Source: Thermoflexus hugenholtzii JAD2 (GTDB taxonomy: Bacteria > Chloroflexota > Chloroflexia > Chloroflexales > Roseiflexaceae). From it: a DNA stretch of 50,769 nt. The stretch is taken from assembly GCA_945881915.1 (NCBI GenBank), contig CAMCVW010000024.1, positions 1 through 50,769 of the forward strand, read 5' to 3'. Made by a program: the position numbers and the translations under genes. Positions within the stretch are counted from its first letter, which is position 1; the number at the start of each line of letters is the position of its first letter. Shown one piece after another: positions 1-50,769 of this stretch. The notes under the pieces are model-generated. The model was not told the DNA's origin. It was given only the letters and a program-made list of their open reading frames with translations, and did not search any database.

Positions 1-1530
1 CGCGTGATTTTCGCCGATCAGGCATACAAGCTCGAGCTCATCGACGGATTGGCAGCAGGTCAGGACGAAAACGGCGGGGCAGCCAATGCTAACGCCGTCG
101 TCATTTCGACCTACAAGCAAGACACCTTCGAGGATTTGTGCCGCGGCCCACACGTTGCCAACACCAAAGAAATCCCGGCAGACGGCTTCAAGCTGATGAG
201 CGTGGCTGGTGCCTACTGGCGCGGTGACGAAAAGCGACCGCAACTCCAGCGCATCTATGCGACGGCCTGGGAATCCAATGCGGCGCTCGAGCACTACTTG
301 TTCCAAATCGAAGAAGCCAAGCGCCGTGACCACCGCAAGTTGGGCCGCGAACTGGGCTTGTTCTACTTCTCCGAAGACGTCGGCGCTGGCTTGCCGTTGT
401 TCACCCCCAAAGGCGAAATGATCCGCTACTTGATGGAGTCGTACGTGCGCGAGGCACAGACACGCCACGGCTACCAGCACGTCTGGACCGGACATTTGGT
501 CAAAGAGACGCTGTATCACAAGTCGGGTCACTACGAAAACTACCGCGATTCGATGTTCCCGCCGATGGTCGACGGCGATTCTGTATTCCGCCTCAAGCCG
601 ATGAACTGCCCGTCACACATGACGCTGTTCAAAGAAATGGGCCGCCATTCGTACCGCGAACTGCCCATGCGCTTCGCCGAGTTCGCCACCCTGTACCGCT
701 ACGAAGACAGCGGTGCGTTGAGCGGCTTGACGCGCGTGCGTTCATTGACGCAAGACGACTGCCACGTCTTTTGTACGCCGGACCAGATCCAAGAAGAGTT
801 CAGCCGCTGTTTGATGCTCATCAAAGAAGTGCTGACGACGTATACCTTGTCGGACTACCGCGTGCGCTTGTCGCTGCGTGGCAGCGAAGGCAAATTCGTC
901 AACGACGACGATAAGTGGGAGCGCGCCACTGCGGCCCTCAAAAGCGCCTTGGACGCCAATGGCGTTTCGTACGAGGCGGTCGAGGGTGAGGCAGCGTTTT
1001 ATGGTCCCAAAGCAGACTTCTTGGCCAAGGACGTGCTGGGCCGCGAGTGGCAGTTGTCGACCATCCAGATCGACTTCATCCAGCCAGCGCGCTTGGGTGT
1101 CGAATACGTGGGCGAAGACAGCCAGATGCACACGCCGGTGCTGATCCACCGCGCTGTGACCGGCTCGACCGAGCGCTTCATGGCGGTGATGATCGAGCAT
1201 TTCGCAGGTGCATTCCCGCTGTGGTTGGCACCAACGCAAGCCGTCATCATCCCTATTTCGGACGAAAAGCACAGCGAGTTCGCGCTCGCCGTACAGGCCA
1301 AGATGGCAGCATTGGGGATGCGCGTCGAGGTCAACATGGGTCGCGACCGCATGCAAGCCAAAATCCGCGATGCGCAGATGCAAAAAGTGCCGTACATGCT
1401 CATCGTGGGTGACCGCGAAGCAGCAGCCGGCGCCATTGCGGTGCGTACCCGCGCCGGCGAAGACCTGGGTGCCATTGCGGTCGATGACTTCATTGCTCGT
1501 GCCCAAGCCGAAATCGCCGCCAAGTCATAA
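1..1530 (+). CDS. thrS: Threonine--tRNA ligase, 5'-truncated by window edge
   Basis: Charges tRNA-Thr with threonine in the cytoplasm. About 509 residues are visible; the family is usually near 640, so the N-terminal TGS domain and part of the editing region lie upstream of base 1. The reading frame is open to the window edge, and the GTG at position 4 should not be taken as the start. Visible parts: the end of the second additional domain with CRGPH; the class II catalytic core with the three expected zinc ligands in MNCPSH, DDCHVF and HRAVTGSTERF; and the C-terminal anticodon-binding domain ending near KIRDAQMQKVPYMLIVG. A rho-independent terminator follows 9 bases after the stop. Function is essentially certain. 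Confidence 0.97.
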   Translation, partial: RVIFADQAYKLELIDGLAAGQDENGGAANANAVVISTYKQDTFEDLCRGPHVANTKEIPADGFKLMSVAGAYWRGDEKRPQLQRIYATAWESNAALEHYLFQIEEAKRRDHRKLGRELGLFYFSEDVGAGLPLFTPKGEMIRYLMESYVREAQTRHGYQHVWTGHLVKETLYHKSGHYENYRDSMFPPMVDGDSVFRLKPMNCPSHMTLFKEMGRHSYRELPMRFAEFATLYRYEDSGALSGLTRVRSLTQDDCHVFCTPDQIQEEFSRCLMLIKEVLTTYTLSDYRVRLSLRGSEGKFVNDDDKWERATAALKSALDANGVSYEAVEGEAAFYGPKADFLAKDVLGREWQLSTIQIDFIQPARLGVEYVGEDSQMHTPVLIHRAVTGSTERFMAVMIEHFAGAFPLWLAPTQAVIIPISDEKHSEFALAVQAKMAALGMRVEVNMGRDRMQAKIRDAQMQKVPYMLIVGDREAAAGAIAVRTRAGEDLGAIAVDDFIARAQAEIAAKS

Positions 1531-1539
1531 CCCACCTCA

Positions 1540-1572
1540 CCGCACCGGCGCGCAAACGGCGGTGCGGTTTTG
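1540..1572 (+). terminator. Rho-independent terminator after thrS
   Basis: An 8-bp stem (CCGCACCG at 1540-1547 pairing with CGGTGCGG at 1560-1567) is followed by TTTTGT. It lies directly after the thrS stop and before the ribosome site of the next small gene, so it probably separates the two transcripts or only partly terminates. Confidence 0.8.
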
Positions 1573-1590
1573 TCACAAAAAGAGAACACT

Positions 1591-1824
1591 ATGCGACGAT
1601 TCATCATTGGTTTGTTGTTCGGATTACTGGCAGGGGGCGTCATCGGCTTCTGGTGGTTACGCCGCATCGGCAAACTGGACGACCCGAGCAGTTTTGTCGG
1701 CCAAATCGCCAAAACCGCCCGTGAAGCCGCCGCCGCCAAAGAAGCAGAGCTGTGGGCCCGTTTTCAGCAGGCCCAAGTCGTCACCAAAGGCGCTTCGACT
1801 GACGATGATATGTTGGGGATCTAG
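1591..1824 (+). CDS. Small single-pass membrane protein, unknown function
   Basis: Predicted 77 residues from ATG 1591; an in-frame TTG at 1570 overlaps the thrS terminator and has no ribosome site, so ATG is preferred (purine-rich AAAAAGAGAA precedes it). The N-terminus (MRRFIIGLLFGLLAGG) forms one membrane helix with glycine-rich packing, then WWLRR and a charged, alanine-rich, probably helical tail ending TDDDMLGI. The layout resembles YtxH-like small envelope proteins but the match is only general. It precedes the next membrane protein by 12 bases, suggesting co-expression. Family not recognised. Confidence 0.7.
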   Translation: MRRFIIGLLFGLLAGGVIGFWWLRRIGKLDDPSSFVGQIAKTAREAAAAKEAELWARFQQAQVVTKGASTDDDMLGI

Positions 1825-1836
1825 AAGGTAGGCGCC

Positions 1837-2559
1837 ATGCTTCGTCGTGCGCTGCGGACCATTCATGCAGACAAGCGCTGGTGGCATGCCATCGGTTTGG
1901 GTGGGTTGTTCAGTATGACGCTGTTCGGCCATCCGTTGGCAGCCGGCCTGGTCGTCGAGCATATGGACAATACCCGCAAAGGCTACGCATCGCCATTGCC
2001 GCCGTTCTATGATTGGACGACGCGCTACCTGATGGGCTTATTTGCGGTGTTGGTCGATTTTGTCTACTTCGTGATGCCGCTGATGGTGACGGGATTGTTG
2101 TTTTTTTGCGGTGGCTTGACGTTGCTGATGGCACGCACCGACGAAGGCGAATTCGGCATCTTGGGCGTCATTGCTGGGGCGTTGATTGCCTGGTGGCTGT
2201 TCGTTTTTCTGAGCGGCATCTCGGCAGTTGGGCGCCTCGTCTATGTGGACGACGGCGGTCCCGAACGAGCGCTGACCGGATTCCCATTGCGTGAATCTCT
2301 GCGGCGCGGAGCCTGGCGGTACTATGCAAAAGCCCGCGTGGCGAGTTTGCCGCTCTATATTGCGCCGGTGGTATGTGCAGCGGCGATTCCATTTGTCCTG
2401 CGCCTCGACTCCATCGTTGGCATCGCAATAGCGGTGGTGCTGGGTTGGCTGTGCAGCAGCAGCCTGGTGTATGCGCACGTCGGCACGATGCTCATCTATG
2501 GCGAAGTGAATACCGAACTCCAAGATTCGCCCCATGCCCGGCCGTTACTCGGTGCATGA
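1837..2559 (+). CDS. DUF4013-like polytopic membrane protein
   Basis: 240 residues, well-placed ribosome site (AAGGTAGG) before ATG 1837. The first third has the pattern GHPLAAGLVVEHMDNTRKG followed by PLPPFYDW, then several hydrophobic helices (about residues 66-90, 105-125, 165-185, 190-215). A basic amphipathic stretch followed by a Pro-Leu-Pro-x-(W/Y)-x-x-W element before the helices is characteristic of DUF4013 proteins, whose function is unknown. Acts in the cytoplasmic membrane. Lies 12 bases after the small membrane protein and ends at a bidirectional terminator shared with the convergent gene. Family call moderate; function unknown. Confidence 0.75.
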   Translation: MLRRALRTIHADKRWWHAIGLGGLFSMTLFGHPLAAGLVVEHMDNTRKGYASPLPPFYDWTTRYLMGLFAVLVDFVYFVMPLMVTGLLFFCGGLTLLMARTDEGEFGILGVIAGALIAWWLFVFLSGISAVGRLVYVDDGGPERALTGFPLRESLRRGAWRYYAKARVASLPLYIAPVVCAAAIPFVLRLDSIVGIAIAVVLGWLCSSSLVYAHVGTMLIYGEVNTELQDSPHARPLLGA

Positions 2560-2570
2560 TGTGATTGCCA

Positions 2571-2612
2571 AAAAGCCCCTCTCCTTCAGACAAACGAAGG
2601 GGAGGGGTTTTT
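2571..2612. terminator. Bidirectional terminator between convergent genes
   Basis: A 12-bp stem (CCCCTCTCCTTC at 2576-2587 with GAAGGGGAGGGG at 2596-2607, one G-T wobble) has TTTTT on its right and AAAA on its left, so it can stop transcription from both sides. It separates the DUF4013-like gene and the phosphotransferase gene. Confidence 0.88.
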
Positions 2613-2624
2613 GTATGCCGACGA

Positions 2625-3623
2625 CTACTGGAGCAGGGCAAATGTGCCGGTGGTGAGAAAATGCTGCAGGCGCAGGTCCATGCGCCGGCAATACTCGGGG
2701 ATGTATGCACGTTCGCCGGCCGATTCGATGACCAGCAGATCGTTGAACAGCAAGACGCCGCGCGCCATCAGCAGGGTCTCGAAGAACGCATCGCTGACCG
2801 CCGGAACTGACCCAACCTGTGCATACCCCGCGCGGATGTGTTGCTCGGCACCTGGGATGTCGCGCACATAGTACGACGCGATGGCCAGGTCTTGGATGGG
2901 CCAACCCAGCCCCGCATCGTCGAAGTCGAAGACACTCACGCGCCCCGCGTGCCACATCAGGTTGTAGCCGTGCAAATCGGCGTGGATGGGCTGGACACGG
3001 AATTGCTGATCGAGTTGGGCGAATACCGCAGTAATCTGGGCGATTGCCTGTGCGACCATCTGCTGTAGGCGTGGCGTCATACTGGGGTGTGTGCTGGTGC
3101 TGATGGATTCGGTGCTGTTCATCCACAGCGTATTGACGGGCGGAAATGCTGCATTGCCCTGTGGCGACCAGTGTGCGCTGTGGAGATGCAACTGCGCCAT
3201 GGTCTGGCCAAGCGCCATCAACTGCGCGACGCTCGGACGGCCACCGACAATGCGGCCGGGGAGCCAATGCGACATCGTGGCCGGAATGGCTCTGTGGAGC
3301 GCCGCCCCGGGCAATGCAAGCGACCATTGGCCGGTGGGGGTTTTGTGCGGGGTGGGCACGCTGACCTGCCCGTCGGCAGATAGTGCATCGATCCACTGCA
3401 GTTCGGCTGCCAGCCCGGCCGCGTCGCGCAGGGAATTGGTACCCAGGCGCAGGGCGTAGCGTTCACCCGTAATGGACGAGACAGCGTAGGTCGTATTGAA
3501 GCCGTGATTGACCACGTGCAGGGATACCGGCACGATGCCGAACAGGGCGCAGGCAGCCAGAGCCTGTGGGCGTAGGGTGATGAGTTGTTGGCGCTGGGTC
3601 ATCTGCGCAAAAGGAATCGTCAT
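2625..3623 (-). CDS. APH/choline-kinase-type phosphotransferase
   Basis: Start chosen at ATG 3623 (GGAG about 9 bases upstream), giving 332 residues with the protein beginning MTIPFAQM; an upstream extension is possible. Residues 214-221 HADLHGYN are the catalytic loop (Brenner motif, HxDxxxxN) and FDFDDAG at 232-238 supplies the metal-binding Asp of the aminoglycoside phosphotransferase fold (PF01636). The N-lobe contains a nucleotide-binding-like segment (GFNTTYAVSS...RYALRLG). Substrate is unknown: members act on antibiotics, homoserine, choline, fructosamine or sugars, and nothing nearby indicates which. Transcribed alone, convergent with the upstream gene pair and divergent from the isoaspartyl peptidase. 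Confidence 0.85.
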   Translation of the reverse strand: MTIPFAQMTQRQQLITLRPQALAACALFGIVPVSLHVVNHGFNTTYAVSSITGERYALRLGTNSLRDAAGLAAELQWIDALSADGQVSVPTPHKTPTGQWSLALPGAALHRAIPATMSHWLPGRIVGGRPSVAQLMALGQTMAQLHLHSAHWSPQGNAAFPPVNTLWMNSTESISTSTHPSMTPRLQQMVAQAIAQITAVFAQLDQQFRVQPIHADLHGYNLMWHAGRVSVFDFDDAGLGWPIQDLAIASYYVRDIPGAEQHIRAGYAQVGSVPAVSDAFFETLLMARGVLLFNDLLVIESAGERAYIPEYCRRMDLRLQHFLTTGTFALLQ

Positions 3624-3662
3624 TCCCACAATCTCCGCTGCTGCGCGCACGTACAGAGGATG

Positions 3663-3691
3663 CAGTCGGTGCGCATTTTCGTCGCTATAAT
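3663..3691 (+). promoter_or_regulatory. Candidate promoter of the isoaspartyl peptidase gene
   Basis: A perfect TATAAT lies at 3686-3691, 43 bases before ATG 3734. The corresponding -35 position (about 3663-3668) has no good match to TTGACA, so only the -10 box is well supported. Confidence 0.4.
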
Positions 3692-3733
3692 GGATGCATC
3701 AGCCCTTTTGTTCAGTATATCAAGGACGCAACA

Positions 3734-4690
3734 ATGTCGATTGCAATCATCGTGCACGGCGGAGCCTGGGCAATCCCAGACAATGAAGTAGCCCCCCATC
3801 GCAACGGCTGCCGTAACGCACGCAACGCCGGCTGGGATATTTTGGCGGCCGGTGGGAGTGCCATGGACGCCGTCGAAGCGGCAGTGCGCATCCTCGAAGA
3901 CGATCCTACCTACGACGCCGGCGTCGGCTCGGTCCTCAACCGTGGCGGCTTCGTCGAACTCGATGCCGCGCTGATGGACGGTGATCAGCTGTTGTATGGA
4001 TCGGTGGCCGGTGTGCGCCGCGTGCGCAATCCGATCTCGCTGGCGCGCCACGTGCTGAATTCTCCCGCCGGCATGTTGGTCGCCGAAGGCGCCGAGCAGT
4101 TTGCCGTCAAGCGCGGCATCAAGCTGTGTGATCCCGAGGATTTGATTGTCGACCGCGAATTTGCCATCTATCAGAATCTGATGAGAACCTATGACGAATC
4201 GAAGGACACCGGCGCCACGCCCCCTCCCGGTGAGAAAAACGCCCACATCAGTGTGGGCGGCTGGCCGGCGCCCGACATAGATCGGCCCGGCGACACCGTC
4301 GGCTGTGTGGCCATCGACAGCAATGGCTGGGTGGTCGCCGGCACATCGACCGGCGGCACGGGCCACAAGTTGGTCGGCCGCGTCGGCGATGCTCCGTTGC
4401 TGGGCGGCGGTTTGTATGCCATGAACGAATTGGGCGGGTGCTCGACGACCGGCTGGGGTGAGTCGATTATGCGCATCCTGTTGGCCAAAACGGCCGTCGA
4501 TTACCTGGCAGAAGACTGCCATCCGCAAATCGCCGCCGACCGCGCCATTCAGCGTTTGGCCGACCGCGGCAGGGGCACCGGCGGCTGTATTTTGTTGGAT
4601 CGTCAGGGCCGCATCGGCTGGGCGTTCAACACGCCACGGATGGCTCACGCCTGGCGCAGCGCCGATGGCCGTGACGGCGACGGCGTCTAG
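3734..4690 (+). CDS. Isoaspartyl peptidase/L-asparaginase, Ntn-hydrolase type
   Basis: 318 residues; start ATG 3734 preceded by AAGGACG. This family is made as a precursor that cleaves itself before a Thr, which becomes the N-terminal nucleophile of the beta chain; it hydrolyses isoaspartyl dipeptides and, more weakly, asparagine. Here the cleavage site is between Gly and Asp/Thr in GDTVGCVA, with Thr188 as nucleophile; substrate-binding elements GTSTGG (203-208) and GRVGDAPL (215-222) follow as in the plant-type/IaaA family. The N-terminal half has the usual VHGGAW start and the DAGVGSVLN segment. Likely role: repair or recycling of isomerised aspartyl peptides. Single gene; the next gene starts 37 bases later. 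Confidence 0.92.
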   Translation: MSIAIIVHGGAWAIPDNEVAPHRNGCRNARNAGWDILAAGGSAMDAVEAAVRILEDDPTYDAGVGSVLNRGGFVELDAALMDGDQLLYGSVAGVRRVRNPISLARHVLNSPAGMLVAEGAEQFAVKRGIKLCDPEDLIVDREFAIYQNLMRTYDESKDTGATPPPGEKNAHISVGGWPAPDIDRPGDTVGCVAIDSNGWVVAGTSTGGTGHKLVGRVGDAPLLGGGLYAMNELGGCSTTGWGESIMRILLAKTAVDYLAEDCHPQIAADRAIQRLADRGRGTGGCILLDRQGRIGWAFNTPRMAHAWRSADGRDGDGV

Positions 4691-4727
4691 TCGCTTGTGG
4701 TGCTTTCTGTTCAGAAGGTGAGTTCCG

Positions 4728-6992
4728 ATGCAGATGTTGCGCTATCGTACTGCCGTCTGGGTGTATCTGCTGTGTATCGTGCTGTACTGCGTCCCCTATT
4801 GGGGGCTGGGTCAGGTGCTCGCGCCGAGTTGCCGGTCAACGGCGCTCGGCGTCACTGTGCCCGGTGTACAGCTCGATCCGTGCGGCATGAATAAATTTGC
4901 TGATTTCGACAGCGAATTCGTACCCGAAGTATTCAATCAACTCCAAACCCCCCATAACGGACTGCTGGTCATCCGCAGTGAAGCGACGGAATTCGGCCGG
5001 GCCGCTAAACACCTCACCGGCAATACCCCGGCCAACATCTACACCTGGCTCATCTACCGTCTGAGCGGCGACCCTGTAACGATTCTGACACTGCTGACGT
5101 TTTCGCTGACGGCCTGCACGGGCCTATTTGTGTTGCTGCTGTGCCGCGAATGGGAATTGCTGCCGCTGGCCGGGTTGGGTGCGGCGCTACTGACGGCGTT
5201 GAGCCCGTTTGTCAGCTACTGGCAGACCTACCCGATGCACGTTGCGACGGTGTGTTGGAGCACGGCGCTGCTCTGGGGAGTGGTGCGTCTGTTCCGGCGT
5301 GGGGACGTGGTGGCCTGGTTCACGCTGACATTCGCCGGCTATAGTCTGCTGCTGATGGGTTATCCGCAGGCCATCGTGTATATGCTGTGGATGCTGTTTG
5401 CCGTCGTACTCTGGCAGAGCAGCGCGCTCCTGCGCGGTGGCGAACGGCGTCGATTGGGACGCGTGTTGGTGTTGTTGGGCTCGGCGGGCCTGCTGGCGGT
5501 GGTATTGGTGGCGCCGGTGTATTGGGACGTCTACCGCTCCTATGCCGATTCGGCGCGGAGCGGTGCGCCAGACGACTACTATTTGCATTACATTCATCGC
5601 TTCAAATACCTGTGGGTGGCGCTGATGTACGTGACGGCGCACACGGTGCCGGAGTTGTACGGAACCCCCACTAGCGTGGAATACCCGTTCCGCACGGACG
5701 GGTTTGCGCTGAACGTGGTGACGCTGTGGTTGGTGGCCGTGGCGCTATGGCGGGCCGGGCGGCAGGTCTGGGGGTGGGCGTTGGCGGGAGCAGTATTGGT
5801 GCTGCTATCGGTCTCGCCGACGCTGTTTGGCTGGCTGATGCATGCGCTGCCCGGCTTTATGCTGTCGCAGTGGACCCCGCATTGGAACACGACGCTGCCC
5901 CTCAGCGTGCTGTATGCCTGCGGGATACACGTTTTGTTGACGCAACCACAACGGTGCCGTGGCGAATCCATCCTATTGCTGTTGCCCGTTGGTGCGCTCT
6001 TGGCTGGGGTGGTGGTCGGCAATTGGTACGACGTGCCGCTGATTCCGTGGCGCATCGGCATGCTGGCTGCCGAGGTGCTGCTGTTGGCAGGCTGGATTTG
6101 GCGACGCACGCCCATCTGGCTCATAGTCGCCGTGGTGAGTACCATCGTGACGACTGCCGTGCCCATGCAGGCGCGCCGCAGTGCAGATGCGGTGCTGAAG
6201 ACGAGTCCGTTGGTGGCAGCGCTGCAGGCACACGTACCTGCGGGGGCGCGCTACGCCGTGGTCGATCCGACGCTGAACTACCTGCTCCCGCCCAACATGA
6301 ATCGCCTGTACGACCTGGCATCGGTACACACCTACAACAACTTTACGACGCCGGTGTATGCGCAGGTCCTGCGCGAGTTGGGCGGCAAAACGGCGTTCTA
6401 TGGCAAATTGAATACCGAAATTGCGCCGAACTACGACAGAGTTGTTTTTTGGATGAGCAACATCGCCGTGGTTTTTGGGCAGGTGCTCCTGGAGGATGCC
6501 AATCTCAGATCACTGGGGATGGTGGGGCCGGCGCAGCTCATGCAGGTGCAGCAGCGCATGGGACCGTTTTGGCATACTGCGCTGCCTCGCCCGAGTTATG
6601 GGAATGACATCCGCCTCCCGGATTATCGTGGGCGTCCCGCCTACCCGGTGACGGACTATCAGGTCGCAGATGATGTGGTCAATGCGCATCTGGAAGCCCA
6701 AAAAACAGCGTCGCTGCTGGTCTTGAGCACGCTCTACGATGCGCGCTGGCAGGCCGCAGTGTATGATGGCAACAGTTGGAACGATGCAGCACTGGTGAGC
6801 ATCAACGGCGTCTATGTGGGCGTGCGGATCCCTGCAGGGACGACGCAGGTACGCATGAATTTTCGCACTGCAGTGACCTGGATGTGGGTTTCGCACCTGG
6901 TCTGGGCAGTGCTGTGGGTGCTGTATGGCGGGTATGGATGGATCGATTACCGACGAAAAAAGCACGCGCTGCAGCGGCATGAGGAGGCATAA
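4728..6992 (+). CDS. Large polytopic membrane protein, YfhO-like
   Basis: 754 residues, ribosome site AAGGTGAG before ATG 4728. One N-terminal helix, a roughly 60-residue extracytoplasmic loop with DFDSEF (an acidic loop of this kind is typical of GT-C glycosyltransferases), then 10 or more helices to about residue 480, a soluble C-terminal domain (about 490-710, including YDARWQAAVYDG) and a final helix before RRKK. This layout fits YfhO/GT-C-like membrane proteins involved in decorating cell-surface polymers from lipid-linked sugars. Sugar and acceptor are unknown. Its stop is immediately followed by the fhs start, so the two may be co-transcribed, although their functions appear unrelated. 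Confidence 0.7.
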   Translation: MQMLRYRTAVWVYLLCIVLYCVPYWGLGQVLAPSCRSTALGVTVPGVQLDPCGMNKFADFDSEFVPEVFNQLQTPHNGLLVIRSEATEFGRAAKHLTGNTPANIYTWLIYRLSGDPVTILTLLTFSLTACTGLFVLLLCREWELLPLAGLGAALLTALSPFVSYWQTYPMHVATVCWSTALLWGVVRLFRRGDVVAWFTLTFAGYSLLLMGYPQAIVYMLWMLFAVVLWQSSALLRGGERRRLGRVLVLLGSAGLLAVVLVAPVYWDVYRSYADSARSGAPDDYYLHYIHRFKYLWVALMYVTAHTVPELYGTPTSVEYPFRTDGFALNVVTLWLVAVALWRAGRQVWGWALAGAVLVLLSVSPTLFGWLMHALPGFMLSQWTPHWNTTLPLSVLYACGIHVLLTQPQRCRGESILLLLPVGALLAGVVVGNWYDVPLIPWRIGMLAAEVLLLAGWIWRRTPIWLIVAVVSTIVTTAVPMQARRSADAVLKTSPLVAALQAHVPAGARYAVVDPTLNYLLPPNMNRLYDLASVHTYNNFTTPVYAQVLRELGGKTAFYGKLNTEIAPNYDRVVFWMSNIAVVFGQVLLEDANLRSLGMVGPAQLMQVQQRMGPFWHTALPRPSYGNDIRLPDYRGRPAYPVTDYQVADDVVNAHLEAQKTASLLVLSTLYDARWQAAVYDGNSWNDAALVSINGVYVGVRIPAGTTQVRMNFRTAVTWMWVSHLVWAVLWVLYGGYGWIDYRRKKHALQRHEEA

Positions 6993-8678
6993 ATGCGTTC
7001 AGATCTCGAGATAGCTCAGGCGGCCACACTCAAACCTATCGGTCAGATTGCCACGTTGGCCGGCGTCGAGGAGCAGTATCTCGAGCCGTATGGTCGGTAT
7101 ATGGCGAAAATTGATACCGCAGCCATTCATGGTGCGCGCACCGCGCGTTACGTGGTCGTCACCGCGATTACACCGACGCCGTTGGGTGAAGGAAAAACCA
7201 CCACCACGATTGGCCTCGGTCAGGCGCTGAATCAGCGCGGTCACCGGGCGGTGGTTGCCATCCGGCAGCCGTCGATGGGGCCGACGTTCGGCATCAAAGG
7301 TGGGGCAGCCGGCGGCGGCTACAGCCAAATCATCCCGATGGAGCAGTTCAATCTGCATCTGACCGGCGACATCCACGCCATCGGCGCGGCCCACAACCTG
7401 CTGGCGGCCATGATCGACAATCATTTGCACCATGGCAATGCGCTGACCATCGATCCCTACTCGATTCGCTGGCCGCGCGTGATGGACATCAGCGATCGCG
7501 CGTTGCGCAATATCGTCGTCGGCTTGGGTAGCAAAGCCGATGGCCCGCCGCGCCAAGTGGGCTTCGACATCACGGTTGCATCCGAGGTGATGGCGGTGTT
7601 GTCGTTGTCACGCGATATCTTTGATTTGCGCGAACGTCTGGGTCGCATGGTCATTGGCCAGCGCAAAGACGGCACGCCAGTGACTGCCGAGGACCTCAAA
7701 GCCGCTGGCGCAATGACAGTGTTGTTGCGCGAGGCGCTCAAGCCGAATCTGTTGCAGACGCTCGAAAACTCGCCCGCCTTCGTCCACTGCGGCCCGTTCG
7801 CCAATATCGCCCACGGCAATTCGTCGGTGATGGCCGATCGGGTAGCGCTGAGTCGGGCCGATTATGTGGTGACCGAGAGTGGCTTTGGAGCCGATATCGG
7901 CTTCGAAAAATTCTGCCACATCAAATCACGCGTGTCGGGCGTCACTCCCGATGCGGTCGTACTGGTGGCCACCATCCGAGCGCTCAAGGCGCACAGCGGC
8001 CGCTACAAAATCGTCGCCGGTAAACCGCTCGACCCTGGTTTGTTGCAAGCAAATGCGGATGACGTGGCGGCCGGCTGTAGCAATCTGACGGCCCAGGTGG
8101 CCAATGCGGCGCGCTTCGGGCGGCCGGTGGTCGTGGCGCTCAACCGGTTCCCGACCGATCATGCCGAAGAAATAGCCGTGGTCAAAGAACGCGCCATGGC
8201 TGCCGGTGCCTATGCGGTGGTCGAAAGTAGCGTCTTTGCCGATGGTGGTGCGGGCGGATTGGCGCTGGCCGAGGCGGTCGAACGCGCCTGTGCACAGCCC
8301 GGTGAATTCCGCTACTTGTACGCGCTCGAGGATTCGTTGACCAGCAAAATCGAAACGCTGGCCACGACCATCTATGGCGCCGACAGTGTCGAATACAGCC
8401 CCGAGGCGCGCAAGCAGCTGGCGACGTACGAGGCCCAAGGGTACGGAAAATTGCCCATCTGTATGGCCAAAACACAGTATTCGTTGAGCCACGACGCCAG
8501 CAAAGTCGGCGCGCCGACGGGCTATGTCTTCCCCATCCGCGAGGTACTGCTGGCAGCCGGGGCGGGCTACATCTATCCGCTGGCGGGCGACATGCGCACC
8601 ATGCCCGGCTTACCCACGCATCCCGGCGCCGAACGCATCGACATTGATGCGCACGGTAACACGGTTGGGTTGAGCTAA
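6993..8678 (+). CDS. fhs: Formate--tetrahydrofolate ligase
   Basis: 561 residues, the usual family length. ATP-dependent synthesis of 10-formyl-tetrahydrofolate from formate, feeding purine and one-carbon metabolism in the cytoplasm. Visible features: the P-loop TPTPLGEGKTTTT (60-72), followed by family blocks RQPSMGPTFGIKGGAAGGGYSQ-like and HLTGD, ESGFGADIGFEKF and the C-terminal PGLPTHPGAE. Start ATG 6993 abuts the previous stop and is preceded by GAGGAGG, so it is likely cotranscribed with the membrane protein upstream. A terminator follows. Together with metH in this window it indicates active folate-linked one-carbon metabolism. Confidence 0.97.
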   Translation: MRSDLEIAQAATLKPIGQIATLAGVEEQYLEPYGRYMAKIDTAAIHGARTARYVVVTAITPTPLGEGKTTTTIGLGQALNQRGHRAVVAIRQPSMGPTFGIKGGAAGGGYSQIIPMEQFNLHLTGDIHAIGAAHNLLAAMIDNHLHHGNALTIDPYSIRWPRVMDISDRALRNIVVGLGSKADGPPRQVGFDITVASEVMAVLSLSRDIFDLRERLGRMVIGQRKDGTPVTAEDLKAAGAMTVLLREALKPNLLQTLENSPAFVHCGPFANIAHGNSSVMADRVALSRADYVVTESGFGADIGFEKFCHIKSRVSGVTPDAVVLVATIRALKAHSGRYKIVAGKPLDPGLLQANADDVAAGCSNLTAQVANAARFGRPVVVALNRFPTDHAEEIAVVKERAMAAGAYAVVESSVFADGGAGGLALAEAVERACAQPGEFRYLYALEDSLTSKIETLATTIYGADSVEYSPEARKQLATYEAQGYGKLPICMAKTQYSLSHDASKVGAPTGYVFPIREVLLAAGAGYIYPLAGDMRTMPGLPTHPGAERIDIDAHGNTVGLS

Positions 8679-8701
8679 TCGCGCTGCGTTTTCCGCATGA
8701 G

Positions 8702-8733
8702 CCGCCTGGTGCAACAGCACTGGGCGGTTTTCT
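8702..8733 (+). terminator. Terminator after fhs, GTGCAACAGCAC loop type
   Basis: CCGCCTGGTG (8702-8711), loop CAACAG, CACTGGGCGG (8718-8727), then TTTTCTCT; two positions of the stem are imperfect (G-T type). The inner GTGCAACAGCAC is the same as in the two terminators at 9575 and 10795. Confidence 0.85.
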
Positions 8734-8760
8734 CTATAACGCGAAAAAGCCACAATACTT

Positions 8761-8784
8761 CACACTATATTGAAATATGGTGTG
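8761..8784. promoter_or_regulatory. AT-rich inverted repeat upstream of a pseudogene
   Basis: CACACTATAT (8761-8770), TGAA, ATATGGTGTG (8775-8784): an inverted repeat with one imperfect position, flanked by ACTT and GAAGT outside. It lies about 20 bases before a strong ribosome site (GAGGAGG at 8804-8810), where a promoter and operator would be expected. No terminator-like T tract follows. Possible relic operator. Confidence 0.4.
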
Positions 8785-8815
8785 ATTTGAAGTGGGTTGA
8801 TACGAGGAGGAAGCG

Positions 8816-9067
8816 TTGAAAAAACGTCACATCAAGAAGTGGAGCGTCGCAGCAACGCCAACCTACGGATCCACCGTCACGACGATGGGTTTTGCTGTAA
8901 AGGTAAAACCACGTATGTACGCCAGCGGGTAACTGGGTGTCACAAAACAACGTGATATTGTCTATGCGGTTGCCCAAGAAGCATGGGTGTCGGGCGCATT
9001 GGATGTGACGAAGGGGCAATATCAGTCGATGTACGCCACCAAGCATGATACGTTCGCGTCCTCGTAA
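8816..9067 (+). pseudogene. Small gene broken by an in-frame stop
   Basis: A strong GAGGAGG precedes TTG 8816, which begins MKKRHIKKWSVAATP. The frame is interrupted by TAA at 8930-8932 after 38 codons, then stays open in the same frame for 44 more codons (LGVTKQRDIVYAVAQEAW...KHDTFASS) until TAA at 9065-9067. The second part has natural-looking amino-acid composition, so the simplest reading is an 83-codon gene with one nonsense mutation. No family recognised. It could also be two unrelated short frames; intact ribosome site and frame continuity favour a pseudogene. Confidence 0.45.
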
Positions 9068-9238
9068 GCAGGATTTGTCGCACAGCCAGCGCATGCTCGC
9101 AGTGCACGAGGTGGTCACGAGGCCGATGCCTAGACCGGAGCAGAGAGAACAAAACGGGTCATGGGTGTCGGTCGCGGAGTAGCTTGCGTCTCACGGCTGC
9201 ACAATGCCTCGTGGCGGTAATCCACTTGATGCCACGCT

Positions 9239-9540
9239 GATTCCCTTCCTGAGTACGACGTTTTGGCGCTGCATCCTGCACAGCAGACGGCGGTGATGGT
9301 TTTCTCCTCGCGACACCGCCTGAGTATGTTGATGGTACTGATGGCCGTGCTTGGGCACTGCAACGGCGAAGAGTATGACGATGGTTGTATGGTGGGCAAC
9401 CCGCGATAGCCGATATTTGCATTGGTGACTACGCGGACTATCGACACGACATGGTTATCATGACGCGCGAAGAGTATATCGCCCGTGCCTATGCCGAAAT
9501 GATGCAGCATACAGGGTGGGATGTTTGGTGCCTGTGCAGC
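9239..9540 (+). pseudogene. Frameshifted gene remnant, family unknown
   Basis: Protein-like stretches appear in successive forward frames: about 9239-9310 (DSLPEYDVLALHPAQQ), then 9305-9375 (PPEYVDGTDGRAWALQ), then 9385-9540 (YGGQPAIADICIGDYADYR and MTREEYIARAYAEMM). No single frame is open over the whole length and there is no ribosome site at a sensible start. This pattern suggests a decayed gene with at least two frameshifts. Product not recognised. The flanking 9068-9238 and 9541-9574 show nothing convincing. Confidence 0.35.
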
Positions 9541-9574
9541 AGAACCGCCACAGCAGCGAACGTCAGACCACATA

Positions 9575-9690
9575 GCGCCGGGTGCAACAGCAACCGGCGC
9601 TTTTCCCATGAGCAATGATTCTGCTGAGCTGTAGTACGCCCGATCAACCACCATAACGCCGAACGCATGGGCGAGAAAAGCATGGCACTG
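9575..9690 (-). repeat. Decayed duplicate of the ctaB 3' end and its terminator
   Basis: This segment aligns with 10795 to about 10900: first a terminator (GCGCCGGGTG, CAACAG, then CAACCGGCGC with one mismatch), then reverse-strand codons reading FGVMVVDRAYYSSAES against the true CtaB ending FGAMVVDRVYFS-stop. About five of six positions over some 90 bases are identical by eye; the stop codon has been lost. It is a partial copy, not a gene. With the intact copy it brackets the methyltransferase gene as direct repeats about 1.2 kb apart. Confidence 0.85.
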
Positions 9691-9801
9691 CGGTCGGCTT
9701 GCGTTGCGCACTCGTGTATACTTGCATGATACATGTCGAATATTGAGTAGTGTAGTGGTCAACGAGAGACCATTCTGTGCTGAAGAGCGAAAGGACTCGA
9801 G

Positions 9802-10671
9802 ATGATTATCTGTTCGACCTGTGAAGGAACGCTCGAAACGATAGACAAAAAATGTTCAGCGTGTGGGCACGAGGTGGTACGTATAGATGGAATCCTTGCG
9901 CTTGCGCCCGAATTAGCCCACGGTGGTGGCGGATTTGAGGCTGACGCGTTTGCTCGCCTGTATGAGCAAGAATCAAAGCATTTTTGGTTTCGTGTGAGGA
10001 ATGACCTTTTGCTGAACATGATACGCAGGTATAAGCCTGATGTGCGTTCGTTCTTCGAAATTGGTTGTGGGACGGGCTATGTGATGCATGCTATCGCTCA
10101 GGAATTCCCCGAATCCCAGATTTCTGGAGGCGAGGTATTCGTCACTGGATTGAGCTTCGCTGGACTCCGCGTGCCACGCGCCACGTTGATGCAGGTTGAT
10201 GCACGCAAGCTTCCGTTTGTTGAAGAATATGATCTTATCGGGATGTTTGATGTTTTGGAACATATTCCCGAAGACGAACAAGTATTGGAGAATGTGTATA
10301 AAGCACTCAAACCGGGCGGTATGTTGCTTTGTTCAGTACCCCAACACATGTGGATGTGGAGTGATGTCGACACATTTTCTCATCATGCACGTCGGTACGA
10401 ACGCGGTGAGCTCGAACGCAAAGGACAAAAGGCAGGGTTCAAGGTAGTACGAACTACCTCATTCATGTCTTTTTTGCTTCCCATCATGTACATTTCGCGT
10501 TTACAACAGCGCTCGCGGATGAAGCGCGCTGACGGAATGGGGGAGTACAACATTTCACCGCTGGTAAACAGTTTTTTCGAAGCGGTTTGCCGCTTAGAGT
10601 TGATATGCATTAATGCGGGCATCAATTTTCTGTTCGGAGGTTCACGCATCGTTCTGCTTCAGAAAAACTAA
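9802..10671 (+). CDS. Zinc-ribbon class I SAM-dependent methyltransferase
   Basis: 289 residues from ATG 9802 (AAAGGA upstream). Four cysteines at 4, 7, 18 and 21 form a small N-terminal zinc ribbon (CSTC, CSAC). The Rossmann methyltransferase core starts at about residue 83: motif I FEIGCGTGY (85-93), the acidic residue of motif II in a degraded GGEV segment, DVLEHIP (150-156), and KPGGMLLCSVP as the later strand. This form (type 11/12/23 methyltransferases with a leading zinc ribbon) is common in O-antigen and glycan clusters, but no such cluster is adjacent, so the substrate is unknown. Its lower GC and different codon choice (many AT-ending codons), and the duplicated ctaB tails on both sides, suggest acquisition by transfer. 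Confidence 0.85.
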   Translation: MIICSTCEGTLETIDKKCSACGHEVVRIDGILALAPELAHGGGGFEADAFARLYEQESKHFWFRVRNDLLLNMIRRYKPDVRSFFEIGCGTGYVMHAIAQEFPESQISGGEVFVTGLSFAGLRVPRATLMQVDARKLPFVEEYDLIGMFDVLEHIPEDEQVLENVYKALKPGGMLLCSVPQHMWMWSDVDTFSHHARRYERGELERKGQKAGFKVVRTTSFMSFLLPIMYISRLQQRSRMKRADGMGEYNISPLVNSFFEAVCRLELICINAGINFLFGGSRIVLLQKN

Positions 10672-10794
10672 CACACTGCATCGAAATATCTCATCTGACT
10701 GTCGGTACAGTGCTCGCAGTGGTGATGATCAATCTCGCTACTGTAGGCACGCTACTCTCAGAACAAACTACCGAAATAGACATCAAAACGGAAA

Positions 10795-10826
10795 GCGCCG
10801 GGTGCAACAGCACCCGGCGCCTTTTC
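10795..10826. terminator. Bidirectional terminator between methyltransferase and ctaB
   Basis: Perfect 10-bp stem GCGCCGGGTG (10795-10804) and CACCCGGCGC (10811-10820) around CAACAG, followed by CTTTTCTT. On the other strand it is followed by TTTCC. It serves the two convergent genes and is the intact partner of the copy at 9575. Confidence 0.9.
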
Positions 10827-10845
10827 TTCTGAGCAATGATTCAGC

Positions 10846-12501
<1,656 letters not shown>

Positions 12502-12573
12502 GGTCTCTCACATTCCTTAGAGCAACAGCAACAGTATACCGCACCGCCGTGCAACTCCGTAACGCTGTAGTAC

Positions 12574-14736
12574 CTACTGGTACGAATACTTTGTCAGCAG
12601 CTGTATCAGATACAACACTCCCGCCAATAGATGGGCCGTCAGCACAAGCGCCAACAGATGCAACCGTAGCCCGGTATGTCGTTCACGGAACAACACGCCA
12701 AGCGTGCAGGCAAACAGCAACGGAACGATGATTCTCAATCCCCACGCGAAGTTATTGGCGGTGATTTTGGCTGGCTCCACAAAGATGAAGTATTGCAACA
12801 CGGCAATCACAAAGGCAAGCAGAATACCCATTGATAGCCGGTCGCGCCAGAGGAGCGGCGTCAGCAGAATCGTCAGCAGCGGGAACGCCACGAGTTGTAA
12901 CATCGAAAGTACGGGCGCCGGGCTACTGAGCTCGATAACAGTCATCCACGAGATTCCAAAATCGCTGCCACCATTGCTTCGCACGGTCGATTGCACGACT
13001 AGCACCACCAACGCGGCCACCGTCGGGCCGATTAGCCAACCGGCATGCAATGACATGCGGTCGCGGCGCAGCCAGAGCACGGCGAGCAGGACCCACAAGG
13101 CCGGGACAATCGCCATGGGGCCGTTGGGTTTGGCCAATGTTGCAGCTATCATCGCCAGCACCGCCAGTGGTTCCAACAGCCACAGCCGCTGACGCGATTG
13201 CGGGCGCAGGAGAGCGAACGCCAATAGAATCGCTGCCCAGGTGACGGGTTTGGCCACAATAGTCGTTGCATTATGAAATATCGTCACCGATCCCTGGCCG
13301 CGATAGATAAACCGATTGACATCGGGCAGATAGACCGGTGCTACCACGCACAGCAACAGCGATGTCAACCAAATCCACGCCCAATGCACGCGTGTACCGG
13401 CCATGCGCTGCATCACCAACGCCAGGATGACCATGCTCGCCAGTTGATAGAGTATCAATGTGACGGGGAGGGCGCGGTGGTAGTACGGATCCCGCATCAG
13501 CCAGGCGATTGTACCGATGGACCAGTGAAACCAGGGATGCGGGATGCTGACCCAGCGATTGCCGAAGCGCGTGGTGACCTCGGCTTGGCCATCGACCCAG
13601 ACGGTGTAGCGCACCAAGGCTTTACCCGACATGAGGCGTCGTGCATCGTCCATGTGAAAAGGCAGATCCGACGCCATTGCGCCATCGATTTGGCGTTGGT
13701 AGATGACCCAATACACACTCAGCAACGCGATGGTGGCCAATCCTGCCAGCACCACCACTGCCCAGATTGGGATGTGTATGCGCCGGGAACGCAGGGCCAG
13801 GATGATTGGCGAGACTGCCAGACAGGCGACGAACCCGGCGCTGCCCCAGATCCCGTGGCTGGCGTACACCGGCCAGAGCCGGCTGATGATGAGTACCGTC
13901 ACCACGAGGCACAGCCACAGGAAAAAACTGCCCCAGCCGCGTCGCGTGGCCCATTGCCGGCGAAGCCAACGTTCAGTGGCCACGACCCGCGGCATACCCC
14001 TGCGTGCGGCACGCAGTGCCGCAACCATGCCGATGAGCGCCGCGCCAGCAGCCAGCGAAGCAGTGTGTACGGGCACAATGCCGGCCAACGCCAATATCCA
14101 CGGCGCGGCGCAGCCGAGGCACGCCAATCCGACCGTTCGCAACGACCAATGCCCTTGGGTGGCACGCACTGCGAGGACGACGGCACTCAATAGCACGGTC
14201 ACAATCCAACTGAGCGGGGGTGCACCGGGGATCAAACTGAGTGTTGGTTGGATGCGGAACGACGCCAGTGCGATGCCTAATGTACGACCATCACGCGGGA
14301 GCGAAGGGGTGGTTTGGAAAGTAAATGATTGGCTATCTGCGCTGGCGTGAGGCAGGCGCACGAGCGTCTGATAGCGACGGAATGTATCGGACCGCACCGC
14401 AAACGTCGCCAGCGGCTGGTTTGCTTGACCGAGCATCAGTATGGCTTGTGGGTCGGCTGCGATGACGTTCAGGTGTGCAATGGACCACCCACTGCGCGGC
14501 GAAGCGCTGGTGAGTGTTGCATCTGCACCAGCCCAACGGAATGTGGTCGCGCCATCGGGCGTCGATTCGACGCCATCAAAGCCAGAAAATCCACGCATCT
14601 GTGCCGTCGTGATTGCAATCGGCATTACTGTGAGCCAGACGGCAATCAGCGATGCAATCGCATAGAGTGCGATGCATGCGAGGTGGAGACGCGTCGTGTT
14701 TTTTGGTCGGGTTGTCTGTGTAGGGTTTGGTTTCAT
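12574..14736 (-). CDS. Large polytopic membrane protein, unknown function
   Basis: 720 residues from ATG 14736 (AAAAGG about 9 bases upstream); an in-frame ATG 45 bases earlier would lie inside a hairpin and is less likely. One N-terminal helix (about 20-45), an extracytoplasmic domain of roughly 130 residues, then a dozen or more membrane helices from about residue 165 to the C-terminus. The loop HPWFHWSIGT and the overall pattern resemble GT-C-type sugar transferases of the cell envelope, but no catalytic motif can be named. It lies downstream of the exporter operon on the same strand, separated by 165 bases containing a long hairpin. Confidence 0.65.
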   Translation of the reverse strand: MKPNPTQTTRPKNTTRLHLACIALYAIASLIAVWLTVMPIAITTAQMRGFSGFDGVESTPDGATTFRWAGADATLTSASPRSGWSIAHLNVIAADPQAILMLGQANQPLATFAVRSDTFRRYQTLVRLPHASADSQSFTFQTTPSLPRDGRTLGIALASFRIQPTLSLIPGAPPLSWIVTVLLSAVVLAVRATQGHWSLRTVGLACLGCAAPWILALAGIVPVHTASLAAGAALIGMVAALRAARRGMPRVVATERWLRRQWATRRGWGSFFLWLCLVVTVLIISRLWPVYASHGIWGSAGFVACLAVSPIILALRSRRIHIPIWAVVVLAGLATIALLSVYWVIYQRQIDGAMASDLPFHMDDARRLMSGKALVRYTVWVDGQAEVTTRFGNRWVSIPHPWFHWSIGTIAWLMRDPYYHRALPVTLILYQLASMVILALVMQRMAGTRVHWAWIWLTSLLLCVVAPVYLPDVNRFIYRGQGSVTIFHNATTIVAKPVTWAAILLAFALLRPQSRQRLWLLEPLAVLAMIAATLAKPNGPMAIVPALWVLLAVLWLRRDRMSLHAGWLIGPTVAALVVLVVQSTVRSNGGSDFGISWMTVIELSSPAPVLSMLQLVAFPLLTILLTPLLWRDRLSMGILLAFVIAVLQYFIFVEPAKITANNFAWGLRIIVPLLFACTLGVLFRERHTGLRLHLLALVLTAHLLAGVLYLIQLLTKYSYQ

Positions 14737-14755
14737 TGCAATGCCTTTTATTTTA

Positions 14756-14791
14756 ATCGGTTCGCGTGGAGGTTTGGACACGCGAACCGAT
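14756..14791. promoter_or_regulatory. 13-bp inverted repeat before the membrane protein gene
   Basis: ATCGGTTCGCGTG (14756-14768) and CACGCGAACCGAT (14779-14791) are perfect inverted repeats around a 10-base loop. No T tract follows on either strand, so it is not a standard terminator. It lies 19 bases upstream of the reverse-strand start at 14736 and may be a leader hairpin, an operator, or the end of the exporter operon transcript. Confidence 0.6.
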
Positions 14792-14901
14792 GTGGAATCG
14801 AGAACCGAATGGATGGGTGTAGCATGCCGAGGCCCGTCCAGAACCCCCCACCCAAATGGGCAGGGTGCGGTGATTGTTGGTATGGTGCGGGTGATGGGAA
14901 T

Positions 14902-15627
14902 TTATACTACTGCAGTTGCGTCCTCGATGTTGCCAGCAAGCGATTCATAGACTTGGCCATCGCGCATGTGATGCACGATGTCTGCATAGTGATGTACCGA
15001 TTGGTCGTGGGTCGCCATGATGAGGGTGACACCTTCGCTCTTGACGATGGTGCGCATCAAGGTCATCAGATTTTTGCCGGTCGTGGAGTCCAACTCGCCG
15101 GTCGGCTCGTCGGCAATCAGGATGGGTGGGCGCGACACGAGCGCACGGGCGATGGCGACGCGTTGCTGCTGACCGCCCGACATTTCGGAGGGGCGATGAT
15201 CGGCCCACTGCTCGAGGCCGACCAGTGTGAGTGCTTCGAGGGCGCGTTGGCGTCGTTCTTTGCCGGATTTGACGCCGGATATGCGCAACGGCAACTCGAC
15301 GTTTTCCCATGCTGACAAAATCGGCAACAAGGCAAATGCTTGGAAGATGAAGCCGATTTTGTCGCGGCGGATGTCGGTCAGTTGGTCTTGTGACAATTTG
15401 GCGGTGTTTTGGCCCAAGAAGTAGATATTGCCCGAGGTCGGTGTATCCAACCCGCCGATCATGTTGAGGAGGGTCGTTTTGCCCGAACCGGACCGGCCCA
15501 TGAACGCGGTAAACGTGCCGCGTTCGATGGACATATTGACGCCGCGCAGGGCCAAAACTTGTTCGTTGTTGACTGAGTAGGCGCGGGTGACGTCCTCGAT
15601 GCGGACCGCGGTATTGTTGTTCGTCAT
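14902..15627 (-). CDS. ABC exporter ATPase, MacB/LolD type
   Basis: 241 residues. Walker A GRSGSGKTT (44-52), Q-loop Gln near 96, signature MSGGQQQ (149-155), Walker B ILIADEPTGELD (169-180) and H-loop His207. The TGELD ending of Walker B and the spacing place it in the MacB/LolD/FtsE branch that powers FtsX-type permeases without transporting substrate through the membrane. Start overlaps the previous ATPase gene by 4 bases (ATGA), so both are translationally coupled. It is the last gene of the operon adaptor-permease-ATPase-ATPase. Confidence 0.93.
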   Translation of the reverse strand: MTNNNTAVRIEDVTRAYSVNNEQVLALRGVNMSIERGTFTAFMGRSGSGKTTLLNMIGGLDTPTSGNIYFLGQNTAKLSQDQLTDIRRDKIGFIFQAFALLPILSAWENVELPLRISGVKSGKERRQRALEALTLVGLEQWADHRPSEMSGGQQQRVAIARALVSRPPILIADEPTGELDSTTGKNLMTLMRTIVKSEGVTLIMATHDQSVHHYADIVHHMRDGQVYESLAGNIEDATAVV

Positions 15628-16625
15628 TTCATGCGGCTCCTGATGTTGGCCATCATGCGATCAAAACGACTGGGCTTGAGCTCAGGCGGTGCATCGGCAT
15701 CGGTCAAACGGCGTTCGCGTTCGATATCGGCAGCCTCGGCAGCGGTATTGACGGGCGGCTTGATAAAGATGCCGTCTGCTTGCTCCTCCATCACCAATCG
15801 GTCGCGGATACCGTAGCGTGAGCGCAGTTCTTTGGGAATCTGTAGGCGACCCGCCGAGTCGAGCATGTGGAGTTCTTCGAGGTGGGACTCGTCGAATCTG
15901 CCGGTGCCGCCCTGCACATCGAGGCGTTTGACCGTCTCGCTGCTGGTTTTGCCGTCACGAATCGACACCACTCGATTGACGAAGTGGGCGATATTGGGAT
16001 CGTGCGACACGATGATGACCGTCAGGGCAAACCGCCGATTGAGCTCGTGGAAGATGTTGAAGACCACTTCGGCCGTCTGCGAGTCGAGTTCGCCGGTGGG
16101 TTCGTCACCGAGCAGTAATGCCGGCTTGTTGGCCAAGGCGATGGCGATGGCCACACGCTGTTGCTCACCACCCGACAGCTGGGCCAGTTTGTGGCCACGG
16201 CGATGATTCAGACGCACCGCGTCGATGAGTTCGGCGACCCACTCTCTGCGTTCACGGGAAGGGACGCCGCTCATAATCATGGGCAGTTCGATGTTCTGCT
16301 CGACATCGAGGTAGGGGATGAGGTTACGGGCCTTTTGTTGCCAAACAAAACCCACGTACTGGCGCCGGTATGCATCCAGCGATCCGTCGGTCAATTTGAG
16401 CAGGTCGTTACCGGCGACGATGAGCTTGCCGGCGTTGGGGCGGTCGAGACCGCCGATGACGTTGAGGAGTGTGGTTTTGCCCGAACCCGATGATCCGACC
16501 AAGGCCATCACTTCGCCGCGGCGGATGGTCATATCGAGGCCCTGCAGGGCCATCACCTCGAGGTCATCGATGCGATAGACCTTGATGAGATTCTCACAGG
16601 TAACGATGGCGTCCGATGTGGTCAT
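15624..16625 (-). CDS. ABC exporter ATPase with C-terminal AbrB-type domain
   Basis: 333 residues, about 90 longer than its neighbour. Residues 1-230 are a complete MacB-type ATPase: Walker A GSSGSGKTT (44-52), Q-loop QQ (96-97), LSGGEQQ (150-156), Walker B GDEPTGELD, H-loop SHD (207-209). Residues about 252-290 (LDSAGRLQIPKELRSRYGI, then LVMEEQADGIFIKP) match the swapped-hairpin AbrB/SpoVT/MazE DNA-binding fold, followed by an acidic and then basic tail. Overlaps the permease gene by 4 bases and the second ATPase gene by 4 bases. The two different ATPases presumably form a heterodimer on the single large permease. The AbrB-like part could bind DNA, mediate dimerisation, or be a structural insert; this is inference. 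Confidence 0.9.
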   Translation of the reverse strand: MTTSDAIVTCENLIKVYRIDDLEVMALQGLDMTIRRGEVMALVGSSGSGKTTLLNVIGGLDRPNAGKLIVAGNDLLKLTDGSLDAYRRQYVGFVWQQKARNLIPYLDVEQNIELPMIMSGVPSRERREWVAELIDAVRLNHRRGHKLAQLSGGEQQRVAIAIALANKPALLLGDEPTGELDSQTAEVVFNIFHELNRRFALTVIIVSHDPNIAHFVNRVVSIRDGKTSSETVKRLDVQGGTGRFDESHLEELHMLDSAGRLQIPKELRSRYGIRDRLVMEEQADGIFIKPPVNTAAEAADIERERRLTDADAPPELKPSRFDRMMANIRSRMK

Positions 16626-19558
16626 ATTGCCTCCCCGAGTTTGACAGCCTGGAAGAGCTTCATGCGTCGCAACAGTACCACGGTGATGGCCACCGTCGCA
16701 ACCAAGACCACTCCGAAGACAGCATAGATAATCAAAATCTGTTCGGTGGCGATTTGGACCGCAAATGGTGGGAACAAATCACGTTCGATCAACGGCAACT
16801 GCAAGAACGGGATAAACAGGTTGCTCGCCGAGACGCCGATGAATGTGCCGGCCAAAATGGCAATCCCGATAATGAAGGTCTGTTCGATGGCCAACAACGT
16901 GCCCAATTGGCCCGTCGACAAACCAATGGCTCGGAGCATGCCGAGTTCAACAAAACGCCGTTGGAACGCCAGAATCGAGTAAAACAAGAAGCCGAGCATC
17001 GACAAGAACCCCGCAGCCACAAAGCCGACCGACAACAACCCGAAGAATCCTTGGCGTTCGGGTCGCAGCCGCTCTTTGATGATGACCGTGGGCGCAAATT
17101 CGCGGATGAAGGTCTTCATGCCGACGGTAATCGTACCCATGTAGATGTCTGAATCGGTAATGGTGCTCCCCTCTTCGAGGCGCAACCAGACATCGTATGG
17201 GTATTGGCCGCCTTGCATGTCGAACGAATATTCGAGATTGCCGACGATGGGCGGGTTTTCGGATGGGTATGCCGTCGGGAACAAATCGACGAAGCCGCGC
17301 ACGACCACCGGGACGGACACGGTCATGTCGAGGTTATTCATTTTGAGGACGAAGTTGTCGCCCAAGCGCAGATTGACCATTTTGGCCCATGCACGGTCGA
17401 CCAGCACGGCACTAGGGTCCTCGGCCAGGATGTTCATCAGCTCGCCGAGTGATTTGTCCGAGAAGTCGTCGCGCCAGTAGGCGACCTTGGGGAATTGCAT
17501 CCGGTCGATACCGTAGTAATGAATGTCCACGCTGTTGCCGTTGATGACCGCCGCGGCACTACTATTGCCGACGCGGGTGGCTTCTTTGACCTGCGGGATG
17601 TTGGTATAGTCCTCGACCGGCAAGAAGTAGTACTTCGGTCCAGCCAAGCGCGTGTCTTCGGTTGCCACGATGCTCTGTTCGAAGGTCTGAACGCCACCCG
17701 GTGCACCTGGACTGGCACCCGTCACGTTTTGACCGAGGTCAAACATGCGTGCATCGCCACCGGCGATGTAGTGGTTCTTTTCGAGCAGATTGGTATCCAG
17801 CGATTTGGCCATAGATGCCGTAAAACCCGCCAGGCTCAGCGTGATTATCAGCAACAAAATCGGTCCAGAGTATGCCGACGGTGTGCGCGCCAAATAGCGC
17901 AAGGCGGTCACGCCAGCGATACCCGGCAAGCGCCCCGCAAAAAACTCCAGGAAGCGCATCAGCAATGGGAAAAACCGGACTGCGATGAGCGCACTCGCAA
18001 AGATGAACAACGTCGGGGCAATCAACAACAATGGATTGTTGAACGGATCACTGATTCCCTTGGCGTCGATGATACCCAGCGACCCTTGCTCCTTAAGCAT
18101 CCACCACCCATACCCAATCGGAACCATCATCAAAAAGTCCAAGTATGCCCGCTGCCAAAACGGCTTTGCACCAGCCCGGGCGCGTTCGCTCTTGAACGAG
18201 ACAATCGTATAGCGTGATGTCATGAAGGCCGGAATCAACCCTGCCACCAGCATCAATGCCACAATCTGAATGGCACGTGCCCAAGCGTCGCTCGACATCG
18301 ATATCGGCAGCGGCTCGGTCGGTTGGAAGTCCAAGAACGACCGCGTCCACGTCATGAACAGCGCCGCTAATTGACCGAGCAACACACCTACAGAGATAGC
18401 CGCGATCCCGATGAGCAACCACTCGATGAAGTAGATGCCCAGTACCTGCAAGCGCGACGCGCCACGGCTACGCAGCACGGCTATTTCGTTGCTCTGCCGC
18501 TGCACGACCAGACCGGCCACCAGGATGACGAAGTAGGCAATCAAGCCCAATACCGGCACCGAGAAAATAGTCAGCGTGGCAGTCAGCTGATTGACACGGG
18601 CGATGTGGCGCAACATGGCATCTAACGGTGACACGTCGAGACGCATTCCTTTGAGGAGCTTATTCGCTTCCGAGACCGTCCGGTCGATGCGTATGCCGAA
18701 GCCCGGCACTTCGTTGGAATGCACCACGCTCCCGTCGGCCACCACATACCAGACCGCCACATGGACCGGCTTGGGGGTGGCTGCCAGCAGTTGGTTGCTG
18801 AATGCCTCGGGTGTGGTGAACAGCGTCTCGTGCAGGACGTCGGGTGAGTAGAACCAGTATTCCGATGCGGGGTCACGCGGTGTCCACAATCCAGAGATAT
18901 ACACCGGTACCATGCTCTTTTCGGGGGCATCACGTTGGGCAAAGACGTAGTACGTATCGCCGGGTTGCAACCCCAAGCCGAATGCAAAATCCGATGACAG
19001 CAATACTTCGAGCGGTTGGCCCGCTGCAGTTGCCACTGGCATGCGACCGTCGATGATGTCGATGTTTTCTTCGAGTTTGTCAGCAAAAGCGATCGAAATC
19101 CAGCTCAGTGGAGTGCCCGAGCCACTGGCTTCGAGCTTGAGCGGAATTTTGTCGGTCGAAATGTAGCGCGTCTGGCCCAGAATGTCCAGACCAAGGCGGT
19201 CACTCAGTTGCGTATCAAAATACTCGTTTGCGGCAGTCAATTTGTCCGGTTCGAGCGCGCCAGAGACGCTACCGAGGTAACGGTACATCAGCGCGAACGG
19301 CGGTCGACGTGTGCCATTGATCGGCGACGAGAGTTCCTCGCGCAAAATCCGGTAGCCGACAGCCTCGGCATAGACGGGGATGCTGACCACGATGGCGACC
19401 GCGACGGTGAATCCCGCCGCGATTGCCAAAACCAACGAGAGGTTGCTCCACAAACGGCGGCCGACGACCATGACCATGCCGGTCAGCCACGACAGCGGGG
19501 TGCTGCCCAATGCACGTTTGGGGCGTTGAGGGGGTGTATCGGTAACGGGCGCTGCCAT
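16622..19558 (-). CDS. FtsX/MacB-type ABC transporter permease
   Basis: 978 residues. First helix at about 40-62, then a large extracytoplasmic domain (about 65-320), a first FtsX domain with three helices (about 325-450, including RQSNEIAVLRSRGAS, the coupling-helix type motif), three or more helices in the middle (about 470-590), a second extracytoplasmic domain (about 600-840) and a second FtsX domain (about 855-970, RRFVELGMLRAIGLS). Two FtsX domains in one chain replace the usual dimer, as in LolC/E- or DevC-like long permeases. Couples ATP hydrolysis to mechanical work in the periplasmic or extracellular space, moving lipids, peptides or drugs. Overlaps the ATPase gene by 4 bases. Substrate unknown. 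Confidence 0.92.
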   Translation of the reverse strand: MAAPVTDTPPQRPKRALGSTPLSWLTGMVMVVGRRLWSNLSLVLAIAAGFTVAVAIVVSIPVYAEAVGYRILREELSSPINGTRRPPFALMYRYLGSVSGALEPDKLTAANEYFDTQLSDRLGLDILGQTRYISTDKIPLKLEASGSGTPLSWISIAFADKLEENIDIIDGRMPVATAAGQPLEVLLSSDFAFGLGLQPGDTYYVFAQRDAPEKSMVPVYISGLWTPRDPASEYWFYSPDVLHETLFTTPEAFSNQLLAATPKPVHVAVWYVVADGSVVHSNEVPGFGIRIDRTVSEANKLLKGMRLDVSPLDAMLRHIARVNQLTATLTIFSVPVLGLIAYFVILVAGLVVQRQSNEIAVLRSRGASRLQVLGIYFIEWLLIGIAAISVGVLLGQLAALFMTWTRSFLDFQPTEPLPISMSSDAWARAIQIVALMLVAGLIPAFMTSRYTIVSFKSERARAGAKPFWQRAYLDFLMMVPIGYGWWMLKEQGSLGIIDAKGISDPFNNPLLLIAPTLFIFASALIAVRFFPLLMRFLEFFAGRLPGIAGVTALRYLARTPSAYSGPILLLIITLSLAGFTASMAKSLDTNLLEKNHYIAGGDARMFDLGQNVTGASPGAPGGVQTFEQSIVATEDTRLAGPKYYFLPVEDYTNIPQVKEATRVGNSSAAAVINGNSVDIHYYGIDRMQFPKVAYWRDDFSDKSLGELMNILAEDPSAVLVDRAWAKMVNLRLGDNFVLKMNNLDMTVSVPVVVRGFVDLFPTAYPSENPPIVGNLEYSFDMQGGQYPYDVWLRLEEGSTITDSDIYMGTITVGMKTFIREFAPTVIIKERLRPERQGFFGLLSVGFVAAGFLSMLGFLFYSILAFQRRFVELGMLRAIGLSTGQLGTLLAIEQTFIIGIAILAGTFIGVSASNLFIPFLQLPLIERDLFPPFAVQIATEQILIIYAVFGVVLVATVAITVVLLRRMKLFQAVKLGEAI

Positions 19559-19579
19559 TGGATCAATCCTTCCGCGGGC

Positions 19580-21112
19580 CTATTGGCCTATTATGACGTC
19601 GCCCGCTTTGAGTCCATCGAGAATCTCGACGCGGTCGCTGCTCACAATGCCGATTTTGACATCTTGGCGGCGTTGGCGTTCGCCATCACGAACGACCACA
19701 AAGCGTCGTCCTTCGAATGAGCGCACGGCCTGTGGTGGCAACCACAAGGCGTCTGTCTGACGTTTGAGCGTGATGACCACTTGGGCCAAGTCACCCACGT
19801 CGACTTTGAGGTCGGGTGGCAGCGTGTACTCGACGTGATATGCGGGGTCTGGATTGATGGTCGAGGCAGAGGATGTGGCCTTGGTGGGCAACTTCACGAT
19901 GACACCGGGGATTTCGATGGCAGGTGAGCGTGCCAGAAAGATGCTGACGGGAATGCCGATACCAATCCGGGCGGAATCCTCGGTCGACACGCTCTGCACC
20001 AAAATCTCTTTGGCGGAGTCGTTAATGACCGTGATGACCGGACGATAGGCTTCGACCTGCTTGCCGGGACCGGTAGACACTTCGGCGGCGATGCCGTCGA
20101 ATGGGGCAATCAACTGACCTGCGGCGATCGATTTTTCGATGTTTTCAAGAGCCAATTTTGCAGCCGAAAGAGATTTTTCGAGCTCGGGATCGCCGCCTTG
20201 CGAGGCTTCCTGGATCGCCAATTGAGCCCGTGTCACCGAGCGCTCGGCGCTGGCGATTGCATCGGGATTGGGTGTTTTGGTCAGCTGGTCGTAGGCGATC
20301 TGGGCGCGCTCCAGGCTGGCAGCGGCACCGTCGATGAGCGGCTGACGGTTTGCTTTGGCGGCAATCAACGTCTGATTGGCGTTGTTCATTGCCGTGGTGC
20401 CGGCGTCTAGATTGTTTTGGGCATCGACGTACGCCTGACGTCGGCGGTCATACTGCAGATGCTTGTCGTCGTTTTTGACGCCATCCCAGTCGTACAATGC
20501 CTGCGAATAGGCTTCTTGGATGAGGGGCAGATTGCGCTGTGCGGTGTTCAAATCGGATTGGGCACGTTCGACGTCGTTTTTGGCATTGGCCGTTGTCGAT
20601 GACAGGTTGGCGCGTGCGGCTTCGAGGTTGGCGCGGGCGACGGCCACATCGGAGTCACGAGGGTTGACCAACTGGTCCAGGTTGGCGTTGGCCTCTGCCA
20701 AATCGAGTTCAGCGCGTTGGCGAGCCAAATCACGCTGTGTGCCGCTGCGGTCGTATTGGATTTTGACCTGGGTGTAGTTCACCTCGGCCTGGCGCAGTTG
20801 ATTGGGCATATCACCCAAATCGAGCTCGGCCAAGACCATCCCTTTGGTGATGACGTCGTTGCGTTCGATGTTGATGACTTTGACAAAACCGGATTGTTCG
20901 AAGGCCAGTTCTTCTTGTTTGACGGCGGCCACCGTGCCGCTGACTTTGATTTCGTCGACGACATCGCCGACTTCGACGGTGTAGGTCTGTTTTTCCATCG
21001 CAGGAGCAGGTGGGCGGGGCGTCGGTGTTGCGCTCGATTGTGACGTTGCAGAACTGCCACATGCGCTGAGGAATAAAGCCAGAACAACAAAAGACACTAC
21101 CATGTGCCGCAT
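19580..21112 (-). CDS. HlyD/MacA-type membrane-fusion adaptor lipoprotein
   Basis: 510 residues, ribosome site GAGGATTGT before ATG 21112. The N-terminus (MRHMVVSFVVLALFLSAC) is a lipoprotein signal peptide with lipobox LSAC and lipidated Cys18. Residues about 40-80 and 330-370 form the split lipoyl/barrel-sandwich domain (VSGTVAAVKQEELAF...; ISGQLIAPFDGIAAEV-like), with a long alanine- and glutamine-rich coiled coil of about 200 residues between, longer than in MacA. Beta-barrel and membrane-proximal domains follow to QDVKIGIVSSDRVEILDGLKAGDVIIGQ-like end. First gene of the exporter operon; 21 bases separate it from the permease gene. Confidence 0.92.
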   Translation of the reverse strand: MRHMVVSFVVLALFLSACGSSATSQSSATPTPRPPAPAMEKQTYTVEVGDVVDEIKVSGTVAAVKQEELAFEQSGFVKVINIERNDVITKGMVLAELDLGDMPNQLRQAEVNYTQVKIQYDRSGTQRDLARQRAELDLAEANANLDQLVNPRDSDVAVARANLEAARANLSSTTANAKNDVERAQSDLNTAQRNLPLIQEAYSQALYDWDGVKNDDKHLQYDRRRQAYVDAQNNLDAGTTAMNNANQTLIAAKANRQPLIDGAAASLERAQIAYDQLTKTPNPDAIASAERSVTRAQLAIQEASQGGDPELEKSLSAAKLALENIEKSIAAGQLIAPFDGIAAEVSTGPGKQVEAYRPVITVINDSAKEILVQSVSTEDSARIGIGIPVSIFLARSPAIEIPGVIVKLPTKATSSASTINPDPAYHVEYTLPPDLKVDVGDLAQVVITLKRQTDALWLPPQAVRSFEGRRFVVVRDGERQRRQDVKIGIVSSDRVEILDGLKAGDVIIGQ

Positions 21113-21154
21113 ACAATCCTCGAATCTGATTCTATTTCGGTCTATAACGATTCT

Positions 21155-21191
21155 ACGTACGATTATACGACATCGTAAGAAAACGTACGAT
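21155..21191 (-). promoter_or_regulatory. Candidate promoter/operator of the exporter operon
   Basis: On the reverse strand TATAAT occupies 21167 to 21162, about 50 bases before ATG 21112. It is embedded in repeats: ACGTACGAT occurs at 21155-21163 and again at 21183-21191, and TACGAT (21158-21163) is inverted as ATCGTA (21172-21177) with 8 bases between. This arrangement fits a repressor site overlapping the -10 box. The -35 match is weak. No regulator gene is adjacent. Confidence 0.5.
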
Positions 21192-21557
21192 CCCCAGCTT
21201 TGTTTTTTTATGAGAAAAAGGCTACAAACGGCGTGCAGTTGTGATGGTTAGAAAAAAACGATTCCCGCTGAATAAACGCCCGCGAACCGGCACATCCGCT
21301 CATCACCGCATAACCATTCCCTTTTTTCTGCGTCAGAGTATCTTTTTTTGTGAAAAACAGGATGGAATCGGTCGCGCGCACATACGGCGTCATGGTGTGC
21401 TCTTTTACGTCGAGAGAAAACGATGTCACTGCCATCGGCGGGTGACCAGGTACACTATACGCGTGCCCCATCCAACCGAGACACCGGTACAGCACAATAT
21501 TCCCCAGAGAGACGGCATTTTCTCCACCCCAAAGCCGATAAAAGAAGGCATTGGTGT
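21192..21557. other. Long divergent intergenic region without a gene
   Basis: About 370 bases between the exporter operon and the PP2C-like gene. Contains several A and T tracts (for example near 21202-21208, 21250-21257 and 21341-21347) and no open frame with a ribosome site. No RNA gene, riboswitch or repeat is recognised. Confidence 0.6.
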
Positions 21558-21576
21558 TATAATTTGCAGTGGAGGG
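21558..21576 (+). promoter_or_regulatory. -10 box and ribosome site of the PP2C-like gene
   Basis: TATAAT at 21558-21563, then GGAGGG at about 21571-21576, 7 bases before ATG 21583. The -10 to start distance is only 20 bases, so the leader is very short if this is the promoter. No good -35 box is seen. Confidence 0.5.
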
Positions 21577-21582
21577 TGACCT

Positions 21583-24156
21583 ATGGCACGAATGCGTACG
21601 CGCAGCGTACAATTTGGGCAAATGAGCGGCGACAACTCATCGAGTGAAGAACTCATTCTCATGTGCGAAGCAATCGACCCGATGTCGGTTGAGGCGCGCA
21701 AGGGGGAGTTGTATGTGCTGATCGAAGGCGGCACCGACCATCACAAGCATCGCAGTGCCATCCAGATGCTCATGCGTACCATCCAACGACTTTTTTACGA
21801 AAACGCCTCGTTCAGCATTCACGCCTCACTCCGTCGGGCCATCATGGCTGCCAACCAGGGTCTGTACGAATACAACATCGCTCACATGCCGCAGCAACGT
21901 ATCTCGTTTGGCATGACGTGTGCAGTCATCAAAGGCAATGACCTCTACATCGCACAGATTTTACCGGCCCAGACGTATATATTGTCCGAAGGCCAAATGC
22001 GGTCGATCCCTGCCGGTCCGTTGTGGCGCCAGTCCGCGCAGAGCACGAACGCGGCAGTCAGCAATGGCTTGCTCGGGGGCAGTCTTTCGGTCGAGCCAGA
22101 ATTCTACCGTGCGGCGCTGCTCCAACGCGAGGGCTTGATTCTGGTCACCAGCAATATGGCTCGAATACTCGGACGCGACGACATGGCGCCGATTATGCGC
22201 TCGGGGGATGTCGGCATGATGGCCGAAGGCATGCACGCGGTATTACGTGACGCCACCATTGGGGACGTATACGGCATCGCCATCATGCTCGACAGCAGCA
22301 ACGAAGTGGAACGCCAGCAAACGAGCAGCTTTTCGAGTATTACACAACAGTTGATGGTTGCCACTGATAACACGGGGCTGTGGTTTGCGCGTTTGGTGGC
22401 CTGGGTGCGTACCTTGCTCATCGGCGCGCAGGAGCGCCGATTTTCGCAATCCGGCAACAGCTACCGCGGTATCGCACGGGAAGAGCAACAGCGGATGACC
22501 CGCCAACCGCCCGAGGTACCGTACACGGTCGATCGCATCCCCAATCCTGCGCCGATAGATGTCGGCGACGAAATCGATGTGCAGGTGGAGCGCCTAAGTC
22601 GCAACGATACGGTCAAAAACCGTACCGAACGGCCCCAACAGGTCATCGAAGCGGTGGATGTCGAAGTACCCTCGACGCCGCTCGACACCGACTATCGGGC
22701 GACGCCGGGCCGATATCGTACCCAGCAGACCGAACCCATCAAATATAGCGAACTGATGGGCTCGCTGTTCCAACGGGTATTGAGCCAACGCTGGTTCCGC
22801 ATGCCGACCCCCACGCAACGGCGCATGCAGTCCGTGTCACGGGGCGAGGGTCTGTCGTATCGCAAACAAAAACCACCATTCCCATGGGCCATGCTCTCGC
22901 TGATGGGTGCGCTCATCGCCGTGCTGTTCTTCTATGGCACCAATGTGGCGCGCGAGAATCGCCTGCAACGGAGCGAAAACAGCATCGTCACGGCAGAGGT
23001 CGCCGTGCAGTCCATCAGCGATGCAGCCACTGAACGCGACGCCGAGCAACGCATCGAAGTAGCCCGGACGATGTTGAGCGATTTGCAACAGAGCGGCGTC
23101 TTTACTGCGACGACCAGCAATCGGCAACGATACTTCAGCATGATCAACAAAATCGAAAAAGCCGAACGCGTCGTGCAACGCCGCTCGCTCCTCGAAGACA
23201 TCCAGGTCGTCGCCCAACATCCCCTCAAGAGCGGGATGTTTACCAGCGTCATCGTGCCGCCACCGGCGACCTTGATCGAAAACGCCAGTAACTTCGAGAT
23301 GATATATCTCTACGATGGCAATGCTGGCATTTTGTACAACGTCCCGCGTGAAGGTGGGACTCCTGCCCCAATGCTGCAACCCAATGCGCAAATCGGCGAT
23401 GTGACGGTGGCCAAAGTGTTCGACGTCGCATGGCGTATCGACAGCATCATCGCCATCGCACAGAGCGCCAACAATGGCCCGTATATCTATTTTTTTCGCA
23501 ATGGCAACGACTGGAACTATAGTATTTTGGCAGGCAGCCTGGAGTGGAGTCCCAGCGATCGGAGCATGCGCGTGCAGAGCTTCGGCGGCAATTTATATGT
23601 ATGGGGTGTGACTGCGAGTAACATCCTGCGCTATATGTCGACGCAATTCGGTGACTTCCCCACTCCCTGGATCCAAAACGATGGCGGCCAGTCGTTCGAA
23701 ACCGCAGTCGATATGGGCATCGATGGGCACATCTACTTGTTGATGCCGAACGGTAGCATCAAAGTGTTTACGCAAGTGGCAGACGGCGAGCGTACCTACG
23801 AACGCACCATGAATGTCCCTGCAATCACGCCGCCGATTCGTTCGGTTAGTCGGATGGTGGTGACGGGTGATGGCGACAACGGGTACTTCTACATTGTCGA
23901 CAGTTATGGCGGCCGCATCATCCAAATCGAAAAACGCAGTGGACGCTTCATGCAGCAGATCGCGGTGCCATCCGACAGCGAAATCCAGTTGGACAATCTG
24001 ACATCGGTCGCCATCGACGAGACGCAAGCACGCCCGATGCTCTACTTCGTCAACGGCGGCACACTCTACAAAGCTCCGCTGCCCGACCCACCACAAGCGT
24101 ACATCCAACGCGGAGACAACGTCGTACTCCCGACATCGATACCGACCGCACCATAA
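21583..24156 (+). CDS. Degenerate PP2C-fold membrane protein with extracellular propeller-like domain
   Basis: 857 residues. Residues about 1-220 follow the order of elements in PP2C/SpoIIE phosphatases: EGGTDHH at 48-54 where the metal motif DGMGG(H) is expected, FGMTCAVIKGNDLYIAQILP (109-128 region) where GTTL...ANVGDSR is expected, and LILVTSNMA (175-183) where LLCSDGL is expected. The catalytic Asp residues are absent at each site, so it should be inactive. Residues 221-410 are hydrophilic linker; one membrane helix lies at about 414-433; then a short coiled-coil-like stretch (440-520) and a C-terminal region with repeating beta-rich units such as GNLYVWGV, GHIYLLM and GYFYIVDSYGGRIIQIE, like NHL/beta-propeller proteins. 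Role unknown; zwf follows after 19 bases. Confidence 0.75.
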   Translation: MARMRTRSVQFGQMSGDNSSSEELILMCEAIDPMSVEARKGELYVLIEGGTDHHKHRSAIQMLMRTIQRLFYENASFSIHASLRRAIMAANQGLYEYNIAHMPQQRISFGMTCAVIKGNDLYIAQILPAQTYILSEGQMRSIPAGPLWRQSAQSTNAAVSNGLLGGSLSVEPEFYRAALLQREGLILVTSNMARILGRDDMAPIMRSGDVGMMAEGMHAVLRDATIGDVYGIAIMLDSSNEVERQQTSSFSSITQQLMVATDNTGLWFARLVAWVRTLLIGAQERRFSQSGNSYRGIAREEQQRMTRQPPEVPYTVDRIPNPAPIDVGDEIDVQVERLSRNDTVKNRTERPQQVIEAVDVEVPSTPLDTDYRATPGRYRTQQTEPIKYSELMGSLFQRVLSQRWFRMPTPTQRRMQSVSRGEGLSYRKQKPPFPWAMLSLMGALIAVLFFYGTNVARENRLQRSENSIVTAEVAVQSISDAATERDAEQRIEVARTMLSDLQQSGVFTATTSNRQRYFSMINKIEKAERVVQRRSLLEDIQVVAQHPLKSGMFTSVIVPPPATLIENASNFEMIYLYDGNAGILYNVPREGGTPAPMLQPNAQIGDVTVAKVFDVAWRIDSIIAIAQSANNGPYIYFFRNGNDWNYSILAGSLEWSPSDRSMRVQSFGGNLYVWGVTASNILRYMSTQFGDFPTPWIQNDGGQSFETAVDMGIDGHIYLLMPNGSIKVFTQVADGERTYERTMNVPAITPPIRSVSRMVVTGDGDNGYFYIVDSYGGRIIQIEKRSGRFMQQIAVPSDSEIQLDNLTSVAIDETQARPMLYFVNGGTLYKAPLPDPPQAYIQRGDNVVLPTSIPTAP

Positions 24157-24175
24157 GAGCCGAGGAGTACGCCGC

Positions 24176-25678
24176 ATGCAACGCAACAGTACCGCACGCA
24201 TTTCGGACCCGTGCACGATTGTCATCTTTGGCGCAACAGGCGATTTGACACGCCGCAAGCTCGTGCCAGCGCTCTACAATCTGCGCCGTGAAGGATTGCT
24301 CGACGCCAACACGACGATTCTGGGCTTTGCCCGACGCGACTGGAGCGACGAGTACTTCCGCACGCTCTTGTTCGACGAGGGCAGCAAGCATTCACGGGCA
24401 CGGCTCGACGGCGATGACTGGCCCGCGTTCATCGGTCGCGTGTCGTACATCCGCTCGACCTTCGAGGACGCCGAGGGGTACACGGCCCTCGCCGAACGGC
24501 TCGATGCCATCGACGTCGCACAAGGCACCAGCGGCAACCGCCTCTTCTACCTCGCCACCCCACCCGAATCGTACGAAGACATCATCAAAAACCTCGGTGC
24601 GGCAGGTTTGGCCAACTCGCCCAACGGCGGTTGGACCCGCATCATCGTCGAAAAACCATTCGGTCACGACCTCGAGAGTGCATTGCACCTCAACAAGGTT
24701 GTCCACGAGGTCTTCGAAGAGCGCCAAGTCTATCGCATCGATCACTACCTCGGCAAAGAAACCGTCCAAAACCTGCTTGTCCTGCGCTTCGCCAACGGCA
24801 TCTTCGAGCCGCTTTGGAATCGGCGCTACATCGACCATGTACAGATTACCGTTGCCGAATCCATCGGCGTCGAAGGTCGTGGCGGCTACTACGAACAAGC
24901 CGGCGCCATCCGCGACATGGTCCAAAACCACATGATGCAACTGCTGTCGCTGACGGCCATGGAGCCGCCGGTGGGTGGTGCCAGCGCCGATGCAGTACGC
25001 GACGAGAAGGTCAAAGTGCTCCGGGCAGTGCGACCGATTGCCCCCCAGGACGTCAACAAAATATCCGTGCGTGGGCGTTACAGCGCCGGTCCCGGTACTG
25101 CGCCGGCATATGTCGACGAGACGGGCGTCCAGCCAGCGACCACCACCGAGACATACGTCGCCATGCGCTTCGAGATCGAGAGCTGGCGCTGGGCCGGCGT
25201 CCCGTTCTATCTGCGCACGGGCAAGCGGCTGCCGGTACGGGCCAGCGAAATCACGGTCGTCTTCAAGAGCGCGCCGTTACTCTTGTTCCAAGACGGCCCG
25301 ATGTCGCGCAGTGCCCCGAACGAACTGAGCATCCGCATCCAGCCCAACGAGGGCATCGCCCTGCGCTTCAACTCCAAAGTGCCGGGCCAAACCGGCGATA
25401 TTCGACCGGTGACGATGAACTTCAACTACGTCGATGCATTCGGTGGCGAGTCGCCCGAAGCCTACGAGCGCCTGCTGTTGGATTGCATGACCGGCGATAC
25501 GACGTTGTTCACCCGCAGCGACGAAGTCGAGACGTCGTGGTCGCTCATCAACCCCATCATCGAAGGGTGGAAGACACTTGGGTCACCCATCCACGAATAC
25601 GTCGGTGGGAGTTGGGGGCCAGACGCCTCGCACGAGTTCATCGGTTCTTCGGGTCGCAGTTGGCGGCGGCTGTCGTAA
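24176..25678 (+). CDS. zwf: Glucose-6-phosphate 1-dehydrogenase
   Basis: 500 residues, normal length; AGGAG precedes ATG 24176. Oxidises glucose-6-phosphate to 6-phosphogluconolactone with NADP+, the entry to the oxidative pentose phosphate pathway. NADP-binding motif FGATGDLTRRK (18-28), EKPFG (159-163) and the substrate-binding, catalytic block RIDHYLGKE (187-195) are intact, as is the later YLRTGKRLP. Starts 19 bases after the PP2C-like gene, suggesting cotranscription. The usual partners (gnd, pgl, opcA) are not in the window. Confidence 0.97.
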   Translation: MQRNSTARISDPCTIVIFGATGDLTRRKLVPALYNLRREGLLDANTTILGFARRDWSDEYFRTLLFDEGSKHSRARLDGDDWPAFIGRVSYIRSTFEDAEGYTALAERLDAIDVAQGTSGNRLFYLATPPESYEDIIKNLGAAGLANSPNGGWTRIIVEKPFGHDLESALHLNKVVHEVFEERQVYRIDHYLGKETVQNLLVLRFANGIFEPLWNRRYIDHVQITVAESIGVEGRGGYYEQAGAIRDMVQNHMMQLLSLTAMEPPVGGASADAVRDEKVKVLRAVRPIAPQDVNKISVRGRYSAGPGTAPAYVDETGVQPATTTETYVAMRFEIESWRWAGVPFYLRTGKRLPVRASEITVVFKSAPLLLFQDGPMSRSAPNELSIRIQPNEGIALRFNSKVPGQTGDIRPVTMNFNYVDAFGGESPEAYERLLLDCMTGDTTLFTRSDEVETSWSLINPIIEGWKTLGSPIHEYVGGSWGPDASHEFIGSSGRSWRRLS

Positions 25679-25713
25679 GGGTCTGTTTTTGGTAGACGAA
25701 AAGGTGGCGATGC

Positions 25714-26640
25714 ATGCGCGGATTCCGGATTATGTCCCTTGATGGCGGTGGCATCGCCGGGGTGTTGACCTTGGTGCTGCTCGAGCGTATCGTGGCGGAA
25801 TTCCCCTCTTTTCTCAACAAAGTCGACCTGTTCGCCGGCACATCGACCGGCGGTATCATCGCGCTCGGTCTGGCCAAAGGGATGCACCCACGCGAACTGC
25901 GCAGCCTCTATGAGGGCAAGGGGCAGATTATTTTTCGTGATAGTGTCGTCGACAATGTCTTTGATTTGGGCAGCATGATCGGCGCGAACTACGACAGCAC
26001 CGGGCTCGAGGGTGAACTCATCAAAATATTCGGTACGACGACATTGGGTCAATTAGGCAAGCAGGTCTACATCCCGGCGTTCGATTTGGATAATATGTCC
26101 CCCGATCCGGAGCGGCGTTCATGGGAAGCGAAGTTTTTCACCAATATCGGTGGAATCTACGGTGATGCCGATGTGCCGTGCTACAAAGTCGGCATGTACA
26201 CGAGTGCCGCGCCGACCTACTTCCCCGCCTATGACGGCTACATCGACGGTGGTGTGGTGGCCAACAACCCCAGTGTGGCCGCGTTGGCGCACGCAATCGA
26301 CACACGCAAAAATCACGATGCGCCCAAATTGGACGACATCGCGTTGTGTTCTTTTGGGGCGGGGCGTTCGTTGCGTTATATCGAGGGGGATGCATTGGAT
26401 TGGGGGTATGCGCAATGGGCGCGGCCACTGGTCAACATCCTCATCAACGGGGTGATGGGCGTGGCCGATTACCAGTGCAAACAGTTCCTGCGCGACCGCT
26501 ATTGGCGGTTGAATCCGACATTCCCGCCGGGCGTCGACATCCAGCTCGATTCGATCGAAGACGTTGGTTACCTGGTCGAGGTGGCACAGTCGGTCGACAT
26601 CAACGAGACGTTGTTGTGGGTCGATCGCTGCTGGCAGTAA
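25714..26640 (+). CDS. Patatin-like phospholipase
   Basis: 308 residues from ATG 25714; an overlapping upstream ATG at 25710 is in another frame. Hydrolyses acyl chains from phospholipids or other lipids using a Ser-Asp dyad. Visible: oxyanion loop DGGGIAG (10-16), nucleophile elbow GTSTG (42-46, Ser44) and the DGG motif with Asp178 (IDGGVVANNP). No signal peptide, so cytoplasmic or membrane-associated. Its stop is 9 bases from the stop of the convergent gene with no terminator between. Bacterial patatins include anti-phage effectors and toxins, but nothing next to it suggests such a role. Confidence 0.92.
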   Translation: MRGFRIMSLDGGGIAGVLTLVLLERIVAEFPSFLNKVDLFAGTSTGGIIALGLAKGMHPRELRSLYEGKGQIIFRDSVVDNVFDLGSMIGANYDSTGLEGELIKIFGTTTLGQLGKQVYIPAFDLDNMSPDPERRSWEAKFFTNIGGIYGDADVPCYKVGMYTSAAPTYFPAYDGYIDGGVVANNPSVAALAHAIDTRKNHDAPKLDDIALCSFGAGRSLRYIEGDALDWGYAQWARPLVNILINGVMGVADYQCKQFLRDRYWRLNPTFPPGVDIQLDSIEDVGYLVEVAQSVDINETLLWVDRCWQ

Positions 26641-26649
26641 TCTGTGCTG

Positions 26650-26904
26650 CTAAAAGTTCCAAGCGCTGCGCATCATGGCGATGAGCTTGAGGGTCGTCAG
26701 CATGGCCAAGGTCGCCGGCAAACTGGCCACCAGCACGATGTAGACCAGCGTTCCCACCCGGGTGAGAAAATGGTCTTGCATAATGGTAAAACGCGGCAAC
26801 ACCTTGTTCGCGATGGTGTCGAAGACGCCATTCCACACAAAAAAAGCTACCGCGAGAAAAACCACTCCCGCCGCAATTGCAATCAGTACACCGGCAGTCA
26901 TCAT
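26650..26904 (-). CDS. Small two-helix membrane protein, unknown
   Basis: 84 residues, beginning MMTAGVLIAIAAGVVFLAVAFFVW (one helix), an amphipathic stretch with FTIMQDHFLTR, then a second helix VGTLVYIVLVASLPATLAMLT. Overlaps the flippase-like gene by 4 bases (translational coupling), so the two products probably work together. Family not recognised. Confidence 0.7.
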   Translation of the reverse strand: MMTAGVLIAIAAGVVFLAVAFFVWNGVFDTIANKVLPRFTIMQDHFLTRVGTLVYIVLVASLPATLAMLTTLKLIAMMRSAWNF

Positions 26905-27914
26905 TTGCTATTCTCCTTGGGTGATGCTCTGTGGCGCGTCAAGAGTCGATAGAACACCGCGCCGAACGGTAGCATGAGCCAAAAACTCAACATGCGGAAC
27001 ATAATCGCGGCACTCAATGCTTCTTTGAGAGGGACATCCTGCAGATGGAGCGAAAAGGAGAGTGCTGCTTCGACCGCGCCCCCGCCACCTGGCAAGACGG
27101 TGAACAAGCTCACAATCAGTGACATGCCGTAGGCAGCGAGCACATCAAAAAACGGCACTTCCAAGCGAACGCTGTAGAGCAAGGCCGTGAGTGCGGCGGA
27201 GTGTAGCACAAAAATCATCATTTGGAGGAAGAGGATGCGGATGATGCGCCATGGACTGGCGGCGAACACCGATCGTGATTTGCTTATTTCTTCGACGACT
27301 AATTCGACGGAGCGCGTGTCCCAGTCGATGCCGATGCGCCCCACCAAGCGCCGCAAGGTAGCCAACCAACCGAGTACCGTCTGTGCTGGGCGCGTGACCG
27401 CAATCACAATGACGGTCGCAATGACGCTGGTCAACAAGAGTGCAGTATAGATGGGGTATGTCGCTTGGTAGTTGGCAGTCGTGGTGATGTAGAGTAGCCC
27501 GCCGCTGAACAAAAGCAGTGCCGCGCCGTTCCACGTGAGTAATTCGGTTCCAGCTACGATGGCCACGCTGCCCGAGGGGAAGCCACGCCGGCGCAATGCC
27601 GCAACCAAAAATGCATAGGCAGCGACGCTGCCCATCGGCACGGTCTGATTGAGCAAAATACCGACGAGCGCGGTACCCATCAGCCAGATGAAGGTCTCGT
27701 TATGGTCGAGAACCGCCAAAACGGATCCGTAGATCAGCCCTGCGCAGGCAAATCCGAGCAATATCGTTGCGAATGCGACCCCAATCCACAGGCGGTCCGC
27801 ACTTTTGAGTAAATGGAATGCCTCGGTCAGCTCTGCTCTGGTGGTATACCCGAGCCAACCGATGAGCGCTACCAAGACGATGCCGATAATCCATGACCAT
27901 GGAATTCTATGCAA
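26901..27914 (-). CDS. Flippase-like (LPG synthase TM region/UPF0104) membrane protein
   Basis: 337 residues with about eight membrane helices. The C-terminal LPGGGGAVEAALSF block and the closing RMLSFWLMLPFG helix are typical of the lysylphosphatidylglycerol synthase transmembrane family (PF03706), which includes the MprF flippase part and proteins of polyprenol-linked sugar metabolism. The soluble synthetase domain of MprF is absent. The start is TTG 27914 (no in-frame ATG nearby; an overlapping ATG further up is followed by a stop), so initiation may be weak. Coupled to the small membrane protein downstream. Substrate unknown. Confidence 0.8.
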   Translation of the reverse strand: MHRIPWSWIIGIVLVALIGWLGYTTRAELTEAFHLLKSADRLWIGVAFATILLGFACAGLIYGSVLAVLDHNETFIWLMGTALVGILLNQTVPMGSVAAYAFLVAALRRRGFPSGSVAIVAGTELLTWNGAALLLFSGGLLYITTTANYQATYPIYTALLLTSVIATVIVIAVTRPAQTVLGWLATLRRLVGRIGIDWDTRSVELVVEEISKSRSVFAASPWRIIRILFLQMMIFVLHSAALTALLYSVRLEVPFFDVLAAYGMSLIVSLFTVLPGGGGAVEAALSFSLHLQDVPLKEALSAAIMFRMLSFWLMLPFGAVFYRLLTRHRASPKENSK

Positions 27915-28005
27915 TGACTTTGTCCATCGTAGAGCGATATATCTCCGCCATCATACCACAGTGCCTCATGGCGACGGCGTATGTTACGACAACATGTGGT
28001 AAACG

Positions 28006-28830
28006 CTAGCTGCCGCTGGAATGGTCGTGCGCATGGCCGAGGTGGAAGTGTGGGTGTTTGTGCGGGACGCCGTCGTGATGATGGTGATGTGCATGTACCA
28101 AGTTGGCTTGCAGGAGCAGTTCATGATTCTGCAGCAACGCTGCCGGCGTGTCGTGGGCCACGATGGTGCCGTTTTGAAAGATATATGCGTCGTCGGCGAT
28201 GTCGGGCACGGTATCGAGGTCGTGGGTGGCGGTGACAATGGTTTTGCCGGAATTCGCCCAGCCGACGAGGAAGTCCACGACCATGCTCTGGCTCTTGGGA
28301 TCGAGCGCGGCGGTCGGTTCATCGAGCAGAATGACCTCTGGGTCGAGGATGAGCACCGAGGCAATGGCGACGCGCTTTTTTTCGCCGCCGGACAGACGAT
28401 GTGGTGCGCGGTTGCGCAGATGCGAAATCTCGAGCATGTCGAGGGTCTCGGCGACTTTGCGGACGATGGTCTCTTTGTCCCAACGCATCTGCAACGGGCC
28501 AAATGCCACTTCGTCATAGACGGTCGGGTTGAACAATTGCACGTCGGGATTTTGAAAAACAAAAGCCACGCGCTTGCGGAATGCATGCGCAAAGGTATCG
28601 TCCATCAGATGGTGCTCATCGAGGGTGTCGCCAAAGGCTGCGACGGTGCCGCTTTGGGGGAAGTATAAGCCGTCCAAAATGCGCAATAACGTCGATTTAC
28701 CCGATCCATTGGCACCCATTATGGCTACCCGTTGTCCCTTGAGAATAGTCAGCGACACATCGTGTAGGGCAGGCTGGGTCGTATTTGCATAATCATAGCG
28801 TACGTCATTGAGTGTAAAAATCGCGTCCAT
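28006..28830 (-). CDS. cbiO: Energy-coupling factor ATPase, nickel/cobalt, His-rich tail
   Basis: 274 residues from ATG 28830 (GAGGCTTCC upstream); an in-frame start 30 bases earlier would overlap cbiQ and has no ribosome site. Walker A GANGSGKST, signature LSGGEKKR, Walker B VILLDEPTAALD and the switch His (ATHD) are all present. It is the A-component ATPase of a group I ECF importer. The last ~27 residues (after LQANLV) contain 13 histidines (HAHHHHHDG, HKHPHFHLGHAHDH), a probable Ni2+/Co2+-binding tail. Last gene of the cbiM-cbiQ-cbiO set, 11 bases after cbiQ. Confidence 0.94.
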   Translation of the reverse strand: MDAIFTLNDVRYDYANTTQPALHDVSLTILKGQRVAIMGANGSGKSTLLRILDGLYFPQSGTVAAFGDTLDEHHLMDDTFAHAFRKRVAFVFQNPDVQLFNPTVYDEVAFGPLQMRWDKETIVRKVAETLDMLEISHLRNRAPHRLSGGEKKRVAIASVLILDPEVILLDEPTAALDPKSQSMVVDFLVGWANSGKTIVTATHDLDTVPDIADDAYIFQNGTIVAHDTPAALLQNHELLLQANLVHAHHHHHDGVPHKHPHFHLGHAHDHSSGS

Positions 28831-28841
28831 GGAAGCCTCGT

Positions 28842-29684
28842 CTAGATTAATCCGTACCAAATACCCGATGCAATGATGATCAGGATGAGCGGGATGGCGA
28901 CAATGTCGTTGCTGCCCAGGCGGAACTCGTCGAGGGTATACACCTCACCGCGGAACCCACGTGATAGCATCGCCATATAGACGTCGTTACTCAATTGGAA
29001 GCTCTTGCTGAGCAGCACGCCCACCGTCGCCGATGCCAAGCGGCGCGCGTCGGTGTCGCTGAGTTTGCCGATGACGCGGCTCTGACGCGCCTCAAACATG
29101 TCACTCGCGGATTGGAGCATGAGGAAGATATAGCGATACGTCATCCCCAAGATGACGACGACCGTGGTCGGCACACCGACGACACGCATTGCCTTCATCA
29201 CATGGATCCAGGGCGTCGTCATTACCAGCAGCACCGAAAACGTAATACTCACCTCGGAGCGCAGAATCAACAGTGCTGCACTGCGTACTCCATAGCTGCT
29301 GACCTGCCAGCCCAGCCAAGGGATGGTCGCCAGTGTCGGTCCCGGTGTCAGAAAAATAGCCGGTCCGGCAATCAACCCGCTAAAGACAAGCATCCCGATC
29401 CAGACTGGTGAGAGTGAGCGGAATGGAATACGCGACAAGATTGCCAACAAGAGCGCCACCAGCGCAATGCCAGCCACGACGGTCAGGTTCCGAGACGCAG
29501 CCGAACAGGTTAAGAAGCCCAGCATCGCCAGAAGCTTGACCCGTGGGTCGAGGCGTTGCAAAAGCCCGCTACCCTCGGCGAGTTGCTCGGCATAGAGGGA
29601 GCGCTCGAGCGTCTCGGAGAGGGCATCGATGGTCCGTTGTATGAAATTGCCACGACGTTTGCCGTGGTGTGCCTCACCGCCCAT
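28842..29684 (-). CDS. cbiQ: ECF transporter T component
   Basis: 280 residues. Four to five membrane helices (about 45-65, 68-85, 90-110, 130-150, 255-275) and the cytoplasmic coupling helices with the two short Ala-Arg-type motifs, FEARQSR and MLSRGFRG, that contact the ATPases. LDPRVKLL near residue 47 is a family signature. Transmits ATP-driven movement to the substrate-binding CbiM. Preceded by GAGGAG; 80 bases with two hairpins separate it from cbiM, and cbiO follows after 11 bases. Confidence 0.92.
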   Translation of the reverse strand: MGGEAHHGKRRGNFIQRTIDALSETLERSLYAEQLAEGSGLLQRLDPRVKLLAMLGFLTCSAASRNLTVVAGIALVALLLAILSRIPFRSLSPVWIGMLVFSGLIAGPAIFLTPGPTLATIPWLGWQVSSYGVRSAALLILRSEVSITFSVLLVMTTPWIHVMKAMRVVGVPTTVVVILGMTYRYIFLMLQSASDMFEARQSRVIGKLSDTDARRLASATVGVLLSKSFQLSNDVYMAMLSRGFRGEVYTLDEFRLGSNDIVAIPLILIIIASGIWYGLI

Positions 29685-29707
29685 GCAGGGACTCCTCGAT
29701 AGAAAAG

Positions 29708-29755
29708 GGGACGTATGCGCGATACGTCCCGTTAGGGTGTGCGCCGGAGCGCACG
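29708..29755 (-). terminator. Hairpin pair between cbiM and cbiQ
   Basis: GGGACGTAT (29708-29716), GCGCG, ATACGTCCC (29722-29730) is a perfect 9-bp stem, followed on the transcribed reverse strand by CCTTTTCT. A second hairpin GTGCGC/GCGCAC lies at 29738-29755, closer to cbiM. The first has terminator form and would reduce cbiQO transcription relative to cbiM, or protect the mRNA ends. Confidence 0.6.
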
Positions 29756-29764
29756 GTTGTTGGA

Positions 29765-30823
29765 TTAGGGGTTGGACTGTTCGTTACGACGAGTGATGCG
29801 TGCGGCGATGTATGTCGATACGAGCATGGTCAAAATAATCAGACCGACACCCATGACTCCCGACAAAATGTACCCCAGCTGCTCCGACGAAATGAATGAC
29901 ACTGCGTAGTCAGGGACCGGTGCCTGCCAGATTGCTGCATACTGCAGGAGCCCCGTTGGTGCGGCGGTTATTGTTTGTCCACCGTCGAGTTCAACGAGTT
30001 CTTCGGCACCCCATTCGCCCCAGGCGGTACCAGCGGCAATGAGCCCGAGCGGGGTCATGACCAGCAAGGTGGCAATTACCAGCCACATGCGGCGGGCACC
30101 CTGCCAGCCTGATGCGACTGCTGCATGGGCCCCCGCTGGGACGCCCGTCTGTGCAATGCTCAGCAGACTGATGTCGTTCTTTTGCAGGTACGCGATAACT
30201 CCAGCAGTCACAATCAGCTCGGCGAAGCCGGCGATGCCGATGTGGCCAATCATCATGGCGGGGACAGCGATGTCGAGCGGGTATGGCGCATACAACGGTG
30301 CACCGTTGCTGTCGGTGAAGTACATCGGCTGGATACCGAACAGCACGGCCGTGGCGAATGCCGCAGCATTGATGGACAGATACCCGGCAATGCCCGCCGC
30401 AATCACGCGTCGGGATGAATCGACCGCACTATTGCCGGCAACGATGCGGTTTGCGTAATGTGCCACAAAGACGCCAACGATCGCAATGGTGAAGCAGTTC
30501 GCACCGATGGCAAGGATGCCGCCGTCGCCGAAGAACACGGCTTGGATGATCAGAGCAATCGAAACCGATATGACTGCAGCCCAGGGCCCGAGCACGATTG
30601 CAGCCAGAGCTGCTCCGGTTGCGTGGCCCGTCGTACCGCCAGGGAGAGGCAAATTGAACATCATGATGATGAACGAGAAGGCTGCGAAGACCGATAACAA
30701 TGGAACCATGCGCATCGAGAGGGTCTTTTTGATGCGCGCGCTGGCAACATACCAAAACGGCGTTGAAGCGGCAAACATGGCGACGCAGGTGGACGGACTC
30801 AGATAACCATCGGGGATGTGCAT
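29765..30823 (-). CDS. cbiM: ECF nickel/cobalt substrate-specific component
   Basis: 352 residues from ATG 30823 (GGAG six bases upstream); this gives the N-terminus Met-His-Ile-Pro-Asp-Gly, and His2 near the free N-terminus is required for Ni2+/Co2+ binding in NikM/CbiM, which makes this start much better than a TTG two codons earlier. Family blocks MFNLPLPGGTTGHATG and FGDGGILAIGAN are present. After the CbiM core, about residues 225-350 add two further helices and a PDGLE/CbiN-like segment, so the small N-component appears to be fused, as in NikMN. Whether nickel or cobalt is moved cannot be decided; cobalt would suit the B12-dependent MetH in the window. A 21-base palindrome lies upstream. 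Confidence 0.92.
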   Translation of the reverse strand: MHIPDGYLSPSTCVAMFAASTPFWYVASARIKKTLSMRMVPLLSVFAAFSFIIMMFNLPLPGGTTGHATGAALAAIVLGPWAAVISVSIALIIQAVFFGDGGILAIGANCFTIAIVGVFVAHYANRIVAGNSAVDSSRRVIAAGIAGYLSINAAAFATAVLFGIQPMYFTDSNGAPLYAPYPLDIAVPAMMIGHIGIAGFAELIVTAGVIAYLQKNDISLLSIAQTGVPAGAHAAVASGWQGARRMWLVIATLLVMTPLGLIAAGTAWGEWGAEELVELDGGQTITAAPTGLLQYAAIWQAPVPDYAVSFISSEQLGYILSGVMGVGLIILTMLVSTYIAARITRRNEQSNP

Positions 30824-30839
30824 GGACAACTCCTTCGTA

Positions 30840-30874
30840 ATTCGAGCGAATCAGAGGCACCACGGTGGTGACTC
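30840..30874. promoter_or_regulatory. Palindromes upstream of cbiM, candidate metal-regulator operator
   Basis: ATTCG-AG-CGAAT (30840-30851) is followed directly by a palindrome at 30854-30874: GAG, one mismatch, CACCAC, central G, GTGGTG, mismatch, CTC. Located 17 to 51 bases before ATG 30823. No T tract follows. Placement fits a repressor site for a metal-dependent regulator; no cobalamin-riboswitch B12 box is seen. Confidence 0.5.
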
Positions 30875-30965
30875 ATTCAGAAGTATCGCGATTAAACCCG
30901 ACACTACTCTCTACTACGTATCGTAACAGGCAGTGGATGTATACCGTCATACTTTGGATGAGAAA

Positions 30966-31469
30966 TTATTGAGAAATTTCATCGATGCGTTTTTCGACGA
31001 TGACGACGTCGCGCCAGGTGCCTTCGAGTTGGGCGTGGCGTTCATAGATACCCACTTCGCGGAAGCCGGCCCGTTCCAGCATACGTCGGCTGGCGACGTT
31101 TTCGACAAAGATACGCGACAACAGCTTCCAGTAGCCATGGGCGTGTGCTGCATCGCACAGCGCAGCCATCAAGACCGGACCGATGCCCTGGCCGCGCCAA
31201 CTGCGTTCGATATAGATCGAAAACTCGGCCACACCGGCATAACAGTCCCGCTCACGGTAGCGCGATGTACCAGCGAAGCCGACTACAGCGTTGTTGACCG
31301 TCGCTACGACGCATGGGAATTGCGGTGACATGGCCGATGGGAGCATGTCGGTGATGCTGCGCTGGCGTGTCTCGAAGGTCGCAGTCCGCTCGGCAATTCC
31401 CTGATTGTAAATGCGCGTAATCGCCTCGACGTCACGTGCTTGGGCGCCGCGCGTGTGAATGGTGAGCAT
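30966..31469 (-). CDS. GNAT acetyltransferase, phosphinothricin/arsinothricin type
   Basis: 167 residues. N-terminus IYNQGIAERTATFET is the substrate-side signature of phosphinothricin acetyltransferase (PAT/ArsN1) relatives; the acetyl-CoA loop RSWRGQGIG (Q/RxxGxG/A) and NVASRRMLERAGFREVG are present, as is GTWRDVVIVEK at the end. Transfers an acetyl group to the amine of a glutamate-analogue or related amino compound. True substrate unproven; many chromosomal members act on methionine sulfoximine or sulfone. Starts 6 bases after a DinB gene, last of a three-gene set. Confidence 0.88.
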   Translation of the reverse strand: MLTIHTRGAQARDVEAITRIYNQGIAERTATFETRQRSITDMLPSAMSPQFPCVVATVNNAVVGFAGTSRYRERDCYAGVAEFSIYIERSWRGQGIGPVLMAALCDAAHAHGYWKLLSRIFVENVASRRMLERAGFREVGIYERHAQLEGTWRDVVIVEKRIDEISQ

Positions 31470-31475
31470 CGCTGG

Positions 31476-31943
31476 TTAGTTCCCAGCGGAAAGCGCGGCC
31501 CGTATCTGTATGGCATGTGTCTGGTCATGGGCAGCAAACGAAACGATGAGTGCACGGAGCGTCACCACTTCACCCGTGTAGCGCACACCGACACGGTCTA
31601 GTTCGTCTGGTTCAATCGTGCTCAGTCCATCGACCGTGGCTTGCCGCAAGGCGATGAAGGCCGCCAAGACATCGTCGAGCGAACGCCGGGCATAGCCAGC
31701 TGCGACAACAGCCTCGTTGGGATCGAAGCGGATGAACTGCGGTCGTTCTTCGGCCAAAATGCGATCGACCCGCTCTATCTGTAAGGGATCTATGTCGATG
31801 AGGTGACCTATCACCTCGACCACAGACCATTCATTCGGTGCCGGCATGCGGTGCGCCTGGGTGTCGTCTATGCCAGCGACGAGGCGCTGGAGTTCGGCGG
31901 GGAATGCGGTCAATGCATCGAGCGCTCGGCGAAAATCATGCAT
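31476..31943 (-). CDS. DinB-fold protein 1
   Basis: 155 residues from ATG 31943, which overlaps the preceding DinB gene by 8 bases (ATGCATGA); a more distal start would lengthen the overlap. DinB/YfiT-like four-helix bundle with the three expected metal-binding histidines: NEWSVVEVIGHL and HDQTH near the C-terminus. Members are thiol- or metal-dependent transferases and hydrolases in detoxification, often of unknown substrate. Middle gene of DinB2-DinB1-GNAT, all within 10 bases. Confidence 0.85.
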   Translation of the reverse strand: MHDFRRALDALTAFPAELQRLVAGIDDTQAHRMPAPNEWSVVEVIGHLIDIDPLQIERVDRILAEERPQFIRFDPNEAVVAAGYARRSLDDVLAAFIALRQATVDGLSTIEPDELDRVGVRYTGEVVTLRALIVSFAAHDQTHAIQIRAALSAGN

Positions 31944-32451
31944 GGAGTGGACTTCCTTTGTCTTCAAGAGAGGGGCTGTTTTTTGCAATGTGACGGAGGA
32001 TTACGTGGATGTGTCGGTAGTGACTGTAATCGTGCTTGGCTAGGTATTCTAACATCATGTCGACCCGCATCAGACCGACTTCGGAGTGCCAACCGGTCCG
32101 AGAAAAATCAGCACTCTGTAGACCTACCACGAGTGCCAGCGTCTGTTGCCGCTCGTAGACGAGTGTGCCCAGCAATGCATTCATGTCTTGATGCTGGTAA
32201 TGATTCGTGCGTACCGCTGCATCCTGGTCAAATGGGAGGATTGTTGGTGCATCGTGCGCACACAAAAGTTGGATGCGTTCGCGCATCACACGCTCTGCAT
32301 CGCCGAGATGACCGATGATTTCGACAATCGACCATGCGTCGGGGTACGGCCGAACCTGTGCATCACGCGCTGGAATGACTGCAACTAATTGCTGTAATTC
32401 GGCGTGGAAGCCACGCAGGCTTTCGATTGATCCAGAGACTAAATCAGTCAT
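31936..32451 (-). CDS. DinB-fold protein 2
   Basis: 171 residues from ATG 32451; an in-frame ATG at 32523 gives 24 more residues (METLTLADIP...) but lacks a ribosome site and starts very near the promoter. DinB-type metal ligands in DAWSIVEIIGHL and the C-terminal AKHDYSH. Clearly paralogous to the DinB gene downstream and to the one at 32774 (shared FDQDAAV block). First gene of the DinB2-DinB1-GNAT set. Confidence 0.82.
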   Translation of the reverse strand: MTDLVSGSIESLRGFHAELQQLVAVIPARDAQVRPYPDAWSIVEIIGHLGDAERVMRERIQLLCAHDAPTILPFDQDAAVRTNHYQHQDMNALLGTLVYERQQTLALVVGLQSADFSRTGWHSEVGLMRVDMMLEYLAKHDYSHYRHIHVILRHIAKNSPSLEDKGSPLHA

Positions 32452-32537
32452 GCAGTACCTATCGCGTACTTGACAATCCACATACAGTGTACATGGAATG
32501 TCAGCGAGTGTGAGTGTTTCCATGTGTAATGAAAAAA

Positions 32538-32565
32538 ATTATACTAAATAATTGAAAGAAAGCAA
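32538..32565 (-). promoter_or_regulatory. Candidate promoter of the DinB2-DinB1-GNAT set
   Basis: On the reverse strand TTGCTT (32565-32560) and TATAAT (32543-32538) are separated by 16 bases in an AT-rich segment. This is upstream of both possible starts of DinB protein 2. Confidence 0.5.
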
Positions 32566-32706
32566 AATATTCGGCAACAAAACCCCCCACCTAAAATGCA
32601 TCAGTAGCCCGGACGTATAGAGAACCATCAGTACACACTGCAGTGGAGTCAAATCGCCTACGTGGGTGGTCTGATGATTGGACGTGTCAATGGAAAATAA
32701 AGGAAT

Positions 32707-32728
32707 GGTGTGGCTAAAAAACCACACC
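32707..32728 (-). terminator. Probable terminator after DinB protein 3
   Basis: GGTGTGG (32707-32713), eight-base loop, CCACACC (32722-32728); on the reverse strand it is followed by ATTCCTTTATTTT. It lies 45 bases after the stop of the DinB gene at 32774. The T tract is interrupted, so efficiency is uncertain. The rest of 32566-32773 shows nothing else. Confidence 0.5.
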
Positions 32729-32773
32729 CGAAGCGCACCAAAATCTACAACAACACGAGTCATTGCGCCGCTG

Positions 32774-33241
32774 TCACACAACGCCCAGGTTGGCGCGTAT
32801 TTGCTGATCATGCACAAAATCGTGTTTGGCAAGGTAGGTAATGACATCGGCAACGACCCACAGCCCGTATTCGAGATGCCAGCCGGTGCGGGCCAATTGG
32901 GTAGGTGAGTACGTTTTGAAGGTCTGCAATGTCGTCTCGCGTTCGGCGGCGAGGGTGCGCAACAGCACGGTGAGATCTGCCTGTTGGTAGCCGTTGCGGA
33001 CGACGGCGGCGTCTTGGTCGTAGTTAATGATGGCGGGGTGGTCGATCGTCGTCATGCGCACAATCCGGTAGCGCAGGAGTTGTTCGGTGTCGATGAGGTG
33101 GCCGACGATTTCGACAATCGACCATTCGTTGGGGGCGGGTTTGCGCCGAATCTGCGCATCGCTGAGTGGGCAGACGAGGGTGCGCAGCATGGGGTGGGAA
33201 TGGCTCATGCTGTCGATGTTGGCGTGGAATTGCTCGATCAT
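32774..33241 (-). CDS. DinB-fold protein 3
   Basis: 155 residues from ATG 33241 (AAAGGA upstream); a longer frame upstream overlaps the dehydratase gene and has arginine-rich out-of-frame composition, so it is rejected. Metal ligands in NEWSIVEIVGHL and AKHDFVH. Third DinB paralogue in 1.8 kb, but coupled to the dehydratase gene, 5 bases away, rather than to the other two. Likely a metal-dependent transferase of unknown substrate. Confidence 0.85.
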   Translation of the reverse strand: MIEQFHANIDSMSHSHPMLRTLVCPLSDAQIRRKPAPNEWSIVEIVGHLIDTEQLLRYRIVRMTTIDHPAIINYDQDAAVVRNGYQQADLTVLLRTLAAERETTLQTFKTYSPTQLARTGWHLEYGLWVVADVITYLAKHDFVHDQQIRANLGVV

Positions 33242-33246
33242 GGGGA

Positions 33247-34221
33247 TTAGTCCTTTGCGTTTTGTTGATAAGCCTGGAAGACGGGTTCGGCTGCGGCATT
33301 GCCGCCGCAAATGATGGCAACGGGCTTGGAGTAGCGGGCGATGTCGATGGCGCCGCTTTGGATAGCGGCGATACTGGCGGCACCGGACGGTTCGACGAGT
33401 TGGTTGGACTCCGTCCACAGCCAGCGCATCGCCGTCAACATCTGTGTATCGCTGACCAGCACAATCTGGTCGACGGATGCCTTGGTCAGAGCCAATGTGG
33501 TGTTGCTGACGGCCCGCGGCGACAGGGTGTCGGCGAAGGTAGCCACGTTGGTGAGCGTAGTGACCTGGCCGGCTGCCACGCTGACGCGCATACTCGGCGC
33601 ACCGGTGGGCTCGACGCCGATAATCGTGGCGCTAGGATTGCGCTGTTTGAGCGCAGTAGCAACTCCGGAAATGAGCCCACCGCCGCCAATTGCAATGATA
33701 TACAGGTCTGCATCGGGCACATCGGCCATCAACTCGACGGCCATGGTGCCTTGGCCGATGACTGTCGGGAGTGCTTCGAACGAATGAATGTAGGGAATGT
33801 TGTTTTTTGCGGCATAGGCGGTAGCGGCGATGTGGGCATCGTCCCAGAGTTCACCGTGGCGCACGACGGTCGCTCCCCAGGCCTCGACCCGAGCGACGCG
33901 ATCCGCACTTGCACGGGCCGGCAGATAGATGGTGGCCGGGCAGCCCAAGCGGTTGGCAGCGTACGCCAAGGCGACGCCGTGATTGCCGCCGGATGCCGTG
34001 CAGACGCCGCGGGAGCGCTCGGCTGCAGTCATCTGGAGCAGTGTGTTGAAGGCGCCGCGGACCTTGAACGAGCCGGTGACCTGCGTGTTTTCGAGCTTGA
34101 GCAGGAGCTGCGGATGCAAATCACCTCGGAGCTGCGGCGCCGGTAGCATGGGCGTGTGGCGGATGTACGGTGCGATGCGTTGGTGCGCCTCGTCAAAGAG
34201 ATGCGGAGCAATGACGGTCAT
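33247..34221 (-). CDS. Threonine/serine dehydratase-like PLP enzyme
   Basis: 324 residues. Fold type II PLP enzyme: Lys53 in GSFKVRGAF binds PLP, SGGNHG (77-82) holds the phosphate-side loop, and GGGGLISG binds the phosphate. Lacks the C-terminal regulatory ACT domain of biosynthetic IlvA, so it fits the short catabolic threonine dehydratase or serine racemase group: deaminates threonine to 2-oxobutanoate or serine to pyruvate, or racemises serine/hydroxyaspartate. Which of these cannot be decided by sequence reading. Followed after 5 bases by DinB protein 3. Confidence 0.88.
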   Translation of the reverse strand: MTVIAPHLFDEAHQRIAPYIRHTPMLPAPQLRGDLHPQLLLKLENTQVTGSFKVRGAFNTLLQMTAAERSRGVCTASGGNHGVALAYAANRLGCPATIYLPARASADRVARVEAWGATVVRHGELWDDAHIAATAYAAKNNIPYIHSFEALPTVIGQGTMAVELMADVPDADLYIIAIGGGGLISGVATALKQRNPSATIIGVEPTGAPSMRVSVAAGQVTTLTNVATFADTLSPRAVSNTTLALTKASVDQIVLVSDTQMLTAMRWLWTESNQLVEPSGAASIAAIQSGAIDIARYSKPVAIICGGNAAAEPVFQAYQQNAKD

Positions 34222-34295
34222 ATGATGCTCGATTCTGTGTGGTTTTGGATATTATAGGTGGGATTGAAAGTGAAGGGTATACGGTGCATCATCAG

Positions 34296-34336
34296 GGGCG
34301 AGGTCGTCATGCCCCGCGAAGCGGGGTACCTCGCCC
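34296..34336 (-). repeat. R2 repeat, copy 1
   Basis: Nested inverted repeat: outer GGGCGAGGT (34296-34304) with ACCTCGCCC (34328-34336), inner CCCCGC-GAA-GCGGGG. Its reverse complement matches two tandem copies at 44133-44236 (shared core TACCCCGCTTCGCGGGGCAT). It lies in the 160-base gap between the dehydratase gene and the MFS gene, next to an R1 palindrome. Confidence 0.85.
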
Positions 34337-34370
34337 GTAGACTGAATCAATATGCGGGGTTTATTGGGGT

Positions 34371-34406
34371 ATCGAGCGGGGTTTATTGCAATAAACCCCG
34401 CTCGAT
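34371..34406. repeat. R1 palindrome, copy 1 (36 bp, perfect)
   Basis: ATCGAGCGGGGTTTATTG (34371-34388) is followed without spacer by its exact reverse complement (34389-34406). A half copy, GCGGGGTTTATTG, stands at 34354-34366. The right arm overlaps the end of the MFS gene, whose stop is at 34383-34385. Further R1 copies are at 41190 and 44270. Confidence 0.92.
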
Positions 34407-35609
34407 CAGCGGTTTGCGGATTTGGACGGCCAAACTACTGCCAATCACGGCAGTGACCCCGGCCAACACGAACGCCAGCAGGTAATCACCGCGGGCATCG
34501 TGTGCCACGCCACCCAGCCAAGATGCAGCCGCTGCGCCGAATTGGTGCGCACAGAAAATCCAGCCGTAGACGACCGGGACATTGCGTGCGCCAAAAACCT
34601 CGTTGGTCAAGGCAACGGTCGGCGGCACGGTGGCGATATAGTCGAGGCCAAACAAAATGGCAAACACCGACAAGCCAATGGGGTCGTGGACGAACGGCAA
34701 GATGAACAACGACAGACCGCGGAACGCATAGTAGATGCTCAGCAAGCGGCGCGGATTGTAGCGATCGGTCAGGATGCCCGACCCGAGGGTGCCGACGAAG
34801 TTCATCACACCCATCAACGCCAATGCGCTGGCAGCGACGGTCACCGTAAAGCCGTGTTCGACCGCGTGCGCCATTAGATGCGTGCCGATCAGCCCGTTGG
34901 AAGTGGCCCCACAGATAAAGAACGTCGTGGCCAACAGCCAGAAGTCGCGGTTGCGCAACGCCTTACGCATCACGCCCGGCTCGCTGACGCGCGGCGTGGG
35001 TTTGGTGTCGGGTGTCGCTCCCAATGCGACCATCCCGACATCTGCAGGATCGGTACGGACGATTGCCAGAATGGGAATCATCACCACAGCCGCTGCAGCT
35101 GCGACGACGATCGACGCCGTGCGCCAGCCCATCGATTCGGTCACCAAAGCCAGCAAGGGAATGAACAATAGCTGACCGGCGCTCGTCGCTGCGCCAAACA
35201 AGCCCTGGACCAAACCACGTTGCGCCACAAACCAGCGGGTGGCGACTGCAGCGCCCAAGACCCCGCCGACGATACCCGTACCGACGCCGCTGAGGGCGCC
35301 CCAGGTCAGCGCAAAGCCCAACTCGTCGGTGATGAGCGTCCCGGCGACGGCGCTCAACCCAATGGCCAGCAGACCGATGGTGGCGGTGTAGCGCGTCCCA
35401 ACGCGGTCGATGAGGGTACCGATGAATGGCCCAGACAGACCATACAACAGCAGACCAATCGAGACCGCCAGACTAATCGAACTACGCGTCCAGCCGAACT
35501 CGGTCGTCAGTGCTGGCAGAAAGACCCCCGGCGCGACCCGCGCCCCTGCCGAAATGAGGACCGCAGCGGCGACAGCGGCCGTGACAAGCCAGTGCCGTGT
35601 GATGCGCAT
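34383..35609 (-). CDS. MFS transporter, oxalate/formate-antiporter-like
   Basis: 408 residues from ATG 35609 (GAAGGGA upstream), twelve membrane helices expected. FGWTRSSISLAVSIGLLLYGLSGPF and the GTLIDRVGTR loop between helices 2 and 3 are typical of the OFA/monocarboxylate branch of the major facilitator superfamily. Substrate unknown; probably a small organic acid. Begins 35 bases after the tetR stop, so it is likely in one transcript with it. The last residues (IERGLLQ) are encoded by the R1 palindrome at 34371-34406, so the native C-terminus has been replaced or extended by repeat sequence. Confidence 0.88.
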   Translation of the reverse strand: MRITRHWLVTAAVAAAVLISAGARVAPGVFLPALTTEFGWTRSSISLAVSIGLLLYGLSGPFIGTLIDRVGTRYTATIGLLAIGLSAVAGTLITDELGFALTWGALSGVGTGIVGGVLGAAVATRWFVAQRGLVQGLFGAATSAGQLLFIPLLALVTESMGWRTASIVVAAAAAVVMIPILAIVRTDPADVGMVALGATPDTKPTPRVSEPGVMRKALRNRDFWLLATTFFICGATSNGLIGTHLMAHAVEHGFTVTVAASALALMGVMNFVGTLGSGILTDRYNPRRLLSIYYAFRGLSLFILPFVHDPIGLSVFAILFGLDYIATVPPTVALTNEVFGARNVPVVYGWIFCAHQFGAAAASWLGGVAHDARGDYLLAFVLAGVTAVIGSSLAVQIRKPLIERGLLQ

Positions 35610-35644
35610 GGGAATCCCTTCGTGGTGACTCTCGGGCGACAAAT

Positions 35645-36244
35645 CTATGCATGGGGAATCGGTGCAGTCAGAATACTCTGGATGACTTGCCCAAGCAAAC
35701 TTCTACGGGTCGCTTCGTCTGCAGCAGTAAAGCCGTTGAGACCGATGATATTGCCCGTATACAAGATACCAATGACCAAAGAAGCCAACATCGTGGCCCG
35801 TAAATCAGGCTGTGTCACTGCGCTCTTGCGGAGCTCAGACACGAAATACTGCTGATGGAGCGTGCGCATCATTTCGGCCCCGTGTGCATCATTTGCTGCG
35901 ACGCGCACCACCCCGGTCATCTGCATCACAAAATCTTGTTGGATGCCGGATTGGCTCAACGCGCTCGCGATGTGCATTCCCCACTGCTCTTGCGCGACAT
36001 TCTGAATGACAAAAAGCAGCGACAGCGCCAGCGGCGGGAGGGTCATGGTCTGTTCAAACAGCTTCTGCTTTGACTCGAAGTACTGGATGACCAGGCTTGG
36101 GTCGACATTGGCATGCTCTGCGATGGCACGTATCGTCGTACGGTCGTAGCCTGATTGGCTGAATATCCGTCGTGCAGACGCCATGATTGTTTCGCGTGTT
36201 TGCGTCCCGGCACCGGGACGACGACCTTTGGCCTTTTTTTCCAT
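35645..36244 (-). CDS. TetR/AcrR family transcriptional regulator
   Basis: 199 residues. The N-terminus has a basic stretch (KKAKGRRPGAG) and the TetR helix-turn-helix: RETIMASARRIFSQSGYDRT, then TIRAIAEHANVDPSLVIQYFESKQKLF. The remaining ligand domain is not diagnostic. It is divergent from the DHA2 MFS gene and upstream of the OFA-like MFS gene on its own strand; perfect palindromes between it and the DHA2 gene indicate that it represses the divergent transporter and probably itself. Ligand likely a transporter substrate. Confidence 0.92.
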   Translation of the reverse strand: MEKKAKGRRPGAGTQTRETIMASARRIFSQSGYDRTTIRAIAEHANVDPSLVIQYFESKQKLFEQTMTLPPLALSLLFVIQNVAQEQWGMHIASALSQSGIQQDFVMQMTGVVRVAANDAHGAEMMRTLHQQYFVSELRKSAVTQPDLRATMLASLVIGILYTGNIIGLNGFTAADEATRRSLLGQVIQSILTAPIPHA

Positions 36245-36270
36245 GTCTTATTTTATCATAGAGAAAATAT

Positions 36271-36336
36271 ATCAACGACTGTTGATTTTTATACGCACCT
36301 ATGGTAAGGTGTCGCAAATAAACATGTGTTTATTTG
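36271..36336. promoter_or_regulatory. Divergent promoter region with TetR-type operators
   Basis: CAAATAAACA (36315-36324), TG, TGTTTATTTG (36327-36336) is a perfect 10+10 palindrome. A second, ATCAAC-GACT-GTTGAT, is at 36271-36286. Between them TTGATT (36282-36287) and TAAGGT (36305-36310) with 17-base spacing form a promoter toward the DHA2 transporter, so the first palindrome lies just downstream of the -10 box where a bound repressor would block transcription. Confidence 0.75.
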
Positions 36337-36354
36337 TTGGTGAAGGGGATGGGT

Positions 36355-37851
36355 ATGAGTCAGATGAAGCCAAATGCATTGTTGCTCCCGGTGATTTCTC
36401 TGAGCTTGATGGCGGTCGTGTCTGCGGTGAGTGGGTTGAATGTGGCGTTGCCATCGATTGCAGTCGACACCGGTGCGAGTCAAACAGAGTTGACCTGGAT
36501 TGTCGACGCGTACACCGTGGTGTTCGCAGGGCTCCTTTTTTTGGCGGGAGCAATTGGTGATAAATATGGGCGGAAGCTGCTATTGATCCTCGGACTGCTC
36601 GTATTTGGTGGAGCGAGCAGCGCAGGGATGGTTGTGAGTGACCCACAGACGCTCATCCTGGTGCGGATGGTGATGGGCATCGGTGCCGCGGCAGTGATGC
36701 CATCGACCTTATCGGTCATTACGACGTCGTTCGAGACGTGTGAGCGCGCCAAAGCAGTCGGGATTTGGGTCGGTGTGGCAGGTGGTGGCGCCATCATCGG
36801 ATTGTTCGGCAGTGCCCTTTTGCTTGAGTATTACAGCTGGAATTCGTTCTTTGCACTGAATGTCGGCTTGGCGGCAATGGGTTGTATCGGTACCATCCTG
36901 GTCGTAAAGGAATCGACTGAGCACCAGAGCGGCGGACTGGACTGGATCGGCGGAGTGTTGGTGAGTGCCGGTGTAGCGGCGCTGGTATTTGGGATTATCA
37001 ATGGGCCGGAGGAGGGCTGGTATACGACCAACACCTACCTCGCATTCGGCATGGGGGTAACCAGTTTGGTCGCATTTGTGGTGTGGGAGTTGCTTCACAA
37101 AAATCCACTGCTCGATCCGCGCTTGTTCGGCAATCGGGCCTTCAGCGCCGGGGCATTGTCGATTCTGGTGCAGTTCTTCGGGCAGTTTGGGTTCATTTTT
37201 GTGAGCATTCAGTATCTGCAGTTTGTCGTTGGCTACAGCGCCTGGGAGGCGGCATTGCACTTGTTGCCGTTGCCGTTGTTCTTGTTACCGACGGCCCGTT
37301 TGGCAGGTCAGTATGCCAAAAACATCCCACAGAAATATATGGGCTCGGCCGGACTGATTTTTTTCGGCGCGGGCATGTGGATGATTAGTCTGCAGACCGC
37401 AAGCTTTGATCTGACGCTGTGGATTGTTGCGTTGGGAATCTATGGCATTGGGATGGGGTTGGCGGCAACGCCGGCGACGACCGCGATTATGTCGTCGTTA
37501 CCGGATGCCAAGCAGGGCGTCGCCTCGGCGGTGAACGATACTGCCCGTGAATTCGGCAGTGCCATGGGCATTGCAATTTTGGGGGCGACGCTGACCGATA
37601 CGTATGCAACGGGGATGGCAGATGTGGCGAGCAAACTGCCGGCGCAGATGGCCGAAAAAATCACGCGCACGATTGCCTTCACCAAAATGGATCCGCCGGC
37701 GATGTTGGCCCCGATGTGGGACACGCTGGTCAGTACTGCCAATGATTCCTTTGCGCTGGGAATGACCAACGCGCTCCATATCGGCGCATATGTAGCCTTT
37801 GGCACTGCAGTACTCGTGTTTGTGTTGGCGCCGGCTAAGCAGCAGGCCTAG
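36355..37851 (+). CDS. DHA2-family (EmrB/QacA) MFS efflux transporter
   Basis: 498 residues from ATG 36355 (AAGGGG upstream); a start at 36334 would lie in the operator. Fourteen helices expected. Motifs: NVALPSIAVDTGAS near helix 1, WIVDAYTVVFAGLLF, loop 2-3 GAIGDKYGRK (motif A), GIGAAAVMPSTLSVI (helix 4-5) and the motif-C-like GVAGGGAIIG. Proton-driven export of hydrophobic cations, dyes or antibiotics. Regulated by the adjacent TetR protein. Followed by a strong terminator. Confidence 0.92.
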   Translation: MSQMKPNALLLPVISLSLMAVVSAVSGLNVALPSIAVDTGASQTELTWIVDAYTVVFAGLLFLAGAIGDKYGRKLLLILGLLVFGGASSAGMVVSDPQTLILVRMVMGIGAAAVMPSTLSVITTSFETCERAKAVGIWVGVAGGGAIIGLFGSALLLEYYSWNSFFALNVGLAAMGCIGTILVVKESTEHQSGGLDWIGGVLVSAGVAALVFGIINGPEEGWYTTNTYLAFGMGVTSLVAFVVWELLHKNPLLDPRLFGNRAFSAGALSILVQFFGQFGFIFVSIQYLQFVVGYSAWEAALHLLPLPLFLLPTARLAGQYAKNIPQKYMGSAGLIFFGAGMWMISLQTASFDLTLWIVALGIYGIGMGLAATPATTAIMSSLPDAKQGVASAVNDTAREFGSAMGIAILGATLTDTYATGMADVASKLPAQMAEKITRTIAFTKMDPPAMLAPMWDTLVSTANDSFALGMTNALHIGAYVAFGTAVLVFVLAPAKQQA

Positions 37852-37863
37852 GGGTTGAGGAAA

Positions 37864-37896
37864 CCCGCGTCGTCCTGAGGGACGGCGCGGGCTTTT
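37864..37896 (+). terminator. Terminator after the DHA2 transporter gene
   Basis: CCCGCGTCGTCC (37864-37875), loop TGAG, GGACGGCGCGGG (37880-37891; one wobble), then CTTTT. Twelve bases after the stop. Confidence 0.88.
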
Positions 37897-38019
37897 CGCA
37901 TGGAATTTTCGGCAGCAGCGCCGCTGCGCATACAATATGTCTGACACGGTCGTTGCAGACAGCGGCGCCAAAAAATCAGGCAGCCCTTCAGTTTTCTCAT
38001 GTAAAAAAGGAAAAGACCG

Positions 38020-38727
38020 ATGGATGTGGCACAGATATTTACCGAATTCGACACCCTCAAAACTGACCGGCAGCGCAAATACTACCTGAGCCAAGGCGCA
38101 CAAGAGCCGGTGCTGGGCGTGCCGACCGGTGCCATGAAGCCCATCGCCAAGCAGGTGAAAAACAACCAAGCAATCGCCGAGGAACTCTACGCAACGGGCA
38201 ATTTCGATGCCATGTATCTGGCGGGCATGATAGCAAATACGAAAATAATGACCAAAGACGATTTCCGGCGCTGGCTCAAAAGCGCCAACTTTTGGATGAT
38301 TTCTGATTTCATCATCGCGGTCTCTCTGTCCGAAACGCCGTATGCCCAAGAGCTCGCCGACGAGTGGATTGCCGGGAGCGGCGATTACGAGATGTCGGCC
38401 GGCTGGAGCTGCTACGAGTGGCTGGTAGGCCGACTCAAAGACGAAGCGTTTGATCAGACCAAACTGGCCGGCATGCTGACCCGCATCGAGCAGACATACC
38501 TGACGATGCCCGATCGTACCCAGCAGTCGATGCGACGGTTTATCGTGGCGCTGGCCATTTCGTACATTCCCTTGCACGATGCGGCATTGCAAACGGCCGC
38601 GGTCGTCGATAGTCAGGTGGCAACACTGCCGAAAAACCAGCAGCCGGGGACGACGTTGGTGCACGACATCCAGCATCGGTTGTCGATGTCGCGCGTGGGG
38701 TTAAAGCGCAAGTATGTGCGCTGTTAG
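38020..38727 (+). CDS. AlkD-type DNA alkylation repair protein
   Basis: 235 residues. HEAT-like helical repeat DNA glycosylase of the AlkC/AlkD family that removes N3- and N7-alkylated purines. GVPTGAMKPIAKQVK near the N-terminus and NFWMISDF (Trp92, Asp96: counterparts of the catalytic Trp/Asp pair) are characteristic. The preceding 120 bases hold no gene. Its last 4 bases overlap the end of the convergent OmdA-like gene. Confidence 0.88.
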   Translation: MDVAQIFTEFDTLKTDRQRKYYLSQGAQEPVLGVPTGAMKPIAKQVKNNQAIAEELYATGNFDAMYLAGMIANTKIMTKDDFRRWLKSANFWMISDFIIAVSLSETPYAQELADEWIAGSGDYEMSAGWSCYEWLVGRLKDEAFDQTKLAGMLTRIEQTYLTMPDRTQQSMRRFIVALAISYIPLHDAALQTAAVVDSQVATLPKNQQPGTTLVHDIQHRLSMSRVGLKRKYVRC

Positions 38728-39188
38728 TGTTCGCGTTTGCCGTGATTGAGCAGGTCCATCATTTCGGCGAGGCGTTTGGAACGCGTTTCGGGGCGTTTGG
38801 CGCTGTCGATCCAACGCATGTAGTTTTTGCGGTAGTAGGTCGGCAGGCTGTCGAAAAACGTCTTGGCGGCGGGGTGTTTGGCGAAGGCAGCAGCGATGTC
38901 GTCGGGCTGGGTGGCCACTTGCGGGCCTTCGACGGTGAGGACGACTTTGACGGGCATCTGGGGGTATACGCCGCTGCCATTGAGCCAGGCTGGCCCCATG
39001 CGCAAAAAATAGGAGCCTTGGCTGTGCAATAATGCGCCGCGGATGGTGCGGCCGTTGACCGTGCCACTGATGTGGTAGCGATCACGGGGACCCCACAGGT
39101 CGGCAGGCAGGAACGGCAACTCGACTTGGAGTGACGTGCCTTTGGGGTAGACGGTGGCGGTGAATTCTTGGGTGAGGGATGCGGTCAT
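38724..39188 (-). CDS. DUF1905 + OmdA (YdeI-type) protein
   Basis: 154 residues. N-terminal beta-barrel-like DUF1905 domain (about 5-85, with HISGTVNG and GSYFLRMGPAW) then the OmdA/YdeI helical domain with DIAAAFAKHP, AKTFFDSLP, YYRKNYMRWIDSAKRPETRSKRLAEMM. The latter motif is diagnostic for bacteriocin-protection YdeI-like proteins. Function not established; sometimes linked to stress. Starts 21 bases after the stop of a separate DUF1905 gene, so the two are probably cotranscribed. Confidence 0.85.
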   Translation of the reverse strand: MTASLTQEFTATVYPKGTSLQVELPFLPADLWGPRDRYHISGTVNGRTIRGALLHSQGSYFLRMGPAWLNGSGVYPQMPVKVVLTVEGPQVATQPDDIAAAFAKHPAAKTFFDSLPTYYRKNYMRWIDSAKRPETRSKRLAEMMDLLNHGKREH

Positions 39189-39209
39189 GCGTGGCCCTTT
39201 CGACGCGAG

Positions 39210-39494
39210 TTACGAAATCGTGAGTGCGATGGTCACGATGTCACCGGCAGTGACCTGCTCGGCAGTCTGGACGATTTTTTTGATGGGGACGAGGTAGCGG
39301 CCGTTTTTGGGGAAAAGCGACGTCGTCCACGCCGTCGCACCCAGCTGCGCGGTCACCGGTATGACACCCCAGCCGTAGCTGACCAACGACGACAGCGCTT
39401 TTATGTCGCGGCTGGCGTCGTCGGGGACTGCCACAAACAGGAACGGGGCGGGACCGCGCCATTCGAAAATGTCGCCACTGATGGTCAGCTTCAT
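39210..39494 (-). CDS. Stand-alone DUF1905 protein
   Basis: 94 residues from ATG 39494 (GGAAG upstream); an in-frame start 24 bases earlier is less well placed. Beta-rich sequence with the DUF1905 pattern: FEWRGPAPFLFVAVP, YGWGVIPVTAQLGATAWTTSLFP, YLVPIKKIV, ending DIVTIALTI. Function unknown. Sits next to the two-domain protein carrying another DUF1905 domain. Confidence 0.85.
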   Translation of the reverse strand: MKLTISGDIFEWRGPAPFLFVAVPDDASRDIKALSSLVSYGWGVIPVTAQLGATAWTTSLFPKNGRYLVPIKKIVQTAEQVTAGDIVTIALTIS

Positions 39495-39557
39495 GATGGC
39501 TTCCATTTGTCTATCCATCGTGTGGAGCGATCCGCTTTCGCCGTGCTGTCGAAAAAA

Positions 39558-40598
39558 TCAGCGCGACACATCGATGAGGTCACGCAACATGGCGGCGGCG
39601 GTGGGCATGGGACCACGTTCGGCCGAGGTTGCCGAGGCGCGGCCCGAGATGTCGGTATGGTAGACCACGCCCATCTCCCACTCGCTCATGCGAGCCAAGG
39701 GGTGATCGGCCGGCAGGGCGGTTGGTTTGACGCTCAGGTCATAGCTGCCGGCAGCATTGCGTTCGGCTTTGCAGAGCAGCACGATGCGCTGGCCCTGGGC
39801 GACAGCGTTGGTCAAATCGGCAGCGGTCAGGGCGGTGATGCCGGTGACCGAAAAGTCGCGCACGTTGGTGGGTTGATTGAGGACGGCATTGGCGACGATG
39901 GTCAGTTTGTTGGCGGCATCCCAGCCTTCGACGTCGAGGGTCGGATCGGTCTCGGCCAGGCCGCGCTCCTGGGCTTCTTTGAGCGCTTCGGCGTAGCTGC
40001 CGCCGCGCTCCATGCTGCGCAGGATGTACTGGGTGGTGCCGTTGAGGACGCCCTCGACGGAGTGAATGACCGAGCCAGCCAGATCACGGCGACCGAGGTT
40101 GATGGTCGGCAAGGCACCACCGACACAGGCCGAAAAGCGCAGCTTGGGTTTGGACGGATCGCCGCCCATGTCACTCAATACGGCGAGTTCGGGGTAGGCC
40201 AAGGCCAATGGGCCTTTGTTGGCCAGGATGGCGTGCATGCCGCGTTTGAGGGCGGTGCGCACGGCGCTCAGGCCGGGCTCGGCGGTCTGCAGGTTGACGG
40301 GAGTGGCCTCGACGAAGGCGTCGGCGTCGATTGATTCGACCAGCCGTTGGGCGATGAGGGATGCGCTCCCGCCGGGCAGCGAGGCGACACCGCGCTTGGC
40401 TTCTTTGGTGGCGATGAGCAGGTCGATGTCGAGGCCGTTGGGATTGCTGACACCGCCGCTGGAGTCACAGACGGCGACGACGCTGACGGTCAGCTGGTAG
40501 TTTTTGGCCAGTAATGCCTGCTGTGATTTGATAATGCGGAGCAGATTCAGGTTGACATTGCCGAGGCCGGCGATGATAAGACGTAATGTACGTGGCAT
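39558..40598 (-). CDS. hom: Homoserine dehydrogenase
   Basis: 346 residues; GAGGACC precedes ATG 40598. Reduces aspartate semialdehyde to homoserine, precursor of methionine and threonine. NAD(P)-binding GLGNVNLNLL near the start (GxGxVxxxxL type), catalytic-domain motifs HAILANKGPLAL, GGALPTI, EGVLNGTTQYIL, and AETDPTLDVEGWDAANKL. The ACT regulatory domain of the long form is absent, so it is the short, about 340-residue form. Follows the RAYT gene by 15 bases on the same strand, so its transcript may start upstream of the transposase. Confidence 0.95.
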   Translation of the reverse strand: MPRTLRLIIAGLGNVNLNLLRIIKSQQALLAKNYQLTVSVVAVCDSSGGVSNPNGLDIDLLIATKEAKRGVASLPGGSASLIAQRLVESIDADAFVEATPVNLQTAEPGLSAVRTALKRGMHAILANKGPLALAYPELAVLSDMGGDPSKPKLRFSACVGGALPTINLGRRDLAGSVIHSVEGVLNGTTQYILRSMERGGSYAEALKEAQERGLAETDPTLDVEGWDAANKLTIVANAVLNQPTNVRDFSVTGITALTAADLTNAVAQGQRIVLLCKAERNAAGSYDLSVKPTALPADHPLARMSEWEMGVVYHTDISGRASATSAERGPMPTAAAMLRDLIDVSR

Positions 40599-40613
40599 AG
40601 TGGTCCTCGTTTA

Positions 40614-41150
40614 TTATGCGGTGCTTGCTCTATTGTAAAGCAGGCGCTGCTGGTCGAGGCGACGTTGGGCCTCGCGTGGGTTGTTGCGGATGTAGCGGCG
40701 TACATTATTCAAGTAGGAACGCGTTCGGATTAATTGATCGTCATAGTCACGTTGCCAGACCTGATTGATTGATAGAGAAACGATGCGTCGTGTACATGCA
40801 GCTTTGAAAAGTCCGATGAAAGATGAAATAGATTTACTCAATCGTTTGCTCATAATGCCGAACGGCGGTGCAGGCAGAAAATGTGTCGAACGCTTCATCT
40901 GAACTAACATTTGGACATGGTCAGGCATGACAACAATGCAATCAAAGTGCATAAGCGGCCGGAGGATTTTGGATTTTTCCCATTCTTGCATCACAATATT
41001 CCCGAATTCGTTGAGGTGCATCTCCCCATGTTGAATTTTGCCAAAGAGCTCTTGGCGTTGATGCGTCACGATGGTGAGAAAGTACCAGCCTTTAGAACTG
41101 TAATTCCACTGCTGATTCCTACGTGAATTGCGTCGTCGACGCTTGATCAT
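40614..41150 (-). CDS. REP-associated tyrosine transposase (RAYT) homologue, altered HUH
   Basis: 178 residues, AGGATACGTTC before ATG 41150. Y1-transposase fold of the IS200-like superfamily: GWYFLTIVTHQR (first strand), LNEFGNIVMQEW, VVMPDHVQMLV, SSFIGLFKAACTRRI, VWQRDYDDQLIR and YLNNVRRYIRNNP. In characterised TnpA-REP proteins the pair of metal-binding histidines (His-hydrophobic-His) lies in the MPxHxH motif and the catalytic Tyr in the YIxxNP motif. Here they are H78-V-Q80 and Y153: the second His is Gln. Single copy here with no second ORF or IS ends, so it is not an IS200. A 30-bp R1 palindrome lies 40 bases upstream. RAYTs are thought to maintain or spread REP repeats. It precedes hom. 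Confidence 0.88.
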   Translation of the reverse strand: MIKRRRRNSRRNQQWNYSSKGWYFLTIVTHQRQELFGKIQHGEMHLNEFGNIVMQEWEKSKILRPLMHFDCIVVMPDHVQMLVQMKRSTHFLPAPPFGIMSKRLSKSISSFIGLFKAACTRRIVSLSINQVWQRDYDDQLIRTRSYLNNVRRYIRNNPREAQRRLDQQRLLYNRASTA

Positions 41151-41189
41151 GAACGTATCCTTTCGAAATGGAGAGCAGGGTTTATTTTC

Positions 41190-41219
41190 GGGTGGGGTTT
41201 ATTGCAATAAACCCCACCC
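41190..41219. repeat. R1 palindrome, copy 2 (30 bp, perfect)
   Basis: GGGTGGGGTTTATTG (41190-41204) is joined to its exact reverse complement (41205-41219). Same core as the copies at 34371 and 44270; the outer bases differ but the two arms have changed together. A partial half (AGGGTTTATT) precedes it at about 41177. It lies 40 bases before the RAYT start. Confidence 0.9.
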
Positions 41220-41245
41220 AATTCAAACCATATATGAAGCCGCAT

Positions 41246-41288
41246 AAAAACCCCCGTACGGATGAATCCATCATTCATACCGTCGGGG
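41246..41288 (-). terminator. Terminator after the SDR gene
   Basis: On the reverse strand a GC-rich stem (41288 to about 41273 with 41267 to 41252, containing one bulge) is followed by GTTTTT. It lies between the SDR and RAYT genes and ends SDR transcription. Confidence 0.7.
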
Positions 41289-41314
41289 ATGGTGAAAAAG
41301 GTACGCGGGTTTTT

Positions 41315-41354
41315 GCGTCCAGAGCGTCACACAGCTGTGTGACGCTCTGGACGC
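41315..41354. repeat. Perfect 40-bp palindrome
   Basis: GCGTCCAGAGCGTCACACAG (41315-41334) is followed immediately by its exact reverse complement (41335-41354), with no spacer. Preceded by GGGTTTTT and followed by the 18-bp tandem array. No protein is encoded. It could form a cruciform in DNA or a hairpin in RNA. Confidence 0.93.
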
Positions 41355-41485
41355 GGGACGGGGACGGACGACGGACGACGGGACGGGGACGGACGACGGG
41401 ACGGGGACGGACGACGGGACGGGGACGGACGACGGGACGGGGACGCACGCCGGGACGGGGACGCACGCCGGGACGCCGGGACGCC
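41355..41485 (+). repeat. 18-bp minisatellite array
   Basis: Unit GGGACGGGGACGGACGAC appears at 41355, 41380, 41398 and 41416; variants ending GCACGCC follow at 41434 and 41452, and shorter GGGACGCC units close the array. Also built from a 6-base GGGACG motif. It lies directly downstream of the SDR stop (41497), 11 bases away, and would read as arginine/proline/valine repeats but has no ribosome site. Confidence 0.93.
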
Positions 41486-41496
41486 AATCCGTAAAA

Positions 41497-42270
41497 TCAT
41501 TTCCCCCCATCGATCGCAATGACCTGCCCCGAGAGCCATCCGGCGTATTCCGACGCCAGAAAAAGCACCCCGTGCGCGATGTCGTTGGGTTGGCCGAGGC
41601 GCTGGAGGGCGATGGATTGCACCAGATTGTGTTGCACTTCGGGGCCGTACGCGTCCCATTGGCGTTGGGTGTTGGCATTCGAAAGCACGAATCCCGGTGC
41701 GATATTGTTGACCGTGATGTTGTACGGTCCGAGCTCGTGGCAGAGCTGGCGCGTCAGATTAATCTGGCCGGCCTTGGCCGTGGCATATGCTTGGATGCCC
41801 GTCAGGCTCGGTCCCAATCCGGCGCCGCTCGAGATGTTGATGATGCGGCCGCTGCGGGCCTGCTTCATCCCTGGGGCAGCCGCCTGCGCAAAGTAGAACG
41901 CGGCCGACATGTTGACCGCGATGATGGCATTCCATTGCTCGAAGGTCACTTGCTCGAGCGGCTGACCCACCTGGCCCAAGACGCCGCCGGCGTTGTTGAC
42001 TAGCACGTCGACGTGACCGCTGGCGGCCGACGCAATTGCCTCGTTCACGAACGCCGTCACTTGGGTCGGATTGCTCACGTCTACCGTACGGACGCTGCAT
42101 TGGCCGCCGTCGGCGCGGCACAACGCCTGCGTCTCGGTCAGCTCGGCCGCGATCAAATCACACGCCCAGACATTGGCACCACGGGCCGCGAAGGCCTGCG
42201 CGATTGCCCGCCCGAACCCGTGAGCGGCACCGGTCACGATAACCGTTTTGTTGGTGAATTCGATGTGCAT
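41497..42270 (-). CDS. SDR family oxidoreductase
   Basis: 257 residues from ATG 42270; an in-frame start 21 bases earlier is possible. Classical short-chain dehydrogenase: cofactor motif TGAAHGFG (13-20), NNAGG (92-96), Ser147/148 in NISSGAG, catalytic Tyr162-x-x-x-Lys166 in AYATAKAG, and C-terminal SGQVIAIDGGK. Asp38 in ACDLI suggests NAD(H) preference. Probably a dehydrogenase of a hydroxy-sugar, hydroxyacid or similar. Substrate unknown. The last gene before the tandem array. Confidence 0.9.
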   Translation of the reverse strand: MHIEFTNKTVIVTGAAHGFGRAIAQAFAARGANVWACDLIAAELTETQALCRADGGQCSVRTVDVSNPTQVTAFVNEAIASAASGHVDVLVNNAGGVLGQVGQPLEQVTFEQWNAIIAVNMSAAFYFAQAAAPGMKQARSGRIINISSGAGLGPSLTGIQAYATAKAGQINLTRQLCHELGPYNITVNNIAPGFVLSNANTQRQWDAYGPEVQHNLVQSIALQRLGQPNDIAHGVLFLASEYAGWLSGQVIAIDGGK

Positions 42271-42312
42271 CACGCCTCCCATGCCCGACACAGCGTCGGT
42301 TCGGTATTCTCG

Positions 42313-42437
42313 TTACAAAATTCTGATATTTTGTAAAAACGAATAAAATTAGTAAATAAACGAAATTGATTCGTAATTGAACAGGTGGGTGTATCCATTC
42401 GAATTATCCACATATGCGGATAATGCAACCGGTTGCA
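42313..42437. promoter_or_regulatory. AT-rich leader with three inverted repeats
   Basis: TTACAAAAT (42313-42321), TCTGAT, ATTTTGTAA (42328-42336); ATTATCC (42403-42409), eight bases, GGATAAT (42418-42424); and TGCAACCGGTTGCA at 42424-42437. They lie in the 175-base gap between the creatininase stop and the SDR start (both reverse strand), so they may be operators for the SDR gene or an end of the creatininase transcript. No adjacent regulator. Confidence 0.5.
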
Positions 42438-42445
42438 CAACGCGA

Positions 42446-43150
42446 TTATTGCTCCCAGCCGTCGCTGATGAGGGTACGCGCCTCGGTAACGGCGACCTCC
42501 CAGATGGCGAGCATCTCTGCGTCGGGACGTTGATAGAGGCCCTCGTAGTTGCCGTCGCCGTAATATGCACGCATCGGATCGCCCACCAAGTTGACCAGGC
42601 CGGTGCGATCGGGGTAGACCTTTTGGGTGGTGGGCATGGTCACGTCGGGGAGCCGCGTCCATGGGAAGTTTTCCATCCATGATGCATGACTGCTGAGTGG
42701 ATCGGTGGCTTTGACTGCCGCCCAGGTCTTGGGAGCGCGCCACCAGTTGTGGAACTTGACCTGGGTGCCCGGATGGTCGGCCATCCACTCGAGCACCAGA
42801 CCGTCGACCGGGCTGTTGCCGCCGTGGCCATTGACGATGACGATACGGCGAAAACCCGAATGGTACATGCTGTTGAGGATGTCGCGCACGAGGCTGATGT
42901 ACGTGTCGATGCGCAGGGTGATGGTGCCAGGGTAGGATTGGAAGTAGGGGGCCATGCCATAGCTGACCACCGGGAAGACGGGGATGCCCAGCGGCTCGGC
43001 GGCATCGGTGGCGCATTTTTCGGCCAGGATGCTATCGACGCTGAGGCTGAGGTAGGCGTGTTGTTCGGTGCTGCCCAGGGGCAAGACACAGCGGTCGTCG
43101 TGTGCGAGGTATTCCTCGACCTGCATCCAATTCATCTGTGAGATGTTCAT
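42446..43150 (-). CDS. Creatininase-family metallohydrolase
   Basis: 234 residues. Metal motif TEQH (Glu29, His31) with Asp39 in SVDSILAE; second block VNGHGGN (107-112, His109); FHNWW in between and later acidic residues. The family (PF02633) includes creatinine amidohydrolase, the FAPy-deaminase step in archaeal riboflavin synthesis and mycofactocin peptidase. Specificity cannot be read from sequence. Expected Zn2+/Mn2+-dependent cytoplasmic amidohydrolase. Starts 13 bases after the EamA transporter stop, on the same strand, so likely cotranscribed. Confidence 0.88.
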   Translation of the reverse strand: MNISQMNWMQVEEYLAHDDRCVLPLGSTEQHAYLSLSVDSILAEKCATDAAEPLGIPVFPVVSYGMAPYFQSYPGTITLRIDTYISLVRDILNSMYHSGFRRIVIVNGHGGNSPVDGLVLEWMADHPGTQVKFHNWWRAPKTWAAVKATDPLSSHASWMENFPWTRLPDVTMPTTQKVYPDRTGLVNLVGDPMRAYYGDGNYEGLYQRPDAEMLAIWEVAVTEARTLISDGWEQ

Positions 43151-43163
43151 AGGGTCCTCGTTG

Positions 43164-44087
43164 TTAGGTCGTAGCGGCGCGCTTCCAGAGTGTCGGTAAC
43201 AGAATTGAGACGAAAATAAACATCATCCCGGCATACTGCAACGCAACCAACTGTTCACCCAGGAACAGAATGGCAATGGCGCTGGCGGTGGGTGCCTCGA
43301 GCACCAAAATGAGTCCGCCAGTAGTGGCAGGGATGTGCTGCAGCGACAGGTTGAACAAAGCATAGCCGCCCAAGGTCGGTCCGATTGCCAGCGCCAACAG
43401 AATCAACCAGGCGGTCAAATCGCCGACTTGGAAGATGCCCGGCGCAGCCGCCTGGCCCACCACCAACGGTGCGGCGAGCAGCATGACCAATAGCGACATC
43501 GAGCCAGTGGCCATGGTTATCCCAAGCGACGCCCACGGGTTGACGGTACGCACAGCTTTTTGCGTATACAGCACATAAAACGCCTGCAACACGGCGGTGG
43601 TCAATCCGACGACGATACCGAGCCAGTTGAGTTTGATCTGCTCGGGGTCGTAGAGTTTGACCAGCAAGGCCATGCCGATGAGCGACAGCAGCAGGCCGAT
43701 GACCTGCACGGTACGCAATTGCTCGCCGAACATAAAGCGCGCGCCGATGGTAACGAACGTCGGGAAGAGATAGATGAGCACGACGGCGATGGCCGCCCCG
43801 TTGAGGCTGACCGACCATATCCACAGCGCGTGGTAGATGCCGATCGAGACGACGCCCAGCAACGCGAGTGGCGTGAAGTCGGCTTTGCTCACACGCAGCG
43901 CGGCGCGATTGCGGATGAGGAGCATGCCCATGACGGCGATGGTGACAAAGACGTCGCGCCAGAATGCCAGCGTCACACCCGGGACGTGATAGACGTCGAG
44001 CAGGTATTTGATGCCCGGGGCGGTGCCTGCCCAGACCATGGCAGCGATGGTACAGAGGATGATTCCGGTCCGACGTGAAGGCGTCAT
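43164..44087 (-). CDS. EamA/DMT-type transporter
   Basis: 307 residues with ten predicted helices arranged as two EamA repeats (about 8-145 and 160-300); GTAPGIKYLL in helix 1 and GGYALFNLSLQ/LILVLEAPTASAIAILFLGE at the end are typical. Exporter of metabolites or amino acids; substrate unknown. Upstream of the creatininase gene, in one unit. Its 5' side contains the tandem R2 repeats. Confidence 0.9.
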   Translation of the reverse strand: MTPSRRTGIILCTIAAMVWAGTAPGIKYLLDVYHVPGVTLAFWRDVFVTIAVMGMLLIRNRAALRVSKADFTPLALLGVVSIGIYHALWIWSVSLNGAAIAVVLIYLFPTFVTIGARFMFGEQLRTVQVIGLLLSLIGMALLVKLYDPEQIKLNWLGIVVGLTTAVLQAFYVLYTQKAVRTVNPWASLGITMATGSMSLLVMLLAAPLVVGQAAAPGIFQVGDLTAWLILLALAIGPTLGGYALFNLSLQHIPATTGGLILVLEAPTASAIAILFLGEQLVALQYAGMMFIFVSILLPTLWKRAATT

Positions 44088-44132
44088 CGCTGCGGTGCTC
44101 CGATATGGTGGAATGCGTTCATTATAGGTTAA

Positions 44133-44236
44133 GGGCGCAGTACCCCGCTTCGCGGGGCATGACGTCCGCGCCCGTACGGAATGTGTGGGGCGAGGTACCC
44201 CGCTTCGCGGGGCATGACGACCGCGCCCGCACGGAA
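44133..44236 (+). repeat. R2 repeats, copies 2 and 3 in tandem
   Basis: Two units about 55 bases apart share TACCCCGCTTCGCGGGGCAT (from 44141 and 44196), then GAC-C/G-CGCGCCCG-type sequence; a third, truncated unit (GGGGCGCAGCATGCC) begins near 44242. The reverse complement matches the single R2 copy at 34296. Forms CCCCGC/GCGGGG hairpins. Placed between the EamA gene start and the R1 copy at 44270; 44088-44132 has no other element. Confidence 0.85.
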
Positions 44237-44269
44237 TTTCTGGGGGCGCAGCATGCCGATTGGATTGGA

Positions 44270-44295
44270 GCGGGGTTTATTGCAATAAACCCCGC
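44270..44295. repeat. R1 palindrome, copy 3 (26 bp, perfect)
   Basis: GCGGGGTTTATTG (44270-44282) followed by its exact reverse complement (44283-44295). Again next to R2 units, as at 34296-34406. Confidence 0.92.
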
Positions 44296-44302
44296 AAACG
44301 GG

Positions 44303-44451
44303 ATGCCATGACGGGGTGGCGGAAGGGACGGGGTTTCAAGACTTAATTGGATGCAGATCACCTGGAATGAAGATGGCACGCCGACGGAGGCGTGTCGCGC
44401 GCAGGAGATTGTGGTTGTGTCGGCATGCCATGACGGGGTGGCGGAAGGGAC
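44303..44451 (+). repeat. 27-bp perfect direct repeats, 122 bases apart
   Basis: The 27-base segment beginning ATGCCATGACGGGGTGGC occurs identically at 44303-44329 and 44425-44451. The interval between them contains no gene (a short hairpin GGCACGCC/AGGCGTG near 44375-44395). Likely a duplication; the second copy abuts the terminator of the lipoprotein gene. Confidence 0.9.
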
Positions 44452-44485
44452 AAAAAAATCCCCGTGCGCCGATTGGCGCACGGGG
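44452..44485 (-). terminator. Terminator after the small lipoprotein gene
   Basis: Perfect 11-bp stem CCCCGTGCGCC (44460-44470) and GGCGCACGGGG (44475-44485), loop GATT, followed on the reverse strand by ATTTTTTTG. Confidence 0.9.
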
Positions 44486-44505
44486 TTCCATTGGAACAAG
44501 CAACC

Positions 44506-44799
44506 TTACGGAACGGCGACGGGCACGACTTCTTCGCGGCCATCACAGGTCTCGAGCTTGAGGTCGTAGTTACCGCCAGTTTCGACGACGATGCTCGTGC
44601 TTTCTTTGGCGGCGAGGACTGCACCATCCTTGAGGTTGTTTTCGCCGAATGCGTCTGCCCCACCAGCAGAGACGTACAGACCACAGAGGTCAGCATCCTG
44701 AGGAGCGGTGACGTTGATCTTGTGGGTTACACCACTGCAGGCCGAGATCGAAAAGACCGCAACGAGAGACAACAGTAGCAATGAGAGTGAACGACGCAT
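44506..44799 (-). CDS. Small lipoprotein, unknown function
   Basis: 97 residues from ATG 44799 (AAGGAGAATTCC upstream, ideal spacing); an earlier in-frame start is not supported. Signal peptide MRRSLSLLLLSLVAVFSISAC with lipobox ISAC. The mature part is about 75 residues with two further cysteines (LCGLYV, ETCDGRE) that could form a disulfide, and two VETGGNYDLKLE-like beta strands. Related to short secreted proteins of unknown role. Single gene with its own terminator. Confidence 0.8.
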   Translation of the reverse strand: MRRSLSLLLLSLVAVFSISACSGVTHKINVTAPQDADLCGLYVSAGGADAFGENNLKDGAVLAAKESTSIVVETGGNYDLKLETCDGREEVVPVAVP

Positions 44800-45031
44800 G
44801 GAATTCTCCTTCGCTGAAAAACAGCACAAGCCATGGAGTGTGAGAAAGACATATAAATACTACCAGAATCTGTACCGTTTGGCAAGAAGTTCCGTATGCA
44901 ACGATGTAATCGTAGCCACAAAAATGTTGGCTCCTGCGCACTGAAAAATTAACCCTCATTTAACGTTTTCGCATCAGATAAATAACACCCATTTGGTACG
45001 GTAAGGTCATTCGTCCGATGTGAGGCTGAAT

Positions 45032-45622
45032 ATGACCGAACAAAAATCCCATTGGTTTACATCACAAATCGTGCTGAGCTCGTTGATTGTTGTGCTGTCG
45101 TTGTTTACTGCGTATATCAGCTACGAGCGGTCGTTGGCGAGCTCGGCGCAGTTGCGGCAGAACACGGCCGGCTTGCGTGAACTCATGCTGGGTACGTCGG
45201 CCGAAACCATGGCCAACGCGACCTTCCAATCCGACTTGTCCAATTACAGCGATGCCGAATTTGCCACCGACGAAGACCAACAGCTGAAGTATGAGCTGCG
45301 CTACTCCGAAGAACTCAGCGCAGATATCGAAGCCAATCCCGACGATCCGTTTTCGGATGCGTACTTCGCGGAAATATTTGGACCGTCCGACGAACATCAT
45401 GACGACGCCGAATTGCTGTTCATCGCCGCCGATGGCTACTCGAAGCGCGGAAACGCCCTGCAGCAGATTATTTTGATTACCACGTTGGGGTTAGGATTCG
45501 TGGCCTGGACCTCGGTCATCAAAAACGAACGGCACCTGATCCGCATTGTCTTTATCGCCTTTGCGTTTATGACGCTTGGGTATAGCATCTATCTGTTTAC
45601 GCTGGTGCCGGTAGTGGGGTAG
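45032..45622 (+). CDS. Membrane protein with acidic extracytoplasmic loop
   Basis: 196 residues from ATG 45032 (GAGG upstream); a GTG four codons earlier is less likely. Helix 1 at about 10-32 (SQIVLSSLIVVLSLFTAYI), then about 100 acidic residues (YSDAEFATDEDQQ, DPFSDAYFAEIFGPSDEHHDDAE), then two helices at about 141-160 and 167-189. No family recognised. Single gene; 44830-45031 upstream shows no other element. Confidence 0.75.
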   Translation: MTEQKSHWFTSQIVLSSLIVVLSLFTAYISYERSLASSAQLRQNTAGLRELMLGTSAETMANATFQSDLSNYSDAEFATDEDQQLKYELRYSEELSADIEANPDDPFSDAYFAEIFGPSDEHHDDAELLFIAADGYSKRGNALQQIILITTLGLGFVAWTSVIKNERHLIRIVFIAFAFMTLGYSIYLFTLVPVVG

Positions 45623-45810
45623 GGGGAGCAGCGATACACGTTCATTGCAATCCAAAGAGGTATCGCATGCGTGCGGTACTTCTTTTTTGCACGTTGCAGG
45701 GGGCTCAGGTCGGGGCTTTTTGTAAAAAATTCTATTGAACGTGAATCGGCATACCATGTTTACTACATTCAATGGTAGACTACAAAGAACCGATTCTGTC
45801 CGAGGTGCCC

Positions 45811-47196
45811 ATGCAATCGACCATTACCGCCATCACCGCCCAGATGCAGGCAGCCCAGTTGGACCCGGCCGCCATCGGCGCGTTCATCGACGCCTACGGC
45901 CAACTCGCTGCCGGGGCCAGCGGCATGCTCCCCGAGGCGACCATCCAACCGGTGCGCGACGTCCCCACTCTGGGCGCGCTCGACGCACACACCGCCGCGG
46001 GCAGTGCGGCCCTCAAAAAGACCATCGTCCTGCGCCTCAACGGCGGCCTAGGCACCGGCATGGGCCTCGAGCAGGCCAAATCACTGCTGCGGGTGCGCGG
46101 CGACGACACGTTCCTCGATATCGTCGCCAAACAGCACCGCGCCCTAGTACAGCAGACCGGCGTGTCGCTGCCGCTGGTGTTTATGAACAGCTTCGCCACC
46201 GACGACGACACGCGGGCCTACCTGGCGCGCTACCCCGACCTCGACACGCGCTCCGTGGTGCAGGGGCGTGTCCCCAAGATCCGCGTCGACACGCTGGCCC
46301 CCATCGACTGGCCGGCCGACCCTGAGCTCGCATGGTGCCCTCCCGGTCACGGCGAGCTGTACCGCGTCTTGTGGAGCAGCGGGGTGCTCGACGCACTCAT
46401 CGCCGCCGGCTACGAGTACGTCTACTCGGCCAACATCGACAACCTGGGTGCCACCATCGATACGCGCATCCTAGGGTACATGGCCAGCCAGCAGATCCCC
46501 TTTGTGATGGAGGTCACCCGGCGCACCGAGGCCGACCGCAAGGGCGGTCACCTGGCGCAACGCCCCGACGGCCAGTATGTGCTGCGTGAGAGTGCGCAGT
46601 GCCCGCCGGCCGATATGGACGCCTTCCAAGACATCGATGCGCATCAATACTTCAACACCAACAACGTCTGGTTTGCCCTGCGCCCGATGCGTGATCTGTT
46701 GGACAAAAACGGCGGGTTTTTGCCGTTGCCGATTATCGTCAATCGCAAAACCGTCGACGTGCGCGATCCGGCCTCGCCGGCGGTCATCCAGCTCGAGAGC
46801 GCTATGGGCGCGGCTATCGGCATCATCCTCGGCGCACAGGCGGTAGCGGTCCCGCGTGAGCGTTTTATGCCGGTCAAAAGCTGCCAAGACCTGCTGGTGC
46901 TGCGTTCGGATTGCTTTGCCCTCAACGACGCTTACCACCTGGTGCAGCGCCACCCGGGCCAGACGCTACCCATCGTGCAGCTCGATCAGCACTTTTACAA
47001 GGTCATCAGCGACTTCGAGCAGCGCTTCCCCGCCGGATCGCCGCTGCTCCAGCAGTGCACCGCGCTGACCGTGACGGGCGATGTGACCTTTGGGGCTGAT
47101 GTGTCGTGTACGGGTGCGGTGACTATCCGGGCAGTGGCGCCGGCGCACATTGCGGCGGGTACGCAATTGCCTGATGGACTGCATTCTATTGCCTGA
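45811..47196 (+). CDS. UTP-glucose-1-phosphate (UDPGP-type) uridylyltransferase
   Basis: 461 residues from ATG 45811 (GAGGTG upstream); an in-frame ATG 39 bases earlier lacks a ribosome site. Belongs to the eukaryote-like UDPGP family (PF01704): LNGGLGTGMG (77-85), NSFAT for nucleotide binding, EVTRRTEADRKGGHL, FNTNNVWF and a C-terminal beta-helix-like tail with VTGDVTFGADVSCTGAVTI. Makes UDP-glucose (or another UDP-sugar) from sugar-1-phosphate and UTP. No GalU of the usual bacterial type is in the window. Terminates before the metH promoter. Confidence 0.9.
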   Translation: MQSTITAITAQMQAAQLDPAAIGAFIDAYGQLAAGASGMLPEATIQPVRDVPTLGALDAHTAAGSAALKKTIVLRLNGGLGTGMGLEQAKSLLRVRGDDTFLDIVAKQHRALVQQTGVSLPLVFMNSFATDDDTRAYLARYPDLDTRSVVQGRVPKIRVDTLAPIDWPADPELAWCPPGHGELYRVLWSSGVLDALIAAGYEYVYSANIDNLGATIDTRILGYMASQQIPFVMEVTRRTEADRKGGHLAQRPDGQYVLRESAQCPPADMDAFQDIDAHQYFNTNNVWFALRPMRDLLDKNGGFLPLPIIVNRKTVDVRDPASPAVIQLESAMGAAIGIILGAQAVAVPRERFMPVKSCQDLLVLRSDCFALNDAYHLVQRHPGQTLPIVQLDQHFYKVISDFEQRFPAGSPLLQQCTALTVTGDVTFGADVSCTGAVTIRAVAPAHIAAGTQLPDGLHSIA

Positions 47197-47212
47197 TACG
47201 GCACTGATAGTG

Positions 47213-47242
47213 TTGACAAACGCGGCGCGTCCGTGGTACAAC
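47213..47242 (+). promoter_or_regulatory. Candidate metH promoter
   Basis: TTGACA at 47213-47218 is a perfect -35 box; 18 bases later TACAAC (47237-47242) is a plausible -10. Located 60 bases before ATG 47302. No cobalamin or SAM riboswitch is seen in the 100-base leader. Confidence 0.55.
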
Positions 47243-47301
47243 AGATGATGAATGACATAATGTGATTGCCCCTGTGGCAGCTGGTATAGAAAGATGCTTC
47301 C

Positions 47302-50300
47302 ATGTCGCGACCGACCTACCTCCAAGCCCTGACCCAGCGTGTGCTCATCTATGACGGCGCAATGGGCACCAGTATCGACGATTTTGATCTGACCGCCGAA
47401 GACTACGGCGGCGAGCGTACGTTTGGTTGCCGCGACTACCTCGTGATAACCCGGCCCGACGTGATTGGCAAGATCCACGCGTCGTTCATGGAGGCAGGCT
47501 CCGACGTGCTCGAGACCTGCACCTTCCAAGCCACCAAACCGCGCCTCGAGGAATGGGGTCTGGGCGAAAAAGTCCACGAGGTCAACGTCACCGCCGCCCG
47601 GTTGGCCCGCTCGGTGGCCGACAGCTACACCGCCAAAGACGGTCGCCACCGCTACGTGGCCGGCTCGATTGGACCCACCGGCAAGCTTCCCTCCTCCAAT
47701 GACCCGGCCCTGAGTGATGTGACGTTTGATCAGCTGAGCGACACCTTCCGCGAGCAGGCCATGGCCCTCATCGAAGGCGGCGTCGACGTGTTGCTGGTCG
47801 AGACCAGCGTCGACATCCTCGAGGTCAAGGCCGCGCTTGACGGTCTGCGCCGCGCCAAAAAAGACATGAACCGGCCCAATGTGGCTGTACAGGCCCAGAT
47901 TTTCCTCGATATGAGTGGGCGTATGTTGCTGGGGACCGACATCCCCGCCTACATTGCCACCATGGAGGCCATGCCGGTCGACGTGATCGGATTGAATTGC
48001 AGCACCGGCCCCGAGCACATGCGCGAGGCCATCCAATACCTGACGGCGCACTCACGCAAGCCCATTTCGTGTATCCCCAATGCCGGCCTGCCTATCGAGG
48101 TCGACGGCGCGACGGTGTTCCCAATGGAGCCCGCGCCCTTCGCCATTACGTTGGGCGAGTTCGTCACAAAATACGGTGTCAGCGTGGTCGGCGGCTGCTG
48201 CGGCACGCGCCCGGCCCACATCGCCAAATTGCGTGAACATCTGGGCGACGACATCGTCCCCATGGTGCGCGACATCGAATACATCCCCAGCGTCTCGTCG
48301 GGCATCCGCTCGGCGGCACTGCAGCAGGACGGTACGTTGACCATGATCGGCGAGCGCGTCAACACGCTGGGCTCGCGCAAGGTCAAACGGTTGCTCATCA
48401 ACGACGACTACGACGGTGTGCTCGAAGTGGCCCGTGAACAGGTCGACAGCGGCTCGCACATGCTCGACGTGTGTGTGGCCATGACCGAGCGGAGCGACGA
48501 ACGCGAACAGATGGTGGCGTTGATCAAAAAACTCACCATGAACGTCGAACTGCCCCTCGTCATCGACACCACCGAGCAAGACGTGCTCGAGGCTGCCTTG
48601 GCAAGCTACCCGGGCCGCGCCATCGTGAACTCGGTGTCGCTCGAGGGTGGCCGCGGTGAGAAAATCGACAAAATCATGCCGCTCATCGCCCGCTACGGCG
48701 CAGCCACGGTGGCGATGACCATCGACGAGACCGGCATGGCGCATTCGGCCGAGCGCAAGCTCGAGATAGCCCAGCGCCTGGCCACCATCGCCCGCGAGGA
48801 ATTTGGGGTACCGGCCGAGGCGCTGATTTTCGACGTGCTCACCTTCCCCATTACCACCGGCCAAGAAGAACTGCGCCATGCTGCGGTCGAGACCCTCAAC
48901 GGCATCCGCTTGGTCAAAAAACACATCCCCGGCTGCTTTACGACCTTGGGCGTCAGCAATCTGAGCTTCGGCGTGGCGCCGCATGCCCGGGCAGCCTTGA
49001 ACTCGGTCTTTTTGTTCCATGCTGTGGCAGCGGGGCTCGACACCGCGATTATCAACCCGAGCCATGTCAGCCCATATGCCGAAATTCCCCAGGACCAGCG
49101 TGAACTCTGCGAGGACTTGATTTTCGCCAAACGTGAAGACGCCCTGGCCCGTTACATCCAGTTCTATGAGGCGAACGGCTCGAGTGACGAAAAAGAAGTC
49201 GTCAATCCGACCGCCGGTATGTCCGTCGACGAGCGTTTGTACTGGAAAATCCTGCACCGCAAAAAAGAAGGCGTCGAGGCCGACATCGATGAGTCCGTCC
49301 AACAACGCTTGACCCCGCACGGCTTTGTGTTGGGCGACACCGTCGCCACCACGATGAACGCCGAAGGCGCCTCGCCGCAGGGCCTCGAAGCCGTCGCAGT
49401 CCTCAACAACGTGCTGTTGCCGGCGATGAAGCAAGTCGGCGATTTGTTTGGCGCTGGGCAGTTGATTTTGCCCTTTGTGCTGCAGAGTGCCGAGGTCATG
49501 AAGAAGACCGTGTCGCATCTGGAGCGCTATCTCGACCGGCTCGAAGGCACCAGCAAGGGCAAAGTGGTCCTCGCCACGGTCTATGGCGACGTGCACGACA
49601 TCGGCAAAAACCTGGTCAACACGATTTTGTCCAACAACGGCTACACCGTCTATGACCTGGGCAAGCAAGTCCCGGTCAATACCATCATCGAAAAAGCGCT
49701 CGAAGTCGGTGCCGACGCCATTGGTTTGTCGGCGCTGTTGGTCAGTACGTCCAAGCAGATGCCCATCATGGTCCAAGAACTGCACAAGCGCGGCTTGTCG
49801 TTCCCCGTGATGGTCGGTGGTGCAGCGATTAATCGACAGTACGGCCAGCGCATCAGCTTTGTGGATGGCGACGAGATGTACGGCGCCGGCGTGTTCTACT
49901 GCAAAGACGCCTTCGAAGGCCTCGAGACGATGGACACGTTGATCGATCCCAAGCTCGGGCCGAACTTCAAAACCCAGGTGCAGAGCGATGCCGTCGCCGC
50001 CAAGCACGACAAAGAGCGCGGCCGGCAGACGCTGACGACGCACGGCCGGGCCGGGACCGGCGATGCCAATGCACGGTCGGCCGTCAAAAGCGACAATCCT
50101 GTGCCGACGCCGCCGTTCTGGGGCGCACAGGTATTGACCCGCATCCGCCTCGACGACGTGGTGGCCAGCATGGACCGCAACGCGTTGTACCGCCTGCAGT
50201 GGGGTGCCAAAAACGCCAAGGGCGAGGAATGGGAAAAGCTGAAGGCCGAATTCGACATCAAAGTGCGCGACTTGATGCGCGAAGCCGACCGCGACGGCTG

Positions 50301-50769
50301 GCTCGAGCCCAAGGTCGTCTATGGTTATTACCCGTGTCAATCCCAAGGCCAAGACGTCATCGTCTATGACCCAACCGACCGTTCCAAGGTGCTACAGCGC
50401 TTTGTCTTCCCCCGCCAGCCCGAACGCGAACGCCTCTGTCTGGCCGATTACTACCGTTCGGTCGCGTCGGGCGAGTACGACGTGATTGCCTTGCAGGTCG
50501 TCACGATGGGCACCAAGGTCGACGACATGACCGAAGAACTGCAGAAGCAAGGCGATTACAGCCGCTCGTACTTTATCCATGGCTTGGCGGTTTCGCTGGC
50601 CGAGGGCTTGGCAGAGTACACCAATAAGTTGGTGCGCCAGAGCCTGGGCTTGGGTGGTGAGCAAGGGCGGCGCTATTCGTGGGGCTACCCGGCTTGTCCA
50701 GATTTGGATGAACACACCAAGTTGTTTGCGATTTTGCCTACGGACAAAATCGATGTGACGCTGACCGAG
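47302..50769 (+). CDS. metH: Cobalamin-dependent methionine synthase, 3'-truncated by window edge
   Basis: 1156 codons are visible in an open frame from ATG 47302; full-length MetH has about 1170-1240. Transfers a methyl group from methyltetrahydrofolate to homocysteine via B12. Modules in order: homocysteine domain (about 1-320) with zinc ligands C233 (LNCSTG), C299 and C300 (GGCCGTR); pterin domain (about 345-620); B12 cap and binding domains with DVHDIG (His765, the cobalt ligand) and LSALLVST; and the reactivation domain with the AdoMet-binding region RYSWGYPACPD (R1124 to Y1129), so the whole reactivation cycle is expected. Ribosome site is weak (GAAAG). Expected to use cobalt delivered by an importer such as cbiMQO. 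Confidence 0.97.
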   Translation, partial: MSRPTYLQALTQRVLIYDGAMGTSIDDFDLTAEDYGGERTFGCRDYLVITRPDVIGKIHASFMEAGSDVLETCTFQATKPRLEEWGLGEKVHEVNVTAARLARSVADSYTAKDGRHRYVAGSIGPTGKLPSSNDPALSDVTFDQLSDTFREQAMALIEGGVDVLLVETSVDILEVKAALDGLRRAKKDMNRPNVAVQAQIFLDMSGRMLLGTDIPAYIATMEAMPVDVIGLNCSTGPEHMREAIQYLTAHSRKPISCIPNAGLPIEVDGATVFPMEPAPFAITLGEFVTKYGVSVVGGCCGTRPAHIAKLREHLGDDIVPMVRDIEYIPSVSSGIRSAALQQDGTLTMIGERVNTLGSRKVKRLLINDDYDGVLEVAREQVDSGSHMLDVCVAMTERSDEREQMVALIKKLTMNVELPLVIDTTEQDVLEAALASYPGRAIVNSVSLEGGRGEKIDKIMPLIARYGAATVAMTIDETGMAHSAERKLEIAQRLATIAREEFGVPAEALIFDVLTFPITTGQEELRHAAVETLNGIRLVKKHIPGCFTTLGVSNLSFGVAPHARAALNSVFLFHAVAAGLDTAIINPSHVSPYAEIPQDQRELCEDLIFAKREDALARYIQFYEANGSSDEKEVVNPTAGMSVDERLYWKILHRKKEGVEADIDESVQQRLTPHGFVLGDTVATTMNAEGASPQGLEAVAVLNNVLLPAMKQVGDLFGAGQLILPFVLQSAEVMKKTVSHLERYLDRLEGTSKGKVVLATVYGDVHDIGKNLVNTILSNNGYTVYDLGKQVPVNTIIEKALEVGADAIGLSALLVSTSKQMPIMVQELHKRGLSFPVMVGGAAINRQYGQRISFVDGDEMYGAGVFYCKDAFEGLETMDTLIDPKLGPNFKTQVQSDAVAAKHDKERGRQTLTTHGRAGTGDANARSAVKSDNPVPTPPFWGAQVLTRIRLDDVVASMDRNALYRLQWGAKNAKGEEWEKLKAEFDIKVRDLMREADRDGWLEPKVVYGYYPCQSQGQDVIVYDPTDRSKVLQRFVFPRQPERERLCLADYYRSVASGEYDVIALQVVTMGTKVDDMTEELQKQGDYSRSYFIHGLAVSLAEGLAEYTNKLVRQSLGLGGEQGRRYSWGYPACPDLDEHTKLFAILPTDKIDVTLTE

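Follow-up and report, generated by a model that had tools for sequence, protein, structure and literature searches.

Domains of the AbrB/SpoVT type are best known from DNA-binding regulators, and those of AbrB form interleaved dimers. DNA is contacted in B. subtilis AbrB by R8, R15, R23 and R24 (PMC5222340, PMC4022651); replacing R15 by alanine weakens DNA binding about five-fold without abolishing it and changes the oligomer state (PMC4022651). Among ABC transporters, the C-terminal tails of MetN, ModC and MalK self-associate below the ATPase domains (NBDs) (PMC7367683, PMC10710835). In the parts of a survey of B. subtilis ABC transporters considered here, the regulatory tails reported belong to importers and type V exporters, no such tail is mentioned for type VII, and the MacB-like members of that type are called two-fold symmetrical (PMC11466899). 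The locus described below brings these two themes together, in that an AbrB-like domain sits at the C-terminus of one of two unequal ATPases in an operon of type VII character.

An operon with two unequal ATPases

In the window (the whole 50,769-nucleotide stretch of DNA that was analysed), an operon on the minus strand encodes, in this order, an adaptor, a permease, an ATPase with an AbrB-like C-terminal domain and a plain ATPase (Table 1). The open reading frame of the fusion is intact and, as the preliminary description had noted, the operon contains a second, plain ATPase. The permease stop overlaps the fusion start by four bases, and the fusion overlaps the start of the plain ATPase to the same extent; both overlaps suggest translational coupling. 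Hydropathy gives the permease about ten hydrophobic segments, and the N-terminus of the adaptor is lipoprotein-like.

Table 1. Positions in the window of the operon's genes and of the parts of the fusion ATPase
Feature	Position	Strand	Evidence
NBD-AbrB fusion ATPase (P0001), 333 aa	15624..16625, including stop	-	ORF and translation
NBD of fusion ATPase, residues 7-231	15933..16607	-	TIGR02211, E 1e-62; conserved catalytic set
AbrB/SpoVT-like domain of fusion, residues 249-290, motif LDSAGRLQIPKELR	15756..15881	-	MazE/AbrB models, profile comparison
Variable C-terminal tail of fusion, residues 291-333	15627..15755	-	Alignment, dN/dS
Plain partner ATPase, 241 aa, without AbrB tail	14902..15627	-	
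Duplicated FtsX-type permease, 978 aa	16622..19558	-	PF02687, two FtsX stretches; hydropathy
MacA/HlyD-like adaptor, 510 aa	19580..21112	-	TIGR01730, 108.6 bits (cut-off 94.9)

Most of the fusion protein, residues 7–231, is assigned to a LolD/MacB-type ATP-binding domain, with the LolD model TIGR02211 matching residues 7–226. Its motifs are Walker A (44–51), Q96, LSGGE (150–154), DE (174–175) and H208. The Walker A, Walker B, signature, Q and H residues are kept in both the fusion and the plain NBD, and thus neither looks dead. A LolD-like NBD with complete catalytic motifs next to an FtsX-like permease places the predicted transporter in type VII (MacB/LolCDE). The two NBDs nevertheless show fixed differences; for example, the fusion has W95 and, relative to its plain partner, a two-residue insertion in the Q-loop with N101, and where the fusion has I162 the plain NBD carries an arginine. 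The WQQxxRN stretch of the Q-loop (residues 95–101; window 16305–16345, minus strand) is a fusion-type motif, with R100 present in 50/55 and N101 in 55/55 cases, and perhaps this side of the fusion ATPase meets one particular coupling helix of the permease.

Three neighbouring genes were also noted. Downstream of the operon lies a 735-residue multi-pass membrane protein (12574–14781, minus strand) with no Pfam match; a 64% relative occupies the same place in a close relative (L010), a contig-end fragment occurs in a second locus (L017), and none was seen in the other collected loci. A 551-residue ORF (10846–12501, minus strand) carries a UbiA prenyltransferase domain at residues 284–531 (PF01040, E 2.7e-64), and its N-terminal half, which looks membrane-embedded, may be a fused heme A synthase (CtaA-like), an assignment that Pfam did not confirm. 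Divergent from the operon, on the plus strand, is an 857-residue protein (21583–24156), also with no Pfam match.

The AbrB-like domain and its contact residues

Matches of the single protein to AbrB-type models stay below their cut-offs, and the case for homology rests on the family. The MazE_antitoxin model PF04014 aligns at about residues 253–291 of the whole protein with 15.4 bits (cut-off 24.7), and on the tail fragment TIGR01439, an AbrB model with a curated cut-off of 28.3, falls just short at 25.7 bits (E 6.6e-6). Across the family, TIGR01439 matches 14 of 29 members (best E 2.5e-9), and an hhalign comparison of the profile of 29 fused tails with that of 16 standalone AbrB domains, drawn from genomes of the same class, returns a probability of 96.7% and an E-value of 3.8e-10. 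By this significant profile similarity, the tail can be assigned to the AbrB/SpoVT superfamily. The domain evolves with a dN/dS of about 0.03–0.23 between relatives, whereas identity in the linker before it falls to as few as 3 of 17 residues; this difference supports a real domain under selection. Beyond it, conservation of residues 291–333 is limited to close relatives. The preliminary description of an exporter-type ATPase ending in an AbrB-type domain is borne out by the sequence matches and the dN/dS results together.

The predicted structure of the domain (mean pLDDT 59.8) has the beta-beta-alpha-beta-beta element order of AbrB. When this model was searched with Foldseek the top matches were AbrB and SpoVT, at E 0.18 or worse, and with VIA all nine rows were AbrB, MazE, VapB or SpoVT, at Z 2.1–2.7; neither set is significant. 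The full-length model reaches a pLDDT of only 47.6, probably because the alignment is shallow. A swapped-hairpin AbrB fold is thus supported by the sequence, with predictions too weak to prove it.

One competing likeness was rejected. The best PDB matches of the tail profile are SRP GTPases (E 0.0013), which suggested an SRP54/FtsY relationship, but they align through a short D-x-AGRLQI only. As the tail has about 42 residues and no P-loop, and the AbrB matches span the whole domain, we regard this as a chance motif.

Positions were matched to AbrB numbering visually, over the motif without gaps, with B. subtilis AbrB as the reference sequence. The conserved Arg and Pro contact residues by which the preliminary description proposed to judge the domain have mostly been lost: among 41 non-redundant fused domains the equivalents of R8 and R24 are never present (0/41 each) and that of R23 is mostly gone (kept in 11/41), whereas R15 (39/41) and the proline (40/41) stand. 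The R24-equivalent site is acidic in 33/41. In the protein studied here the four sites are H253, R260, R268 and S269, such that two of the four arginines are kept. The mean net charge of the fused domains is −1.9, against +2.2 for the 16 standalone domains (Mann–Whitney p 1.2e-6, an optimistic value because related sequences are not independent). The fused domains therefore lack the full arginine set and, on average, the basic character of an AbrB-type DNA-binding transcription factor. What is invariant, or nearly so, is a different set (E251, D256, G259, Q262 and R/K276), of which E251, Q262 and R276 are specific to the family and not typical of standalone AbrB. Because the contact residues are mostly lost, the strong constraint on the domain is not one for AbrB-style DNA contact.

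These observations bear on the earlier suggestion that the transporter could act on DNA, by autoregulating its own operon or by being tethered to the nucleoid. The AbrB homology itself speaks for this idea, as do the R15 and R23 equivalents kept here and the archaeal AbrB-fold protein Sso7c4, which binds DNA with two arginine pairs (PMC5222340). It is made improbable by the uniform absence of R8 and R24 equivalents, the mostly acidic R24 site and the net negative charge; in addition, only two weak inverted repeats lie upstream of the operon, and a membrane complex would be an unusual place for a repressor. We rejected DNA binding as the main role on residues and charge; with the contact residues mostly gone, the domain more likely aids NBD pairing or regulation. 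Dimerisation through the domain and sensing, two other roles named in the preliminary description, are compatible with these results.

Distribution, pairing and a proposed mechanism

The same fusion was sought in other genomes with a tail model of 72 positions, covering the end of the NBD and the AbrB domain, at a threshold of E 1e-10 or better. The model finds its own genome at 15756–15971 (E 4.6e-27), and hits were obtained in 135 of the 400 Chloroflexota genomes, which represent 78 of the 224 genera. The named genomes nearest to this one are Roseiflexaceae assemblies from metagenomes, which makes that family the probable source of the window. Plasmid records of Streptomyces clavuligerus, Kitasatospora and Paenibacillus match at E 2e-27 or better, and tblastn identified a fusion relative in a Nonomuraea gerenzanensis record, with Actinomycetota sampled through plasmid records only. 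Three further phyla, those to which an Acidobacteriota, a Gammaproteobacteria and a Bacteroidetes genome belong, gave no match in samples of 149, 200 and 148 genomes, respectively, an absence (0/497) that is weak because these sets had no positive control. No relative turned up in the viral contigs searched. In the published literature searched, which excluded most subscription journals, the architecture is not described, and a lead on archaeal PhoU-AbrB proteins gave nothing useful.

The genome also holds a second, diverged pair of fusion and plain ATPase (contig C4, 63081–63899), between dihydroxyacid dehydratase-like and MFS transporter-like genes. No recognisable permease was found near this pair, which may serve a permease elsewhere.

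Among the collected loci, the layout of permease, NBD-AbrB and NBD recurs across many Chloroflexota families. The plain NBD adjoins the fusion or shares its chain in 49 of 55 non-redundant fusion loci, and in one more, from Paenibacillus, it lies at the operon start. Five genomes, all of one genus, encode a single chain, NBD-AbrB-NBD. The AbrB tail is never on the plain partner. Because the genes travel together and are joined in one chain in one genus, the plain ATPase looks like a partner and not a spare, and we predict from the sequences that the two ATPases form a heterodimer. Pairing fits better than the earlier view that the plain ATPase leaves the fusion with an extra job. The mirror-tree correlation of the two NBDs is 0.74, a value that includes species history and hence was not counted as evidence.

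Given that the AbrB fold is an interleaved dimer, the copy number per transporter matters. The commonest layout has one AbrB domain per presumed heterodimer and transporter. Four proteins, from three genomes of one family, have a tandem NBD-AbrB-AbrB arrangement; in all four the first copy has L or M at the R15 equivalent and the second keeps it. This asymmetry is circumstantial evidence, being what would be expected if one chain made an uneven pseudo-dimer. No plain NBD lies near the fusion in two loci, and a third ends early; equally circumstantially, loci that lack a plain NBD would carry two AbrB copies as NBD homodimers. Two further proteins carry, ahead of an intact AbrB copy, what seems to be the remnant of another, no longer recognisable as such, which would fit an ongoing reshaping of the tandem arrangement.

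The reading we favour, with a probability of about 0.5, is a heterodimeric type VII transporter in which the AbrB-like domain is a pairing or regulatory module and does not bind DNA. In this scheme the NBD-AbrB fusion and the plain NBD, an unequal pair, would together drive the single chain of the duplicated FtsX permease. A flexible linker would tether the AbrB-like domain to the C-terminus of its NBD, on the side that faces away from the membrane, where the domain could pair with another copy as an interleaved barrel. That copy would come from a neighbouring transporter or, in transporters that hold two, from the same one. Such a barrel would stabilise or regulate NBD pairing in the manner of the MetN, ModC and MalK tails. 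We infer the heterodimer, the barrel, its regulatory effect and export itself. Several points count against this reading: the predicted models on which a dimer or barrel would draw have low confidence (pLDDT 59.8 and 47.6), the fused-chain and tandem arguments concern relatives and not the protein studied here, this protein keeps the contact arginines R260 and R268, and a presumed transporter with a single AbrB domain could complete a barrel only by joining another transporter.

Since a single AbrB domain supplies only one half of a barrel, the halves of two heterodimeric transporters could unite and so hold both transporters as a fixed pair with coupled motors; we consider this unlikely, and as part of the same conjecture the tandem-AbrB lineages would have escaped bridging by forming the barrel within one chain. 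It is possible, if doubtful, that the domain has instead lost the swapped dimer and packs as a monomer against either the partner NBD or the permease, or else against a soluble regulator. The single copy in the commonest layout, the acidic domain and the family-specific invariants (E251, Q262 and R276) agree with such docking, which is harder to square with the existence of tandem duplications and with the retention in 39/41 of the R15 equivalent, the residue tied to oligomer state in AbrB. A small-molecule sensor is a very improbable variant, in which a ligand between paired AbrB domains would lock the NBDs, akin to transinhibition in MetN and ModC. The C-terminal position on the NBD and the conservation of the domain match known regulatory tails (PMC10710835, PMC11466899), but there is no known ligand, and a pocket cannot be judged without a structure.

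Comparison with known systems

The architecture is real and conserved, and of a kind already known, an NBD with a C-terminal accessory domain. Across a large bacterial phylum, an ABC motor appears to have taken up a regulator-type domain and kept it as a conserved accessory, carried by only one ATPase of the pair. If the favoured heterodimer is correct, type VII transporters, whose usual depiction has two-fold symmetry, here offer a natural setting in which asymmetric pairing of NBDs can be tested. The case also cautions against equating the label 'AbrB' with DNA binding.

The domain shares with AbrB, SpoVT and MazE the motif GR-x-x-IP, profile similarity and, in a weak model, the beta-beta-alpha-beta-beta order; unlike them it is fused to an ABC ATPase, is acidic, never has two of the four contact arginines and has invariants of its own. 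The tails of MetN (C2, or NIL), ModC, MalK (TOBE) and OpuA (CBS) are likewise C-terminal accessory domains on NBDs, and those of MetN, ModC and MalK pair below the NBDs. However, these tails have unrelated folds, belong to importers and, in most cases, occur on each of the two NBDs. The C-terminal extension of MlaF is an NBD tail that promotes NBD dimerisation (PMC7367683), but as a short peptide handshake and not a folded domain. With MacAB, LolCDE and other type VII systems the locus shares LolD-like NBDs, an FtsX permease and a MacA-like adaptor in one operon; in contrast to these, its permease is duplicated within one chain, its NBD genes are two and unequal, and one of the NBDs carries the AbrB-like domain.

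Follow-up and report, generated by a model that had tools for sequence, protein, structure and literature searches.

Can a REP-associated tyrosine transposase (RAYT, or TnpAREP) with glutamine in place of the second histidine of its HuH motif still be a working enzyme? The question is raised by an open reading frame of 178 amino acids in a Roseiflexaceae genome, located on the minus strand at positions 40614-41150 of the window, i.e. the whole stretch of 50,769 nucleotides that was analysed. The frame begins with an ATG and encodes a RAYT/TnpAREP homologue whose residues 75-82 read MPDHVQML. The codons of His78-Val79-Gln80 (CAT GTC CAA, 40911..40919, minus strand), recognised by codon comparison and by a pattern match spanning 40911-40934, replace the HuH motif. 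The H-V-Q reported at residues 78-80 in the original prediction is borne out by the translation; the CAA codon of Gln80 lies at 40911-40913, about two codons away from the bases 40917-40922 given there, which encode codons 77-78 (Asp-His). The tyrosine of the YIxxNP motif, said to be kept, was found together with its asparagine. Tyr153 of YIRNNP (40692..40694, minus strand), the presumed nucleophile, is invariant in the 43 other aligned rows, and Asn157 (40680..40682, minus strand), at position Y+4, is, from the alignment and the excerpted text of PMC6006769, the presumed third metal ligand, the counterpart of N119 of E. coli TnpAREP. The gene is also full length and has a good ribosome site, as predicted: no stop or frameshift interrupts the 178 residues in either of the two species that carry it, and the Shine-Dalgarno-like GAAAGGA 5′ of the ATG has the same letters in both.

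The assignment to the RAYT family was upheld; the nearest sequence and fold matches of the protein are Y1 transposases. The NCBIfam profile NF047646 (REP_Tyr_transpos, REP-associated tyrosine transposase) matched with an E value of 2.2e-16 and 60.1 bits, a score below the curated cut-off of 80 bits, and a Pfam search of the protein returned no family at E 0.001. An AlphaFold2 model (mean pLDDT 88.5, pTM 0.82) has a predicted Y1 transposase fold: Foldseek ranks IS200/IS605 TnpA and the E. coli RAYT 4er8 highest in the PDB, and VIA-align placed 4er8 first (Z 12.5 and rmsd 3.1 over 128 residues), level with IS608 TnpA (12.4). In the family profile, the WQ...YIYINP of 4er8 aligns with the WQ...YI..NP region, and its PEHMH likewise falls on the motifs. 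At 22% identity, however, this best structural match keeps the second histidine (PEHMH, against HVQ here) and has FWEHAIRN where the window protein has YDDQLIRT.

Compared with the features that define RAYT class 2, the protein has the Y---NP motif with a third ligand at Y+4 (Y153, N157, P158) and the conserved tryptophan before it (W132-Q133), and lacks an HuH with two histidines (H78-V79-Q80). The Y---Q of IS200/IS605 TnpA is absent (Y153...N157). Members of the class also have a flanking REP with a conserved 5′ tetranucleotide; here perfect palindromes adjoin the frame, and four genomes have the repeat without the gene. Because the second histidine, a defining feature, is missing, the gene is, as judged by its motifs, RAYT-derived or RAYT-like rather than a strict member. 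By the same motifs (WQ, YIxNNP) the protein appears nearest to TnpAREP subclass 2.4 of Quentin et al. 2018 (PMC6006769; Bertels group 4), with which, according to the excerpted text, it shares YIRNNP (Y---NP), WQ, a low-copy chromosomal gene, diverged paralogues in the genome and palindromic repeats adjoining the gene. It differs in its HVQ, and also in that the excerpt describes subclass 2.4 with REPs mostly inserted within the gene, whereas no perfect palindrome of at least 18 nt lies inside this frame. Relatives at four other fetched loci (L006, L008, L011 and L016) have perfect palindromes at the RAYT gene or within it (e.g. GAGACGCACGGCCGTGCGTCTC), as described there for subclass 2.4. The His-u-Gln motif itself is that of CRESS-DNA Reps (HUQ, here HVQ), such as those of circoviruses and smacoviruses. 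Unlike these, the window protein has its closest sequence and fold matches among Y1 transposases, and its candidate third ligand, Asn157, stands four residues after the tyrosine, whereas that of circovirus Rep, in the part of the source available, is Glu44, upstream of the motif.

How unusual is Gln80? Once the window protein and its orthologue are set aside, an alignment of 45 homologues has His in column 80 of all 43 remaining rows; the frame finder behind this count let through H or Q alone at that residue. The rows derive from 67 frames in the fetched loci, of which 48 were left at 90% identity; L001, identical to the window protein, and four frames with long inserts or truncation (L020, L034, L035 and L067, all HxH) were left out. 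A separate census that allowed any letter gave HxH at every RAYT locus fetched by then, apart from those of the HVQ pair. Because mostly top-scoring matches were fetched, the sample is biased towards intact genes. Free of this score bias, a DNA-pattern scan for [V/I/M]xMP[N/D]H(L/I/V/M/F)Q across 301 Chloroflexota genomes gave six matches, among which the window gene is the only RAYT; other spellings, e.g. PEHxQ, would escape this pattern. Four of the remaining matches are in proteins that we take to be ketol-acid reductoisomerase-like (MLMPDHVQ), and the sixth is a chance frame of 28 residues. In a sample of the same size, RAYT matches at E 1e-20 occurred in 77 of 301 genomes.

The class search (158 genomes, E 1e-28) recovered only the window gene and the orthologue, and the genome contig search the orthologue and one relative at 36%, which has HVH. 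Two distant matches came from the plasmid search (Leptolinea, which reads MPNHFHA, and Spirosoma), and a viral-contig scan yielded no relative. Among titles and the starts of abstracts, in a coverage that mostly excludes subscription journals, no paper was found that pairs HUQ with a RAYT or an IS200-type transposase, and the term 'HuQ' is absent from the excerpted text of PMC6006769. A wider HUQ-RAYT subfamily was not found, the 301-genome pattern scan giving no other RAYT with HxQ. The original prediction had named a normal His in all relatives as an outcome that would speak against it. This is nearly what was observed, all relatives examined having His with the exception of one orthologue with HVQ. 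Since that orthologue stands alone, Gln80 is, on the alignments at hand, a lineage-specific change and marks no recognised HUQ subfamily.

Apart from this residue, the active site is largely preserved. The invariant columns of the alignment (Y17, G37, G50, M75, P76, H78, K116, W132, Y153, N157 and P158) are all kept. A conservation threshold of 85% among the other rows selects 25 columns; the window protein deviates at four of them (N16, Q80, L82 and A161), the other rows at 0 to 5. Two further differences lie before the catalytic helix: D137 (Y137D; Y in 32 of the other rows, H in 8, M in 2, W in 1) and Q139 (H139Q; H in 31, R in 11, S in 1). Residue 139 is probably not a metal ligand, because arginine is common there. 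A long stem, with 1.77 changes per column, leads to the window protein and its orthologue. In E. coli TnpAREP and IS608 TnpA, the excerpt of PMC6006769 describes a metal held by two histidines and the residue at Y+4 (N119 and Q131, respectively). The Mn2+ of duck circovirus Rep has as its ligands His52 and Gln54 of the HUQ motif and Glu44 (PMC9973303), and a smacovirus Rep paper (PMC10833120) notes that the motif can be histidine-U-glutamine. Because these Reps use HUQ, glutamine is an acceptable metal ligand in this superfamily, and a plausible one at position 80 of the window protein.

The gene occupies a short interval between two neighbours on the same strand. Downstream, 15 bases after its stop codon, begins a gene which from its sequence we take to encode a homoserine dehydrogenase-like protein (39558..40598, minus strand); upstream, the list of open reading frames gives a presumably SDR oxidoreductase-like gene (41497..42291, minus strand). 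In four congeneric genomes (G002, G005, G009 and G010) these two genes are adjacent, 29 bases separating stop from ATG, with no RAYT between them. In the window and in the sister species (G007), the spacer (40599-41496 in the window) is taken up by the RAYT and palindromes. The G003 locus gave no SDR match within the stretch fetched, and G001, G004, G006 and G008 no dehydrogenase match at E 1e-60. A hairpin followed by TTTTT, 3′ of the SDR-like gene and 5′ of the RAYT (41251..41288, minus strand), is conserved at the orthologous locus and looks like a terminator; it went unreported in a scan for consensus terminators. Because of this hairpin and T-run after the SDR-like gene, and of the 15-base gap, the RAYT and the dehydrogenase-like gene may form one transcript. 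A promoter scan for the sigma-70 consensus, which says little beyond that consensus, found nothing, and Rfam gave no match. Positions 41352-41493, on the side of the 40-nt palindrome (described below) that faces the SDR-like gene, hold six overlapping copies of an 18-base tandem repeat with a GACGG-rich unit. The sister species lacks these repeats and has there a second palindrome copy of the 30-nt type.

Palindrome and genome searches revealed two perfect palindromes upstream of the frame. The first, of 30 nt (41190..41219), has the core GGTTTATTGCAATAAACC, found at 11 places in the window genome (G000) and 11 in G007 with at most one mismatch; the second, of 40 nt (41315..41354), has a 32-nt core found at three genome places with at most three mismatches. 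The 30-nt core is present in six of 11 genomes of the genus (G000, G001, G004, G006, G007 and G008). Three of its 11 places in G000 lie in the window (34380, 41196 and 44274); for a uniform genome, the chance that at least two of the ten other copies fall within 7 kb is about 0.0009. In a by-eye comparison of the RAYT matches listed for the six genomes, in which many contigs were short, the HVQ gene is the only one that has the core on its contig. The palindrome need not be the partner of this gene, because four genomes (G001, G004, G006 and G008) have the core and the HVQ gene was not found in them. An HxH RAYT of the L004 type, matched by sequence and coordinates, was recognised in exactly the core-bearing set of genomes, so the partner may also be this one.

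Eight of the nine palindrome regions fetched from G000 align with regions of G007 fetched for the palindrome, and at the ninth site (44274) G007 also has a palindrome, with paired changes. For this reason most copies look old and orthologous between the two genomes, as far as the alignments indicate, and the palindrome was rejected as proof of recent mobility by the HVQ enzyme. At the ninth site (44274-44291) the core reads TTTATTGCAATAAA in the window and TTTCTTGCAAGAAA in the sister species (L108, G007:C80), the paired changes preserving the palindrome; the arms of other copies likewise differ in matched pairs. Another RAYT of the window genome (L003, G000:C60), with MPNHVH, has a perfect 32-nt palindrome of its own at 2098-2129, about 130 bases 5′ of its start.

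The gene of the sister species allowed selection to be estimated. This syntenic orthologue (L005, apparently one record with G007:C80, as each lies on a contig of 7043 bases) also encodes HVQ, with a synonymous change at V79 and the same CAA at Gln80, and differs at 21 of 537 bases elsewhere. A sequencing error at the CAA codon, named in the original prediction as a possible source of the anomaly, was rejected on these grounds: nothing was found in favour of a sequencing or assembly fault, the same codon recurs within diverged sequence, and only one artefact common to both species could mimic it, which leaves a negligible chance. Gln80 unchanged in one orthologue pair is in itself weak evidence. 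Across the whole gene, 14 changes are synonymous and seven non-synonymous, giving a dN/dS of 0.126 (binomial p 1e-5 against equal rates). Six amino acids differ, five of them outside the motifs at residues 86-101, in the loop that follows the HuH strand. In the same two genomes, HxH RAYT paralogues gave 0.149 and 0.249; a third HxH pair gave 0.066, at a dS of 1.64 that is near saturation and with the G007 copy flagged for a TGA stop. Four neighbouring genes at the locus range from 0 to 0.087. By these ratios the HVQ gene is constrained like the HxH paralogues and less than its neighbours. This purifying selection shows that the protein matters, and is not proof of cleavage. It also disfavours an early pseudogene, in which an inactivating substitution would have struck a gene now decaying, with stops still to accumulate. 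The substitution does affect a catalytic position, and the repeat content does vary between the orthologous spacers; a rate ratio like that of the HxH paralogues, a frame open in both species and a conserved ribosome site nevertheless make such decay quite unlikely. The RAYT assignment and the HVQ anomaly of the original interpretation stood, and its 'degraded enzyme' is disfavoured by the dN/dS of 0.126 and by the other catalytic residues, all kept.

Since selection still preserves the gene, a working variant is predicted to be more likely than a broken copy. What would the variant do? An active HUQ enzyme is the best-supported reading, because glutamine is a proven metal ligand at the equivalent place in circovirus Reps, and we give it about as much belief as doubt. 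In its full form, a Y1/RAYT-type enzyme working with a natural HUQ metal site, in which the ligand swap of circovirus Rep arose independently among bacterial REP-associated transposases and was kept by selection, it is put forward tentatively, with doubt slightly ahead. Against such activity stand the other RAYTs examined, which are without Gln at this place, the long stem, which could mean a changed function, the departures at D137 and Q139, an NF047646 score below the cut-off and the empty Pfam search at E 0.001. Some of the same observations lead to the main rival, a catalytically silent, domesticated binder of DNA hairpins, in which loss of the second histidine ended metal-dependent cleavage and which was kept to bind palindromes or as a regulator of its own locus, the dehydrogenase-like gene downstream included. 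An otherwise invariant residue has changed on a long branch, the gene is single-copy at one locus shared by two species, and it lies directly 5′ of the dehydrogenase-like gene, the terminator-like hairpin setting both apart from the SDR-like gene. A protein that only binds, however, has no obvious need for Tyr153, Asn157, His78 and Lys116, all retained despite high divergence, and we consider such a silent binder possible without being probable.

In the leading reading, the gene is chromosomal, derives from RAYT/TnpAREP and is fixed at a single locus within one lineage of Roseiflexaceae, and its product most likely still acts as a Y1 single-strand DNA nuclease and strand-transferase. Its metal would be held by His78, by the side-chain carbonyl of Gln80 and by Asn157, and Tyr153 would attack the phosphate and form a 5′ phosphotyrosine. 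Replacing the tyrosine by phenylalanine inactivated three TnpAREP proteins, according to the excerpted text of PMC8266576. The substrate would presumably be a hairpin, and the palindrome repeat next to the gene is the best candidate for it.

Activity of this protein would mean that the second histidine of HuH is replaceable in bacterial Y1 transposases. It would also mean that HuH-based filters for functional members discard real enzymes; the survey of PMC6006769, as its excerpt describes, retained only sequences having both the HuH and the Y motifs. If the protein is inactive, it would be a clean natural case of a RAYT retained after catalysis was lost. Either way, the reason why selection maintains RAYTs can be tested directly on this one gene.
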